DNA of 64,000 bases from Psychroserpens burtonensis DSM 12212 (GTDB lineage Bacteria > Bacteroidota > Bacteroidia > Flavobacteriales > Flavobacteriaceae): assembly GCF_000425305.1 (NCBI RefSeq), contig NZ_AUDE01000010.1, positions 1 through 64,000 on the forward strand. Reading direction: 5' to 3'. Positions within the stretch are counted from its first letter, which is position 1. Each line of letters begins with the position of its first letter. Position numbers and translations under genes: made by a program. Positions 1 to 64,000 of the stretch are shown piece after piece. The notes beneath the pieces were generated by a model. The model searched no databases. It worked only from the letters and a program-made list of their open reading frames with translations, and was not told the origin of the DNA.

Positions 1-302
1 TTTAAGCCTAATTGACGTTGTATTTCTTTCGATGAAAATCCTTTCTTGGTCGCTGTCAATAAGAACATTGTTTTGTACCAAATCAAAAAAGATAATTTTG
101 AACTTTGCATAACGGTACCACTGCGCAAAGAAGTCCTGCTTCTGCAAGATTTACACTCATAACTCCATTGACTTTTTATCCAGTAATGAGTTGTATTTGA
201 ACACTTTTGGCAAATTACCCCAATTTTATCTCGCTCTTCTTTAAAATGCCTGCGACATGATTCTTCGCTATCAAATTCCGCAGTAAATTTAAAAATATTC
301 AT
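1..302 (-). CDS. IS1595-type (ISXO2-like) transposase, N-terminal part, cut by window edge
   Basis: Reading the minus strand from the ATG at 302 gives about 100 uninterrupted codons that run off the left edge. The start region has the zinc-ribbon layout of IS1595-family transposases: CQKC near residue 31 and CKSC near residue 51, followed by the typical stretch LIWYKTMFLLTATKKGFSS and then EIQRQLGL, the start of a helix-turn-helix. The catalytic DDE/N domain would lie outside the window. The element would end somewhere in 303-560, but I could not identify a terminal inverted repeat or target duplication there. Family assignment is from recognised motifs; whether the element is intact cannot be judged here. 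Confidence 0.85.
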   Translation of the reverse strand, partial: MNIFKFTAEFDSEESCRRHFKEERDKIGVICQKCSNTTHYWIKSQWSYECKSCRSRTSLRSGTVMQSSKLSFLIWYKTMFLLTATKKGFSSKEIQRQLGL

Positions 303-569
303 ACCTTTAATTTTTATTAAAAATAAGCAAAATTTAGTACTTATTAGTGCTTACGGATATACAGAAAAAGTATAATCTATATTGTTTTATTTAGCATATT
401 TAAGAAAGGGTAGTTTAATAAAAACAGATTGATTTAAGTAATAAACAAAAAGCCAAAGCGGGTTCCTCACTTCTTTTTGAAGGGAGGACAATTCAGTAAA
501 ACTGAATTAGGAGGGTTTTTAGTCCAACAGTAAGATGAGTAATAATCAGTCATTTAATAAAAGTACATT
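303..569. other. intergenic region between IS1595-type transposase and pxpA
   Basis: No gene is visible. The stretch should contain the right end of the insertion sequence, an AT-rich segment (about 360-450) and a copy of a dispersed repeat at 479-530 (separate entry). No convincing TAnnTTTG promoter box for pxpA was found. Confidence 0.5.
479..530 (+). repeat. dispersed intergenic repeat, copy A
   Basis: This segment begins GAAGGGAGGACAATTCAG, carries a small inverted repeat (AATTCAGT / ACTGAATT) and ends AGTCCAACAG. It matches 6963-7013 almost base for base; the differences lie mostly in the hairpin loop and in a few T/A positions. Both copies are intergenic and follow a CTCCTxxTTT-like lead-in. 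I recall this kind of repeat as common between genes in flavobacterial genomes; its function is unknown. Confidence 0.75.
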
Positions 570-1325
570 TTGATTAAAACTATAGATGTCAATTGTGATT
601 TAGGAGAAGGTGTTGGGAACGAATCTGTTTTGATGCCTTTAATTTCGTCGTGTAACATAGCTTGTGGTGGGCATGCAGGAGATTTGAGTACGATGAGTCA
701 CGTTGTTGAATTAGCTAAGGCTTATAACGTAAAAATTGGAGCACATCCTTCATTTCCAGATAAAAAGAACTTCGGGAGATTGATTATGAACATGTCTTCA
801 AATGATTTATTTGATACTTTAAAATTCCAAATCGAAAGTTTAAAATCAATAGTAGAAGCACAGCAATTAAAATTACATCACATAAAACCACATGGTGCTT
901 TGTACAACTTGGCTTCAGTAGATGTTGCTACAGCGACGACAGTTGTAAATGTTATCAAGAGTATAGATGTGGATTTGGTGTTGTATGTGCCTTTTGGGTC
1001 TGTTATTTCAAAGATAGCTCAGCAAGAAGGATTGAAAGTGATGTTTGAAGGGTTTGCAGACCGCAATTACAATGAAGACTTAACTTTGGTGTCTAGAACA
1101 GAGCCTAATGCTATGATTTATGATCCATTTAAGATGTTTGCACATGTTTATAATATGATTTCCCACGGAAAAGTAACAACTAGTAATGGTGTTGAGGTAT
1201 CATTAAAAGTAGATACATTTTGTATGCATGGAGACGGAAATAATGTAGAAGAGAATTTGCGATTTTTACTAAAAAATCTTGCAACTAAAAGTATACAAAT
1301 TAACGTGTTTAATTATGGATTTTGA
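570..1325 (+). CDS. pxpA: 5-oxoprolinase subunit A (LamB/YcsF family)
   Basis: This is the LamB/YcsF subunit of the ATP-dependent 5-oxoprolinase PxpABC, which opens pyroglutamate to glutamate in the cytoplasm. The N-terminus has the family signature DVNCDLGEGVGNE, followed by SCNIACGGHAGD, GAHPSFPD and HIKPHGALYN, and the C-terminal CMHGDG motif. Length (251 aa) is normal. The start is a TTG at 570: no ATG lies nearby in frame, and the family begins right at the hydrophobic strand before DxNCDLGE, so TTG fits well. The 3' end overlaps pxpB by 11 bases, showing translational coupling. No transporter gene of the kind often found beside pxpABC is adjacent. Confidence 0.93.
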   Translation: MIKTIDVNCDLGEGVGNESVLMPLISSCNIACGGHAGDLSTMSHVVELAKAYNVKIGAHPSFPDKKNFGRLIMNMSSNDLFDTLKFQIESLKSIVEAQQLKLHHIKPHGALYNLASVDVATATTVVNVIKSIDVDLVLYVPFGSVISKIAQQEGLKVMFEGFADRNYNEDLTLVSRTEPNAMIYDPFKMFAHVYNMISHGKVTTSNGVEVSLKVDTFCMHGDGNNVEENLRFLLKNLATKSIQINVFNYGF

Positions 1326-2046
1326 ATTGACATATCGACGCTTTTCAGAACGTTCTATTTTGGTAGAATGGCCACAAGAAATCAATGAAGATATTCTAGA
1401 AGATATGCTTTTTTATAAAAACTCAATTTTAAATTTTAGTAATAAATCAATAGTTCAAGTAAATAATGCATACTGCTCAATGTTAATTATTTACGAATTA
1501 ACTATTGATAACCTCAATGACGAGTTTTTAAGTTTAAAGCGACACTATCTAAAACGAAATATTACAAAAAAATTGAGGTCTAAATTATTCAAAATTCCTG
1601 TATGCTATGACGATGAATTCGGTTTGGATTTAAAAGTTATTTCTGAGGGAAAAAAGATCGCGATTTCTGAACTTATTAGACAACACACTGAACCTATTTA
1701 TACTGTTTTTTTTATTGGGTTCTTACCAGGCTTTTTATATTTAGGAGGCTTGAATAAAGGACTCCATTTTCCGAGAAAAAAGAGTCCGAGATTACAAATC
1801 AAAAAAGGAGCTGTCGCCATTGGTGGAGAACAAACAGGCATCTATCCTAATGAAAGTCCGGGTGGTTGGAATATTATTGGTAATTCCCCAGTAGACTTAT
1901 TTCTTCCGAAGAAAAAAGAACCTTGTTTTGCAAAACCGGGAGATAAAATAAAATTCACACCAATTTCTAGAACGGAATATCAGTCCATAGTCCTTCAAAT
2001 TGAGCAAGGTGTATATGCTATAGAAAGTGAGGTCATTGATGGTTGA
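1315..2046 (+). CDS. pxpB: 5-oxoprolinase subunit B (carboxyltransferase domain, KipI family)
   Basis: PxpB is the KipI-like (allophanate hydrolase subunit 1 type) part of 5-oxoprolinase. Recognisable segments are IPVCYDDEFGLDL, FFIGFLPGFLYLGGL and the C-terminal GAVAIGGEQTGIYPNESPGG with GWNIIGNSP, all typical of the family. I chose the ATG at 1315 rather than a TTG at 1279 because translation from 1315 (MDFELTYRRFSERS) begins where the family domain begins. It overlaps pxpA by 11 bases and pxpC by 8 bases, so the three genes form one tightly coupled operon. Confidence 0.92.
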   Translation: MDFELTYRRFSERSILVEWPQEINEDILEDMLFYKNSILNFSNKSIVQVNNAYCSMLIIYELTIDNLNDEFLSLKRHYLKRNITKKLRSKLFKIPVCYDDEFGLDLKVISEGKKIAISELIRQHTEPIYTVFFIGFLPGFLYLGGLNKGLHFPRKKSPRLQIKKGAVAIGGEQTGIYPNESPGGWNIIGNSPVDLFLPKKKEPCFAKPGDKIKFTPISRTEYQSIVLQIEQGVYAIESEVIDG

Positions 2047-2908
2047 GGTTTTGAAAACAGGTTTGTATGACACGATACAAGATTTAGGAAGGCTTGGGAG
2101 TCAAGAGTTTGGTGTGCCAATTTCTGGAGTTATGGATCGCTATTCTGCAGCTTTAGCGAACTCTATTTTAGGAAACCCAAGTAATGCAGCAGTTATTGAG
2201 AGCGTTGTTATGGGGCCACATTTGAAATTTAAAAGTAACACTGTAATTTGTGTTTCTGGAGCAGAAATGAACCTGACTTTAAATGCTAAAAGATTAAAAA
2301 CTAATGTGATGTATCCAGTAAATACAGGCGATGTTTTAAAGTTTAATAAACTAAGCAAAGGCTGTCGTTCGTATTTAGCTGTATTTGGAGGTTTTCAAAC
2401 TGAAGTGCAAATGGGAAGTCGAAGCATGTATAAAGACGTTACCAGAAATTATATATTGAATACAGGTGATGTGATATCAATTTTGGATAGTTCTGAAACT
2501 AAAATAGTTTCAAAAAGACGAAATAGTAAATTGTTTTCATCGATAAAAAGAGATGAAAGTCATTTTGAAGCTTCTGAACTTGAGGTTTTTAGAGGGCCGG
2601 AATTTGAAAATCTGGATAGTAGACAGCAAAATAAATTATTTAATACCGCTTTTTTGATTTCTAAGGAGAGTAATCGAATGGCTTATCAATTTGATCAAAA
2701 TATAGAAAACTCGTTAAAAGGTATGATTACATCTGTAGTGTTGCCGGGAACTGTGCAGTTAACACCTTCGGGAAAGCTTATTGTTTTGATGAGAGATTGT
2801 CAAATTACAGGTGGCTATCCAAGAATTTTACAACTTACAGAAAATGCTGTAAATAAGATGGCACAGAAGATTTCTGGTAGCAATATTACGTTTAAAGGTG
2901 TAATATAG
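2039..2908 (+). CDS. pxpC: 5-oxoprolinase subunit C (biotin-dependent carboxyltransferase-like, KipA family)
   Basis: PxpC is the KipA/allophanate hydrolase subunit 2-type partner of PxpB. The N-terminus VLKTGLYDTIQDLGRLGSQE is diagnostic, followed by GVPISGVMDRYSAALAN, a cyclophilin-like fold segment, and the C-terminal MRDCQITGGYPRI. The ATG at 2039 is preferred over an upstream GTG at 2027 because it lies at the family start and gives the usual 8-base overlap with pxpB. It closes the operon; the next gene starts about 90 bases later and is unrelated. About 290 aa, normal length. Confidence 0.92.
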   Translation: MVEVLKTGLYDTIQDLGRLGSQEFGVPISGVMDRYSAALANSILGNPSNAAVIESVVMGPHLKFKSNTVICVSGAEMNLTLNAKRLKTNVMYPVNTGDVLKFNKLSKGCRSYLAVFGGFQTEVQMGSRSMYKDVTRNYILNTGDVISILDSSETKIVSKRRNSKLFSSIKRDESHFEASELEVFRGPEFENLDSRQQNKLFNTAFLISKESNRMAYQFDQNIENSLKGMITSVVLPGTVQLTPSGKLIVLMRDCQITGGYPRILQLTENAVNKMAQKISGSNITFKGVI

Positions 2909-2999
2909 TAAGAATAAACCTAGGTTTTATCATGATTTCTAGATTTGTATAGAGATTTTCAATACATTAGAGGCGTAATTAATTCAAATCAACCAAATT

Positions 3000-3521
3000 A
3001 TGAAAAAATTAGTATTACTTATTTTAGGTTTTATTTTAGGTGCTTTAGCCATGTATTTTTATTGTCAAAAAGACAAAGGAGTAGTACACGGTACAGATCC
3101 TTTGGTGCCAAAAGGTATTATTACGCCAACTCAAATTAAAACCTTAACACAAGCTTATGATGCGAGATATGACTCCATAAATGCCACTGTTTTTAGAGGT
3201 GTACAAGGTGGTGATAATAGGTCATCTTGGTATTCTTTAGATGATGTACGTAATTATTTAGACAGTGTTGAGAAACAAGCCACAAGTTTAAAATACACTA
3301 TGGATGGAGTACGTTTATATTTAGGAGCTGAGCCAATAGTAGGCAACACACCAGGTTATACGACCTTATTATTTGTGCCAACTGGAACACCAGTAACCTC
3401 TGAAGGAAACATGTTTAACTTTGCTATTCAAAAAGGCGGAGGAAGTCCTGATATTCCTGGAGGGAATGGTTTGGATATGGGTGGAAGTGGAAAGCCGCCA
3501 AGCGCTAATTATCCACAATAA
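3000..3521 (+). CDS. hypothetical exported or membrane-anchored protein
   Basis: The product has 173 aa with an N-terminal hydrophobic segment (about residues 3-21, MKKLVLLILGFILGALAMY) that could be a signal anchor or signal peptide, a polar central part, and a glycine/proline-rich tail (GGGSPDIPGGNGLDMGGSG). The soluble part has no motif I recognise. It stands before the membrane protein/histidine kinase pair on the same strand with a 14-base gap, so co-transcription is plausible. An open frame at 2945-3139 overlaps it in another phase and looks like a shadow. Function unknown. Confidence 0.75.
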   Translation: MKKLVLLILGFILGALAMYFYCQKDKGVVHGTDPLVPKGIITPTQIKTLTQAYDARYDSINATVFRGVQGGDNRSSWYSLDDVRNYLDSVEKQATSLKYTMDGVRLYLGAEPIVGNTPGYTTLLFVPTGTPVTSEGNMFNFAIQKGGGSPDIPGGNGLDMGGSGKPPSANYPQ

Positions 3522-3535
3522 ACCAATGTTATAAA

Positions 3536-4246
3536 GTGATAGATTTTTTTTTATACTACGATAATATTATTACAGATATCTTTGAAATAATAGCTGCTAT
3601 TTTTGGCAGCTACTATATTTCAAAAGTGAATAATTCTGTTTTAAAAATATTTGTGTATTATCTTTGGCTTACAGTATTTGTTGAGATTGTAGGTGCTTAT
3701 ACCTATTTGTTTTTGAACAATTATGATTTAGATTGGTTCATATATCTAAAAAACAGTGTGTTTTGTTCAAATACTTGGCTTTATAATATTTATAGTTTTT
3801 TAGCAATTGGTTTTATTGGGTTGTTCTATTCTAATTTAATGACAACTAAGACATTTAAAAATAGTATTAGAGTAATTTTTATTGCTTACGCTTTATTTGC
3901 TTTTGCGTTTTTCACGTTCACTGATGATTTTTTCGTTAAATCTTTACCTTATACTTTTATATTTGGTACGGCGTCTATATGCATTTATGTAATATTTTAT
4001 TTTATTGAATTAATGAGAAGTAAGGAAATACTCAGCTTTTATAATTTACCTTCATTTTATATTAGTATTGCGTTACTAATATGGTATTTATGTGTGACTC
4101 CTCTTTTTATCTTCGATTCATATTTTTATGCAATGAATGTAAAGTTTGTCGAGTTTAGAAGTCAATTTTTATTAATCATAAACATTTTTACATACTTATG
4201 TTTTGCATTCGGTTTTTGGTATTCGCTCAAGAAGAGCAAGCAATAA
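3536..4246 (+). CDS. multi-pass membrane protein preceding histidine kinase
   Basis: The 236-aa product is very hydrophobic, with about six or seven likely membrane helices and aromatic-rich loops. I do not recognise the family; 7-helix sensor-like membrane modules next to kinases are an analogy only. The start is GTG at 3536, with no closer ATG that keeps the first helix. Its last 49 bases overlap the start of the kinase if that gene begins at ATG 4198 (31 bases if it begins at TTG 4216). This overlap suggests the two products are made together, possibly as a membrane sensor and its kinase. Confidence 0.8.
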   Translation: MIDFFLYYDNIITDIFEIIAAIFGSYYISKVNNSVLKIFVYYLWLTVFVEIVGAYTYLFLNNYDLDWFIYLKNSVFCSNTWLYNIYSFLAIGFIGLFYSNLMTTKTFKNSIRVIFIAYALFAFAFFTFTDDFFVKSLPYTFIFGTASICIYVIFYFIELMRSKEILSFYNLPSFYISIALLIWYLCVTPLFIFDSYFYAMNVKFVEFRSQFLLIINIFTYLCFAFGFWYSLKKSKQ

Positions 4247-5016
4247 ATGAAGAACAAATAGCATTAATAGCCTATGTTATTTTTGCTGTTTTGTTGCTTT
4301 CTGTGATGGTGATTCTGTTTTTTGTAACTTTTCAAAAACGAAAGAATAAAATCCATTTAGATCAAATAAATCAACAAAAAGCCTTCGATGAAGAAATTTC
4401 TCGTTCACAAACTGAAATTCAAGAACAAACGCTAAAACACATTGGTTGGGAGCTTCACGATAATGTTGGACAGTTACTCGCCTATGCTAATATGCAGCTC
4501 AATGCTTTAGCTGTTAAAGTTCCTGAAGACATGAAGAGTAAAGTTGATGAGGCCACACAAATTGTAAAACAAAGTTTAACTGAGGTGCGGTCGCTTTCAA
4601 AATCTCTGAATAATGATGTGTTATCAAATATGGGATTAGAGGCTTCAATTGCTAATGAAATTGAACGACTAAAGCGTATGAAATTCTCTTCTTCAGAATT
4701 GGAAGTACATGGAACACAAAGAGATCTCAATGATAAAAAGCATGACATCATTATTTTTAGGATTATGCAAGAGTTTTTCTCTAACTCTGTGAAATATTCT
4801 GGAGCAGATGAAATTAAAGTTATTTTAGACTACCAAACAAATCAATTAGTAGTCACAATATCAGATAATGGAAATGGATTTGATATTGATTCTGCCGAAA
4901 AAGGATCTGGGCTTATAAATATGAAAAGTAGAGCAGCGCTTATTGCAGCCCTATTTAATCTAGAATCAAAAATTGGCGGAGGCGTAAAGTTAACGCTTAC
5001 TTATCCTTTTGCTTAA
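4198..5016 (+). CDS. sensor histidine kinase (HisKA_3 / NarL-type partner class)
   Basis: One membrane helix (about residues 22-44) is followed by a coiled linker and a HisKA_3 phosphoacceptor box, HIGWELHDNVGQLL, with the likely phosphorylated His at 87. The HATPase part shows the N-box FFSNSVKYS, the G1 box DNGNGFDI and the G2 box GSGLINMKSR. Such kinases normally phosphorylate LuxR/NarL-type response regulators, often the next gene, but here the next gene is an unrelated pseudouridine synthase on the opposite strand. No extracellular sensing domain is present in the kinase itself, so sensing may be done by the overlapping upstream membrane protein. The start (ATG 4198 or TTG 4216) is uncertain. 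Confidence 0.9.
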   Translation: MFCIRFLVFAQEEQAINEEQIALIAYVIFAVLLLSVMVILFFVTFQKRKNKIHLDQINQQKAFDEEISRSQTEIQEQTLKHIGWELHDNVGQLLAYANMQLNALAVKVPEDMKSKVDEATQIVKQSLTEVRSLSKSLNNDVLSNMGLEASIANEIERLKRMKFSSSELEVHGTQRDLNDKKHDIIIFRIMQEFFSNSVKYSGADEIKVILDYQTNQLVVTISDNGNGFDIDSAEKGSGLINMKSRAALIAALFNLESKIGGGVKLTLTYPFA

Positions 5017-5025
5017 AACAATAGA

Positions 5026-5727
5026 TCAAGCGTCACAAGCTTTCCAAATAGGGTCGTATGGTAATGCGGCTTTGACATCAATGGTGTCCTTAGAAACAGG
5101 ATGCGTAAACTGTAATCTTCTAGCGTGTAAGCTGATGCTAGCATCTTTGTTACTTCGGTCAAACCCATACTTTAAATCCCCCTTTATTGGAGATCCCATA
5201 TTTGATAACTGACTCCTAATTTGGTGATGTCTTCCAGTTTCTAATTCGACTTCTAATAAGAAATAATTATCTAAAGTTTTTATAGTTTTATAATGTAAAA
5301 TAGCCTTTTTACTGTCTGTGATTTCTTTAGGATATGCAGTCGATTTATTGTTTTTAGGGTTTTTCTTTAACCAATTAACTAAAGTGTCTTGAGGTTTCTC
5401 AGGAGCATTTTTTACAATGGCCCAATAGGTCTTATGAGCTTTTCGTTCTGCAAATAACTTATTGAGCCTAGGTAAAGCTTTACTGGTTTTTGAGAATAAG
5501 ACAATGCCTGTTGTAGGTCTATCTAATCTATGGACGACGCCTAAATATATATTACCAGGTTTATTGTATTTCTGTTTGATATATTCTTTAACAACGTCGC
5601 TTAGTGGCTTATCTCCAGTTTTATCACCTTGTACAATGTCACCAGCACGTTTGTTCACGATGATAATATGATTATCTTCATAAATGACTTGGAGGTTATC
5701 TTTGTTGGAGTGGATTTTTTCTGCCAC
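5026..5727 (-). CDS. RluA-family pseudouridine synthase
   Basis: This is a stand-alone catalytic RluA-type pseudouridine synthase (233 aa) without an S4 domain. The catalytic motif GVVHRLDRPTTGIVLFSKT contains the essential Asp; LETGRHHQIRSQLSNMGSPIKGD is the second family signature, and SISLHARRLQFTHP the third. It should modify uridines in rRNA or tRNA; the target cannot be told from sequence. The start is GTG at 5727. It lies convergent to the kinase gene, 10 bases apart, and downstream of panB on the same strand. Confidence 0.92.
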   Translation of the reverse strand: MAEKIHSNKDNLQVIYEDNHIIIVNKRAGDIVQGDKTGDKPLSDVVKEYIKQKYNKPGNIYLGVVHRLDRPTTGIVLFSKTSKALPRLNKLFAERKAHKTYWAIVKNAPEKPQDTLVNWLKKNPKNNKSTAYPKEITDSKKAILHYKTIKTLDNYFLLEVELETGRHHQIRSQLSNMGSPIKGDLKYGFDRSNKDASISLHARRLQFTHPVSKDTIDVKAALPYDPIWKACDA

Positions 5728-5873
5728 GAATACACGACTTTGTTGTTTATTGATGTTTATCGAAAACGGCGACTTCTTTTTTATGTTTGAGTGCTACTAA
5801 AAATTGAAACTATATTTTAAGCGTTTGAGTCAACTGAAAACTGTGACTGCACACAGCGTCTAATTGCCGCAAA

Positions 5874-6692
5874 CTAATATTGCTCTTTATCACTAGGGAA
5901 ATCAACCGCTTTCACATCATGAACATATTGACCAATAGCCTTTGTCATGTCTTCATATAAGTTCATATAACGACGTAAAAAACGCGGATTGAACTCATGG
6001 GTCATTCCTATCATATCGTGGAGCACAAGGACTTGTCCGTCAACGCCAGCTCCAGCTCCAATTCCAATTACAGGAATGGAGACACTTTGCGCTACTTCGG
6101 TTGCCAGTTTTGCAGGTATTTTTTCTAATACAATTCCAAAACAACCTGCTCTTTCGAGCATTAAAGCATCTTCTTTGAGTTGTTGTGCTTCTTGATCTTC
6201 TTTTGCACGAACAGTGTATGTTCCAAATTTATAGATGGATTGAGGTGTTAATCCTAAATGTCCCATAACAGGGATTCCAGCGTTCAGAATTCGTTTTATA
6301 GACTCTTTAACTTCTCTACCGCCTTCCATTTTTACAGCGTGACCTCCAGATTCTTTCATGATCCGTATCGCAGAGCGTAAGGCTTCTTTGGGGTCACTTT
6401 GGTAGCTTCCAAAAGGAAGGTCTACAACAATTAAAGCCCGTTCACTAGCTCTTACTACAGACGATGCATGATAAATCATTTGATCTAATGTAATAGGGAG
6501 TGTTGTTTCATGTCCTGCCATAACGTTACTTGCAGAATCACCGACCAATATGACATCAATACCTGCGCCATCAACAATTTTTGCCATGGTATAATCATAG
6601 GCAGTGAGCATTGAGATTTTCTCGTTATTTTGTTTCATATCGATAAGAGATTTTACGGTAACTCTCTTGTAATCTTTTTTTGCTACAGACAT
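5874..6692 (-). CDS. panB: 3-methyl-2-oxobutanoate hydroxymethyltransferase
   Basis: PanB makes ketopantoate from alpha-ketoisovalerate and 5,10-methylenetetrahydrofolate, the first step to pantothenate and CoA. Motifs: [29 protein letters not shown] (metal-binding Asp), [34 protein letters not shown] and [21 protein letters not shown]. At 272 aa it is full length. It probably shares a transcript with the downstream pseudouridine synthase gene (about 145 bases apart); the other pantothenate genes are not in the window. Confidence 0.96.
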
Positions 6693-6962
6693 GTGGTGTT
6701 ATTTAGTTATTCGTAAAAATACAGAGATTTCTTATATTATATTTATTCTTAAGCTCAAAAACTATTAAATTTATAATCTAACGGAAATTCTAGAACTTTT
6801 AAAATTGTCATTCACCTTAAATTCAAGTCATAATATTACATTCAAAATTCTTCAGAAGAAAAAACAATCGAACATTTAAGAATCTAATTAGAGTATGATT
6901 TCTATTCTCAAATAGTCACAAAATCAAATTAAATGCAAAATATAGCTCCTCCTTTCGTTTTG

Positions 6963-7013
6963 GAAGGGAGGATAATTCAGCAAAGCTGCATTAGGAGGGT
7001 TGAAGTCCAACAG
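6963..7013 (+). repeat. dispersed intergenic repeat, copy B
   Basis: Second copy of the element at 479-530. It keeps GAAGGGAGG, the AATTCAGC...GCTGCATT hairpin (with compensating change relative to copy A: GT/AC becomes GC/GC around the loop) and the AGTCCAACAG end. Conservation of the hairpin despite base change suggests that structure rather than exact sequence is kept. Confidence 0.75.
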
Positions 7014-7159
7014 TTAATCATTCGGGGTTTCCGAAGATAAAAACGAAATACTTTTTAACCCTTCCGTCTTTGATTTCTTTGCCAAAATTAAATCCACCTT
7101 CCCTTGAAAAAAGGGAAGGAATTTAGTTTTTGATTTTTGTATTAAAATTTCAACTTACT

Positions 7160-7235
7160 TGATTCTCCTCCTTTTTTCAAGGAGTGGTTGATTCACTCTC
7201 AGAAAAGAGAAAGAAGAAGAGGTGGTTACGATAGA
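7160..7235 (+). repeat. repeat-like hairpin stretch with GAGGTGGTTACG end
   Basis: A CTCCTT/AAGGAG hairpin (7168-7184) leads into a purine-rich segment and ends with GAGGTGGTTACG. I recall this layout as a recurring intergenic sequence in flavobacteria, often near repeats like copies A and B. Only one copy is visible in this window, so the repeat status rests on memory and not on comparison. Confidence 0.4.
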
Positions 7236-7316
7236 CTATTAATTTATTTTTTGATAATTGTAGCTTAATTAAAGATAAGAATTCATAAAAGTAAGCTTTG
7301 CGTCTTTACAAGAAAA

Positions 7317-8741
7317 TCAACAATCAGTCATATTCACTCTAACAGCTAAACCACCTTCACTAGTTTCCTTATACTTCGTATTCATATCCTTTGCAGTTTC
7401 CCACATGGTTTCAACTACTTTATCCAAAGGAACCTTTACATTTTTAGGATCTGTGTCTAAAGCTAACTCACAAGCATTAATTGCTTTTATCGCTCCCATA
7501 GCATTACGTTCTATACATGGTATTTGAACCAATCCACCAATAGGGTCACAGGTCATACCTAAATGATGTTCCATTGCAATTTCGGCAGCAATTAAAACCT
7601 GTTCTGGTGTTCCGCCAGAGAGTTCACATAGTGCTCCGGCTGCCATTGCAGAGGAGACTCCAATTTCGGCTTGACAACCACCCATTGCAGCACTAATTGT
7701 TGCGCCTTTTTTAAAGATACTTCCTATTTCTCCTGCAACGAGTAAAAAACGTTTGATATCTTCAAAATTGGCATCGTGATTTTCTATGACTAAATAATAC
7801 ATTAATACGGATGGTATCACGCCAGCACTGCCATTTGTAGGTGCAGTGACAACACGACCAAGAGACGCATTAACTTCATTAACAGCTAATGCAAAACAAC
7901 TTACCCATTTAAGGATTTGTCTGAATTTAACTTCAGTACCTCTAATAGAATACAACCATTCTACCGGATTAGTATAAGCAATTTCACCCTTTAACTTTTG
8001 ATGCATGTCATAAGCACGACGTCTTACGTTAAGTCCACCGGGAAGACTACCTTCAGTATGACAACCTACATACATACATTCTAACATGGTGTCCCAAATG
8101 CGTTGAATTTCAGAATCTATAGTTTCAATTGGACGTATAGATTTTTCGTTTTCTAAAACCACTCCAGAAATCGGAAGCTTTAACTGTTCACAAAACTTTA
8201 ATAGTTGTACACCGTTTTCTACGGGATAAGGAAATGTGCAATAAAATATAATTTTATTTTTTTTAGAAATTTTTCGTTCCTCTTGTACTACAAATCCGCC
8301 ACCAATAGAATAGTAGGCGGACTTGTAACGTTTTCCATTAATATGAGCAGTGAAGATCATAGCATTAGAATGAAAGGGTAAAAACTTTTTATTGAATATA
8401 ATATCTGTTTTTATATCTAATTCAATAGGTCTCTCGTTATTAAATAAAAGTGTTTTGGTCTTTTTTATGGATGCAATTATAATGTCTATAGATTCAACAG
8501 GAATATATTCTGGATCAGCACCACTCAAGCCAAGTAAAAGTGCGTAGTCTGTAGCATGACCTTTTCCTGTTAATGACAATGAACCATAAAGATCAACTGT
8601 AATTTTCTCAACCTTATCAAATTTCTTTGTGACTTTTAGTTCTTCAATCCAACGTTCAGCAGCGCGCCAAGGGCCCAATGTATGAGAACTAGATGGGCCA
8701 ACACCAATTTTAAGCATGTCAAAGATAGAAATACACTCCAT
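7317..8741 (-). CDS. sdaA: L-serine ammonia-lyase, single-chain, iron-sulfur type
   Basis: Serine dehydratase converts L-serine to pyruvate and ammonia. Both domains are fused as in SdaA: an N-terminal beta domain beginning [18 protein letters not shown] and a C-terminal alpha domain with [31 protein letters not shown] and [16 protein letters not shown], which supply the cysteines for the [4Fe-4S] cluster. Length (474 aa) is normal and the start is ATG. A good -7 box (TATATTTG, 8764-8771 on this strand) lies 22 bases before the start. It is monocistronic, bounded by the terminator at 8814-8843 and the repeat-rich gap. Confidence 0.96.
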
Positions 8742-8763
8742 TTACGAAACCGTTTTAGTGGGT

Positions 8764-8771
8764 CAAATATA
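8764..8771 (-). promoter_or_regulatory. -7 promoter box for sdaA
   Basis: The minus strand reads TATATTTG, a full match to the Bacteroidota -7 consensus TAnnTTTG, 22 bases upstream of the sdaA ATG. The -33 element is not obvious. Confidence 0.6.
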
Positions 8772-8813
8772 TCAAATAGTATGTTCAAACTTTCAATTTT
8801 TTTGAAAATAAAA

Positions 8814-8843
8814 AAAGCACTTTCAATAACTTGAAAGTGCTTT
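8814..8843 (-). terminator. rho-independent terminator of the lipoprotein gene
   Basis: A perfect 13-bp stem (AAAGCACTTTCAA at 8814-8826, TTGAAAGTGCTTT at 8831-8843) with a 4-base loop. On the minus strand it is followed by a T run, placing it about 40 bases after the stop of the gene at 8882-9385. Confidence 0.85.
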
Positions 8844-8881
8844 AGTTTTAGTCAAAGAATATATATCCTAAACGGTATGGA

Positions 8882-9385
8882 TTATCTCAATTCGAAATCT
8901 TCAATAGCATAGGCTTGCATGATTACATCTAGATTAGAAAGGTCTAACCCGTCAACATTGTCTGCAGGAACAACGACAACTCTAAAGGCTTGATTTTGAG
9001 TCCATACATTATCCAACGTATTGAAATCTATTGTTCCATCTAAGAAGATTCGCACATCTTGTTGCGTGAAATCATAATTATAGACTAAAATCCCATCATC
9101 AAAATATTCAGTTTGTGTCAATAATCGCCAAATTGGCTCACCATTATCGGTTTCCCATTCGATATAAACCAAAGTCACATCTGAAGGGAACACTTCAAAA
9201 CCATAAGGTTCTGTAAACTGGTAATCTTCATCTTCATTAAAATTAATTACAATTTCAAAGGCTGAGGCTACGAAAATACCACCATCTTGCCCATCAAATC
9301 CATCAAATCCTGGAGGTCCTTGGTTTCCTGTACAAGCAGTTAGTAACAAAGCAAATACTGATGTAAATAATATAATACGTTTCAT
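8882..9385 (-). CDS. putative lipoprotein with short collagen-like GXY stretch
   Basis: The 167-aa product starts with a lipoprotein signal peptide (MKRIILFTSVFALLLTAC, lipid Cys at 18) followed at once by GNQGPPGFDGFDGQDGG, a short collagen-like Gly-X-Y run. The rest is acidic and predicted beta-rich, with no catalytic motif. Similar flavobacterial proteins are often annotated only as hypothetical or collagen-like; a role at the outer membrane or surface is an inference from the signal. It is divergent from dnaK and has its own terminator. Confidence 0.85.
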   Translation of the reverse strand: MKRIILFTSVFALLLTACTGNQGPPGFDGFDGQDGGIFVASAFEIVINFNEDEDYQFTEPYGFEVFPSDVTLVYIEWETDNGEPIWRLLTQTEYFDDGILVYNYDFTQQDVRIFLDGTIDFNTLDNVWTQNQAFRVVVVPADNVDGLDLSNLDVIMQAYAIEDFELR

Positions 9386-9564
9386 ATGTTAATAGTTTAA
9401 GATTATTAATTCAGGCTCACATGGTAGTTCCTTATGAACATTTCTTTTTATAAATATGTTTATAATTTTAGATATGGATGGTTCAAAACGTCAGGTTTTA
9501 CTCTTTTATTATCAAAACTAATACCAAAGTAAGCTATTATTAGAATAATTTAGAAAAACAATTC

Positions 9565-9606
9565 TGACATCATGTCACATTTTTTGTCATGGCATAATCC
9601 TTGACA
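9565..9606 (+). promoter_or_regulatory. candidate heat-shock control region of dnaK
   Basis: The sequence holds a 13-base palindrome TGACATCATGTCA (9565-9577), another TGTCA at 9585-9589 and a TTGACA at 9601-9606, about 70-110 bases before the dnaK ATG. Clustered TGTCA/TGACA elements upstream of a chaperone gene suggest a regulator or sigma binding site; neither a CIRCE element nor a standard TAnnTTTG box is evident. Confidence 0.45.
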
Positions 9607-9677
9607 TATCAAACATGAGAATAAAATCAACATAACGTTTCCGATGAAAAGGAAATATTTAAAACAAATATAATATT

Positions 9678-11594
9678 ATGAGTAAAATTATTGGAATCGA
9701 TTTAGGAACAACAAACTCTTGCGTTTCTGTAATGGAAGGGAATGAACCAGTTGTAATCCCAAACGCTGAAGGTAAAAGAACAACACCTTCAGTCATTGCC
9801 TTTGTAGAAGGTGGTGAAATTAAGGTTGGTGACCCAGCAAAAAGACAAGCAGTAACAAACCCAACTAAAACAGTTTACTCTATTAAACGTTTTATGGGTA
9901 ACAAGTATTCTGAATCTAAAAAAGAAGCAGAACGAGTACCTTACAAAGTTGTAAAAGGAGATAACGATACTCCAAGAGTAGATATTGATGGTCGTTTATA
10001 TACACCACAAGAATTATCGGCAATGATCCTTCAAAAAATGAAGAAAACTGCCGAAGACTATTTAGGAACAACCGTAACTGAAGCAGTTATTACTGTACCA
10101 GCTTATTTCAATGATTCTCAACGTCAAGCGACTAAAGAAGCGGGTGAGATTGCGGGTTTAAAAGTTCGTAGAATTATTAACGAGCCTACAGCAGCAGCAT
10201 TAGCTTATGGTATGGATAAAAAAGGTGTTGACCAAAAAATCGTTGTTTTCGATTTTGGGGGAGGAACACATGATGTCTCTATCTTAGAATTAGGTGATGG
10301 TGTATTTGAAGTTTTGTCTACAGATGGTGATACACATTTAGGTGGTGATGATGTTGATCAAAAAATTATTGATTGGTTAGCAGATGAATTTAACGGAGAA
10401 GAGTCTATCGATTTGCGTAAAGACCCAATGGCTTTACAACGTTTAAAAGAAGCTGCAGAAAAAGCGAAGATTGAATTATCATCTTCTGCACAAACAGAAA
10501 TTAACTTACCTTATGTTACCGCTACTGCATCAGGACCAAAGCACTTGGTACGCACATTAACTCGTTCTAAATTTGAGCAGTTAATTGATGATTTAGTAAA
10601 ACGTACGATTGAGCCATGTGCCTCAGCTTTAAAAGCAGCAGGTTTATCAAAAAGTGATATTGACGAGATTATTTTAGTAGGAGGATCAACTCGTATTCCA
10701 GTAGTACAGGCCGAGGTAGAGAAGTTCTTCGGAAAAGCGCCAAGTAAAGGAGTTAATCCTGATGAGGTCGTATCTCTAGGAGCTGGAATCCAAGGAGGTG
10801 TATTATCAGGTGACGTAAAAGATGTTCTTTTGTTAGATGTTACTCCATTATCTCTTGGTATTGAAACTATGGGTAATGTATTGACTAAATTGATTGAAGC
10901 GAATACTACGATTCCTACTAAGAAATCACAAGTATTCTCAACAGCAGCAGATAATCAACCATCGGTAGAAATCCATGTATTACAAGGAGAGCGTCCAATG
11001 GCAGCAGATAACAATACAATTGGTCGTTTCCATTTAGATGGTATTCCACCATCCCAAAGAGGAACACCTCAAATTGAAGTGACTTTTGATATTGATGCCA
11101 ATGGTATTATCAAGGTATCTGCAACAGATAAAGCAACAAACAAAACTCAAGATATTCGTATCGAAGCATCTTCTGGTTTAACAGAAGAGGAAATTGCTAA
11201 AATGAAGCAGGAAGCAGAACTTAATGCAGATGCAGATGCTAAAGCAGTAGAAAATGCTACGAAACTAAACGAAGCAGATGCTATGATTTTCCAAACAGAA
11301 AATCAGTTAAAAGAATTTGGTGATAAATTATCAGACGATAAGAAAAAACCAATTGAAGAAGCACTTGAAGAGTTGAAGAAAGCTTACGAAATTAAAGACA
11401 TTGTTTTAATAGCACCTGCTTTAGAGAAAATCAACGAAGCTTGGAAAGTTGCAAGTGAAGAAATGTATAAGGCACAAGCAGATACTCAAGGCGCACCAGA
11501 AGGTGGACCAACAGATGATGGAGCTGAAGCAAATGGTCAAACAGCAGACGAAAGCAGTGATGTTGAAGACGTAGATTTTGAGGAGGTAAAATAA
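9678..11594 (+). CDS. dnaK: molecular chaperone DnaK (Hsp70)
   Basis: Full-length DnaK (638 aa). The ATPase domain begins [18 protein letters not shown], followed by [38 protein letters not shown] and [13 protein letters not shown]. The substrate-binding domain (about 385-600) includes [16 protein letters not shown], and the acidic tail ends [11 protein letters not shown]. It folds proteins with DnaJ and GrpE, which are not adjacent. One residue is unusual: HD in FGGGTHDVS where most DnaK proteins have FD. The gene is alone on its strand and ends at a bidirectional terminator shared with blh. Confidence 0.98.
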
Positions 11595-11690
11595 GTAGAC
11601 AATCAGAATTTGTTTTTGCATATTTAGAGTGAATTACTAATCCCAAATTTATTATGGGATCTCACAAACATATAATTACTTAACATTTGG

Positions 11691-11726
11691 AAAAAAACGC
11701 AATCATTAATTTGGTTGCGTTTTTTT
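11691..11726. terminator. bidirectional terminator between dnaK and blh
   Basis: A 12-bp stem AAAAAAACGCAA (11691-11702) / TTGCGTTTTTTT (11715-11726) around a 12-base loop has a T run in both directions. The right part overlaps the last codons and stop of the convergent blh gene. Confidence 0.85.
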
Positions 11727-12605
11727 ATTGGCAAACATCTTATTTATTACCAAAGCATGAGGAAATGTTATCGCAGCAAGAAATGAGAAAAATATGGCGT
11801 AAAATAGTTTCTCATCTTTAAAAATAAAATATACAATACTTATTCCTATTAGTGATATTATCCAATACGGGAAGGCCTTTTTTAAATAACTAAACATATT
11901 TCCCTTATTGAAATCTCCATAGATATAATTGATTTGCTCATAAAGAGAAGGGATACTATGCCAAAAAATAAAATAAATTGTAAAACCCCAAATTAAAGTA
12001 GATACCTTAAAGATTATTGTGAAAATTAGGAGATGAAACAATTCAGTTAATAATACTATTTTGAATTGTGATGATTTGTAATAAAGGAGTATAGAGGTTA
12101 ATGCAAAAGCAATGAGATTACTGATAAAAGAATATAAAACTACGTTATATGTAACCGTGTAACTAGTAATAGATGTTATGATTTCTATCACCTCTGAGAT
12201 ATTTAAAATAAATAATATTTGGAGCACTAATAAACCGTAAATAAAATAAAAACAGTTTCTTAATTTATTTGAAACATCGAGCCTTTTGTGTTCCCAGTGT
12301 TGTTCTCCAAAATGGAAGGCACTAAAAAGTATAAATAAGACTACAGCAAATAAAGGAATTAGATAAAATACGATAACAGCTGCAAAAACGGTCAATAAAT
12401 AGATGCCTAATACTTTCAAAAATGAATATTTCGCTTTAGAATTTGAAATAGAATCAATAAGTAATATGTCATTTGACCCATGCAAAATACCGAATGAAAA
12501 TATTAAAATAAACCCCATAAAAATCTCAAGCTCCCCTGAGAATATGGAAGTTACCCATAATCCAACGAAACTTAATAATATTGATAGATTGTGAATTTTA
12601 CCCAT
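11706..12605 (-). CDS. blh: beta-carotene 15,15'-dioxygenase, Brp/Blh family
   Basis: This integral membrane enzyme cleaves beta-carotene into two retinals, the chromophore of proteorhodopsin. The protein has about seven or eight membrane helices and the conserved histidines of the family: LHGSND (His about 42), FHFGEQHW (about 98 and 103), IFWHSIPS (near 220) and FPHALV (near the C-terminus), thought to hold iron. The ATG at 12605 is chosen over a TTG at 12617. It is divergent from the proteorhodopsin gene with a 112-base shared regulatory gap, which supports a joint function. Carotenoid synthesis genes are not in the window. Confidence 0.95.
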   Translation of the reverse strand: MGKIHNLSILLSFVGLWVTSIFSGELEIFMGFILIFSFGILHGSNDILLIDSISNSKAKYSFLKVLGIYLLTVFAAVIVFYLIPLFAVVLFILFSAFHFGEQHWEHKRLDVSNKLRNCFYFIYGLLVLQILFILNISEVIEIITSITSYTVTYNVVLYSFISNLIAFALTSILLYYKSSQFKIVLLTELFHLLIFTIIFKVSTLIWGFTIYFIFWHSIPSLYEQINYIYGDFNKGNMFSYLKKAFPYWIISLIGISIVYFIFKDEKLFYAIFFSFLAAITFPHALVINKMFANKKTQPN

Positions 12606-12677
12606 ACTTCCATGCAATGTTAGTAATTAATTGACAAATATTTTGTTAAAAAAGCATAATACTTGTTTAATGTTTTG

Positions 12678-12685
12678 TAAATTTG
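12678..12685 (+). promoter_or_regulatory. -7 promoter box for proteorhodopsin
   Basis: TAAATTTG matches the Bacteroidota consensus TAnnTTTG and lies 32 bases before the proteorhodopsin ATG. No clear -33 TTTG at the usual spacing. Confidence 0.5.
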
Positions 12686-12717
12686 CTTAAACAATAAAAT
12701 AATCTAAACTAACTTTT

Positions 12718-13449
12718 ATGAAAACAATGTTATTATTAATCGATGTTACTACAAAAATGGACCCTACAGATTACATAGGTTTTACATTTTTTGTTGGCTG
12801 TATGGCTATGATGGCTGCTTCAGCTTTTTTCTTTTTATCACTTAGTCAATTTGATAGGAAATGGAGAACTTCAGTTCTAGTTTCAGGACTAATTACATTT
12901 ATTGCAGCAGTTCATTATTTCTACATGAGAGATTATTGGGCAGTTAACATGGAGTCGCCTACATTTTTTAGATATGTAGATTGGATTTTAACAGTGCCAT
13001 TAATGTGTGTAGAATTTTATTTAATTCTTAAAGTTGCAGGGGCTAAACCATCTTTAATGTGGAAACTAATTGGATTATCTGTAATAATGTTAGTTACAGG
13101 TTACTTTGGTGAAGCAGTCTATCCTGGACAAGCAGCCGTTTGGGGAGGTATCTCTGGATTAGCTTACTTCGTGATTGTTTATGAAATATGGCTTGGTAGT
13201 GCAAAAAAATTAGCAGTTGCTGCTGGAGGAGAAATTTTAAAAGCTCACAAAATATTATGCTGGTTCGTATTAGTTGGATGGGCAATTTACCCTCTAGGTT
13301 ATATGTTAGGTACTGATGGATGGTACACTAGTATTTTAGGAACTGGTGGTGTAGATGTTGCTTACAACATTGCAGATGCAATTAACAAAATTGGATTTGG
13401 ATTAGTTATTTATACGTTGGCAGTTAAAAGCCAAGATGTTAAGGCTTAA
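12718..13449 (+). CDS. proteorhodopsin, light-driven proton pump, green-tuned
   Basis: This is a seven-helix type I rhodopsin (243 aa). Helix C reads RYVDWILTVPLMCVEF and carries the proton-pump triad D88, T92, E99 (DTE motif: acceptor, Thr, donor). The spectral tuning position is Met96, the usual flavobacterial residue linked with green absorption. His66 (AVHYFYM) pairs with the acceptor. Retinal binds Lys224 in IADAINKIGFG of helix G. The pattern is that of an outward H+ pump and not of the NDQ sodium or NTQ chloride pumps. It is transcribed alone, with its own terminator, opposite blh. Confidence 0.97.
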   Translation: MKTMLLLIDVTTKMDPTDYIGFTFFVGCMAMMAASAFFFLSLSQFDRKWRTSVLVSGLITFIAAVHYFYMRDYWAVNMESPTFFRYVDWILTVPLMCVEFYLILKVAGAKPSLMWKLIGLSVIMLVTGYFGEAVYPGQAAVWGGISGLAYFVIVYEIWLGSAKKLAVAAGGEILKAHKILCWFVLVGWAIYPLGYMLGTDGWYTSILGTGGVDVAYNIADAINKIGFGLVIYTLAVKSQDVKA

Positions 13450-13469
13450 TTAGCACTAATGATTTTATT

Positions 13470-13498
13470 AAAAGCGTGATCTTACAGGTCACGCTTTT
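13470..13498 (+). terminator. terminator of proteorhodopsin gene
   Basis: Stem AAAAGCGTGA (13470-13479) / TCACGCTTTT (13489-13498) with a 9-base loop, followed by more T residues, about 20 bases after the stop codon. Confidence 0.85.
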
Positions 13499-13596
13499 TT
13501 TGTTTATCATTTGCCAATCTATTTTATAGTGTTTCAAATAGAACATTCTTCAGAAAAAGAAAGTATTTTGCAACCTTATAACTAATAAAAGATATA

Positions 13597-14826
13597 ATGC
13601 TCTTTTCCCCATCCATAGATAATCCTTATCAACCTAAACGCTTGGCCATAAAACTAACAGCAAAAGGTGAGAATTATGTACAGCAAGGTCATCCTTGGGT
13701 GTTTTCAGAGAGTATTGTAAAGATTAATTCAGATGCCAAATCAGGTGATTTAGCTATTATCTTCGGAAAGCGTAAAAACGGAATGATTGGTATAGGATTA
13801 TACGATGCAGATTCGCCAATTAGAATTAAAGTAATCTATAGTGACGGAAAGCCGATACAAATAGATGATGCTTTCTTTCTTCGGAAAATTGAAAAGGCAT
13901 ACCAAAAACGCCTCCCATTACTAAAGACAGAGACGACGAGTTACCGATTAATTTTTGGTGAAAACGACGAATTTCCATCACTAATAGCGGATGTTTATGA
14001 CGCGGTTCTAGTCGTAAAATTGTATTCTGAAATCTGGTTGCCTTATCTTAAAACTGTTTTAGAAAGTTTGATAATTACATCAGGTTGCGAAACGGTGGTG
14101 ATACGTTTGAGTCGTAGTTTGCAGCAATCAAGTTCTCATAACTTGAAAGATGGAGAAGTCGTTTATGGAATACTTCACAATGAAGTCGTACAGTTTATAG
14201 AACACGGTGTCAACTTTTCAGCAAATGTGATTAAAGGTCATAAAACGGGTTACTTCTTAGATCACAGAGATAATAGAAAGCAGGTTGGACTCTTAAGTAA
14301 GAACAAAACCGTTTTAGATGTATTTTCTTATGCTGGTGGCTTTTCAGTTCATGCCTTGGCTAATGGAGCAAAAGAAGTGACGAGTTTAGATATTAGTTCC
14401 CAAGCATTAGAGATCGCAGTTCGAAATGGTGAATTAAATGATTATAATGGGACCCATTTTACTTTGGCTGGTGATGCATTTAAAATATTGGAGCAGCTCA
14501 TTTTAGAAAAAAATAAATTTGACGTGGTTGTTATTGATCCGCCAAGTTTTGCCAAACAACAAACTGAAATTCAACTCGCTAAAAAGAAATATGCACAGTT
14601 GGCTAGGTTAGGAGAGAAATTAACGGCTAGAGATGGCTTATTAGTTTTAGCGTCCTGTTCATCTAGAGTGACGTCTACAGCATTTTATGATATTAATGAG
14701 CAAGCTTTAATAGTTGCCAAACGTTCATTTTCCGTAGAACAAAAAACACAACACGATATAGATCATCCCATTGGTTTCCCAGAAGGTGCTTACTTAAAAT
14801 GTGGCTATTACAGGTTTCAAGACTAA
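13597..14826 (+). CDS. class I SAM-dependent rRNA methyltransferase, RlmI-like (PUA + methyltransferase)
   Basis: The 409-aa protein begins with a PUA-like RNA-binding domain (HPWVFSESIVKI ... GDLAIIF) followed by a Rossmann methyltransferase domain. SAM-binding motif I is VLDVFSYAGGFSVHAL, the acidic strand-2 end is TSLDIS, and the catalytic-type motif is VVIDPPSFAK, with the later LVLASCSSRV. This layout is that of RlmI (23S rRNA m5C methylation), though the base and site are not proven. GHKTGYFLDHRDNR is a further family signature. The gene stands alone. It carries two CTTCGGAA octamers (13761-13768 and 13879-13886). Confidence 0.92.
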   Translation: MLFSPSIDNPYQPKRLAIKLTAKGENYVQQGHPWVFSESIVKINSDAKSGDLAIIFGKRKNGMIGIGLYDADSPIRIKVIYSDGKPIQIDDAFFLRKIEKAYQKRLPLLKTETTSYRLIFGENDEFPSLIADVYDAVLVVKLYSEIWLPYLKTVLESLIITSGCETVVIRLSRSLQQSSSHNLKDGEVVYGILHNEVVQFIEHGVNFSANVIKGHKTGYFLDHRDNRKQVGLLSKNKTVLDVFSYAGGFSVHALANGAKEVTSLDISSQALEIAVRNGELNDYNGTHFTLAGDAFKILEQLILEKNKFDVVVIDPPSFAKQQTEIQLAKKKYAQLARLGEKLTARDGLLVLASCSSRVTSTAFYDINEQALIVAKRSFSVEQKTQHDIDHPIGFPEGAYLKCGYYRFQD

Positions 14827-14936
14827 CAGTCTGTTATGCATGCATAATAATTTATTATATTTACACCTTGATTTTAATAATAGCAGAACTACAGCTAATT
14901 TGATGTAGTTGAAATGCGACTAATTAAACTTATAAT

Positions 14937-15884
14937 ATGACTACAAGACTCACACAAATGCTCAATATTAAATACCCAATTATTCAAGCACCAATGTTTT
15001 TGGTATCTAATGTTGCTATGGTGACAGAAGCAATGAAAGGAGGAATAGCAGGTTGTATTCCTGCACTTAACTACAGGACACTTGATGAATTAAGAGCTGC
15101 AATACGTGAATTGAAAGCAAATAAGGTTGAAGGTGGGTCTTTTGGGTTTAATCTCATTGTTAATAAATCAAATATTAAATATCAAGGACAGTTAGAAGTA
15201 ATCTGTGAAGAGGGTTGTGATTTTTTAATTACGTCTCTAGGTAGTCCAGAAGAAACTATAAATCAAGCACATGCAGTAGGTATTAAGGTGTTTTGTGATG
15301 TTACAGATTTACATTTTGCTAGAAAGGTAGAACAATTGGGAGCTGATGCTGCAATAGCTGTAAATAATGAAGCTGGTGGTCACAGAGGAAATCTTACACC
15401 AGAGGAATTAACAAGTTTATTGAGTAAAGAGTTAACTATTCCTGTGATTTCAGCAGGAGGTGTTGGTTGTAAAGCAGATATTGATAGAATGTTGAGTTAT
15501 GGCGCAGAAGGTGTTAGTGTTGGTAGTCCGTTTATAGCTTCTATAGAAGCAGGCGTGACTGACGAATACAAACAGGCTTGCGTTGATTATGGCGCAGAAG
15601 ATATTATTATGACAGAGCGTATTTCTGGTACGCCTTGCACCGTTATAAATACTCCCTATGTTCAAAAAATAGGAACAAAAGCAACGTGGCTCGAAACCAT
15701 GCTTAATAAAAATAAGAAGCTTAAAAAGTGGGTGAAGATGGTGCGATTTTCAATAGGTATGAAAGCGACTGAGAATGCTGCCAAAAAAGCAACTTACAAA
15801 ACAGTTTGGGTTGCAGGACCAAGTATAGCTCATACTAAAGAAATTCTTCCCGTTAAAGATATAATAGATAATCTGATTAGCTAA
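14937..15884 (+). CDS. nitronate monooxygenase family protein (FMN-dependent)
   Basis: A 2-nitropropane dioxygenase/NMO-type TIM barrel of 315 aa. FMN-binding and catalytic segments include YPIIQAPMFLVSN at the start, NNEAGGHRGNL with the likely catalytic His, IPVISAGGVG and GAEGVSVGSPFIAS (phosphate binding). The family oxidises alkyl nitronates such as propionate-3-nitronate; related barrels act as enoyl reductases, so the substrate is not certain. It is monocistronic. Confidence 0.9.
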   Translation: MTTRLTQMLNIKYPIIQAPMFLVSNVAMVTEAMKGGIAGCIPALNYRTLDELRAAIRELKANKVEGGSFGFNLIVNKSNIKYQGQLEVICEEGCDFLITSLGSPEETINQAHAVGIKVFCDVTDLHFARKVEQLGADAAIAVNNEAGGHRGNLTPEELTSLLSKELTIPVISAGGVGCKADIDRMLSYGAEGVSVGSPFIASIEAGVTDEYKQACVDYGAEDIIMTERISGTPCTVINTPYVQKIGTKATWLETMLNKNKKLKKWVKMVRFSIGMKATENAAKKATYKTVWVAGPSIAHTKEILPVKDIIDNLIS

Positions 15885-16202
15885 TATAAAACGCTACAGA
15901 AACAGTCTCAAGAGTTCTATTTGCTTTCTTTGTAATTATGGACAAAAGATCATTTACATGTTTACTTATCAAGCTAAAGTAGGGACATTAGAATCTAGAT
16001 ATTTTACAGATTTTGAGTATTCTTCTTCTATTTTTATTATAGAAAATTAATTTTCAAATTGGGCTAGAATACTATGTGCTGTTTTTTGTGTTAAATCATT
16101 ACTCTTCGGTTTTTTTTTATAAATACTTGTTTATGAGTTTGTTTGTAACAAATGCCTAAGTTTTTCGACTTATAAATAAACACGTATTTATAAAAAAAAG
16201 CT
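15885..16202. other. 318-base gap holding a long inverted repeat
   Basis: No credible gene; a 30-codon frame starting at ATG 15959 is too short and lacks support. The right half holds a 24-bp inverted repeat (16111-16134 with 16176-16199), entered separately. Confidence 0.5.
16111..16199. repeat. 24-bp inverted repeat just before the YtxH gene
   Basis: Arm 1 (16111-16134) is eight T followed by ATAAATACTTGTTTAT; arm 2 (16176-16199) is ATAAACACGTATTTAT followed by eight A. The arms pair at 23 of 24 positions across a 41-base spacer. Arm 2 ends three bases before the start codon at 16203, so a folded transcript would bury the ribosome-binding region. It could also be a small non-autonomous mobile remnant; no target duplication was found. 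Confidence 0.7.
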
Positions 16203-16523
16203 ATGATATATAAAGGAGCAATAGTATTAGGAGTGTTAATAGGAACAGCAGCAGGAGTTTTATTAGCGCCAGAAAAAGGCAGTATAACAAGAGACAAGCT
16301 GAAGAAAGAAGGTAAAGACATAAAAAATCAATTATCTAGTGATTTTATAGAGGTTAAAGACGACTTATCTAAAGCAGCAACCTCAGGAAAGGAAACTTTA
16401 AAAAAAGAATTTAAAAACATGGCCTCTAAAACAAGTCATAAAACAGAACAAGCAATTACGTTTATAGAAAAGCAATTAGCTATTTTAAAAGAAAAAAACA
16501 AAACACTACAGAAGACCGTTTAA
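16203..16523 (+). CDS. YtxH domain-containing protein
   Basis: A 106-aa protein with a short glycine-rich membrane helix at the start (IYKGAIVLGVLIGTAAGVLLAPEKG), the hallmark of the YtxH family, including the conserved LLAPxxG turn. The rest is charged and helical, rich in Lys and Glu, with amphipathic repeats. Family members are linked to general stress, but the molecular role is unknown. Translation may be limited by the inverted repeat directly upstream. The gene is followed by a broken acetyltransferase gene on the other strand. Confidence 0.88.
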   Translation: MIYKGAIVLGVLIGTAAGVLLAPEKGSITRDKLKKEGKDIKNQLSSDFIEVKDDLSKAATSGKETLKKEFKNMASKTSHKTEQAITFIEKQLAILKEKNKTLQKTV

Positions 16524-16554
16524 AGTGTTCTAAAAACCCGAGTTTTAATAGTTG

Positions 16555-17091
16555 GTCTTCTTCTTTTAAGATACCATAACATCATTTACTGCGTCTAAAG
16601 CCGTCTTTCATAATAGTGTCTTTTCGCAGTATGCCTTCAAGAATGGCACCCAATTTGTCAACAGCGTTTCTCGATTTTTGGTAGCGTTCGTCAATTCTGA
16701 ATTCTACCTTATCAAAAACTAAAGTTTCAAAAGCATATTGGAGCATTAAAAACTTCATGTTTTTGTTTAATCCAGTGCCTTGAAATTCGTGACCAATCCA
16801 TGTCCAACGAATATGTAGTACTTTATTTTTCTAATGGATTAAGCCAAAACGCGTGCTTCCTGAATATTGCTGTTTTACTTTATCATAAATAATAAAAGGA
16901 ATTGCAGTTTGATTTAAATAGCCATCAACAGCTACTTTAAAGTAGTCTTTCAATTTTTCCGAAGAAGAAATAGTGCTAGGTGAGTAGTAGGTCAAATCTT
17001 TCTCTTGTGCAATAGCTATGAGCTTAACATAATTATTTAATGTAAGTAGTGTTAGTTTTACATGCTTGGTTTCTAAAATAGGTACTCGCAT
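16555..17091 (-). pseudogene. GNAT-family N-acetyltransferase, broken by two in-frame stops
   Basis: Translation from ATG 17091 gives 86 residues of a GNAT protein (VPILETKHVKLTLLTLNNYVK ... YSGSTRFGLIH) and stops at TAG 16831-16833. In the same frame the family sequence goes on (WTWIGHEFQGTGLNKNMK, VEFRIDERYQKSRNAVDKLGA, then ILRKDTIMKDGFRRS) until a TGA at 16582-16584, followed by CYGILKEE, where relatives have their C-terminus. No frameshift is needed. The first stop sits where relatives carry a Trp, fitting TGG to TAG. The 3' boundary is approximate. A truncated 86-aa product would lack the acetyl-CoA site. Confidence 0.85.
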
Positions 17092-17092
17092 T

Positions 17093-17728
17093 TTACACCA
17101 GCTGATTTATTATTTCTGTATTGACTTCATGTACGCCCTCAAAGGGAATAATTTCCAATTTGTTACCAAACAACATTTCTGCCTTTTGTTGTTCCTGTGT
17201 CATCCGTTCTTCCTGGAGATATTCATCATTGATACCATAAATAAGTTTGGTTTTTCCTTTAAAGAACCTAAAATCTTCTTTTTTTAATTCCTTCGGGATT
17301 CCACCAGAAAGCAACACTAATTGCGAGCATTGTAATTGTCGTTTCGCAATATATCTCATAGCCACACTGACGCCTTGCGAATAGCCTAAAATGATAAGGT
17401 TCTTATCTTGTGTAATCTGTTCATGTTTAAAAATTGAATCAAAATAAGCGATTATATTATTGGTTTCCATTTTAGTGTTTTCACGAGTTAACCAACTTGC
17501 GCCAACATGTTTAAATTTTGGAGTTATATAATATTTACTTTGAGCTTGAGGTGCAATAATATAATTTTCTATAGGGTTTAGATCTTTAAAATATTTAAGA
17601 AAATACTTACTTAAATATCCCATACCATGGCAAACAAACCAAACATTTTTTGTTAATGATGTCAGTTCATTTAAGGTAGAGTAACTATTACTAATGTGAT
17701 AAGAAATTTCCTTTTCTGTTGAATTCAT
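17093..17728 (-). CDS. alpha/beta hydrolase, carboxylesterase/phospholipase-like
   Basis: A compact 211-aa serine hydrolase. NVWFVCHGMGYLS gives the oxyanion region, ILGYSQGVSVAMRY holds the nucleophile Ser in GYSQG, YGINDEYL supplies the likely Asp, and FEGVHEVN the His. This layout matches the dienelactone hydrolase/carboxylesterase 2 group; the substrate is unknown. Its stop lies one base before the start of the broken GNAT gene on the same strand, so the two once formed an operon. It is divergent from the hotdog thioesterase gene. Confidence 0.88.
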   Translation of the reverse strand: MNSTEKEISYHISNSYSTLNELTSLTKNVWFVCHGMGYLSKYFLKYFKDLNPIENYIIAPQAQSKYYITPKFKHVGASWLTRENTKMETNNIIAYFDSIFKHEQITQDKNLIILGYSQGVSVAMRYIAKRQLQCSQLVLLSGGIPKELKKEDFRFFKGKTKLIYGINDEYLQEERMTQEQQKAEMLFGNKLEIIPFEGVHEVNTEIINQLV

Positions 17729-17731
17729 TTG

Positions 17732-17739
17732 TATCTTTG
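17732..17739 (+). promoter_or_regulatory. -7 promoter box for the thioesterase-menF pair
   Basis: TATCTTTG matches TAnnTTTG and lies 37 bases before the ATG at 17777, in the divergent gap next to the esterase start. Confidence 0.6.
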
Positions 17740-17776
17740 TATTTCTTATAATTCACGCTAAAAATACAGTAATTCT

Positions 17777-18202
17777 ATGCAATTATCTAAACAAGATATG
17801 CTCGATAAAGCTAATGTAGCAAGTAAAAATACGTTGATGGAAACCTTAAATATCGAGATGGTAGATTATGGTGATGACTTCGTGGTGGCTAGAATGCCTG
17901 TTAACTCTAGAGTTTACCAGCCTGATGGTGTATTACATGGAGGAGCAACTGCGGCTTTGGCGGAAAGTGTTGGCAGTTTTGCATCTCATCTTTTTCTTGA
18001 TATTGAGAATAAATTTGTTCGTGGTTTAGAGATTACAGCCAATCATTTAAAAAGTGTCAAGGATGGTTACGTTTACGCTAAGGCTACTTTTATACATAAA
18101 GGTAGAACGACACAATTATTGGATATCAGAGTTACAGATGATAACGATAATTTGGTGTCAATTTGCAGATTATCAACAATTTCTCTTCCAAAAAAGAAGT
18201 AG
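17777..18202 (+). CDS. PaaI-type hotdog thioesterase, candidate DHNA-CoA thioesterase
   Basis: A 141-aa hotdog-fold protein of the PaaI group with the helix motif VLHGGATAALAESVGSFAS, which carries the catalytic acid, and VYAKATFIHKGRTTQLLDI. Only three bases separate it from menF, and other menaquinone genes follow. This context makes it the natural candidate for the step that hydrolyses 1,4-dihydroxy-2-naphthoyl-CoA (MenI). Family membership is clear from sequence; the substrate is inferred from neighbours only. Confidence 0.88.
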   Translation: MQLSKQDMLDKANVASKNTLMETLNIEMVDYGDDFVVARMPVNSRVYQPDGVLHGGATAALAESVGSFASHLFLDIENKFVRGLEITANHLKSVKDGYVYAKATFIHKGRTTQLLDIRVTDDNDNLVSICRLSTISLPKKK

Positions 18203-18205
18203 GTA

Positions 18206-19333
18206 ATGATTCAAAAAGAATTATTTACAGCTATAGAAACCCATTATAATTCACAACTGCCTTTTGTTGCTTATAGAAAGCCTAACAACTCATTTGTAAA
18301 GGCGATACTTCAAAAGGATCATACCGTACGTACCGTAAATGATTTTACGGAGAGTGGTTTTGTGTTTTCACCTTTTGATTCTAAAAATGATGCGATATTA
18401 TTTCCGTTAGAACAATCAATAAGCATCAATTGTGACTGTGTTTTTTCTTCGGAAATATCTAACAATACAAATCTTAAAAGTAATTCAGAAACATCTCAAA
18501 ATACTTACGAACAACACTTAGAATTAGTTCAAAAAGGTATTAGAGCTATTAGAAATGGAACATTTGAAAAGGTTGTACTATCTAGAGTTGAAGGTCTTCC
18601 AATTTCCGAAGAAAACCCAATACAACTTTTTCAATCTTTACTGAGTGTTTATCCAACAGCATTTGTCTATCTATGGTACCATCCAGACATAGGACTTTGG
18701 TTAGGAGCAACTCCAGAAACGCTTTTAAATATTGAAGGACTACGTTTCAAAACCATGTCTTTAGCAGGTACTAAAAAACATAACGACACTAGTGAAACAG
18801 CTTGGGGAACTAAAGAAATAAACGAACAGCAAATAGTAACAGATTACATCGTTAATAATCTTCAAGGTGTCTTAAATAATATCAATGTTACAGGTCCAAA
18901 TACAGTCAAAGCAGGACAACTATTTCACTTGCAATCTAAAATTTCAGGTATATTAAAATCTGGTATATTAAAATCTGTTATAGAAACTCTGCATCCAACA
19001 CCTGCTATTTGTGGTTTGCCTAAAGCAGAAGCCAAAAATTTCATTTTAAATAATGAAAAGTATAATCGAGAGTTTTATACAGGGTTTCTAGGTGAATTAA
19101 ATATTAAGACTTCAAAATCTCGAAATACAAATAGACGAAATGTAGAGAATAATGCGTACTCAAGTATTAAAACTACAAGTGAGTTCTTTGTTAACTTAAG
19201 ATGTATGCAAATAAAAAATAAGCACGCATTGATTTATGTTGGAGGAGGTATCACAAAAGATTCGGACCCACAATTGGAGTGGGAGGAAACCGTCAACAAA
19301 ACTCAAACGATGATGCGCGTATTATTGAACTAG
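18206..19333 (+). CDS. menF: isochorismate synthase
   Basis: A chorismate-utilising enzyme (375 aa) turning chorismate into isochorismate, entry to menaquinone. The C-terminal domain has FEKVVLSRVEGLP, LWLGATPETLL, FKTMSLAGTKKH, LHPTPAICGLPKAEAK, YNREFYTGFLGE and the final YVGGGITKDSDPQLEWEET, all typical of MenF/EntC. The N-terminal half is more variable, as usual. It lies three bases after the thioesterase gene and upstream of menD, although a large protease gene on the other strand separates the two. Confidence 0.94.
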   Translation: MIQKELFTAIETHYNSQLPFVAYRKPNNSFVKAILQKDHTVRTVNDFTESGFVFSPFDSKNDAILFPLEQSISINCDCVFSSEISNNTNLKSNSETSQNTYEQHLELVQKGIRAIRNGTFEKVVLSRVEGLPISEENPIQLFQSLLSVYPTAFVYLWYHPDIGLWLGATPETLLNIEGLRFKTMSLAGTKKHNDTSETAWGTKEINEQQIVTDYIVNNLQGVLNNINVTGPNTVKAGQLFHLQSKISGILKSGILKSVIETLHPTPAICGLPKAEAKNFILNNEKYNREFYTGFLGELNIKTSKSRNTNRRNVENNAYSSIKTTSEFFVNLRCMQIKNKHALIYVGGGITKDSDPQLEWEETVNKTQTMMRVLLN

Positions 19334-19355
19334 ATGATCATTCTAGAGTTGCATT

Positions 19356-22300
19356 CTAATTAACTTGTTTCAACAATTCTGCAACAGCAGCTTCTATTTG
19401 TTCGTCTTTTCCGTTAGTGACTGCGTCAAAACCATTTTTAACTAAAATATCTGGTTGCAATTCTTTGTTTTCTAAAACATCACCTTCTATGTCTAAGACT
19501 TGCATGTTTGGGATTCCAAACACGATCCCATTTTGGATACGTTCCCACCATACAAAACTACAAGTTCCAGGAACTGGCATGCCTACGAGTTTTCCAATTT
19601 TTAAATCTTTATATCCAGCAGGAGTACAGTGTGCATCAGAATAGTTAGACTCTCCAATAAGCATAATACTTGGTTTTGTCCAACGGCGTTGTGATTCTGT
19701 ACCCACCACTTTTCCTCCGTTGCTAAACTCCATATATTTTGTTCCACTTAAAAAGGTAGTGATGTCATCAACTAAATCGCCTCCACCATTAAATCGCGTA
19801 TCAACGACCAATGCTTTTTTATTGACTTCTTCACCCATGACTTCTTCTAAGAACTCTCTAAAACTCCCATCGTTCATGTTGCGAATATGCATATATCCAA
19901 TTTGATTATCAGATAGTTTATGTACCATCTCTCGGTTTTTTCTAATCCATCGTTGGTAGCGTAATTCGTTTTCTGCATCTATTGAAATTGGCTTCGCACG
20001 CTCTTTCCATCTTTTAGATGTTGATGGGTCATAATAAGAAACTGTAATAGCAGCGTCAATTTTTCTATTTAGGAGTGTATAATAATTAATGCTTTTAGTT
20101 AGGGTTTTACCGTTTATTGCTTCTATAATAACACCTGCTTTTACTTTTTTATCACCATTAATTAAAGGACTTCCTTCTATAAGTTCAGAAATTTGGAGTC
20201 CATTACCATCATAGCTATCGTTAGTATAAATAGCAAGTGATCCTGTTTCATCTCCTTTTTTATTAGGCTCTGTAAAACGTGCTCCAGTATGTGAAGCATT
20301 CAATTCTCCTAGTAACTCTCCTAAAATATCTTTAAAATCATAGTCGTTGTTAATATGAGGTACGAATTTTTTGTAGTTAGCAGATAATGTATCCCAAGGT
20401 GCTCCATGAAGATTAGGATCTAAAAACTTTTTCTTAACCTGACGAGATACATGATCCATAAGGTATAAACGCTCTGCAGATAAATTAAATGACATTTCAT
20501 CGTTGATACCAACACCCTTCGTCTTACCAGAACTAATATCTACTTTAGATATTTTTCCACCACTTAAAACGTAAACTTCCTTAGCATCTTTACCAAAGGC
20601 CATACTGCCTCCACGATCATATTTACCCAAAGACTTGATTTCCCTGGTACGTAAATCTAGTTTCCATAAATCGGCTTTATTATCTACGCGACCTAAGTAT
20701 AATAACGATTTAGCATCCTTAGTGACTAACATGTCAGACAGATTAGTAGAGAATAATGATAATTTTGCTTTACGCTTGTATAAATTATCAAACTCAATAT
20801 CTATAGGCTTTAACTTTTTATCCTTTTTTTCATTGTCTTTCTTGTCTTTTTTAGAATTTTTTTCATCATCCTCTGTTTCATCAGCCTCATCAGCCTCATC
20901 AGCCTCTGAAACAAACGCAAATTCATCTTTACTTAATTTGAATTCATCAAAAGCTTTTTGAGTTAAAAACACACCATACACGTCTAGCTGTGAGGGTCCT
21001 GTTTTTGCAACACTGTGCATCCCGTTTCTATCTGATGCCCAATATAGTATAGAACCATCTAATGACCATTTTGGCTTAAAATCATTAAATCCGCTTTTTG
21101 ATACATTAATCAAATCTCCAGAACCATCGGCTTTTAAAACACCTATTTCTGCAACCCAATATTGATCTGGATAGAAGGTTATAGCAATCCATTTGCCGTC
21201 TGGGCTCCATTCAAATTCCTGGTCTCCATCTGAATATGAGAAATGTTTTTCACCATTATGAATCGATATGATTTCTTTAGTCTTTAGATTGATAGTTCTC
21301 AGTTTTGTTCGCTCTTCTAAATAAGCGACATCTTCTCCTGTTGGTGAGAACTTAGGTTGAAAACTTTCAGAAATATCAGCGAGTAAGATCTCTTCTTTTA
21401 ATTCAATAGCATTTAAGAAATATTTTTCTTCTTTCTTTGGAAGCGTTTGAGTGTATAGGTTCCAGCTGTTATTGCGCTCTCCAGCATAAATAATAGTTCT
21501 ACCATCTGCACTAATGTCAATACTGCGTTCTTGTTCTGGAGTATCGGTAAGTCGTCGTGTTAAACTGCCATCTACTGAGGTTACAAACACATCGCCTCTG
21601 TAGATAAAAATTAATTCTTTTCCGTTAGGAGAGGGTACCATATGAGTGACGCTTCCGTCAACAAATAATAATTCATTTTCCATTAATGATTGATCACCAC
21701 TAACATCTATATTCAATTTTTTTGGAGATTCTCCAATGTGCTGAGTGTAGATATCTCCGTTGAAACTGTAAGCTAAAAGCGCATCATTTGAAACTGAAAG
21801 ATGTCGCACAGGATGCATCTTGAATTCTGAAATTTGGTCAGATTTATTTGGATTAGAGAACGTAGATTGAAAGACGTTAAATGTTCCAGATTTTTCAGAT
21901 AAAAAATAAAAAACATCACCAGAACCAAAAAGGATATTGCGATTTTCACCTTTAAAATTTGATAGTTTTGTGTAATTTCCTGTAGCTGATTTGATCCAAA
22001 TATCTCTAGTGACAGAAGATGTGTGGTGTTTTCTCCACTCATACTCATAGCCTTTGATTTCCTCAAAGATCATATCACCTTTACTGTTGTTTTTAGCTTC
22101 GTAAGCAGGGAAACTACTGAGTTGTTTTGGTGTTGACGCATTTATGTTTACACTATACAATTCTCCTAATTTGTGAAACAACATAGAGTTTTCGTTATCC
22201 AAACGAATACTATTGAACCAAACCGCATCATTATTTTGAGAGAAGTCTGTTGGCATATCATCAGCGGAGTGAAATGTTAGTCGCTTTACATTGGTTCCAG

Positions 22301-22595
22301 AAGCTGTCATAATAAATACATCAAAGTTTCCATGTCTATTGGATGCAAACGCTATTTGTTGTCCGTCATGCGACCAGACAGGTTTAGTATCATAAGCACT
22401 ATGGGTTGTTAATCGAGTAGCTTTCCCGCCATTTGAAGACACCATATAAATATCTGCATTATAAGTAAAGGCAATTTGCTGTCCATTTGGAGAGATGGCA
22501 GTGTTTCTGAGCCAAAGGTCTTCATTTTGTTGAGAATTTACAGAGTTGCTAATGGCTAACGATAAAAAGAGAAAAAAGAGAGATTGGAATTTCAT
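19356..22595 (-). CDS. tricorn-like S41 family peptidase with beta-propeller and PDZ domains
   Basis: A large secreted protease of about 1,079 aa. A signal peptide (MKFQSLFFLFLSLAISNSVNSQ) fixes the likely start at 22595; an in-frame ATG at 22628 adds 11 residues before it. Then come WD40/TolB-type propeller repeats (ISPNGQQIAFTYN, WSHDGQQIAFASNR, FSPTGEDVAYLEE, WSPDGKWIAIT), a PDZ segment and a C-terminal S41 domain with MHIRNMNDGSFREF, VVDTRFNGGGDLV and MLIGESNYSDA, where the Ser is the likely nucleophile. A low-complexity linker of EAD repeats and Lys/Glu runs (encoded near 20815-20910) separates propeller parts. It likely degrades peptides in the periplasm. Confidence 0.92.
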   Translation of the reverse strand: MKFQSLFFLFLSLAISNSVNSQQNEDLWLRNTAISPNGQQIAFTYNADIYMVSSNGGKATRLTTHSAYDTKPVWSHDGQQIAFASNRHGNFDVFIMTASGTNVKRLTFHSADDMPTDFSQNNDAVWFNSIRLDNENSMLFHKLGELYSVNINASTPKQLSSFPAYEAKNNSKGDMIFEEIKGYEYEWRKHHTSSVTRDIWIKSATGNYTKLSNFKGENRNILFGSGDVFYFLSEKSGTFNVFQSTFSNPNKSDQISEFKMHPVRHLSVSNDALLAYSFNGDIYTQHIGESPKKLNIDVSGDQSLMENELLFVDGSVTHMVPSPNGKELIFIYRGDVFVTSVDGSLTRRLTDTPEQERSIDISADGRTIIYAGERNNSWNLYTQTLPKKEEKYFLNAIELKEEILLADISESFQPKFSPTGEDVAYLEERTKLRTINLKTKEIISIHNGEKHFSYSDGDQEFEWSPDGKWIAITFYPDQYWVAEIGVLKADGSGDLINVSKSGFNDFKPKWSLDGSILYWASDRNGMHSVAKTGPSQLDVYGVFLTQKAFDEFKLSKDEFAFVSEADEADEADETEDDEKNSKKDKKDNEKKDKKLKPIDIEFDNLYKRKAKLSLFSTNLSDMLVTKDAKSLLYLGRVDNKADLWKLDLRTREIKSLGKYDRGGSMAFGKDAKEVYVLSGGKISKVDISSGKTKGVGINDEMSFNLSAERLYLMDHVSRQVKKKFLDPNLHGAPWDTLSANYKKFVPHINNDYDFKDILGELLGELNASHTGARFTEPNKKGDETGSLAIYTNDSYDGNGLQISELIEGSPLINGDKKVKAGVIIEAINGKTLTKSINYYTLLNRKIDAAITVSYYDPSTSKRWKERAKPISIDAENELRYQRWIRKNREMVHKLSDNQIGYMHIRNMNDGSFREFLEEVMGEEVNKKALVVDTRFNGGGDLVDDITTFLSGTKYMEFSNGGKVVGTESQRRWTKPSIMLIGESNYSDAHCTPAGYKDLKIGKLVGMPVPGTCSFVWWERIQNGIVFGIPNMQVLDIEGDVLENKELQPDILVKNGFDAVTNGKDEQIEAAVAELLKQVN

Positions 22596-22767
22596 GTGTG
22601 GATATGTATTATTTTTTAGCGGTTGCATACTATTTACTAGTACTCATCTGATTGAGTGATAAAGCCCTTAATATACTTGTGATATGTAATTTAAATTTGA
22701 ATATAACAGGAATAAAGTTACTGAATTAATTGTATCCAATCTTATTTTTTTTAAGTGACATTTTCAA

Positions 22768-22775
22768 TAACTTTG
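22768..22775 (+). promoter_or_regulatory. -7 promoter box very close to menD start
   Basis: TAACTTTG matches TAnnTTTG and ends only seven bases before the menD ATG at 22783, which predicts a leaderless or nearly leaderless transcript. Confidence 0.5.
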
Positions 22776-22782
22776 TAAACAG

Positions 22783-24543
22783 ATGATACACCCTAAAATT
22801 CCGCTTGCGCAAACTGTAATTCAGTTGTGTAAACTTAAAAACATAAAGCATATTATTATTTCTCCAGGAAGTAGAAATGCACCTTTAACACTTGGATTTT
22901 CTAATGATGAATTCTTTAAATGCTATAGTATAGTAGATGAGCGTTGTGCTGCTTTTTTTGCATTAGGTATTGCTCAGCAAACCAAAGAGCCTGCAGCTGT
23001 TGTTTGCACATCAGGTAGTGCTTTACTTAATTATTATCCTGCAGTAGCAGAGGCGTTCTTTAGTGATATACCTTTAATCGTATTGTCTGCAGATAGACCA
23101 CAGCATCTCATCGGTATTGGTGACGGACAAACCATCAACCAAAAAGATGTCTTTGAAAAGAATATCTTGTATTCTGCAAATTTAAAGTTAGACTTAAAAA
23201 ACGAAAAGGGACTATCAGATAAAGATGAACTTCCAATGTTTAAGAGTTTAGAAAATAAATTAGAACGCATTTTAGGCTTACAGCAAAGTATTCAATCTTA
23301 TAACGAAGAGGAAATAAACAAAGCATTCAATCTAGCTCGATTTAGTAAGGGACCAGTTCATATCAATATTCCTTTTGATGAGCCTCTTTATGATACTGTT
23401 GAGGAATTGAGTATAAACCCAAAGGTTGAGGAATTAGATATTAAGACCGTAAAAATTGATCAAGCAGAACTTAAAGACTGTATCGATGAATGGTATGTGT
23501 CAAAGAAAAAAATGATTTTGATAGGTGTCTTACCAATTGGTCAAATAGAACAGCAGTGGTTGAATGATTTGGCAAATGATGATAGTGTGATTGTCTTTAC
23601 AGAAACGACGTCTAATGTTCATCATAAAAATTTCTTTCCTAGTATCGATAAAATGATTGCTCCTTTAGAGGAAGAAGATTTTAAAAACTTACAACCAGAC
23701 ATACTAATTTCAATTGGTGGTTTAATCGTTTCTAAAAAAATCAAAGCATTTTTAAGAACCTATCAACCTAAACATCATTGGCATGTTGGGGAGAAAAATG
23801 CTAATGATACATTTTTTTGTTTAAGTAAGCATATTGTAGCAAAACCAAATGATTTTTTTAGTGAATTTCTACCCAAAATAACGCACGTAGCCAAAAGCAG
23901 TTACTTAGAGACTTGGACTGCAGTGAAACAATTACGACATAAGAGGCATTTGGAGTATGTAAAACAAATTCCGTTTAGTGATTTTAAAGCTTTCAATCTT
24001 ATACTAAAATCAATATCCAACAAGACAATTTTGCAACTGGGCAACAGTTCAACGATACGATATGCACAATTATTTAATATGAACCCTTCTCTAAAGGTTT
24101 ATTGTAATCGTGGTACAAGTGGCATTGATGGCAGTACATCAACAGCATTAGGTTGTGCAGTAGTTAGTGAAAGGCAAACGACATTTATTACGGGAGATTT
24201 AAGCTTCTTTTATGATAGTAATGCGCTATGGAATAACTATATACCTAAAAACTTTAGGATTATTGTTATCAATAATGAAGGAGGAGGTATTTTTAGGATT
24301 CTACCGGGACATAAAAACACAGATAATTTTGATTATTTCTTTGAAACGAAACATCACTTAACAGCAAAGCAATTATGTGAGATGTACGGTTTTGAATATA
24401 CAACAGCTCAAAATGAATTAGAATTAGAAGGTGCTTTAAAACCATTTTATAACAAGTCAAAACAACCACGACTATTAGAAGTATTTACACCTAGGACAGA
24501 AAATGATTCCATTCTCTTAGACTACTTTAAGTTTGTGAAATAA
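22783..24543 (+). CDS. menD: 2-succinyl-5-enolpyruvyl-6-hydroxy-3-cyclohexene-1-carboxylate synthase
   Basis: MenD (586 aa) joins isochorismate and 2-oxoglutarate with thiamine diphosphate. Motifs: HIIISPGSRNAPLT at the start, DERCAAFFALG with the catalytic Glu, PAAVVCTSGSALLNYYPAV, IPLIVLSADRPQHLIGIGDGQTINQ, and the cofactor-binding C-terminal NRGTSGIDGSTSTALG and ITGDLSFFYDSNAL with INNEGGGIF. Full length. It starts right after a -7 box, so its transcript may be leaderless. The next gene (DUF2853) lies 87 bases on. Confidence 0.97.
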   Translation: MIHPKIPLAQTVIQLCKLKNIKHIIISPGSRNAPLTLGFSNDEFFKCYSIVDERCAAFFALGIAQQTKEPAAVVCTSGSALLNYYPAVAEAFFSDIPLIVLSADRPQHLIGIGDGQTINQKDVFEKNILYSANLKLDLKNEKGLSDKDELPMFKSLENKLERILGLQQSIQSYNEEEINKAFNLARFSKGPVHINIPFDEPLYDTVEELSINPKVEELDIKTVKIDQAELKDCIDEWYVSKKKMILIGVLPIGQIEQQWLNDLANDDSVIVFTETTSNVHHKNFFPSIDKMIAPLEEEDFKNLQPDILISIGGLIVSKKIKAFLRTYQPKHHWHVGEKNANDTFFCLSKHIVAKPNDFFSEFLPKITHVAKSSYLETWTAVKQLRHKRHLEYVKQIPFSDFKAFNLILKSISNKTILQLGNSSTIRYAQLFNMNPSLKVYCNRGTSGIDGSTSTALGCAVVSERQTTFITGDLSFFYDSNALWNNYIPKNFRIIVINNEGGGIFRILPGHKNTDNFDYFFETKHHLTAKQLCEMYGFEYTTAQNELELEGALKPFYNKSKQPRLLEVFTPRTENDSILLDYFKFVK

Positions 24544-24630
24544 AAATGTGACATCCTAATTTATTAGGTGTCCAATAATTGTCTATATTTATAGAGCAAA
24601 TATTTATTAACCTAAAAATTAACAACTAAG

Positions 24631-24972
24631 ATGAGTAAAAGAGACGACTTAATAACAAAATATGCTGCAGATTTAAAAGATAAATGTGGTGTAACTGCTA
24701 ACATGGATTTATTAACGAAAGTAACAATTGGTTGTGGGCCATCTATTTATAATGCAGACGCTGCAACAGTCTCTGGATCTGATGAATCTGAATTAGCTAC
24801 AGTTAAAAACAATTTTTTAATTAAAAAGTTAGGTCTTAAGGATAGCCCTGATTTAGATAAGGCTATTGATGCTGTAATTGAAAAATACGGGAAATCAAAT
24901 AGAAATAAATACAGAGCAGTTGTATATTATCTTTTGGCAACACATTTTAAAAAAGAATCTGTTTACAAATAA
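24631..24972 (+). CDS. DUF2853 family protein
   Basis: A 113-aa soluble helical protein beginning SKRDDLITKYAADLKDKCG, with VTIGCGPSIYNADAATVSGSDESEL and a C-terminal YRAVVYYLLATHFKKES. I recognise this as DUF2853, a small family with a solved fold but no known function. It follows menD and ends with a small terminator (24997-25020). Confidence 0.88.
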   Translation: MSKRDDLITKYAADLKDKCGVTANMDLLTKVTIGCGPSIYNADAATVSGSDESELATVKNNFLIKKLGLKDSPDLDKAIDAVIEKYGKSNRNKYRAVVYYLLATHFKKESVYK

Positions 24973-24996
24973 GAATCTTTAAAATATATTAAGAAG

Positions 24997-25020
24997 CATC
25001 ACTTGGGTGATGATTTTTTT
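24997..25020 (+). terminator. short terminator after the DUF2853 gene
   Basis: Stem CATCAC (24997-25002) / GTGATG (25007-25012), four-base loop, then A and a run of seven T. Confidence 0.65.
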
Positions 25021-25118
25021 ATGCTGAAATTTTAAGTCAAGAATTTTATGACCTAAAAACAGATGAATTTCTCATACCTTAAGTTGAAAAGTAAAGCCAT
25101 CTAAAGTACTTTTTTACA

Positions 25119-25126
25119 TATCTTTG
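25119..25126 (+). promoter_or_regulatory. -7 promoter box touching the S1-domain gene start
   Basis: TATCTTTG matches TAnnTTTG and ends four bases before the ATG at 25131. If used, transcription would begin at or just after the start codon, giving a leaderless mRNA; otherwise the real start is further in. Confidence 0.5.
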
Positions 25127-25130
25127 GCTC

Positions 25131-25964
25131 ATGATTAGAATAGGAGATTTCAACACGTTAGAAATAATACGAGAAACTGAGCAGGGTTTATACTTGTCAG
25201 ATTCAGAGGAAAACCAAGTTTTACTTCCAAATAGATATGTGCCTAAGACATTTCAAATATGGGAAGAGCTTAAGGTTTTTGTGTATTTAGATAATGAAGA
25301 ACGTTTAGTAGCAGTGACAGATGAGCCTTATGTTGTTCGTGATGATTTTGCTCTGCTACGTTGTAATGAAGTGACACAACACGGTGCTTTTTTAGATTGG
25401 GGATTAGTTAAAGAACTCTTTTGTCCATTTAAAGAGCAAGCTTTTAAAATGAAAGCAGGAGGCTGGTACCTTATCCATTGTTATCTGGATGAAGAAACAA
25501 ATAGGCTGGTGGCCTCGAGTAAAACCAATCGTTTTTTAGATAATAAAGACTTAACTGTGCAACAGTTTGACGAGGTCGATTTAATCGTATCTCATCCTTC
25601 AGAATTAGGAATGAATGTTATCGTCAACAATGAACATTTAGGTTTAATTTTTTCCGAAGATATTTTTAAAGATGTTAGCGTTGGAGATCGTTTAAAAGGT
25701 TTCGTTAAAAAAGTACGTGAGGATAATAAATTAGATATCGTTCTTGGTAAAATAGGCTATAGAAAAATTGAACCAAATGCCGATTTAGTTATGGAGTATC
25801 TTGGTGATTCTGATGATGGTTTTTTAGCGCTTAACGATAAATCAAATCCAGACGACATTAAAAACGTTTTACAAATGAGTAAGAAGACTTTTAAAAAGGC
25901 TATCGGCACTTTGTATAAGCAAAAGTTGATTACTATAAAAGAAGATGGTATTTATTTAAATTAA
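25131..25964 (+). CDS. S1-like RNA-binding protein, CvfB/YitL type
   Basis: The 277-aa protein matches the CvfB (conserved virulence factor B) family: tandem S1-like OB-fold segments (NTLEIIRETEQGLYLSD, GAFLDWGLVKELFCPFKEQ, GMNVIVNNEHLGLIFSED with FKDVSVGDRLKGFVKKV) followed by a C-terminal winged helix (SKKTFKKAIGTLYKQKLI). Such proteins bind RNA; CvfB of Staphylococcus affects gene expression post-transcriptionally. The role here is not known. Its 3' end overlaps the convergent gene by four bases. Confidence 0.88.
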   Translation: MIRIGDFNTLEIIRETEQGLYLSDSEENQVLLPNRYVPKTFQIWEELKVFVYLDNEERLVAVTDEPYVVRDDFALLRCNEVTQHGAFLDWGLVKELFCPFKEQAFKMKAGGWYLIHCYLDEETNRLVASSKTNRFLDNKDLTVQQFDEVDLIVSHPSELGMNVIVNNEHLGLIFSEDIFKDVSVGDRLKGFVKKVREDNKLDIVLGKIGYRKIEPNADLVMEYLGDSDDGFLALNDKSNPDDIKNVLQMSKKTFKKAIGTLYKQKLITIKEDGIYLN

Positions 25965-26380
25965 AAACCAGTTGCTGTTTCTTCTAAATGTTGTGTAACC
26001 CAATGAATAGCCGCATCTAATTCATTGAATTTTTGCCTATTAAAATTAAAGAAATGATTTTCTATTTCAAAAACTTGACTAGAAAAAGAAGAGTATGTAA
26101 TTGTGGCGTAGGCTTTTAAGTTTTTAAATGCTTCGTTGAATAAAGGCGCATCAGTAATTAAAATAGAGTAGGAGTGTATTCTATTAGCAACAAAGCCAAA
26201 ATAACTGCTGCCAAACTGCTTTTCAATGGCAGTTTTGGCTTCGTTAAAGTTATCAAAATCAATGTTGACACCTTCCTTGAATTCACACACTACGAATTTT
26301 TTAAAAAAGTATAAATTTCCTAGGGCTATAGTTTGTTTGTGTATTAGGTTTTGATAGTAGGGATAATCAACAATCGACAT
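25961..26380 (-). CDS. hypothetical protein, possibly SpoIIAA/STAS-like fold
   Basis: A 139-aa soluble protein with the pattern of a small alpha/beta domain: KFVVCEFKEGVNIDFDNFNEAKTAIEKQFG, then HSYSILITDAPLFNEAF, then ITYSSFSSQVFEIENHFF. The alternation recalls the SpoIIAA-like fold seen in many flavobacterial hypothetical proteins, but I see no decisive motif. A good -7 box (TATATTTG at 26406-26413 on this strand) precedes the ATG, which supports it being a real gene. Confidence 0.78.
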   Translation of the reverse strand: MSIVDYPYYQNLIHKQTIALGNLYFFKKFVVCEFKEGVNIDFDNFNEAKTAIEKQFGSSYFGFVANRIHSYSILITDAPLFNEAFKNLKAYATITYSSFSSQVFEIENHFFNFNRQKFNELDAAIHWVTQHLEETATGF

Positions 26381-26405
26381 ATCGTTTATTTAAAAATTGG
26401 GGCCA

Positions 26406-26413
26406 CAAATATA
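26406..26413 (-). promoter_or_regulatory. -7 promoter box for the SpoIIAA-like gene
   Basis: TATATTTG on the minus strand, 25 bases before the ATG at 26380. Confidence 0.55.
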
Positions 26414-26658
26414 TTAAGCTTAAATGTATATTCAAAAGAATTATTCAATCCTATTTACTATTATCTATTTTCTATTTTTAGAGTTGAAAACTTGAAGACG
26501 GCTAATCTTTTTATGATAATTATTTGACATTAGTATTAAAAAAGTAAGTCATTTATAAAAGCGCACACGTATTTAAAATGGAGTATATTAATTAATAAGT
26601 CTATACGTTTTAGATGTTTTTAGATTTGTATATGATGAGTTCTATGTTTAAAAAGCAG

Positions 26659-26666
26659 TATTTTTG
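26659..26666 (+). promoter_or_regulatory. -7 promoter box for menB-menA
   Basis: TATTTTTG matches TAnnTTTG, 18 bases before the menB ATG at 26685. Confidence 0.5.
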
Positions 26667-26684
26667 TAACAAATACTTATAGTT

Positions 26685-27524
26685 ATGAATCAAGCCGAAT
26701 GGGTTACAGCAAAAACCTATGAAGATATTACTTATAAAAAGCGCAACGGTGTCGCTAGAATAGCGTTTAACCGTCCCAATATTAGAAACGCTTTTAGACC
26801 CAAAACAACAAGTGAACTTTACGATGCATTATATGATGCTACCGAAGATGTCAATATTGGTGTTGTGTTATTATCTGCAGAAGGACCATCAACTAAAGAC
26901 GGTATTTGGAGTTTCTGCTCTGGAGGTGATCAAAAAGTAAGAGGTCATCAAGGATATGTAGGAGACGACGGTTACCATCGCCTTAATATTCTCGAAGTAC
27001 AACGTTTAATTCGTTTTATGCCAAAAGCAGTTATTGCCGTTGTTCCTGGTTGGGCAGTAGGAGGAGGACATAGTCTTCATGTAGTTTGTGATTTAACATT
27101 GGCCAGTAAAGAGCACGCTATTTTTAAGCAAACAGATGCAGATGTCACTAGTTTTGATGGTGGGTATGGATCTGCATACTTGGCAAAAATGGTCGGACAA
27201 AAACGTGCTCGTGAGATCTTTTTCCTCGGAAGAAATTATTCAGCTCAAGAAGCTTATGATATGGGTATGGTCAATGCTGTGATTCCTCATGATGAGTTAG
27301 AAGATACTGCCTACGAATGGGCTCAAGAAATATTAGCTAAATCACCAATGTCAATTAAAATGTTGAAATTTGCAATGAATTTAACAGATGATGGGATGGT
27401 TGGTCAACAAGTATTTGCAGGAGAAGCGACGCGTTTGGCTTATATGACAGATGAAGCTAAAGAAGGACGTGATGCGTTTTTAGAAAAGCGTAAGCCTAAC
27501 TTTGATAAAAAGTGGATCCCTTAA
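26685..27524 (+). CDS. menB: 1,4-dihydroxy-2-naphthoyl-CoA synthase
   Basis: MenB (279 aa), a crotonase-fold enzyme that closes the second ring of the naphthoquinone from o-succinylbenzoyl-CoA. Motifs: GVARIAFNRPNIRNAFRPKT, FCSGGDQKVRG, AVIAVVPGWAVGGGHSLH (oxyanion hole), TDADVTSFDGGYGSAYLA with the Asp/Tyr region typical of MenB, and the C-terminal EGRDAFLEKRKPNFDKK. The intact DADV pattern matches the group that carries its own side-chain carboxylate near the active site. It lies 15 bases before menA, so the pair is an operon. Confidence 0.97.
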   Translation: MNQAEWVTAKTYEDITYKKRNGVARIAFNRPNIRNAFRPKTTSELYDALYDATEDVNIGVVLLSAEGPSTKDGIWSFCSGGDQKVRGHQGYVGDDGYHRLNILEVQRLIRFMPKAVIAVVPGWAVGGGHSLHVVCDLTLASKEHAIFKQTDADVTSFDGGYGSAYLAKMVGQKRAREIFFLGRNYSAQEAYDMGMVNAVIPHDELEDTAYEWAQEILAKSPMSIKMLKFAMNLTDDGMVGQQVFAGEATRLAYMTDEAKEGRDAFLEKRKPNFDKKWIP

Positions 27525-27539
27525 ATCTAAAATCATTTT

Positions 27540-28445
27540 ATGATTACTAAAATAAAGCCTTGGCTATCTGCTTTTAGATTAAGAACCTTACCTCTTTCAA
27601 TATCTGGTATCATTATAGGGTCTTGCTTTGCGTATTATAATGGCAAGTTTGATGCCTATATAATGACTTTTGCGATTCTCTTAACAGTAGCATTACAAAT
27701 TCTTTCTAATCTAGCTAATGATTATGGAGATGGTATTAGAGGGACAGATAATGAAAGTAGAATAGGACCAAAGCGAGCAATTCAAAGTGGAGAGATTACT
27801 CCAGAAGAGATGTTTGAAGGGATTAAATTGAATATATTGGTCGTTATTGTGCTAACCGTAGGACTTATATTTACCTCATTTGGGAGTAAATACCTGCTCT
27901 ATGCGATTCTCTTTTTCTTTTTATCAGGATTCTCAATATACGCAGCAATAAACTATACTATAGGAAGCTCTCCTTACGGTTATAAAGGATTAGGAGATGT
28001 ATTTGTTTTTATTTTCTTCGGAATTTTAAGTGTCGTTGGTAGTTACTTTTTATATACTAAAAGTATAGACCATCATGTCTGGTTACCGGCAATTTCAGTA
28101 GGCCTCTTAAGTATGGGTGTTTTAAACCTCAATAACATGAGAGATATAGAGTCTGATAGACTAGCAGAGAAAGAGACACTCGCAGTGAAATTAGGAAAGA
28201 GCAAAGCAAAGGCTTATCACATTACTCTCATAGTTTTGACTATAGTTGTATCTATAGTGTTCTCAATTTTATATTTTTCAAGTCCTTGGAATTTTTTGTT
28301 TTACCTCGCATTTATTCCTTTACTGATTCATATCAATGTTGTCATAAAAGTTACAAATCCAAAAGACTTTGATCCTCAGTTAAAAGTTCTTGCACTTACC
28401 ACATTTTTGTTTTCAATATTATTAGGTATTGGATATGTTTTGTGA
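27540..28445 (+). CDS. menA: 1,4-dihydroxy-2-naphthoate polyprenyltransferase
   Basis: MenA (301 aa), an integral membrane UbiA-type prenyltransferase with about eight or nine helices, which attaches the isoprenoid tail to DHNA. It begins WLSAFRLRTLPLSISGIIIG, has the first Asp-rich motif ANDYGDGIRGTDNESRIGP and the second LNNMRDIESDRLAEKETLAV, both needed for Mg-diphosphate binding. Co-transcribed with menB, ending at the terminator at 28557-28595. Confidence 0.96.
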   Translation: MITKIKPWLSAFRLRTLPLSISGIIIGSCFAYYNGKFDAYIMTFAILLTVALQILSNLANDYGDGIRGTDNESRIGPKRAIQSGEITPEEMFEGIKLNILVVIVLTVGLIFTSFGSKYLLYAILFFFLSGFSIYAAINYTIGSSPYGYKGLGDVFVFIFFGILSVVGSYFLYTKSIDHHVWLPAISVGLLSMGVLNLNNMRDIESDRLAEKETLAVKLGKSKAKAYHITLIVLTIVVSIVFSILYFSSPWNFLFYLAFIPLLIHINVVIKVTNPKDFDPQLKVLALTTFLFSILLGIGYVL

Positions 28446-28556
28446 TATTTTTAACACAGTTATTTGGTTATCAAGTAATTAATTATTATATTTACTTAAT
28501 AAATTTTGTAGGTTAGCAGACATTTACTTAAATGTTGACAATAAAATTTGGGGCTT

Positions 28557-28595
28557 AAAAACTCAGACAATTTCTTAAAATCTGTCTGAGTTTTT
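28557..28595 (+). terminator. terminator of the menBA operon
   Basis: Stem AAAAACTCAGACA (28557-28569) / TGTCTGAGTTTTT (28583-28595) with a 13-base loop, continuing into T residues, about 110 bases after menA. Confidence 0.85.
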
Positions 28596-28641
28596 TTTGT
28601 ATTTTCGAGTTAGGTAAATAATCTTATAAAATCCAATACCA

Positions 28642-29319
28642 ATGCAAATTACATTTTACGGCCACGCGAGTCTAGGTATCAAAATTAATGACGTCCATAT
28701 TTTAGTTGATCCTTTTATTTCTGGAAACCCTAAAGCGTCACATATCAACATAGAAACTTTAAAAGCAGACTATATTTTAGTGACTCATGCACACCAAGAT
28801 CATATTTTAGATGTTGAAGCTATAGCTAAACGAACAGGAGCAGTAGTCGTCTCAAATTTTGAGATTGCCACACATTTTGATAAGTTAGGTTTAGAAAATC
28901 ATCCTATGAATCATGGAGGTCAATGGGATTTTGAATTTGGAAATGTAAAATATGTTAATGCTATTCATACATCCTCATTTCCAGATGGTAGTTATGGGGG
29001 TCAACCTGGAGGTTTTGTGATAGAAGGTGAGCATAAAAACATCTATATCGCAGGAGATACAGCATTAACTATGGATATGAAATTGATCCCATTATTCACA
29101 AAACTAGACTTAGCGATTATACCTATAGGAGATAATTTTACAATGGGAATTGAAGAGGCTATTTTAGCGAGTGACTTTGTCGAATGTGATAAAGTACTAG
29201 GTTATCATTTTGATACATTTGGCTATATTGAAATAGACCATGAAGCAGCGAAGCGCAAATTCTTTGATAAGGATAAGGATTTGATGTTGCTGGAGATTGG
29301 TGAGAGTATTGAGTTGTAG
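28642..29319 (+). CDS. UPF0173-type metal-dependent hydrolase (metallo-beta-lactamase fold)
   Basis: A 225-aa protein of the UPF0173 family. It starts with ITFYGHASLGI, has ILVDPFISGNPKA and the metal motif VTHAHQDHILD (HxHxDH), then IYIAGDTALTMDMK and IPIGDNFTMGIEEA with a later conserved YHFDTFGYIE. The fold and metal site are clear, the substrate is not known. It stands between menBA and a broken SDR gene on the other strand. Confidence 0.92.
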   Translation: MQITFYGHASLGIKINDVHILVDPFISGNPKASHINIETLKADYILVTHAHQDHILDVEAIAKRTGAVVVSNFEIATHFDKLGLENHPMNHGGQWDFEFGNVKYVNAIHTSSFPDGSYGGQPGGFVIEGEHKNIYIAGDTALTMDMKLIPLFTKLDLAIIPIGDNFTMGIEEAILASDFVECDKVLGYHFDTFGYIEIDHEAAKRKFFDKDKDLMLLEIGESIEL

Positions 29320-29321
29320 TT

Positions 29322-30112
29322 TTACCTAACTTTACTCCGCATAACCAACTTATGAATAAGCCTAGTTGACAAGCGTTTCATAAAAACGCCAAATTTTTCA
29401 AATTTACCAATATAAGCTTCAAACTTTTCTTTACGAATGGCGGTAATCATTTTTTGAACAAAGACATCAACGTCTAATCCGTTTTCGGTCATATCGTCTT
29501 GATCATCTTGTTTGCTACCATCTGCTGTTAATGCATTTCGAGCCACATTGGTGTTTATAAAACCAGGACAAATCATAGTGACCTTTACGTTGTCTTTATC
29601 ATGTTCTAAGCGCAAGGCGTCAAAAAAGCCATGTAAAGCATGTTTTGCACCACAATAGGCAGATCTTAAAGGAGAACTGAATTTTCCCATAAGACTAGAA
29701 ACTACAACATAATGACTAGATTGTTTCTTTACAAAATGGGGTAGCAATGCTTTAGATATGGCAACAGTGCCCAAGTAATCTATTTCCATGAGTTTGCGAT
29801 CTACATCAATAGAGGTTTCTATGATAGGGGAACGTTGACTAATACTACCATTATTAACAAGAATATCTACAGTCCCATAAATAGAGATAGCAGTTTCAGC
29901 TATGGCTGCTAGAGTCTTTGTTTCTGCTAAATCTAAAGTTAATACGGAAACCTGTTCTGGTTGTTTGCGCAAGGTTTTTACCTTTTCTAATTCTGTGTTT
30001 CTTCTAGCAGATAATATTAATGTTCAATCGTATTGGGAAAGCGCAATTGCTAAACTTTTACCAATTCCGCTAGAAGCTCCTGTAATCTAAATTGTTTTTT
30101 ATTAAAATTCAT
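29322..30112 (-). pseudogene. short-chain dehydrogenase/reductase, inactivated near the N-terminus
   Basis: The open part (29322 to about 30000) carries a typical SDR: VDILVNNGSIS, VVVSSLMGKFSS, the active-site YCGAKHALHGF and VTMICPGFINTNV. The missing N-terminus can be read upstream as ITGASSGIGKSLAIALSQYD followed by TGA and then TLILSARRNTELEKVKTLR, so the dinucleotide-binding glycine motif is present but cut off by a nonsense codon (a Cys or Trp codon in relatives). A second stop, TAG, sits just before ITGAS, and the apparent ATG at 30112 joins the frame only if one A is added to a run of six. Three lesions mark this as a true pseudogene. Confidence 0.85.
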
Positions 30113-30230
30113 GTTATGCTCGCATAAGCGAGTGTCTTTTTGATTATACATTTTTTTAGCTACATGTTTATCTGTAAACCACTACGGTGACTGAAAGCTT
30201 ATTATTCATCTTGATACGGCGACTTCAACT

Positions 30231-31136
30231 TCAACTTCCATTGCCATTACTTTCCAACCATTCCTTCCGTAAATCATCAGAAAGCTGTCCAGTACCATCA
30301 TGTCGCCAACCAGGTGGTTTAAAAAGATAAAGTATTCTGTTTTTTAACGATTTCCGACCAGAAAAAAAATCTTTAAATAGATCTATCCATTCGGTAAAAG
30401 CAATGCTGATTGGGTTATACGTATTAATATTTTTCACCAGTCCATAGACTACTTTTTCATCTTTTAGTTCGGGTTGAAATGTACCGAACATTCTGTCCCA
30501 AATAATTAAAATTCCTGCGTGATTTCTGTCTAGATATAGCGGATTTCTGCCATGATGCACACGATGATGCGAAGGTGTATTAAAAACAGTTTCAAACCAT
30601 TTAGGCATTTTGTCTATAGCTTCTGTATGAATCCAAAATTGATAGATCAAGCTAATCGACATTTGTAGTATAATCATACCAGGATGGAAACCTAAAAGTG
30701 GGAGCCATAGCCAAAATACGAAAGAGTAAAATCCACCAGACCAAGTTTGTCTCAATGCAGTACTTAAATTATAATGTTGAGACGAATGATGAACCACATG
30801 AGACGCCCAAAATAATCTGCATTCGTGAGAGATGCGATGAAACCAATAATAGGCGAAATCATCTGTAAAGAATATTAAAATAAAACTCCACCAAACAATT
30901 GGGATGGTAAATAGTCTAAAGTTCTCATAAATATAAAAGAAAGCCAATAACACCAGTGCTTTACTAAAAAATCCCAAAAACACATTCCCTAATCCCATCG
31001 CAATGGAGGAGAAGGCATCTTTGGATTCATAAGTTTTAATACCTTCTTTTGCCGTCACGTACAATTCTAATAACATCGCAATTACAAAAAATGGAATCGC
31101 AAAGAAGATAATGTTTGGGAAGGTTGGATCTTGCAT
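30231..31136 (-). CDS. sterol desaturase / fatty acid hydroxylase family protein
   Basis: A 301-aa integral membrane di-iron protein. Helices fill the N-terminal half; the histidine boxes are WFHRISHECRLFWASH, HVVHHSSQHYN and, later, HRVHHGRNPLYLDRNH, the full eight-His set of the fatty acid hydroxylase superfamily. Members hydroxylate or desaturate lipids, carotenoids or hopanoids; the substrate is open here. A link with carotenoid metabolism (blh and rhodopsin 18 kb away) is speculation. Monocistronic. Confidence 0.92.
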   Translation of the reverse strand: MQDPTFPNIIFFAIPFFVIAMLLELYVTAKEGIKTYESKDAFSSIAMGLGNVFLGFFSKALVLLAFFYIYENFRLFTIPIVWWSFILIFFTDDFAYYWFHRISHECRLFWASHVVHHSSQHYNLSTALRQTWSGGFYSFVFWLWLPLLGFHPGMIILQMSISLIYQFWIHTEAIDKMPKWFETVFNTPSHHRVHHGRNPLYLDRNHAGILIIWDRMFGTFQPELKDEKVVYGLVKNINTYNPISIAFTEWIDLFKDFFSGRKSLKNRILYLFKPPGWRHDGTGQLSDDLRKEWLESNGNGS

Positions 31137-31262
31137 GAGCTGTTTCTAATTTCAGCTAAATTACAAAATTGTGAGTTTCTGTTATGAACCAATTTAAGTT
31201 CTTTAAAAAGAAAGGAAAGAAGATGTTAAATAGGAGTTAAACCGTATACTAATATTATCTAA

Positions 31263-31281
31263 ATAATAGTAATACTATTAT
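31263..31281. promoter_or_regulatory. 19-bp palindrome overlapping the DUF2490 gene promoter
   Basis: ATAATAGTA-A-TACTATTAT is a perfect palindrome around one central base. Its right end overlaps the -7 box TATATTTG (31279-31286), 17 bases before the ATG at 31304, the classic place for a repressor site. No regulator gene is adjacent. Confidence 0.6.
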
Positions 31282-31303
31282 ATTTGCATGTAAATAAGTC
31301 GAT

Positions 31304-31993
31304 ATGAAAAAAATAATAGCTATATGTGTTTTAAGTCTATTTGCGGCAAATGGTTTTTCGCAGGTAGAATCAGGACAAACTGGAGCTTGGTATATGTATT
31401 TTTTTAACCGCCAATTTAAGAATAGTCAGTTTGGTATTCAAGGAGATTTACAATATCGCAATTGGAATACCTTAGGAGACTTAGAACAATTGCTAGTAAG
31501 AACAGGTCTAACGTATACACCTAAGGAATCCAAGGTTCTCTTAACCTTTGGGTATGCTAATATTACTACAGGAGTATTTGGAGATAGTAATGATATCTCT
31601 AGCGAAAATAGGATTTACCAAGAAGCACTTATACCTCAAAAAATAGGGAGCCGTATTTATTTAACACATCGTTTTAGATACGAGCAGCGCTTTGTAGAAG
31701 ATCAAGATTTTAGAACAAGATATCGATACAACCTTTTCATGAATGTGCCAATTAATAAATATAGCTTAGAAAAAGGAGCAATTTATGCAGCGCTTTACAA
31801 TGAATTATTTATCAATGGGCAAGAAGATATAGGGAATAGTAGAACTGTAGAACTTTTTGACCGTAATAGAACATATCTAGGATTAGGTTATGTTATAAAA
31901 TCTAGGCAAAGAATTCAATTGGGCTGGATGAACCAAAAAACAGTCGCTTTAGGAAAAGGACAATTACAATTAAGTTTTCATCACAATTTTTAA
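31304..31993 (+). CDS. DUF2490 family outer-membrane-like protein
   Basis: A 229-aa exported protein with signal peptide MKKIIAICVLSLFAANGFSQ and a beta-strand-rich body: GAWYMYFFNRQFKNSQFGIQGD, then short amphipathic strands, ending FHHNF, where a C-terminal aromatic residue is typical of outer-membrane barrels. I recognise the DUF2490 pattern (QYRNWNTLGDLEQLLVRTG). It lies 30 bases before the carbonic anhydrase gene, with a promoter palindrome upstream, so both are probably one operon. Confidence 0.88.
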   Translation: MKKIIAICVLSLFAANGFSQVESGQTGAWYMYFFNRQFKNSQFGIQGDLQYRNWNTLGDLEQLLVRTGLTYTPKESKVLLTFGYANITTGVFGDSNDISSENRIYQEALIPQKIGSRIYLTHRFRYEQRFVEDQDFRTRYRYNLFMNVPINKYSLEKGAIYAALYNELFINGQEDIGNSRTVELFDRNRTYLGLGYVIKSRQRIQLGWMNQKTVALGKGQLQLSFHHNF

Positions 31994-32023
31994 TCAATTT
32001 AACGTTACATAACACATAATACT

Positions 32024-32800
32024 ATGAAAAAAGGTTTTAATTACATCGCAATTACATTATTAAGTTTAGGGGTTTTATCATGTGATACGGCAAAAAAAGA
32101 AACGACTACAGATGCTAATAGCACGTTAAAAGAGACAATTACACCAGCGGTCCAGCAGCCAATAAAAAGTATTTTAACTGCAGAAGAGCAGGCCAGCATG
32201 ACGCCAGATGAAATAATTAGTCGTCTTAAAAAAGGGAATGAGAATTTCGTAAGTAATAATTTAACACAAAGAGATCATTCTTCTCAAAGAAGGCTGGCAA
32301 CAATTGGTCAATACCCCAAAGCTATCGTTTTATCATGCGTAGATAGTAGGGTTCCAGTAGAAGATGTATTCGATTTAGGTATTGGAGATATTTTTGTCGC
32401 TCGTGTTGCCGGGAATATTGAAAACAGAGATATTGTTGGTTCTATGGAATTCGCAACAGCTGTTGCAGGTTCAAAAGTAGTTATTGTTATGGGACATACG
32501 GCCTGTGGAGCTGTTAAACATGCAATTGATAATACAGACGCTGCATCTATGAATATGAATGCACTGAGCGATTTACTTGCAGAAATTAGACCATCTGTAG
32601 AGGCGACAGAGAAAAATGGAGAAGTCTCTTCTAAAAATCTAGCTTTTACAAATAGTGTGATAAATACCAACGCAAAACAAACAGTTAAAGACATTAGAAA
32701 GAGATCACCAAAAATGGCAGAGTTAGAAGCGAATGGAGACATTAAAATTGTATCCGCAGTTTATGATATGGAAACTGGTAAAGTGGTTTTCTTAGATTAG
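32024..32800 (+). CDS. beta-class carbonic anhydrase, lipoprotein-anchored
   Basis: Beta carbonic anhydrase (258 aa) interconverting CO2 and bicarbonate. Zinc ligands are Cys105 in SCVDSRV, His158 and Cys161 in GHTACGAV; Asp107 and Arg109 form the regulatory dyad. The N-terminus is a lipoprotein signal peptide with lipobox GVLSC (Cys20), so the enzyme should sit in the periplasm on a membrane and not in the cytoplasm. The DUF2490 gene precedes it; a bicarbonate transporter of the SulP type that often goes with such pairs is not adjacent. Confidence 0.94.
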   Translation: MKKGFNYIAITLLSLGVLSCDTAKKETTTDANSTLKETITPAVQQPIKSILTAEEQASMTPDEIISRLKKGNENFVSNNLTQRDHSSQRRLATIGQYPKAIVLSCVDSRVPVEDVFDLGIGDIFVARVAGNIENRDIVGSMEFATAVAGSKVVIVMGHTACGAVKHAIDNTDAASMNMNALSDLLAEIRPSVEATEKNGEVSSKNLAFTNSVINTNAKQTVKDIRKRSPKMAELEANGDIKIVSAVYDMETGKVVFLD

Positions 32801-32823
32801 AAAAAGACTTATATTTTAGAGTT

Positions 32824-32856
32824 AAAAGTTGATGTTAAACAAAAACATCAACTTTT
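32824..32856 (+). terminator. terminator of the carbonic anhydrase operon
   Basis: Perfect 13-bp stem AAAAGTTGATGTT (32824-32836) / AACATCAACTTTT (32844-32856), seven-base loop, followed by T residues. Confidence 0.88.
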
Positions 32857-32864
32857 TTTATGCT

Positions 32865-32872
32865 TATTTTTG
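32865..32872 (+). promoter_or_regulatory. -7 promoter box touching the menC start
   Basis: TATTTTTG matches TAnnTTTG and ends five bases before the ATG at 32878; if used, the menC transcript is leaderless and the alternative ATG at 32860 is not a start. Confidence 0.5.
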
Positions 32873-32877
32873 TAGCG

Positions 32878-33930
32878 ATGATAAAAGCAATTTGTAAACA
32901 GTACATACTCAATTTCAAAAATCCAAGTGGAACCTCTCGAGGCATACTAAAAACCAAAGACACGTGGTTTGTTGTTTTAGAGAAAAACGGTAAAATGGGT
33001 ATTGGAGAATGCGGTATGTTTAGAGGTCTAAGTATTGATGATAGACCAGATTTTGAAGACAAACTCCAATGGGCTTGCGATAATATCAATCTAGGTTTAG
33101 AGATCTTAATCAATGAACTTATTGAACTCCCGAGTATCCAAATAGGATTAGAGATAGCCTTCAAATCTTTAGAAAGTGCAGATGGTTTTAATTTGTTTCC
33201 TTCACGATTTACTCAAGACCAATCACCTATCCCAATTAACGGACTGATTTGGATGGGTGACAAAGCCTTCATGAAACAACAAATCAAAGACAAATTGAAA
33301 GCTGGTTTCTCATGTATAAAAATGAAAATTGGAGCCATAGATTTTTCTTCGGAAATTGAACTCCTCAAATCCATCCGACAAGAGTTTTCAGGAAACGATA
33401 TAGAACTTCGAGTGGACGCTAATGGCGCATTTGCTCCTCAAGAAGCTTTAGAAAAACTAAAACGCTTATCTCACTTTGATTTACATTCTATAGAACAACC
33501 TATAAAACAGGGACAGTGGAGTGACATGGCGACGTTGTGTGAAAGCACACCTCTACCAATTGCTTTAGACGAGGAGTTGATTGGCGTCTTTTCCGAAGAA
33601 AAAAAGAAAGAGATGTTGATGCTTATTAATCCGCAATATATCATTCTAAAACCGACATTAGTCGGCGGATTCAAAGGCAGTGAGGCATGGATTAAATTGG
33701 CAGAAAGACAACACATCAAATGGTGGGTAACAAGCGCACTTGAAAGTAATATAGGTCTCAATGCAATTGCCCAATGGACGTATACGCTCAATAGTAAATC
33801 ACCGCAAGGTTTAGGCACTGGTAGCTTATTTGCTAATAATTTTGATTCGCCATTAGCTGTGAAAAATGGTACATTGCGTTACGAAAATAATCAAGGCTGG
33901 AGCCTCTCTAATCTAGATTTAAATATTTAA
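32878..33930 (+). CDS. menC: o-succinylbenzoate synthase
   Basis: An enolase-superfamily enzyme (350 aa) with the MLE/OSBS layout: N-terminal cap starting YILNFKNPSGTSRGIL, barrel Lys in CIKMKIGAI, metal ligands in LRVDANGAF, SIEQPIKQ and IALDEELIG, and the second Lys in ILKPTLVGG. The position near menE, menB, menD and menF fixes the reaction as OSB formation in menaquinone synthesis. The ATG at 32878 is preferred over 32860, which overlaps the terminator T-run. menE follows after one unrelated gene. Confidence 0.93.
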   Translation: MIKAICKQYILNFKNPSGTSRGILKTKDTWFVVLEKNGKMGIGECGMFRGLSIDDRPDFEDKLQWACDNINLGLEILINELIELPSIQIGLEIAFKSLESADGFNLFPSRFTQDQSPIPINGLIWMGDKAFMKQQIKDKLKAGFSCIKMKIGAIDFSSEIELLKSIRQEFSGNDIELRVDANGAFAPQEALEKLKRLSHFDLHSIEQPIKQGQWSDMATLCESTPLPIALDEELIGVFSEEKKKEMLMLINPQYIILKPTLVGGFKGSEAWIKLAERQHIKWWVTSALESNIGLNAIAQWTYTLNSKSPQGLGTGSLFANNFDSPLAVKNGTLRYENNQGWSLSNLDLNI

Positions 33931-33940
33931 AAATATAACT

Positions 33941-34900
33941 ATGTTTATAGCTCAAGCATTTAAAGTGCAACATGATTTTTGGAGATATTTATTAGGATCT
34001 CTTTTGGTTGCAATGGCAGCCATCATAGGTCAATTCCCATTAATGATAGTGATTATGTACAAAACCACGACAGAGGGTGGTGATGTCACGGGAATTAATG
34101 AAACTACGATGTATCAGGTTTTGGATTCTAACGTGTTTCTGTTGTTAGTTTTATTGTCATTTGCTTTCGCCTTTATTGGCTTGTGGGTCGCCGTTAAAAC
34201 ATTACACAAACAAAAAATGGTAAGTATCGCTACCTCGCGTAAAAAGTTGGACTGGAAACGTATTATGTTTGCGTTTGTATTTTGGGGAGTGATCTCGACA
34301 GGATTAGTTTTAGTTGATTATTTCTATTTGTCTCCAGAGAATTATCAACTCAATTTTGAGCTAGAACGTTTTGTTATTCTAGTGATTATAGCAGTTGCAT
34401 TAATCCCTATTCAAACCAGTTTAGAAGAGTATGTGTTTAGAGGCTATTTGATGCAAGGTTTTGGTATGTTAGCAAAAAACAGATGGTTTCCATTGCTAAT
34501 GACATCGCTTATTTTTGGTCTCTTACATATCGCAAATCCAGAGGTTGGTAAATTAGGCTACAGTATCATGGTGTACTACATTGGTACAGGGTTATTTTTA
34601 GGAATCATGACTCTAATGGATGACGGTACAGAGTTGGCGCTAGGCTTTCATGCAGCTAATAATTTGTTTACTGCATTGCTGGTGACTACAGATTGGACTG
34701 TATTTCAAACCCATTCAATTTTAAAGGATACTTCAGAGCCAAAATTAGAATTTATAGACATGGTATTTCCTGTGTTTATAATGTTTCCTGTTATATTATT
34801 TATTTTTTCTAGAGTGTATAAGTGGAACAATTGGAAAGAAAAGTTATTTGGTAAAATCCATGAACCACCAACAGAAGATTATAAAATTATAGGCGATTAA
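33941..34900 (+). CDS. CPBP family intramembrane glutamic endopeptidase
   Basis: A 319-aa membrane protein with about eight helices and the CPBP/Abi motifs: SLEEYVFRGYLMQGF (EExxxR, the catalytic Glu pair), FGLLHIAN and LGFHAANNLF (His). Members are prenyl-protease-like, Rce1-related. The gene lies 10 bases after menC and about 20 before menE, so it is built into the menaquinone transcript although a role in the pathway is not known. Confidence 0.92.
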   Translation: MFIAQAFKVQHDFWRYLLGSLLVAMAAIIGQFPLMIVIMYKTTTEGGDVTGINETTMYQVLDSNVFLLLVLLSFAFAFIGLWVAVKTLHKQKMVSIATSRKKLDWKRIMFAFVFWGVISTGLVLVDYFYLSPENYQLNFELERFVILVIIAVALIPIQTSLEEYVFRGYLMQGFGMLAKNRWFPLLMTSLIFGLLHIANPEVGKLGYSIMVYYIGTGLFLGIMTLMDDGTELALGFHAANNLFTALLVTTDWTVFQTHSILKDTSEPKLEFIDMVFPVFIMFPVILFIFSRVYKWNNWKEKLFGKIHEPPTEDYKIIGD

Positions 34901-34920
34901 TTTTTTTACACGGAAATGTG

Positions 34921-35979
34921 ATGACACCAACATTTGCTAATATCCATTCAAGATTTAAACTCAATGGAACTCACTTTGAACACGAGGAACTCAAAGAGGT
35001 GGCTTATAGCTTGGTTAAAGAAGGTGCGTATTTTCAAAGATCTACTGGTGAATTCTTATTAAATTGGTTAGATGACCATGCCGTTGTTTTGGTGAAAACG
35101 TCTGGTTCTACTGGAACCCCCAAAACGATAGAAATACATAAGCAGGCTATGGTGAATTCAGCTATGGCTACTGCCCATTATTTAGGACTACAACCTGGAG
35201 ATACTGCTTTGCACTGTCTTCCTACGGATTATATTGCTGGCAAAATGATGTTAGTGCGTGCTTTGGTTCTAGGTCTAGAAATTGATGTGGTGACGCCAAC
35301 ATCACAACCTGTTTTTGATTACGAAAAATCCTATCGTTTTTGTGCGATGCTTCCCATGCAAATGCAATCCTCCTTAGGATATCTGCATCATATTGATATT
35401 TTAATAGTAGGCGGTTCTCCGGTCTCTAAAGCGCTAACAGCTGCTATTCAAAATTTAAAAACGAAAGTCTTTGCAACTTATGGCATGACTGAAACGGTGA
35501 CGCATATCGCTTTAAAACTTTTAAATAATGGTGTTAAAAACGCCTATTTTGAAACCTTACCAGATGTTACGATTTCGCAAGACGAAAGGGATTGTTTAGT
35601 GATTGAAGCGCCAAAAGTAGCTTCAGAGAGAATAGTCACAAATGATATTGTAAAACTACAGTCTACGCATAGTTTTGAATGGTTGGGGCGCTATGATAAT
35701 GTGATTAATTCTGGCGGATTGAAATTATTCCCAGAACAAATAGAAGCGCAGCTCAAAGGGAAGATTAAAACACAATTTTTTATAGCTTCAGAAGCTGATG
35801 ATACCTTAGGCGAAAGACTCATCCTTGTGTTGGAAGCAGATCATACCACTTTAGAGGTTTCTGTTTTTGAAGGTTTAGGGAAGTTTGAAATTCCGAAGAA
35901 CATATATGCAGTCTCACAATTTGTGATGACAGAGACGGGTAAAATACAACGTAAAAAGACGCTGGATCTCATAAAGTGA
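34921..35979 (+). CDS. menE: o-succinylbenzoate-CoA ligase (AMP-binding, short Bacteroidota form)
   Basis: An adenylate-forming enzyme of 352 aa, shorter than typical (about 450-550). The P-loop VLVKTSGSTGTPKTIEIHK, VFATYGMTETVTHIA and WLGRYDNVINSGGLKLFPEQIE are clear, as is the C-terminal Lys loop (ETGKIQRKKT). It activates OSB to OSB-CoA, feeding MenB. The ATG at 34921 is preferred over a GTG one codon upstream. It ends the menC-CPBP-menE run. Confidence 0.93.
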   Translation: MTPTFANIHSRFKLNGTHFEHEELKEVAYSLVKEGAYFQRSTGEFLLNWLDDHAVVLVKTSGSTGTPKTIEIHKQAMVNSAMATAHYLGLQPGDTALHCLPTDYIAGKMMLVRALVLGLEIDVVTPTSQPVFDYEKSYRFCAMLPMQMQSSLGYLHHIDILIVGGSPVSKALTAAIQNLKTKVFATYGMTETVTHIALKLLNNGVKNAYFETLPDVTISQDERDCLVIEAPKVASERIVTNDIVKLQSTHSFEWLGRYDNVINSGGLKLFPEQIEAQLKGKIKTQFFIASEADDTLGERLILVLEADHTTLEVSVFEGLGKFEIPKNIYAVSQFVMTETGKIQRKKTLDLIK

Positions 35980-36074
35980 CGGTTCCCTAATTCAAAATAA
36001 TGTTTCCCTCATTCCTCATTTTATAAAACGAGATGTGGTTATAAGTTTGGTGTGAACTTAAAACCATAACCATT

Positions 36075-38147
36075 ATGAAACTAGTATTAAATCTATCATT
36101 TATACTTTTTACAAGTCTATTATTAAATGCACAAGAGAAACAAATTTATGGCATAGTTACATCAGATTCAGATGGATTGCCATTACCTGGAGTGTCAGTA
36201 ATTATTGAAGGCACCTCAATTAGCGTACAAACTAATTTTGACGGTTATTATAAAATTAGAGCGTCTGTAGGAGATGTACTTGTGTATACTTTTGTAGGTA
36301 TAAGACGCCAAAAAGTTAAGGTTGGAAATACTGTAGAAATTAACGTCGCTTTAAAAGAGGATTTAGCAGCACTTGAAACGGTGGTTATATCAGCTTATAG
36401 TGGGGCTTCCAACAGTAGTCGGGTCAAAAATAACTGGTCTAAACCCACATTATCTTCAACACTTTCTGGTCGTGCGGCAGGCGTATCTACAAAATCAAAA
36501 TCAAGAAATTATGGGATAGGACGTAAGAATGTTATGTCAGTTTCATCAGAACCTTTATATGTACTTGATGGTAGGCCAATTTCCGAAGAAAAATTTAGAA
36601 GTATCAAAACAGATAAGTTAAAACATGTTGAAATTCTTAATTCCCTTCAAGGTAAAACTGTTTATGGTTATGAAGGCTCTAAAGGCGTCATTGTTTTAAG
36701 AACTAAAGGACCTAGAAATAATGTCAACTTTGATATCATCAATGATTTTTTGAACGAGTCTTATGTTCAAATACATGAGAATGCATTTAAACGTTCAACA
36801 TTAGCACCTTTGTCAACCTTTTCTATTGATGTAGATAAAGCAGCATATAGTAATATTAGACGTATGATTAATAACGGACAAGAGGTTCCTAGAAATGCAG
36901 TTAAAATAGAAGAAATGCTCAACTATTTTAGCTATGATTATTCGCAGCCACGAAATACACATCCATTTGCCATTCATACAGAAGTTGTTCAAACACCTTG
37001 GCATAATAAAACGCAACTCGTTAGAATTGGGCTTCAGGGTAAAACCTATGACAACGATAAATTGCCTGCATCAAATTTGACATTCTTAATTGATGTTTCT
37101 GGGTCTATGGATGCTACAAATAAATTACATCTATTAAAGAAATCGTTTAAACTTTTAGTGAATCAGTTGAGAGAAAAAGACAGGGTATCTATTGTTGTGT
37201 ATGCAGGTGCAGCAGGCGTTGTTTTAACACCAACATCTGGCGATAAAAAAGAAATTATTTTGGAAGCTTTAGAGCGATTACAAGCGGGTGGTTCTACAGC
37301 TGGCGGACAAGGGATTAAATTAGCTTACGAATTAGCAGAACAAAATTTTAAGAAAGATGGAAACAATAGAGTCATTTTGGCAACAGATGGTGACTTTAAT
37401 GTAGGTGCATCTAGCGATAGTGATATGCAAACGTTAATAGAGAAAAAGCGAGAATCTGGAGTATTCTTATCGGTTTTAGGATTTGGATATGGTAATTATA
37501 AGGATTCAAAATTAGAAATGTTGGCAGATAAAGGGAATGGGAATTACTCCTACATCGACAACATGCAAGAGGCTCAAAAAGTTTTTGGAAAAGAGTTTGG
37601 AGGCACATTATACACCATAGCGAAAGACGTTAAAATTCAAGTGGAATTCAATCCTAAGAAAGTTCAAGCCTATAGACTTATAGGATATGAAAATAGATTA
37701 CTAGCAGATGAAGATTTTATTGATGACACAAAGGATGCGGGAGAATTAGGAAGTGGTCATACCGTAACTGCGCTTTATGAAGTTATTCCTGTTGGAGTTT
37801 CATCTCATTATTTAAAAAATAGTTCTAATTTAAAATACACAAAAAATGAAATTACTAATAACTATACTGACGAACTTTTTACTGTGAAATTTAGATATAA
37901 AAAACCAGATGGAGATAAGAGTATTGAGATGGTTCATGTTCAGGATACTAAAATTTCAATAGCTAGTGAGGATATGAATTTTGCTTCGGCAGTTGCATTA
38001 ATAGGAATGAATTTGTTACAATCTCAATATGATAATGGCGCATCAATGAAAGATGTTATTAGGTTGGCAAAACAGGGCAGAGGTAACGATGATGATGGTT
38101 ATAGAGCAGAATTTATACGACTTGTTGAATCTTATAGATATTTGTAA
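36075..38147 (+). CDS. vWA domain protein with carboxypeptidase-regulatory-like and plug-like N-terminal domains
   Basis: A 690-aa exported protein. After the signal peptide (MKLVLNLSFILFTSLLLNAQ) comes a CarboxypepD_reg-like domain (YGIVTSDSDGLPLPGVSVII, about 25-105), then a TonB-plug-like segment (YVLDGRPISEEKF ... GVIVLRTKG, about 110-220), a YfbK-type linker (FSIDVDKAAYSNIRRMIN) and a vWA domain with intact MIDAS residues FLIDVSGSMDAT and ILATDGDFN. The C-terminal part matches the domain that follows vWA in YfbK-like proteins. Function unknown; vWA domains bind proteins through a metal ion. A defective MIDAS-less paralogue lies downstream. Confidence 0.92.
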   Translation: MKLVLNLSFILFTSLLLNAQEKQIYGIVTSDSDGLPLPGVSVIIEGTSISVQTNFDGYYKIRASVGDVLVYTFVGIRRQKVKVGNTVEINVALKEDLAALETVVISAYSGASNSSRVKNNWSKPTLSSTLSGRAAGVSTKSKSRNYGIGRKNVMSVSSEPLYVLDGRPISEEKFRSIKTDKLKHVEILNSLQGKTVYGYEGSKGVIVLRTKGPRNNVNFDIINDFLNESYVQIHENAFKRSTLAPLSTFSIDVDKAAYSNIRRMINNGQEVPRNAVKIEEMLNYFSYDYSQPRNTHPFAIHTEVVQTPWHNKTQLVRIGLQGKTYDNDKLPASNLTFLIDVSGSMDATNKLHLLKKSFKLLVNQLREKDRVSIVVYAGAAGVVLTPTSGDKKEIILEALERLQAGGSTAGGQGIKLAYELAEQNFKKDGNNRVILATDGDFNVGASSDSDMQTLIEKKRESGVFLSVLGFGYGNYKDSKLEMLADKGNGNYSYIDNMQEAQKVFGKEFGGTLYTIAKDVKIQVEFNPKKVQAYRLIGYENRLLADEDFIDDTKDAGELGSGHTVTALYEVIPVGVSSHYLKNSSNLKYTKNEITNNYTDELFTVKFRYKKPDGDKSIEMVHVQDTKISIASEDMNFASAVALIGMNLLQSQYDNGASMKDVIRLAKQGRGNDDDGYRAEFIRLVESYRYL

Positions 38148-38164
38148 ATAAATGTGATCTCTAC

Positions 38165-38200
38165 ATTAGAAAGAGCAACTTTTAAGTTGCTCTTTCTAAT
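38165..38200 (+). terminator. terminator of the vWA gene
   Basis: Perfect 17-bp inverted repeat ATTAGAAAGAGCAACTT (38165-38181) / AAGTTGCTCTTTCTAAT (38184-38200) with a two-base spacer, starting 18 bases after the stop codon. Confidence 0.8.
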
Positions 38201-38298
38201 TATTTATAGTTCACTCATTCAAATGCTTACTTCACTCAATTGTTATTGTATTACCTGTGCTTTGGTTGTAAATTAGTGTAACTAAAAACCTTAATCCA

Positions 38299-38895
38299 AT
38301 GAAAAATCAAATCACTTTAGTACTCGTTTGCTTGTTTTTCTACGTTGCAAACGCTCAAGACATGGCTATCGAAACAAAATCTGTAAGCATAGAAAATGTT
38401 ATTTCGTATGTTATAGAGACTATGGGCAAGAATTCAGAACAGGACTCGCTATCCTCTAAAAACATTACATTCTTAATTCAGTCGGCACCAAACGGATTAG
38501 CTATCGAAGATAAAGTTATTTTAAAGCAGACTTTGTAATTGATCTCTAAGCGACTTTCCGAAGATGATAGCATAACTATTATTTCATATTCTGGTATTAA
38601 TGGAGTCGTTCTCGAGAAAACATCTCCAAAAGCATTGAAGAAAATCATGCATGCTCTTGAGAACTATAAATCGAGTATTAAAGAATTACATAGTGATGGT
38701 ATTCAATTGGCTTATACTTATGCCCAAGAAAATTTTGAAGAAGACACCTCTAGCACTGTCGTGATGATTAGAAATCCAAAGGCATCTAGTGCTTCATACA
38801 TTCAAAATGCAGAAGCTCCAAAAAAGAAAAGTAATACAATTCTCATTACAGCAATTGGGTTATTACCAGAAATTATTTCTCTGATTAAGGATTGA
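38299..38895 (+). pseudogene. MIDAS-less vWA paralogue broken by one nonsense codon
   Basis: Two abutting frames in one phase (38299-38538 and 38539-38895) are separated only by TAA at 38536-38538. Together they encode a signal peptide (MKNQITLVLVCLFFYVANAQ), a vWA-like core aligned with the upstream gene (NITFLIQSAPNGLA against NLTFLIDVSGSMDA; then ITIISYSGINGVVLEK and GIQLAYTYAQENF), and a C-terminal hydrophobic tail. The metal-binding DxSxS is absent, so the copy had diverged before it broke. The N-terminal regulatory and plug-like domains are missing. Re-start at a TTG right after the stop is possible but would lack the signal peptide. Confidence 0.8.
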
Positions 38896-38963
38896 TAGAT
38901 AACCGGAATTGTATATTTTTAACCTGAAGTCGAATTTAGATGTTAAACGATACAATAAGATAA

Positions 38964-40301
38964 ATGAAAAAAGTATGCTTTCTCCTGTTATTTGTAAGCT
39001 TTCAAATCCATGCCCAACAAATATTATCTGTTAAAGAACAAGCCGTCGTTATTGATGATATTCTTGCAGATCGTTTTAATAATTTGTTACCAGATTTAAT
39101 GGATCGCGCCAATCTAGATATGTGGATTTTAATGTCTAGAGAGTATAATGAGGATCCTGTTTTGAAAACAATGTTACCAGCCACTTGGCTCAATGCGAGG
39201 CGACGAACAATCATTGTGTTTTATAGAAATAAACATATGAATACCCTAGAAAAACTGGCTGTAGCACGTTACAATTTTGGGGATAATATAATTTCTGCTT
39301 GGGATAAGGAACAACAACCTAATCAGTGGGAGCGTTTGGTTGAGATTATTGAAGAACGAAACCCAAATCAAATAGGATTAAATTATTCAACGCATTTTAA
39401 TATTGCTGACGGACTCGATAAAACAGATTACGATGAATTGATGCAGGTGCTTCCTAAGCCCTATAAAAGTAAAGTGGTTTCTGCGGAAAAAGTTGCAGTA
39501 GGATGGATTGAGACCAGAACGGAACGAGAAATGATTATTTATAATCAACTCGTAGATATTACGCATGATATTATTGCAGAAGCGTTTTCTGAAAAAGTCA
39601 TCACAGCAGGAATTACAACCACATCTGATGTAGAGTGGTGGATGCGACAAAAAGTAATTGATTTAGGTTTACAAACATGGTTTCATCCAACAGTTGACGT
39701 GCAACGATCAAAGGATGATTTGAAAGGACATTTGTATTCGTTTTCAGACCGACCAGAAGAACAAATTATTGTTCCTGGTGATTTGGTGCATTGTGACTTC
39801 GGAATCACTTATTTAAGACTAAACACAGATTGTCAAGAATTAGCCTATGTATTGAAGCCCAATGAAACGGTACCTCCTCAGTTTTTAATAAAGGCACTTA
39901 AAGAAGGTAATCGCGTACAAGATATCTTTACCAATAATTTTGAAACAGGGCAAACTGGAAACGAGATTCTTTTAAAATCACTTCGAGAAGCAAAAGCTGA
40001 AGGATTAAAACCTTCAATTTACACACATCCTTTAGGAAGTTATGGACATTCATCTGGACCAACAATTGGGATGTGGGATTCTCAAGGAGGAGTTGCAGGC
40101 GCTGGAGACTATCCCTTATATCCAAATACAGTATATGCTATTGAATTAAATACAACCGTCAACATTCCAGAATGGAAGCGTGATATTAGAGTCATGTTAG
40201 AAGAGGCTGGGTTTTATGGAGAAGACGGATTTAGATATGTAAATGGGCGTCAAACGACCTTGTTGACGATTCCAAGGTTAAAGGCGCATAAAGGGAATTA
40301 A
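38964..40301 (+). CDS. M24 family metallopeptidase, exported, Xaa-Pro aminopeptidase-like
   Basis: A 445-aa exported protein (signal peptide MKKVCFLLLFVSFQIHAQ) with a creatinase-like N-terminal domain and a C-terminal pita-bread M24 domain. Likely metal ligands: Asp in HCDFGITY, a second Asp in LNTDCQ, His in THPLGSYGHSSGPT, Glu in YAIELNT and a Glu in RVMLEEAG. The substrate is not known; dipeptide or Xaa-Pro substrates are usual for the family. The 3' end overlaps that of the convergent MFS gene by four bases. Confidence 0.9.
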   Translation: MKKVCFLLLFVSFQIHAQQILSVKEQAVVIDDILADRFNNLLPDLMDRANLDMWILMSREYNEDPVLKTMLPATWLNARRRTIIVFYRNKHMNTLEKLAVARYNFGDNIISAWDKEQQPNQWERLVEIIEERNPNQIGLNYSTHFNIADGLDKTDYDELMQVLPKPYKSKVVSAEKVAVGWIETRTEREMIIYNQLVDITHDIIAEAFSEKVITAGITTTSDVEWWMRQKVIDLGLQTWFHPTVDVQRSKDDLKGHLYSFSDRPEEQIIVPGDLVHCDFGITYLRLNTDCQELAYVLKPNETVPPQFLIKALKEGNRVQDIFTNNFETGQTGNEILLKSLREAKAEGLKPSIYTHPLGSYGHSSGPTIGMWDSQGGVAGAGDYPLYPNTVYAIELNTTVNIPEWKRDIRVMLEEAGFYGEDGFRYVNGRQTTLLTIPRLKAHKGN

Positions 40302-41590
40302 TTGGTTGTTGATTTAGAATGTCTATACAACCAAAAAGCAGCTACAAGACCAACCAAAGAAAATAGCGTCATAATTCTAAAGGAGTGTTGTAATCCAATT
40401 GCTCCAGGGTTTTTGTCCAAGAAGTACCCCATTAAAGGTCCAGCAAAAATATCTGGTGTATACCCAACAATAGAAATAAAACCGACAGCAGTTCCAGTCA
40501 AAGCCAGTGGTATTTTACTTTCTTCTAAAGTTGCAAAATAAAGTACTCTTGCAGAATATACTCCCAATGCCATAGTACCAATAGATAATATGAATAGAAG
40601 GGTAGAACTGTCATTGATTAGTCCGCTAGCAAAAACCCCACTGGTTACAAGCATGAGTAAAAAGCCAATCATAATCCATAATGATGCTCGTGTACGATCT
40701 GCTAATACACCAATCACAACACCAATGATTGGTCGTAGATATAAAAGTGAAGTGCCTACTTTGGCAGCTTCAATCTTATTATAATTCATGACTTGTTCAG
40801 CATATTGACTAAATAAATCTGTCATTTTATATCCAAAATAAGCACATAAAATAATAATCATCAAGAGCCAAACAGCTTTAAATTGCATGACCGTTTTAAA
40901 GTTTGCTAGCGTTAGTGTTTTCGGTTTATCAATTCCGATTTTAATTTCAATCTGTTTTTCTTCCGAAGAATTTAAATTTCTCAAAAAGAAAAATACAAGA
41001 ATAGAAACCACACAAACTGCAAAGGCAGTATAAGTGATGACTTGTTTAAAAGCTTCTTTGCGTTCTAAAACAGAAGTAAGCTCTATGTCTTTGGTGATAA
41101 ATGCGGAAAATACAAGAACGCCAACCGATCCAAACAATGCAGCCACCAAACCACGACCACCATCTAAAAATCCAAAAGCTATTCCTTGTTTGCTTTGTCC
41201 TCCCCAAATTCTAGTTGCTTTAATCATTGCAGCCCAAAACAAAAAAATAGTTGTGAAACCCCAAAACCCGTATAATACATGAAGATTTGCTAAGCTTGGA
41301 TAGCTAGCTAAATAAAAGCCACCAAGAGCGGTAAGCATTAAAGCTATAGACATTAATATCTGCGGACGAAATTTATCTGCTAAAGGTCCTCCAAACAAAT
41401 AAGACACTAAAGCGACCAGTCCATAAATAGAAAAGCAACTTCCTAACTCTGATTGACTAATGGCGAAAGATTCTAAAAATGTAGTTCTAAAAATACGCTG
41501 TAAAACAAAAGGTAATATAAAAACAGACTCACCAGCTAATATGAGTAAGATGATTGTATATGCTGGTGAGGTTGTTTTTTGTTGTGACAT
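40298..41590 (-). CDS. MFS transporter
   Basis: A 430-aa protein with twelve likely membrane helices. It shows the MFS loop motif between helices 2 and 3, YLFGGPLADKFRPQILMS, and a second-half counterpart GVLADRTRASLWIM. The central cytoplasmic loop contains LNSSEEKQIEIKIG. Substrate unknown; general resemblance to nitrate/sugar-phosphate type MFS proteins of Bacteroidota is too loose to name one. Monocistronic and convergent with the M24 gene. Confidence 0.9.
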   Translation of the reverse strand: MSQQKTTSPAYTIILLILAGESVFILPFVLQRIFRTTFLESFAISQSELGSCFSIYGLVALVSYLFGGPLADKFRPQILMSIALMLTALGGFYLASYPSLANLHVLYGFWGFTTIFLFWAAMIKATRIWGGQSKQGIAFGFLDGGRGLVAALFGSVGVLVFSAFITKDIELTSVLERKEAFKQVITYTAFAVCVVSILVFFFLRNLNSSEEKQIEIKIGIDKPKTLTLANFKTVMQFKAVWLLMIIILCAYFGYKMTDLFSQYAEQVMNYNKIEAAKVGTSLLYLRPIIGVVIGVLADRTRASLWIMIGFLLMLVTSGVFASGLINDSSTLLFILSIGTMALGVYSARVLYFATLEESKIPLALTGTAVGFISIVGYTPDIFAGPLMGYFLDKNPGAIGLQHSFRIMTLFSLVGLVAAFWLYRHSKSTTN

Positions 41591-41753
41591 TTATACTAAT
41601 ATAAATAATAAATTTCGCATTAAAACTTGTTCATTTCCCGTTCTATTTTATTGTTCACAATTTACGTAACTAATGCTGTGAAAATCGATCACAACGTTAT
41701 ATAACGAAAAAGCAACTTCGTTTTATGTACAACCTTGACTATTTAAATTGGTA

Positions 41754-43382
41754 TTAAACCTGTAAAACACCCATATTAAAAGGTTTTTCAATAGGAGCGT
41801 GGTTGGCAGCTTCTATTCCCATACTAATCCAAGTTCTGGTATCTAATGGATTAATAACCGCATCTGTCCAAATGCGAGACGCAGCATAGTAAGGAGATAC
41901 TTGGTTATCGTATCTGTTTTTGATTTTGTCGAATAATTCTTTTTCTTTCTCTTCGGTGATTTTTTCACCTTTTTTAAGAAGTGATGCTTTTTCTATTTGT
42001 AATAATACTTTTGCTGCGCTATTTCCGCTCATAACTGCAAGTTCTGCACTTGGCCACGCGACTATTAATCTGGGATCATAAGCTTTTCCACACATAGCAT
42101 AGTTTCCTGCACCATAACTATTACCAATAATAATTGTGAATTTTGGTACCACGCTATTACTAACAGCATTTACCATTTTAGCACCATCTTTGATAATACC
42201 ACCATGTTCAGATTTACTACCAACCATGAAGCCAGTAACATCTTGTAAAAACACTAAAGGGATTTTTTTCTGATTACAATTGGCAATAAAGCGTGTCGCT
42301 TTATCTGCACTGTCATTATAAATCACACCTCCAAACTGCATTTCACCGCTATTTGTCTTTACGAGTTTACGTTGATTGGCAATAATACCAACTGCCCAAC
42401 CATCGATACGCGCATATGCTGTGATGATTGTTTTTCCATAACCTTCTTTGTATTCATCAAATTCACTGTTATCAACTAAGCGTTTGATGATTTCTTTCAT
42501 GTCGTATTGGGCTGCACGTGATTTTGGTAAAATACCAAAGATATCATCAGGATTTTCTTTCGGTTTTTTTGCAGCTATTTTATTAAAACCAGCCTTGTCA
42601 TAATCACCAATTTTATCCACTAAACGTTGAATAGTTTCTAACGCGTCTTTATCGTCTTTTGCTTTATAATCGGTTACACCAGAAATTTCGCAATGCGTTG
42701 TTGCACCTCCTAGAGTTTCATTGTCAATACTTTCTCCAATCGCAGCTTTCACTAGATAACTACCCGCAAGAAAAATACTCCCTGTTTTATCTACAATAAT
42801 AGCTTCATCACTCATTATTGGAAGATAAGCACCACCAGCAACACAACTTCCCATAACTGCTGCGATTTGGGTGATTCCCATACTGCTCATAATTGCATTA
42901 TTTCTAAAAATGCGACCAAAATGCTCTTTATCAGGGAAAATTTCATCCTGCATTGGTAAATACACACCTGCAGAATCCACTAAATATATAATTGGCAACC
43001 GGTTTTCAATAGCTATTTCTTGAGCACGCAAATTCTTCTTTCCAGTAATTGGAAACCACGCTCCAGCCTTCACTGTGGCATCATTGGCAACAACTATGCA
43101 TTGCTTTCCTTTAACATAACCCATTTTCACTATGACACCACCAGATGGGCAACCACCATGTTCTTCATACATGCCATCACCAGCAAAAGCAGCAATTTCT
43201 ATAATTGGTTTTTTTGAATCTAAAAGATAATCAACACGCTCTCTAGCAGTCATTTTGCCTTTAGCATGATGCTTTTCAATACGCGTTACTCCTCCACCAA
43301 GCTTTACTTTGGCGAAACGTTTTTTGAGGTCAGAAAGAAGTAATTTATTATGATCTTCGTTTTTATTGAAGTTTAAATCCAT
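41754..43382 (-). CDS. acyl-CoA carboxylase beta (carboxyltransferase) subunit
   Basis: A full-length 542-aa carboxyltransferase of the propionyl/methylcrotonyl-CoA carboxylase class. N-terminal half: GGCPSGGVIVKMGYVKGKQC, VANDATVKAGAW, YLVDSAGVYLPMQDEIFPD and MGSCVAGGAYLPIMSDE. C-terminal half: FGGVIYNDSADKATRFI, PLVFLQDVTGFMVGSKSEHGGIIKDGAKM and IGNSYGAGNYAMCGKAYDPR. The EHGGIIK segment resembles methylcrotonyl-type more than propionyl-type, which would place it in leucine breakdown, but this is tentative. The biotin-carrying alpha subunit is not next to it. Confidence 0.93.
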   Translation of the reverse strand: MDLNFNKNEDHNKLLLSDLKKRFAKVKLGGGVTRIEKHHAKGKMTARERVDYLLDSKKPIIEIAAFAGDGMYEEHGGCPSGGVIVKMGYVKGKQCIVVANDATVKAGAWFPITGKKNLRAQEIAIENRLPIIYLVDSAGVYLPMQDEIFPDKEHFGRIFRNNAIMSSMGITQIAAVMGSCVAGGAYLPIMSDEAIIVDKTGSIFLAGSYLVKAAIGESIDNETLGGATTHCEISGVTDYKAKDDKDALETIQRLVDKIGDYDKAGFNKIAAKKPKENPDDIFGILPKSRAAQYDMKEIIKRLVDNSEFDEYKEGYGKTIITAYARIDGWAVGIIANQRKLVKTNSGEMQFGGVIYNDSADKATRFIANCNQKKIPLVFLQDVTGFMVGSKSEHGGIIKDGAKMVNAVSNSVVPKFTIIIGNSYGAGNYAMCGKAYDPRLIVAWPSAELAVMSGNSAAKVLLQIEKASLLKKGEKITEEKEKELFDKIKNRYDNQVSPYYAASRIWTDAVINPLDTRTWISMGIEAANHAPIEKPFNMGVLQV

Positions 43383-43463
43383 AGTGTTTTTATTTCCTAC
43401 GAATTTACGAAACCAGTCACATATTAAAAAGTGAATTTTTTGTTAAAATTAATTACATGGAAT

Positions 43464-43481
43464 TATATTCCTAGGAATATA
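43464..43481. promoter_or_regulatory. 18-bp perfect palindrome, likely MarR operator
   Basis: TATATTCCTAGGAATATA is a perfect palindrome 14 bases upstream of the -7 box TATATTTG (43496-43503) and 45 bases before the ATG of the DoxX gene. Size and two-fold symmetry fit a MarR dimer site, and the operon encodes a MarR protein, so autoregulation is likely. Confidence 0.7.
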
Positions 43482-43495
43482 TAATTATTTTGTTC

Positions 43496-43503
43496 TATAT
43501 TTG
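43496..43503 (+). promoter_or_regulatory. -7 promoter box of the DoxX-reductase-marR operon
   Basis: TATATTTG, full match to TAnnTTTG, 23 bases before the ATG at 43527. Confidence 0.65.
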
Positions 43504-43526
43504 CACAGACAAAAACTTTTTAAAAC

Positions 43527-43883
43527 ATGAATCGAGACAAAATTATATATTATCTGGCTACAGGATTATTGACCCTATTACTATTGTTTTCTGTAAGTAT
43601 GTATTTTTTCAATCACGAAGATATCAGGCAAGCATTTACCGGTTTTGGCTATCCAACATATTTAATTTATCCTTATGCAGTAGTTAAGTTACTAGGTTTA
43701 GTCGCGATTTGGTTACCCAATTTAAAAATGTTCAAAGAATGGGCGTACGCAGGTTTCTTTTTTGCATTCATACTCGCATTCTTTGCACATTACATGATAG
43801 GTGATGGTGAGCAAACAGGAGCCTTAATAGCGTTAGTGTTATTAGTAGTATCGTATATTTGTAATAAAAGAATTAAAAACTAA
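43527..43883 (+). CDS. DoxX-like membrane protein
   Basis: A 118-aa protein with four likely helices and DoxX-family features: GFGYPTYLIYPYAVVKLLGLVAIW and WAYAGFFFAFILAFFAHYMIGD. DoxX-like proteins occur with redox enzymes and are linked with quinone or thiol stress. It is the first gene of an operon with an FMN reductase (five bases apart) and a MarR regulator, behind the palindrome at 43464-43481. A frame at 43490-43687 in another phase is a shadow. Confidence 0.9.
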   Translation: MNRDKIIYYLATGLLTLLLLFSVSMYFFNHEDIRQAFTGFGYPTYLIYPYAVVKLLGLVAIWLPNLKMFKEWAYAGFFFAFILAFFAHYMIGDGEQTGALIALVLLVVSYICNKRIKN

Positions 43884-43888
43884 GAGAA

Positions 43889-44419
43889 ATGAAAAAAATT
43901 ATAACATTCGCAGGAAGTAACAGTAAAGATTCAATAAACAAGCAATTAGCAGTTTATGCATCAACGTTAGTTAAAAATGTAGAGATAACTGTTTTAGATT
44001 TAAATGATTTTGAATTACCTGTCTATGGCATCGATTACGAAAAAGAGCATGGCATTCCAGATCATGCGCATAAATTCCTAGACTACATCAATTCTTCAGA
44101 TGGAATGATCATATCTTTAGCAGAGCATAACGGAGCTTACGCAACAGTATTTAAAAATCTATTTGATTGGTTATCTAGAGCAGAAGCTAAAACATTTTGT
44201 GGAAAACCAATGTTGTTGATGGCAACTTCACCTGGAGCAAGAGGAGGAGAATCAGTTTTAGGCATTTCTAGTGAACGTTTTCCACGTCATGACGCTAATA
44301 TTATAGGGAAGTTTTCACTGCCTTCTTTTAATGATAACTTTTCGGAAGGAAAAATTAGTAATTCTAAATTGAATGACCAATTAGTAGAAGAGGTCAAACA
44401 ATTTCAAGAGAGTTTATAG
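43889..44419 (+). CDS. NADPH-dependent FMN reductase / NAD(P)H quinone reductase family
   Basis: A flavodoxin-fold reductase of 176 aa. The phosphate loop is FAGSNSKDSINKQLA, and LAEHNGAYATVFKNLFDWLSR and the tail GARGGESVLG are typical of the YieF/ArsH-type FMN_red family. It probably reduces quinones, chromate-like compounds or flavins with NAD(P)H. Between DoxX and MarR genes, it is the enzymatic part of a regulated redox-stress operon. Confidence 0.91.
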   Translation: MKKIITFAGSNSKDSINKQLAVYASTLVKNVEITVLDLNDFELPVYGIDYEKEHGIPDHAHKFLDYINSSDGMIISLAEHNGAYATVFKNLFDWLSRAEAKTFCGKPMLLMATSPGARGGESVLGISSERFPRHDANIIGKFSLPSFNDNFSEGKISNSKLNDQLVEEVKQFQESL

Positions 44420-44462
44420 ATTAAAGCGAGTTTATTGCAAATTGAAGACTGAAGATTAGTAT

Positions 44463-44900
44463 ATGGGAGATATTTCTAAAGATATAAATTCAACGTTTCC
44501 AAATAATAGAGTGAAAGCAATGCTCAATATTATTTATACTTCAAATTGGATTACGAGTTGTCAAAACGATTTTTTTAAAGATTTTGGGATTTCACCACAA
44601 CAGTATAATATTTTAAGAATATTGAAAGGAGCAGGTGAGCCACTTAACGTTCAAACTATAAAAGATAGAATGTTAGAACGCTCACCAAATGCTACGCGAC
44701 TAATGGATAAGCTTTGTGCTAAAAACTGTATTGAACGTCTACCTTCAGAGCACGATAGACGGGTTGTTAAAATAGTAATTACTAATACAGGGGTAGCACT
44801 ATTAGAATCCATACCAAACGATTTAAATACCGAGTTGTTGAAAAATTTAAATGAAAAAGAAGCAGAGCAATTGAGTAATCTCTTGGATAAAATGCGGTAA
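44463..44900 (+). CDS. MarR family transcriptional regulator
   Basis: A 145-aa winged-helix regulator: ISPQQYNILRILKGAGEPLNVQTIKDRMLERSPNATRLMDKLCAKNCIER (helix-turn-helix) followed by the wing SEHDRRVVKIVITNTG and a C-terminal dimer helix. The DRR in the wing is the usual MarR signature. No Cys placed like OhrR's is obvious, though there are two Cys in the DNA-binding part (LCAKNC). It most likely binds the palindrome upstream of the DoxX gene and possibly the inverted repeat at 44961-44984. Confidence 0.93.
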   Translation: MGDISKDINSTFPNNRVKAMLNIIYTSNWITSCQNDFFKDFGISPQQYNILRILKGAGEPLNVQTIKDRMLERSPNATRLMDKLCAKNCIERLPSEHDRRVVKIVITNTGVALLESIPNDLNTELLKNLNEKEAEQLSNLLDKMR

Positions 44901-44960
44901 CTAAAGTTCTGCATTGGCAGGGATCTTCTTAGGGGCCTTAGTAACTGCGTTTTCTTAACT

Positions 44961-44984
44961 AAATAGTTTCCATAAAAACTATTT
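44961..44984. promoter_or_regulatory. inverted repeat between marR and first pirin gene
   Basis: AAATAGTTT (44961-44969) and AAACTATTT (44976-44984) form a 9-bp inverted repeat with a six-base spacer, 17 bases before the pirin ATG. It could be an operator or a small hairpin; its sequence is unlike the 43464-43481 palindrome. Confidence 0.4.
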
Positions 44985-45000
44985 CAAATAGGATTAAACA

Positions 45001-53790: not shown

Positions 53791-55776
53791 ATGTCAACAG
53801 ATAACAAGCCTATGGAGCACAATTCAACTTTCCCTATAAAACAAAATGAACTCGATATGCTTCGTGATGAAGCGACATCCTATATAAAAAGTATTCAATG
53901 GGAGCAAGGTCAGCGCGCAAAAAACAAAGATAAAGACGCTAAAGATGAGTCCATATTATTATACTTATCTCGTGCGAGTGGAAATGGTGGAGGAGCTGAC
54001 GTGACTTCTGTATCAAAAACGATTTTAGAACTTAAGAAACGCTTGTTGCCAGAGTCTATAGCAATTCCACTTCACTTAAATCAAACGTTGTATGCGGTTC
54101 AAGAAGGAATTACCTTAGGTATATGGATTAAGGACAGCTTCTATGATTCTTCTGGTTTATCTCGTTTGTTAGAAAACAAACCTGCTTTAGATAATTCTGG
54201 AAAACGTGAGTATGAAAGTAAAATGCAAACCAGTACGGCGTTTATGTTGTTTGCTACTGCATACAAAGTACTACATGATTTAAAGAGGGTTGCCTCTGAC
54301 GATTTAAGCGTCATGAAAAATAAGTTTGCGGGAATTCCAGAGGTGTCCTTGATGACACCATTAAAGGGGGTTTCATGCGCATTATTCTACTATGATAAAT
54401 ATTTGGGGCATCCAGAAATCATAAAAACAGATCAAGACGTCATTGATTTTACAGTCGTTTATTTTGAAGCACTAATTGCCGAAATTCAAATGCGAAAAGG
54501 GAGTTTGGAGTATATAGAGACTATTGCCGACAGAACTTACAAATTAGAACATTCAGAATTTGCCGTTTCAGGTTGGGATAATGTATTTCAAGGTACCGCA
54601 AAAAGCGTAGAATTTAATAACATACGGTTTGAGCAAATTGTAGGTAACAGAGATGCAAAACATTTTGCGCGTCGTTTGACCGAGCGTATGTTGAGTTATG
54701 ATTTTGAAGCTAAGAAGAATCCGTTTCAAGAGCTTGGTGGTTTTATGCCGGTGTTTATGGGTTACGGAATTCCGGGTACTGGAAAAAGCATGTTGATTGC
54801 TGCTATTGCAACGCGACTAAAAGAACACTCAGATAATTTAGATATTCCGTTTTTATTTCACCCCATGCCAGATACGTTGATTTCAACGTTTCAAGGTGGT
54901 TCCGCAGAAAAAATGGTGGATTGGATGAAACCGATGCAAGACCCTTCTAAATTAATTTTTGCTCCAATAGATGATGCTGAAAACAATTTGCAAGAACGTA
55001 CAGCACAGGGTGTTTCCGCAGGTGTAAAAGAAGTCATTGGTGTGTTTTTAAGATATACAGAAGGTGCTTATGCTGTTAATTACGGAAATAGCGCTATCGG
55101 TCTATTTACAAATCTTCCAGAAATGTTGGATAAGGCGGTTATTTCTCGTGTACAAGGCCGATTTAAAATTGATGGTGCACAAACGGAACATGACTTTTTA
55201 GATCAGGATCATTTATGGTGGCGAAAGTTAGATGCAACCATGCCAGATTTTGTAAATATGCATGGTCCAGAAAACTACAGCTATTTGCAAGATCAAGGTC
55301 TCGCAAAGAATATGGGAGAAATATTTAATGTGTCTGATAAGCCAACAGAGGAGCGTGTTTTAGACGTTTATGACAAAATAGAAAAGCAGTATAAATCAAC
55401 AGATCATTTGTTTTATGCTAATTTGTATAAGGAAATCCAGAGGATATTTCCATTCTTCTCGTCCCGTGATGTGAGGAATATACAAAGTGCGGTATCGTTA
55501 CGTTTAACAGATTTTGATTTAGAGGAGGATTGGTTTTCAAATCCTGAAATCTATTTCAAGAAAGATTATGATACTAAATTTAATATGCTTCAAGAGTTAA
55601 TGCGCGGCAATATGAACGGATTAGATTTTTCTGAAATTCGCCGACAAGAAGTTGTTCGTTATTTAGACAATGTCGCAACTATTGCAGATACAGATTTTAA
55701 ACGAAAAGTCGATGCTAGAATTAATCAGTTAAATGTTGAAACAGAAGCAAGAGAACAGTTTGGAGAAAGAGACTAA
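53791..55776 (+). CDS. divergent AAA+ ATPase
   Basis: A 661-aa protein: a helical N-terminal region (1-270), an AAA+ core (about 290-480) and a helical C-terminal region. Walker A is GYGIPGTGKSM (near 325-335). Walker B reads LIFAPIDDAENN, with Asp where most AAA+ proteins have the catalytic Glu. Sensor 1 is likely the Asn in LFTNLPEM, and AVISRVQGRF supplies a probable arginine finger. There is no protease or helicase domain. It is the central gene of the group. The DD Walker B may still hydrolyse ATP. The substrate is unknown; the neighbouring coiled-coil protein is a plausible partner. Confidence 0.9.
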   Translation: MSTDNKPMEHNSTFPIKQNELDMLRDEATSYIKSIQWEQGQRAKNKDKDAKDESILLYLSRASGNGGGADVTSVSKTILELKKRLLPESIAIPLHLNQTLYAVQEGITLGIWIKDSFYDSSGLSRLLENKPALDNSGKREYESKMQTSTAFMLFATAYKVLHDLKRVASDDLSVMKNKFAGIPEVSLMTPLKGVSCALFYYDKYLGHPEIIKTDQDVIDFTVVYFEALIAEIQMRKGSLEYIETIADRTYKLEHSEFAVSGWDNVFQGTAKSVEFNNIRFEQIVGNRDAKHFARRLTERMLSYDFEAKKNPFQELGGFMPVFMGYGIPGTGKSMLIAAIATRLKEHSDNLDIPFLFHPMPDTLISTFQGGSAEKMVDWMKPMQDPSKLIFAPIDDAENNLQERTAQGVSAGVKEVIGVFLRYTEGAYAVNYGNSAIGLFTNLPEMLDKAVISRVQGRFKIDGAQTEHDFLDQDHLWWRKLDATMPDFVNMHGPENYSYLQDQGLAKNMGEIFNVSDKPTEERVLDVYDKIEKQYKSTDHLFYANLYKEIQRIFPFFSSRDVRNIQSAVSLRLTDFDLEEDWFSNPEIYFKKDYDTKFNMLQELMRGNMNGLDFSEIRRQEVVRYLDNVATIADTDFKRKVDARINQLNVETEAREQFGERD

Positions 55777-55831
55777 AATAGAATCAACAATTGTTTTATT
55801 TTAACTAAAACGGTGTGAATTATAATTAAAA

Positions 55832-55855
55832 GATTCCTGCTTTCGCAGGAACTAA
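55832..55855 (+). repeat. REP-like intergenic hairpin (TTCCTGC...GCAGGAA)
   Basis: ATTCCTGC, a four-base loop TTTC and GCAGGAACT, directly before the start of the DUF6638-like gene. It belongs to the same kind of hairpin as 60370-60389 (ATTCCTGT/ACAGGAAT). Confidence 0.6.
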
Positions 55856-55857
55856 AG

Positions 55858-57093
55858 ATGAAAAAACTAAAAGCAGCAAATTTATATCGAAGTGAATTAA
55901 TTCGCGTAAGTGGTAAATTAGTGGAGCGCTATAATAAATGCCTTAAGAAATTAGGCTTTACTGAGACTAAGCTCACTCATTTTCATATTGATGGTATTGG
56001 TTGGAGTCCAGAAGTAGCTGAAGAAAAAGCAAATGGTAATTACTTGTGTAATGGAGAATCAAATCCTCATGGTATTATCATTTCTCCATTACAAAACAAG
56101 AAACCAGTATATATGCCATATCATACGTTTGATAGGGCTATGATGCTAGAAGTTTTTAAAGTTCATGGAGAAAAGATTAATGATATTACAAGAGATTCTG
56201 CTATTTGTATAGATTTTGATCAAAGTATAGATGCGTTTTATGAGCCTCTAGACGTACTTAAATATCATATAGTATCTATAAAATTTCATCTTATTGATAA
56301 TCTAGATCATATTAGAGAGCAGCAATTAAAGCTTATTTCGACATTTAAAATTGGAAATAATTTTATTGACGAGGATTTACATAACGAGTTATTAAAATCG
56401 GCTAACAAATATGGTGATTTACGGGAGCGCGATTTAAATCTCAGTGTTGTAAATTTTGTTACAGATTCATTTTATACCAAATCATTTGGAGGTGTTTATG
56501 TACTTCGTGATTTTATTACACCAATAGTAGTTTTTGAAGATATGAAATGGTATAAAGAGGCCATAAAAGATACGCTTCATGAGGTTACGGTTTTTCATGT
56601 TTCACAACCCGAACTTATGGAAAAGCTTCGGGATCATATCATAATTGCCTATGATTTAGAGGATATAGTGAAAACAAAACGCTATGAACGCATTAAGAAA
56701 TTTGAGTTTGCTCGATATTTAAAAGACACCCAACATCCAATAAGAGATATTCTTAGTGATCCATTACTATTTAAAAGTTATTTAAATAAAGTCGACATCG
56801 ACACTCGTAAAAAGGTCATGAGCGTTGAGCGCTATTTAGAAAAGTTAGAAACAAGTAATCAATATAAAATATCAGATATTGTAGATGATGATTTATTTGA
56901 AGCGATGCATGAACCACATTCAAGTTTGCATCCAAAACATCAAGATTTGATCTGGAAGCTGTTGGTTAATATCTCACCAAAAGATGTTTTGTTTTTATAT
57001 TGGTATGACAAAGAAGAGTTTTACAAACAATATATAACTTGGGATGATTCTTTAAAAGACTGGGTGATTGAAACAATTAGTAACAATATTTGA
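55858..57093 (+). CDS. DUF6638-like protein
   Basis: A soluble 411-aa protein, starting KKLKAANLYRSELIRVSGKLVERYNKCL, with FHIDGIGWSPEVAEEK, IIISPLQNKKPVYMPYHTF and a long helical C-terminal half. I believe it matches DUF6638, which I recall together with this type of AAA+ gene in flavobacteria; the assignment is from memory. No catalytic motif is visible. The gene follows the AAA+ gene after 81 bases that hold a hairpin repeat. Confidence 0.8.
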   Translation: MKKLKAANLYRSELIRVSGKLVERYNKCLKKLGFTETKLTHFHIDGIGWSPEVAEEKANGNYLCNGESNPHGIIISPLQNKKPVYMPYHTFDRAMMLEVFKVHGEKINDITRDSAICIDFDQSIDAFYEPLDVLKYHIVSIKFHLIDNLDHIREQQLKLISTFKIGNNFIDEDLHNELLKSANKYGDLRERDLNLSVVNFVTDSFYTKSFGGVYVLRDFITPIVVFEDMKWYKEAIKDTLHEVTVFHVSQPELMEKLRDHIIIAYDLEDIVKTKRYERIKKFEFARYLKDTQHPIRDILSDPLLFKSYLNKVDIDTRKKVMSVERYLEKLETSNQYKISDIVDDDLFEAMHEPHSSLHPKHQDLIWKLLVNISPKDVLFLYWYDKEEFYKQYITWDDSLKDWVIETISNNI

Positions 57094-57367
57094 TTTTTTA
57101 GACTAACTTTAGTAGATAGTTGTCATTCTGAACTTGATGCGGAGTCTTGAAAATTATGAACGGTAATTACCATCAATATTTTACTTAAATCATTTCAAAC
57201 AAAAAAGGAAGTTACGTGATAGATAGCAGTTACTAATGGCCTATCCTTCGATTGGTAAATAAAATAGATTCTGCTTCGCAGCGCAGAATGACAAAATAAA
57301 ATAATATTAATTTAAGTTGAGTGCGACACTTCAAAATTCGTACTTCCAACTTTTAACTTTTTAAACT
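57094..57367. repeat. 274-base gap holding REP-like repeats
   Basis: No gene. A TGTCATTCTGAACTTGATGC segment lies at about 57120-57150, and a hairpin ATTCTGC/GCAGAAT with TTCGCAGC between (57269-57291) is followed by GACAAAATA. Both resemble the TGTCATTCTG family of intergenic repeats also seen at 57919-57945 and 59730-59760. Confidence 0.6.
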
Positions 57368-57910
57368 ATGGGAGCAGACATTATAATCTTTATCATAGCC
57401 ATTTTATTCGGAATTTTCTTGTATTGGAGAGAATCCAACGGTAACGGGATGTACCGTTTTGTAAATAAATTGGTGAATAGTAAAGAATTGCAAATGGCAG
57501 CAGATAGTAAAAAAGGATTTATCTATCAGCAAGCATTTTTACCACGTCTTATTTTTGTGGTTACTGTCGTTTTAATTGCCGCATTGATTGTGGAGTTCTT
57601 TACCCCAATTTCAATATTTGGAAGTTACTTAGGGATTTCTGCATTTGCTTCTTTTGCTGCAGGAACTTTAATAGGTACCTATGTCGCTAATTTAGTATTG
57701 AGGTCGGGACAGGTTTTAGAAGAGCAGAGCGAATCATTAGAAGGTAAGTTTGATAACGCAGTTGAAAAAGGTAAAGACTTCATAGAAGACTTAAAAAGCA
57801 GGGATGTTAAGGCTGTTGAAGAGGCTAAAGAAGAAATTAAAGCGGAACCTAAATCCAAAGTTGAAGAGAAATCGGCTCGGGACCGTTTGAAGGATAAGGG
57901 TTTAATGTAA
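57368..57910 (+). CDS. three-helix membrane protein with charged tail
   Basis: A 180-aa protein with helices at about 4-20, 58-80 and 88-112 (IIIFIIAILFGIFLY; LIFVVTVVLIAALIVEFF; YLGISAFASFAAGTLIGTYV) and a charged, helical C-terminal tail (VKAVEEAKEEIKAEPKSKVEEK). No family recognised. It may link the membrane with the soluble coiled-coil and AAA+ products of the same group. Confidence 0.8.
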   Translation: MGADIIIFIIAILFGIFLYWRESNGNGMYRFVNKLVNSKELQMAADSKKGFIYQQAFLPRLIFVVTVVLIAALIVEFFTPISIFGSYLGISAFASFAAGTLIGTYVANLVLRSGQVLEEQSESLEGKFDNAVEKGKDFIEDLKSRDVKAVEEAKEEIKAEPKSKVEEKSARDRLKDKGLM

Positions 57911-57918
57911 TAAGTATT

Positions 57919-57945
57919 ACCATCCTGAACTTGTTTCAGGATCTC
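57919..57945 (+). repeat. REP-like intergenic hairpin
   Basis: ATCCTGAACTTGTTTCAGGAT: ATCCTGAA pairs with TTCAGGAT around CTTGT. Similar in sequence and place to the other TCCTG/CTGAAC repeats of this stretch. Confidence 0.6.
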
Positions 57946-58023
57946 ATTATTAAATAGTTAAAACTAATACATAGATTGCCATAACACTATAAAAAGTGTG
58001 ACTTGCAATGACAACAGGATACT

Positions 58024-59724
58024 ATGATAAAATCATACTGGAACAAGGGAGCAAAGCAAAAATTTATAACCATCTTATTAGGTTTAATCCTACTCATTGC
58101 ATTATTTGCATTTAGAGATGATTACCAACCTGGATTATTATTTCTTCGGAAATATATCTTCATCATTCTATTAAGTCTGGTGGTCTTATTTTTTGGACTT
58201 AGAAGATTTCGTAACTCTGCTAGTACAGGAAAACGCTTAGGTATTCTGGCATTACTCATGTTGTTTTTTGGTTTAATCTATAGCGCTGGATGGCATTTTA
58301 AGATGTATGATTATATGAAAACATACAACGTTTTTAATGATTTAAATAAAGTTGAAATTAATGAATTGCCAGTAACACAAAATGAACGTATTCAACCCTT
58401 ACAAAATATTTTCACGATGGCCAATGAGAGCGTTGGTGAGACGAAAGATATATCTCTGCCACATTTAGTGCGTGTAGAGAATGAAAACAAATGGACGATG
58501 GCTATTCAACCGTCAGAGAATTATACATTTCAGCAAATAAGTGATAATACAGAAGAAGTGTTTTCGGTTTCTAGTACAACACCTTTTCCTCGTTTTTCTA
58601 ATGAAAATAGAATTCCGGTAACCTTTTCAATTGGGGAAACTTTAAAATTTAGCCGCAACACTTATAATGCTGTAGTACAGCGTTTCAATCCATGGATGCT
58701 TGTCAATTATGAACCTAGTGATACATTTTATATGAAAAATGATTCTGGAGAATGGGTTCAAGTGGTGAGTTTAATAAAATGGAAAGGTTTTTTCTTTCCG
58801 TATCCTAGTTTTGGAGGTGTCATGGTTATTGAGAATGGTGAGCACGATATGAATGATTATTTAGAACGTATCGCTATTGGCAAAGGAACTTATATTTCAC
58901 CCGAAGAAACAAAGAACTATCCCTATTTAACCAAACAAAATACGTTAGCTGAAAAAGTATCACGTTTACAAGCGGAGTCTTTAAAATTTCTTGGAGGATT
59001 TAGTGATCCCTTACCTTGGAATATGTTAACAGCGGTTAAAATTCCAAAAATGCCAAAAGATCAAAATCAACAACCTTATGTTACCGATTTCGATTTTGCA
59101 GGTTCAGAAAGTGATGCTTATAGTGGTTTGTACCACTGGTTTGGCTTAGAACCTATTGGTGATGAGCGCACCAGTTTAAGTTATAGCGTATTTATTCCGG
59201 CAGATGGACGAGATGAAATTTACTACTATGATCATGCTTCAAAAAAGCAAGGGTATGCTGGGGTTTCTGCCATGCCGCAAAAAGTTAAGGAATCCAAAAA
59301 AGAAATAGATTGGACAGCAAACACACCTGTTGAATTCAGACCTTATATAAAAGATATTGCAGGTAGAAAACGCATGTTCTTTTTAGGAACTATATCTGCA
59401 ATCAGTGATACCGAGGCAAAACAATTTGATGGCTCTGCAACTCCAGATTTAGTATTGATTGATAGTGAGTATCGGGATGTTATTTGGATTGATGTCAAGC
59501 ATCCTAGTACTTGGGATAGAGAAGTGTATAACCAACTAAGTGAAGCTTGGAGAGCAAGTGAGGGGATTGGTTATTACTATGAAAACGAGATGACAGATGA
59601 AGATTTGCAAAAAATGGTAGATTCGTTGACTGTAATTCCTAAAGTAAACAAAAACACTCCGGAAATAGAAGCATTACAGCGTAAGTTAGATTCTTTAAAG
59701 AGTTTAGATGAAAATCAGAAGTAA
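58024..59724 (+). CDS. large membrane-anchored protein of the AAA+ neighbourhood
   Basis: A 566-aa protein with three N-terminal helices (about 14-28, 38-60, 71-92) and a large soluble part with strand-rich segments (FPYPSFGGVMVIENGEHDMN, DFDFAGSESDAYSGLYHW) and a Glu/Lys-rich coiled end. No known domain recognised. It follows the three-helix gene on the same strand and is probably part of the same membrane complex. Function unknown. Confidence 0.8.
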   Translation: MIKSYWNKGAKQKFITILLGLILLIALFAFRDDYQPGLLFLRKYIFIILLSLVVLFFGLRRFRNSASTGKRLGILALLMLFFGLIYSAGWHFKMYDYMKTYNVFNDLNKVEINELPVTQNERIQPLQNIFTMANESVGETKDISLPHLVRVENENKWTMAIQPSENYTFQQISDNTEEVFSVSSTTPFPRFSNENRIPVTFSIGETLKFSRNTYNAVVQRFNPWMLVNYEPSDTFYMKNDSGEWVQVVSLIKWKGFFFPYPSFGGVMVIENGEHDMNDYLERIAIGKGTYISPEETKNYPYLTKQNTLAEKVSRLQAESLKFLGGFSDPLPWNMLTAVKIPKMPKDQNQQPYVTDFDFAGSESDAYSGLYHWFGLEPIGDERTSLSYSVFIPADGRDEIYYYDHASKKQGYAGVSAMPQKVKESKKEIDWTANTPVEFRPYIKDIAGRKRMFFLGTISAISDTEAKQFDGSATPDLVLIDSEYRDVIWIDVKHPSTWDREVYNQLSEAWRASEGIGYYYENEMTDEDLQKMVDSLTVIPKVNKNTPEIEALQRKLDSLKSLDENQK

Positions 59725-59729
59725 AGGTT

Positions 59730-59760
59730 GTGTTATTCTGCACTTGATGCGGAATCCATA
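59730..59760 (+). repeat. REP-like intergenic repeat
   Basis: TTATTCTGCACTTGATGCGGAATCC, sharing the ATTCTGxACTTGATGCGGA core with the copy at about 57125-57150. Confidence 0.55.
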
Positions 59761-59824
59761 ATACTATTTTATCGGTTTTTAGTAACAAAAGCATTGATTA
59801 TTAGACGTATAAGTAAAATAAATT

Positions 59825-60319
59825 ATGGAGCTTATACTGGATTTAATAAGATTTCTTGGACTAATAAAGAACGACCAAAAAAAAGTTTTTTTTAAAAGAA
59901 AGCGACGAACAACAGACAAAACACTCATAACATTTAATAGACAGTTTAAGCTCCAACCTTCAAAAAACGAGAGAGAAGTTTATATTGGTTTAAGTTTACT
60001 GTTAGTTGTATTAGTTACATTTGGTTTATATTATAAAGTTCCCGAGTTTACTAATTACAATTATAATAGAAGAAACCCTATAGAAAAACGCAATCAGCAA
60101 TCTGATAAAATTGCATATCAATTTTTAATGAAAGCTGACAAAAATAGATGGATAGAGAATAATTTAGTTGGCGCGTATTCTGAGTTTAAGTTAGCTCAAG
60201 CAATTTATCCTAATGATGAAAATGTAAATCAATTGTTGATAGCGACTTTGGTAGCCTTATGTGAAGACGATACAAAATATTGTCGCGAGTTAGATATCAT
60301 CTTAACAGGTTCTCTATGA
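59825..60319 (+). CDS. hypothetical protein with one membrane helix and TPR-like tail
   Basis: A 164-aa protein: a basic N-terminal part (KKVFFKRKRRTTDKT), one helix (about 52-68, VYIGLSLLLVVLVTFGLYY), then a helical segment (QSDKIAYQFLMKADKNRWIE ... GAYSEFKLAQAIYPNDENV) with the look of a TPR repeat. The last gene of the one-direction group. No family recognised. Confidence 0.78.
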   Translation: MELILDLIRFLGLIKNDQKKVFFKRKRRTTDKTLITFNRQFKLQPSKNEREVYIGLSLLLVVLVTFGLYYKVPEFTNYNYNRRNPIEKRNQQSDKIAYQFLMKADKNRWIENNLVGAYSEFKLAQAIYPNDENVNQLLIATLVALCEDDTKYCRELDIILTGSL

Positions 60320-60365
60320 GCTTGTCATTTCGCACGTATTGAAGAATCTATTTTTGAACATATCA

Positions 60366-60866
60366 TTAGATTCCTGTATTGACAGGAATGATATTCGCCA
60401 ACAATTTTAGCTCCATTTTAATATCACTTCGCTTATAAGGACAAGCCGTCTCTAGTTGTAATTCGATAAATCCAAATTTTCTATAAATGTAAATGGCATT
60501 CTCTAATTTGGTAGCAGAGTAAAGCATGAGTGCCTTAAAATTATTCTCTTTCGCAAAATCAATACAATGTTGGAGTAGTTGTTGTCCTATTTTTTGTCCA
60601 CGTTGATGTGGTGAAACAGCCATTTTAGTCAGTTCAAAAACGAAAGGATCATTCGTTGGCATCAAAGCTACAGTACCTAAAACGGTATCATCAGATTTTG
60701 CGAAAAAGATATGACCGCCTTTATTAATGATATAAGTTTCAGGCTTACTCAAGACTTCCTCATCAAAGGGCTCTACATAGAAATACGTTTGTAGCCACTC
60801 TATATTTAAATCATAGAAGCTTTTCGCATATCTATGATCAAACGGTATAATCTCAAATGCTTTCAT
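60366..60866 (-). CDS. GNAT family N-acetyltransferase
   Basis: A 166-aa acetyltransferase. The acetyl-CoA binding segment VSPHQRGQKIGQQLLQHCIDFA is clear, with preceding ELTKMAV and later LENAIYIYRKFGFIELQLE. Its start overlaps the hutG 3' end by 14 bases, so it belongs to that transcript. Its last codons and stop come from a hairpin repeat (60370-60389). Substrate unknown. Confidence 0.92.
   Translation of the reverse strand: MKAFEIIPFDHRYAKSFYDLNIEWLQTYFYVEPFDEEVLSKPETYIINKGGHIFFAKSDDTVLGTVALMPTNDPFVFELTKMAVSPHQRGQKIGQQLLQHCIDFAKENNFKALMLYSATKLENAIYIYRKFGFIELQLETACPYKRSDIKMELKLLANIIPVNTGI
60370..60389. repeat. REP-like hairpin overlapping the GNAT 3' end
   Basis: ATTCCTGT (60370-60377), loop ATTG, ACAGGAAT (60382-60389). 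The minus-strand reading supplies the end of the GNAT protein (PVNTGI) and is followed by its TAA. It matches the hairpin at 55832-55855. Confidence 0.65.
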
Positions 60867-61875
60867 GTGCTCTAATAAAATCTGTGATGAGATATGAGAT
60901 GAGTTTACCTACTTGTGTTTCGGTTTCTCTGGTAGGTGCAGCTTCACAGATATGTAAATACGACACGTGCTCTTGTTTTCCAAAATAATTTACAAATGCT
61001 CTTGCTTTATTTACTGAAAACCCACTAGGAGTCATCGCACTGCTTGGAACATTTTGTATAGCATCACAATCTATTTCTAAGCCAAAGTGTTTTGATGAGA
61101 TATGTTCGTTGGCTTTCTCCATTTCAGCGTCAAAACACTTTTCCCCTCTTACCATCATACTTTCAAACGTATTGTATTGAATAGCTTTGAGCCTTTCTAA
61201 TGTTTTAAAAATAGTATCAGACGTATAGTTTTCATGCAAACCAAAAATGAAATAGTATTTTAAAAACCCTTCAGCATAAGCATAACTAAATCCATTACCG
61301 CTGTGACGACCTTCCTCAGCTCTAAAATCGTGGTGAGCGTCAAAATTTATAGCGTTGATAGATTTTTTAAGCGCTAGTGATGTGCCTTTAATATTTCCGT
61401 AGGCATTATTATGACCACCTCCAATAATGATTGGAATTTTACCAGCACTCACGATTTGTGAGACTAAGTAGGAGACAGCTTCATCAATTTTAGTAACCTT
61501 TTTACGTGTTTTTGCAATATCTTTCTTATTGTTTTGATCTAATTGGTTGAGTAACTCTTGATACTTCGGAAATTCTAAACTCCCTAAAATTGCTATCTTT
61601 TTAGCATAGGTATGCGCATTACTTTGCGTGTTTAAAAAAATATTCTTTGTGGCGTCCCAAGCGTTTGAAGTTCCAGCATTACCGTAGTTTGAGAAGACAC
61701 CTATATCTTCTTTTATGCCAAAAACAACATAGGTGACGTCTAATTTTAACAATTGCTCGTATATATCATTGAAGTTTGGAAGTAATACAATATGTTCTCC
61801 TAGTTTGGTTTCCTTGGGGCGTTTTTTCAGAACTAAATTTAATTCTGAAGTTGTAAAAAGTTTTAAGTTATCCAT
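60853..61875 (-). CDS. hutG: formimidoylglutamase (arginase family)
   Basis: An arginase-fold enzyme of 340 aa. Manganese-binding motifs: GGGHNNAYGN, AINFDAHHDFR and LEIDCDAIQNVPSSAMTPSG. It cleaves formimidoylglutamate to glutamate and formamide, the last step of histidine breakdown; hutI 1.2 kb away supports this. The ATG at 61875 is preferred over a TTG two codons upstream. It is followed by an overlapping GNAT gene. Confidence 0.92.
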   Translation of the reverse strand: MDNLKLFTTSELNLVLKKRPKETKLGEHIVLLPNFNDIYEQLLKLDVTYVVFGIKEDIGVFSNYGNAGTSNAWDATKNIFLNTQSNAHTYAKKIAILGSLEFPKYQELLNQLDQNNKKDIAKTRKKVTKIDEAVSYLVSQIVSAGKIPIIIGGGHNNAYGNIKGTSLALKKSINAINFDAHHDFRAEEGRHSGNGFSYAYAEGFLKYYFIFGLHENYTSDTIFKTLERLKAIQYNTFESMMVRGEKCFDAEMEKANEHISSKHFGLEIDCDAIQNVPSSAMTPSGFSVNKARAFVNYFGKQEHVSYLHICEAAPTRETETQVGKLISYLITDFIRAHESI

Positions 61876-61993
61876 TAACAAAAATGATTAATTTTGGCGT
61901 AATAAAAGTACAGTTTTTTTATTTTCAACTTCAATAACTACTAACTAAAATTGGAATATTAAATTTTAAAATAATTTAAACAAAAAGTGACTT

Positions 61994-62875
61994 ATGGAAA
62001 ATTCAAATAGTAAGGGTACAGGATTAAAAATTGCTTTAGGAATATTAGTTGTATTATTTCTAGGTACCGGGTTTTATACATCGAAACTTTACAACGAGAA
62101 AAAAGAAAACGAAGCCTCTTTAACTCGTGAAAAGGAGCAAGTAATGGCAGATTTAAGTACAATGGCTAAACAATATGATGTTGCTATTGCTGATAATGAA
62201 GTTTCTAATGAGCGTTTAGAAGAAGCTAGAGGGCGAATTCAAGGTTTAATGGATTCATTGAAAATTTCTCAAAATAGTGTAAGTAGCTTATGGAGATACA
62301 AAAAGAAATTCATGGCTTTGCAGGAGGAAATGACTGTTTTAATGACTGAAAATGATAATCTCAAAGTTGAAAACTCATTTTTAGCGTCTTCTTTAGATAG
62401 TACAAATGTGCAATTAGCAGAACGTACAGTCTTTACAGATTCACTGTTAGTTCAAAATTCACAATTAGCAGAAGTGGTAGAAAATGCAGCTGTTTTACAA
62501 ACAACAGATCTTAAGGGGTTTGGGGTTATAGAGAGAAGCTCAGGTAAATTAATACCTACAGAAAGAGCTGGTCGTAGTGATAAAATTAGAGTGTGCTATA
62601 CGGTTGCTAAAAATAGATTAGTTGGTGCTGGTGATAAAGAATTATATGTTCAGGTTTTAGACCCTAAAAACAATGTGTTAGGTTCTAACGAGCAAATCCA
62701 ATTTGATGACACGGTTTTAAATTATAGCTTAATTAGCAAGTTTAATTATGAAAATAGGAATTTGAATATTTGTGAGTTCGTTGCTCCAAATGATGACTTT
62801 GAAAAAGGGCGTTATATTGTTAACGTATTTAATAACAAAGAATTGATTTCATCTTCAGAATTTACACTGAGATAA
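61994..62875 (+). CDS. coiled-coil protein with one N-terminal membrane helix
   Basis: A 293-aa protein: helix at about 12-29 (LKIALGILVVLFLGTGFYTSK), a coiled coil (about 32-165; KEQVMADLSTMAKQYDVA and RYKKKFMALQEEMTVLMTEND) and a C-terminal strand-rich domain (IRVCYTVAKNRLVGAGDKELY ... FEKGRYIVNVFNN). No family recognised with certainty. It lies between the two hut loci on the other strand and has its own terminator. Confidence 0.85.
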   Translation: MENSNSKGTGLKIALGILVVLFLGTGFYTSKLYNEKKENEASLTREKEQVMADLSTMAKQYDVAIADNEVSNERLEEARGRIQGLMDSLKISQNSVSSLWRYKKKFMALQEEMTVLMTENDNLKVENSFLASSLDSTNVQLAERTVFTDSLLVQNSQLAEVVENAAVLQTTDLKGFGVIERSSGKLIPTERAGRSDKIRVCYTVAKNRLVGAGDKELYVQVLDPKNNVLGSNEQIQFDDTVLNYSLISKFNYENRNLNICEFVAPNDDFEKGRYIVNVFNNKELISSSEFTLR

Positions 62876-62900
62876 ATATAATATAGTTTAGGTTATAGAT

Positions 62901-62930
62901 CCGGAAGTTCAATTGAGCTTCCGGGTTTTT
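62901..62930 (+). terminator. terminator of the coiled-coil membrane gene
   Basis: Stem CCGGAAG (62901-62907) / CTTCCGG (62918-62924), ten-base loop, then G and a long T run. Confidence 0.8.
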
Positions 62931-63054
62931 TTTATTTATAAATTATTGAGAAAGTTGAGCTATATATAATTCTCTTATCTTCCTAAACTTGTTAAAGGTC
63001 AACTGAACAATTTCTTTTACGATTCATTTTGAAAGTATTTTAGTTTCAGACAAA

Positions 63055-64000
63055 TTAAAATTTCTCACCATTAATTATAACAGTTTCAATAGCATTATCA
63101 CCAAAAGCATAAGGTAAGTGGTAGTAGCTAGGAAGTTTCTTAGTAATAATCAAGTTGGCTTTTTTTCCTCTACAAATACTTCCGTAAAGATTAGAAATAC
63201 CCATCGCGTATGCGCCATTTATAGTCGCTGCATTTATGGCTTCTTCCGGCGTTAATTTCATTTTAATGCATGCCGTAGAAACTACGAAATTCATATTTCC
63301 ACTAGGTGTAGAGCCTGGATTGTAGTCTGTGGCTAAAGCCAATGGTAATCCCGCGTCTATAATTGCTCGACCTGGAGTGTAAGGAATACTTAAAAAATAC
63401 GAGCATGACGGAAGCGCCACAGCTATCGTATTAGACTGCTGTAAAGCCGTAATATCAACGCTATTGAGTTCTTCTAGATGATCTACAGAAAGTGCGTTGT
63501 ATTTAACGCCAAGTGCAACACCTCCAAAAGCATTAAATTGGTTGACATGTATTTTTGGCGTCATGCCATGTTCTATTCCTGCTTTTAAAACACGTTCAGT
63601 ATCCTCTAGATTAAAATAGCCTTTCTCGCAAAAGACATCAATATAATCTGCTAAGTTGTCTTTGGCAACTGCTGGAATCATCTCATTAACAACCAAATCA
63701 ATAAATCCTTTCTTATCGTCTTTAAACGCTTTTGGTAGTGCATGAGCTGCTAATAATGTCGGTTTAATGCTAATTGGGAAGTTATGTTTTAATCGCTTAA
63801 TAACACGAAGCATTTTTAGTTCTGCTTCAATTGTGAGACCATAACCGGATTTTACTTCTATGGCACCTGTACCTAATTTTATAACTTCGGTTAATCGCTT
63901 GGAAGCTTGATTGTACAAATCATCTTCTGAGGTGTTTTGTAACGTTTCTGCAGAATTTAAAATCCCTCCACCACGATTGGCAATGTCTTCATAAGAAAGA
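63055..64000 (-). CDS. hutI: imidazolonepropionase, N-terminus beyond the window
   Basis: An amidohydrolase of histidine degradation, opening imidazolonepropionate to formimidoylglutamate, the substrate of HutG. The frame is open to position 64000. Motifs: GTGAIEVKSGYGLTIEAELKML, LLAAHALP, IDVFCEKGYF, KIHVNQFNAFGG, SVDHLEELN and ALATDYNPGS. It ends near GDNAIETVIINGEKF. The first metal-binding His pair lies outside. Confidence 0.94.
   Translation of the reverse strand, partial: LSYEDIANRGGGILNSAETLQNTSEDDLYNQASKRLTEVIKLGTGAIEVKSGYGLTIEAELKMLRVIKRLKHNFPISIKPTLLAAHALPKAFKDDKKGFIDLVVNEMIPAVAKDNLADYIDVFCEKGYFNLEDTERVLKAGIEHGMTPKIHVNQFNAFGGVALGVKYNALSVDHLEELNSVDITALQQSNTIAVALPSCSYFLSIPYTPGRAIIDAGLPLALATDYNPGSTPSGNMNFVVSTACIKMKLTPEEAINAATINGAYAMGISNLYGSICRGKKANLIITKKLPSYYHLPYAFGDNAIETVIINGEKF

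Follow-up and report, generated by a model that had tools for sequence, protein, structure and literature searches.

The MarR-fold repressor MhqR of Bacillus subtilis and Staphylococcus aureus is encoded beside redox and detoxification genes, and regulons of this type comprise azoreductase, nitroreductase/DoxX and ring-cleaving dioxygenase genes; mhqP is DoxX-like. According to excerpts of the two publications that served as our comparison for gene content (PMC6798810; PMC12893000), the operators of B. subtilis MhqR precede azoR2, mhqNOP, mhqED and mhqA, the operator is a 9-9 bp inverted repeat (TATCTCGAA-aTCGAaATA) occupying -6 to +12 at the start site (PMC6798810), and the quinone pocket of MhqR comprises the residues F11, F39, E43 and H111 (PMC12893000). 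MarR operators seem to be little described in Bacteroidota, and among the matches listed in our literature search, titles and abstract beginnings gave no operator for an operon of MarR, DoxX, FMN reductase and pirin genes.

We analyzed such an operon in Psychroserpens burtonensis DSM 12212, within a stretch of 64,000 nucleotides that is termed the window as a whole (Table 1). For comparison, a scan with the MarR protein yielded 284 relatives; we kept the best 80 loci (the first set), and many of these are from Winogradskyella, Psychroserpens, Algibacter, Hyunsoonleella and other Flavobacteriaceae.

Table 1. Genes and putative control elements of the MarR locus, with their positions in the window
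Feature	Position	Strand	Remarks
PccB-like carboxyltransferase	41754-43382		divergent from the operon
Full operator 1 element	43455..43481	+	27 nt, ACATGGAATTATATTCCTAGGAATATA, including the extra upstream ACATGGAA half-site
Operator 1	43464..43481	.	9-9 inverted repeat TATATTCCT-AGGAATATA; kept in 77/77 assessable relatives (of 80)
-7 promoter box	43496..43503	+	TATATTTG (TAnnTTTG); spacing from the -33 slot (palindrome centre), 21 nt
Predicted transcription start	43508	+	inferred from the box taken as -12 to -5; operator 1 would then span -44 to -27
DoxX-like membrane protein (DoxX_2)	43527..43883	+	
NADPH-dependent FMN reductase family protein	43889..44419	+	
MarR family regulator	44463..44900	+	proposed binder of both operators
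Operator 2	44961..44984	.	AAATAGTTTCCATAAAAACTATTT; in many relatives AAATAGTTTCCATGGAAACTATT
Pirin 1 (Pirin + Pirin_C)	45001..45873	+	
Pirin 2 (YhhW-like, Pirin + Pirin_C_2)	45980..46696	+	

The MarR regulator and its operon

The MarR domain of the window protein scored above the curated cut-offs (PF01047, 41.8 bits against 24.6; PF12802, 41.5 against 27), and the AlphaFold2 model of the protein is a confident MarR fold (pLDDT 86.4). The solved folds nearest to the model were PecS (Z 16.0), MftR (15.5), HucR (15.0) and MhqR (9QDR, 14.7), with many tied. MarR proteins of the PecS/MftR/HucR type are urate sensors; these three were among the best structural matches but were only 17-22% identical to the window MarR. 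The best NCBIfam scores were obtained with HpaR (TIGR02337, 47.3 bits) and MarR (40.4 bits), far below the HpaR equivalog cut-off of 121.2 and the MarR cut-off of 240 bits, and the gene neighbors of HpaR and Escherichia coli MarR differ from those in the window operon. The recognition region (PNxTRLxDKL) and the DRR wing are near-invariant: P75, N76, T78, R79, L80, D82, K83, L84 and D98-R99-R100 were at least 97% conserved over 163 sequences, 131 of which have Cys at position 85.

The DoxX, FMN reductase and pirin genes of the window, joined by an AzoR-like gene in some relatives, resemble the MhqR system in content, with the pirins in place of MhqE/MhqD. The putative operator upstream of the operon is likewise a 9-9 repeat with the same TAT...ATA ends, but its core is TTCC-NN-GGAA, the MhqR sequence TATCTCGAA-ATCGAAATA was not matched, and it lies over -33 instead of at the start site. 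The similarity to S. aureus MhqR in sequence was weak (9QDR, E 3.6e-4, behind 26 other PDB sequences). Since neither the sequence relation nor the operator core fits, we did not file the window protein as MhqR, although, judged by analogy, it most likely works like MhqR. The reading of the locus as a redox or quinone-stress module, put forward in a preliminary description of this DNA, is plausible from the gene content. The induction of Bacteroides fragilis pirins by oxygen and iron limitation, as given in an excerpt of PMC11304471, is in keeping with a stress role of the locus.

The gene order, with a leftward PccB-like gene followed by rightward (DoxX) FMN reductase, MarR and pirin genes, was nearly constant across the 80 loci. 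We opened eight loci in which a long gap precedes the reductase gene, and in five of them (L017, L019, L022, L023 and L084) the first gene of the operon is an AzoR-like ORF. Its product in L017, the sole copy profiled, scored 141.7 bits with PF02525 and best matched FMN-dependent NADH-azoreductase models, at scores below their cut-offs. A small ORF lies between the reductase and MarR genes in six of the seven loci opened there; that of L007, the only one profiled, encodes a GNAT protein (PF14542). Just upstream of the PccB-like gene in the window (43383-43430) stands the stretch TACGAATTTACGAAACC, which is repeated in many relatives and is perhaps that gene's own promoter.

Using the window MarR as the query at E<=0.001, we obtained three matches in the host genome, namely the protein itself and two others with 34% and 26% identity. 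The 34% identical paralogue is encoded upstream of a gene on the same strand, which we take to be YceI-like from the look of its sequence, and has a different palindrome, ATTTGTATATACAAAT, in front of it (4564-4579 of L265, own genome C14:31500-38500). This palindrome stands on a TACATTTG box and is a natural contrast for operator specificity.

The palindromic element upstream of the operon

The 18-bp perfect palindrome TATATTCCTAGGAATATA was found exactly as the preliminary description had it, 14 bases before a full-match -7 box, and is the sole perfect palindrome of at least 16 bp within the window. Under a first-order Markov model of the AT-rich window, 0.57 palindromes of at least 18 bp, and 0.28 of those with at least four G/C, are expected per 64 kb. 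Thus, the palindrome by itself is compatible with chance, and the case for a function rests on its conservation. The host genome contains one full-match copy of TATATTCCTAGGAATATA only, at the window site, and matches with up to three mismatches were about as numerous (7) as those to the reversed control (6).

The promoter was readable in 77 of the 80 loci of the first set (L010, L036 and L065 end before it), and all 77, as well as the window, possess a recognizable operator 1 within a longer, 27-nt element with the consensus ACATGGAAwTAkwTTCCtwGGAAwmTA. The strict form of this consensus fitted 60 of the 78 loci, the window included. The upstream ACATGGAA varies as little as the palindrome arms, with C at -12 in 78/78 loci and the GG at -9/-8 in 77/78 and 78/78; its GGAA stands 15 bp away from the downstream one. 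We regarded ACATGGAA as a half-site and rejected it as a full palindrome, because one inner pair (A-G) fails in 75 of 78 loci and the outer arms do not pair.

The strict consensus, written as ACAYGGAANTANNTTCCNNGGAANNTA, was scanned against 397 family genomes, 149 of which contain a MarR orthologue (E<=1e-30). It was found in 66 genomes, once each, and every match sits 0.6-1.9 kb upstream of a MarR orthologue on the MarR strand; none occurred in the 248 genomes that gave no MarR match at this threshold, and the reversed control gave no match among the 397 genomes. From genomes lacking the strict pattern, we gathered a second set of 82 MarR loci (of 150 listed; G389, the 83rd genome, was left out), and a matrix built from the first set scored at least 15 upstream in 65 of them, as against none of 82 on the reversed sequence (best control, 2.7). 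For the rest of the second set (17 of the 82, below 15), a looser scan, run without a null, placed the site in most cases 40-110 nt ahead of the first known gene; the exceptions were two contig ends (L180 and L206) and two loci with MarR but no reductase upstream (L204 and L244). In several distant orthologues (45-60% identity), the core is now TACC-NN-GGTA, both arms being changed with the shape kept (e.g., TTTACCATGGTAAATA).

The preliminary description had taken the palindrome as the likely operator of the MarR protein, had suggested looking for it upstream of homologous operons, and had named its loss from relatives that keep the operon and MarR as counter-evidence. Conservation and operon specificity support that reading, with an element that is longer than first described and covers -33. 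Nearly all readable loci keep the palindrome along with the operon and MarR, and the exceptions, the distant loci L221, L224 and L230, carry a weak form only. A 16-20 bp (pseudo)palindromic site at the regulator's own operon, a trait of the MarR family, is present here as the conserved 18-bp repeat. Altogether, the palindrome is a strongly conserved DNA switch site of marine flavobacteria, very probably that of the MarR repressor of this small, stress-related operon.

Relaxed searches of the host genome returned 23 and 26 matches against 37 and 38 for the reversed pattern, and related sites numbered 45 against 37 in the reversed control. In the absence of a clear excess we claim no wider regulon; the one informative weak match from the relaxed searches was operator 2. 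These counts also bear on another candidate binder, a global redox or metal regulator that would have the MarR gene as merely one of its targets. Such a regulator would have many sites, and the few seen argue against it: strict sites did not exceed one per genome and always stood at the MarR operon, and related sites in the host were hardly, if at all, above the control. The variants of the operator did not covary cleanly with MarR residues, which would fit a foreign binder, but we consider this alternative very unlikely. When MarR residues were compared with the operator core type, the top columns were spread over the protein and confounded by descent, and the recognition helix was not singled out.

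Changes in the two arms of operator 1 were counted as pairs in 78 loci (the first set and the window), with the sites picked by the core and left context and not by the right arm, and were compared with 300 shuffles that ignore relatedness. Position 6 was complementary in 59 of 78 loci (41 expected; best shuffle, 53), and position 7 in 60 (52.6 expected; best shuffle, 61), the latter not beyond chance. Positions 2-5, 8 and 9 hardly varied, and no pairing was detected beyond position 9 in these loci. On the MarR tree, complementary types at position 6 switched 21 times (parsimony, 156 loci, no null); the second-set sites were picked by a score that rewards paired arms, so that the 156-locus counts lean towards pairing.

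The consensus of the -33 promoter element is TTG. That of the -7 element is TAnnTTTG at positions -12 to -5, as stated in an excerpt of PMC9723704, and a box with five or six of its six fixed bases was found at a near-fixed distance in 76 of the 78 loci. The spacing from the slot in the palindrome centre to the TA of the box was 20 nt in 67 loci, 21 nt in 8, as in the window, and 22 nt in 1. This search began 13 nt after the slot; when it was begun 1 nt after the slot, 68 of 78 loci still had their best match at 20-22 nt, and in the remaining 10 a match at 3-11 nt was as good or better. In L031 and L076 the box is found at 10 and 8 nt, that is, 10-12 nt closer, so that the palindrome centre cannot be the -33 slot in those two loci. 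The centre of operator 1 reads TT in 61 of the 78 loci, TA in 14, AT in 3 and AA in none, and that of operator 2 AT in 50/50. The directional bias towards TT is expected if the centre of operator 1 doubles as the -33 TTG; at 20-22 nt from the box, the centre would fill the -33 slot. The triplet in the window is TAG, which is weaker than TTG.

In the window and the great majority of the 80 loci the element stands between the operon and the divergent PccB-like gene, and could in principle belong to the latter. We regard this as extremely improbable given its near-fixed distance to the rightward -7 box and its persistence ahead of the operon where an AzoR-like gene has been inserted at the front, all five loci with that ORF keeping the element in front of it. 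Moreover, seven loci of the second set have the reductase gene with no PccB match in an uncut stretch (L203, L216, L217, L220, L234, L239 and L242). The operator matrix gives 18-31 for five of these and only 3-4 for L220 and L239, in which a looser palindrome is left.

MarR could also act as an activator or dual regulator from the site at about -44 to -27, the centre of which, near -35.5, is close to a position used by some activators. The window and the other loci with a TA or AT centre (17/78) lack TTG in the -33 slot, and a second dimer could sit on the additional ACATGGAA half-site further upstream. On the other hand, the TTG centre in 61 of 78 loci fills the -33 slot itself, which MarR binding would thus hide, and autorepression is the usual mode of MarR proteins. 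We consider activation unlikely and retain repression as the preferred reading.

A second palindrome before pirin 1

The stretch from the MarR stop to the pirin 1 start contains a second palindrome (operator 2), which the preliminary description had overlooked. Its consensus in relatives is AAATAkTTTCCATGGAAAmTATT, preceded by a T7 tract; in the window the arms are intact, and the right half of the core has AA for GG (CCATAA). With at least 10 of 12 core matches, operator 2 was present in 49 of the 52 loci in which pirin 1 follows (window included) and in one of the 27 in which a pirin-2-type gene follows; two loci in this comparison had no pirin. Searched without mismatches in 199 genomes, it was found in 17; 15 of these matches lie 17-62 nt after the MarR match, and two are away from a MarR gene.

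Pairs were counted in 50 loci (the first set and the window, picked likewise by the core and left context). Position 7 was complementary in 41 of them (21 expected; best of 300 shuffles, 30), the pair types being T-A, G-C and C-G, and position 10 in 38 (27 expected; best shuffle, 36). Position 7 showed 11 switches by parsimony in 48 loci, again with no null.

Paired changes in a stem are also what an RNA hairpin controlling pirin translation would leave. As RNA, operator 2 folds at -7.6 kcal/mol. Its centre is positioned 28 nt before the pirin 1 ATG in the window, and in 41 of 50 loci the distance to the start codon is 23-33 nt. Operator 1, however, has the same core and, standing upstream of the promoter, is outside the transcript made from it, and Rfam gave no match at the gathering level over 43300-46800 of the window. 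A role as RNA instead of a DNA site seems to us improbable, and we treat operator 2 as a putative DNA site.

The T7 tract (TTTTTTTAA) stands directly 5' of operator 2 in L005-L084, with T in 46-50 of 50 loci at each of the seven places, and may be a -7 box, a terminator U-run or a bend. The window has TTTTCTT where relatives carry this tract, and its gap between MarR and pirin 1 (44901-44960) is about 45 bases longer than in many relatives, in which this distance is 55-60. At the 3' end of MarR, a stem resembling a terminator ahead of the T tract (mean -2.4 against -0.7 kcal/mol for base-shuffled sequences, 50 loci) was weak, absent in the window (0.0), and rejected.

Away from any MarR gene, an operator-2-type palindrome, AAATATATTTTCCATGGAAAATATATTT, stands ahead of a TACATTTG box in L259 (1496-1523; G131:C1) and precedes a lipoprotein-like gene (1569-2201), a possible extension of the regulon in one genome. 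Another such match, in L249, was inspected over 350 bases, and a search there with the seven window proteins gave no match.

A model for the control of the locus

We consider it highly probable that a MarR repressor regulating its own operon governs the locus, an MhqR-like redox/quinone-stress module, from two local operators. A MarR dimer on the 9-9 repeat would cover the -33 region (about -44 to -27) and keep the sigma-A RNA polymerase from the TAnnTTTG promoter of doxX-FMN reductase-marR; in this way the protein would repress its own operon and keep expression low. Release of MarR would come from a ligand or an oxidant, for which a quinone-like or other electrophilic compound is the most likely candidate. 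The same protein would bind operator 2 through the shared TTTCC-NN-GGAAA core, tying pirin 1 to the same signal. Both elements, their conservation, their association with the MarR operon, the paired changes at some arm positions and the near-fixed distance to the -7 box support this model at the level of sequence, from which we infer MarR as the binder and as a repressor. The choice of a quinone as the inducer, guessed from gene content by analogy, has about an even chance of being right.

A more elaborate arrangement is conceivable but rather doubtful, in which a Flavobacteriaceae-wide switch would use the three half-sites of operator 1 (ACATGGAA, TTCC and GGAA) to hold two MarR dimers, with the centre as the -33 element, and the T7-fused operator 2 would give the pirin its own control. 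If this three-half-site arrangement were true, one regulator would read one signal with two geometries.

This type of control is itself well known, and what is added here is the longer element, the overlap with the promoter and the second operator. With a pair of matched sites, variants of them in about 150 orthologues and a shared promoter element, the specificity of the regulator can be tested directly, and the locus links the bacterial pirins, of which the role is unclear, to a defined circuit.
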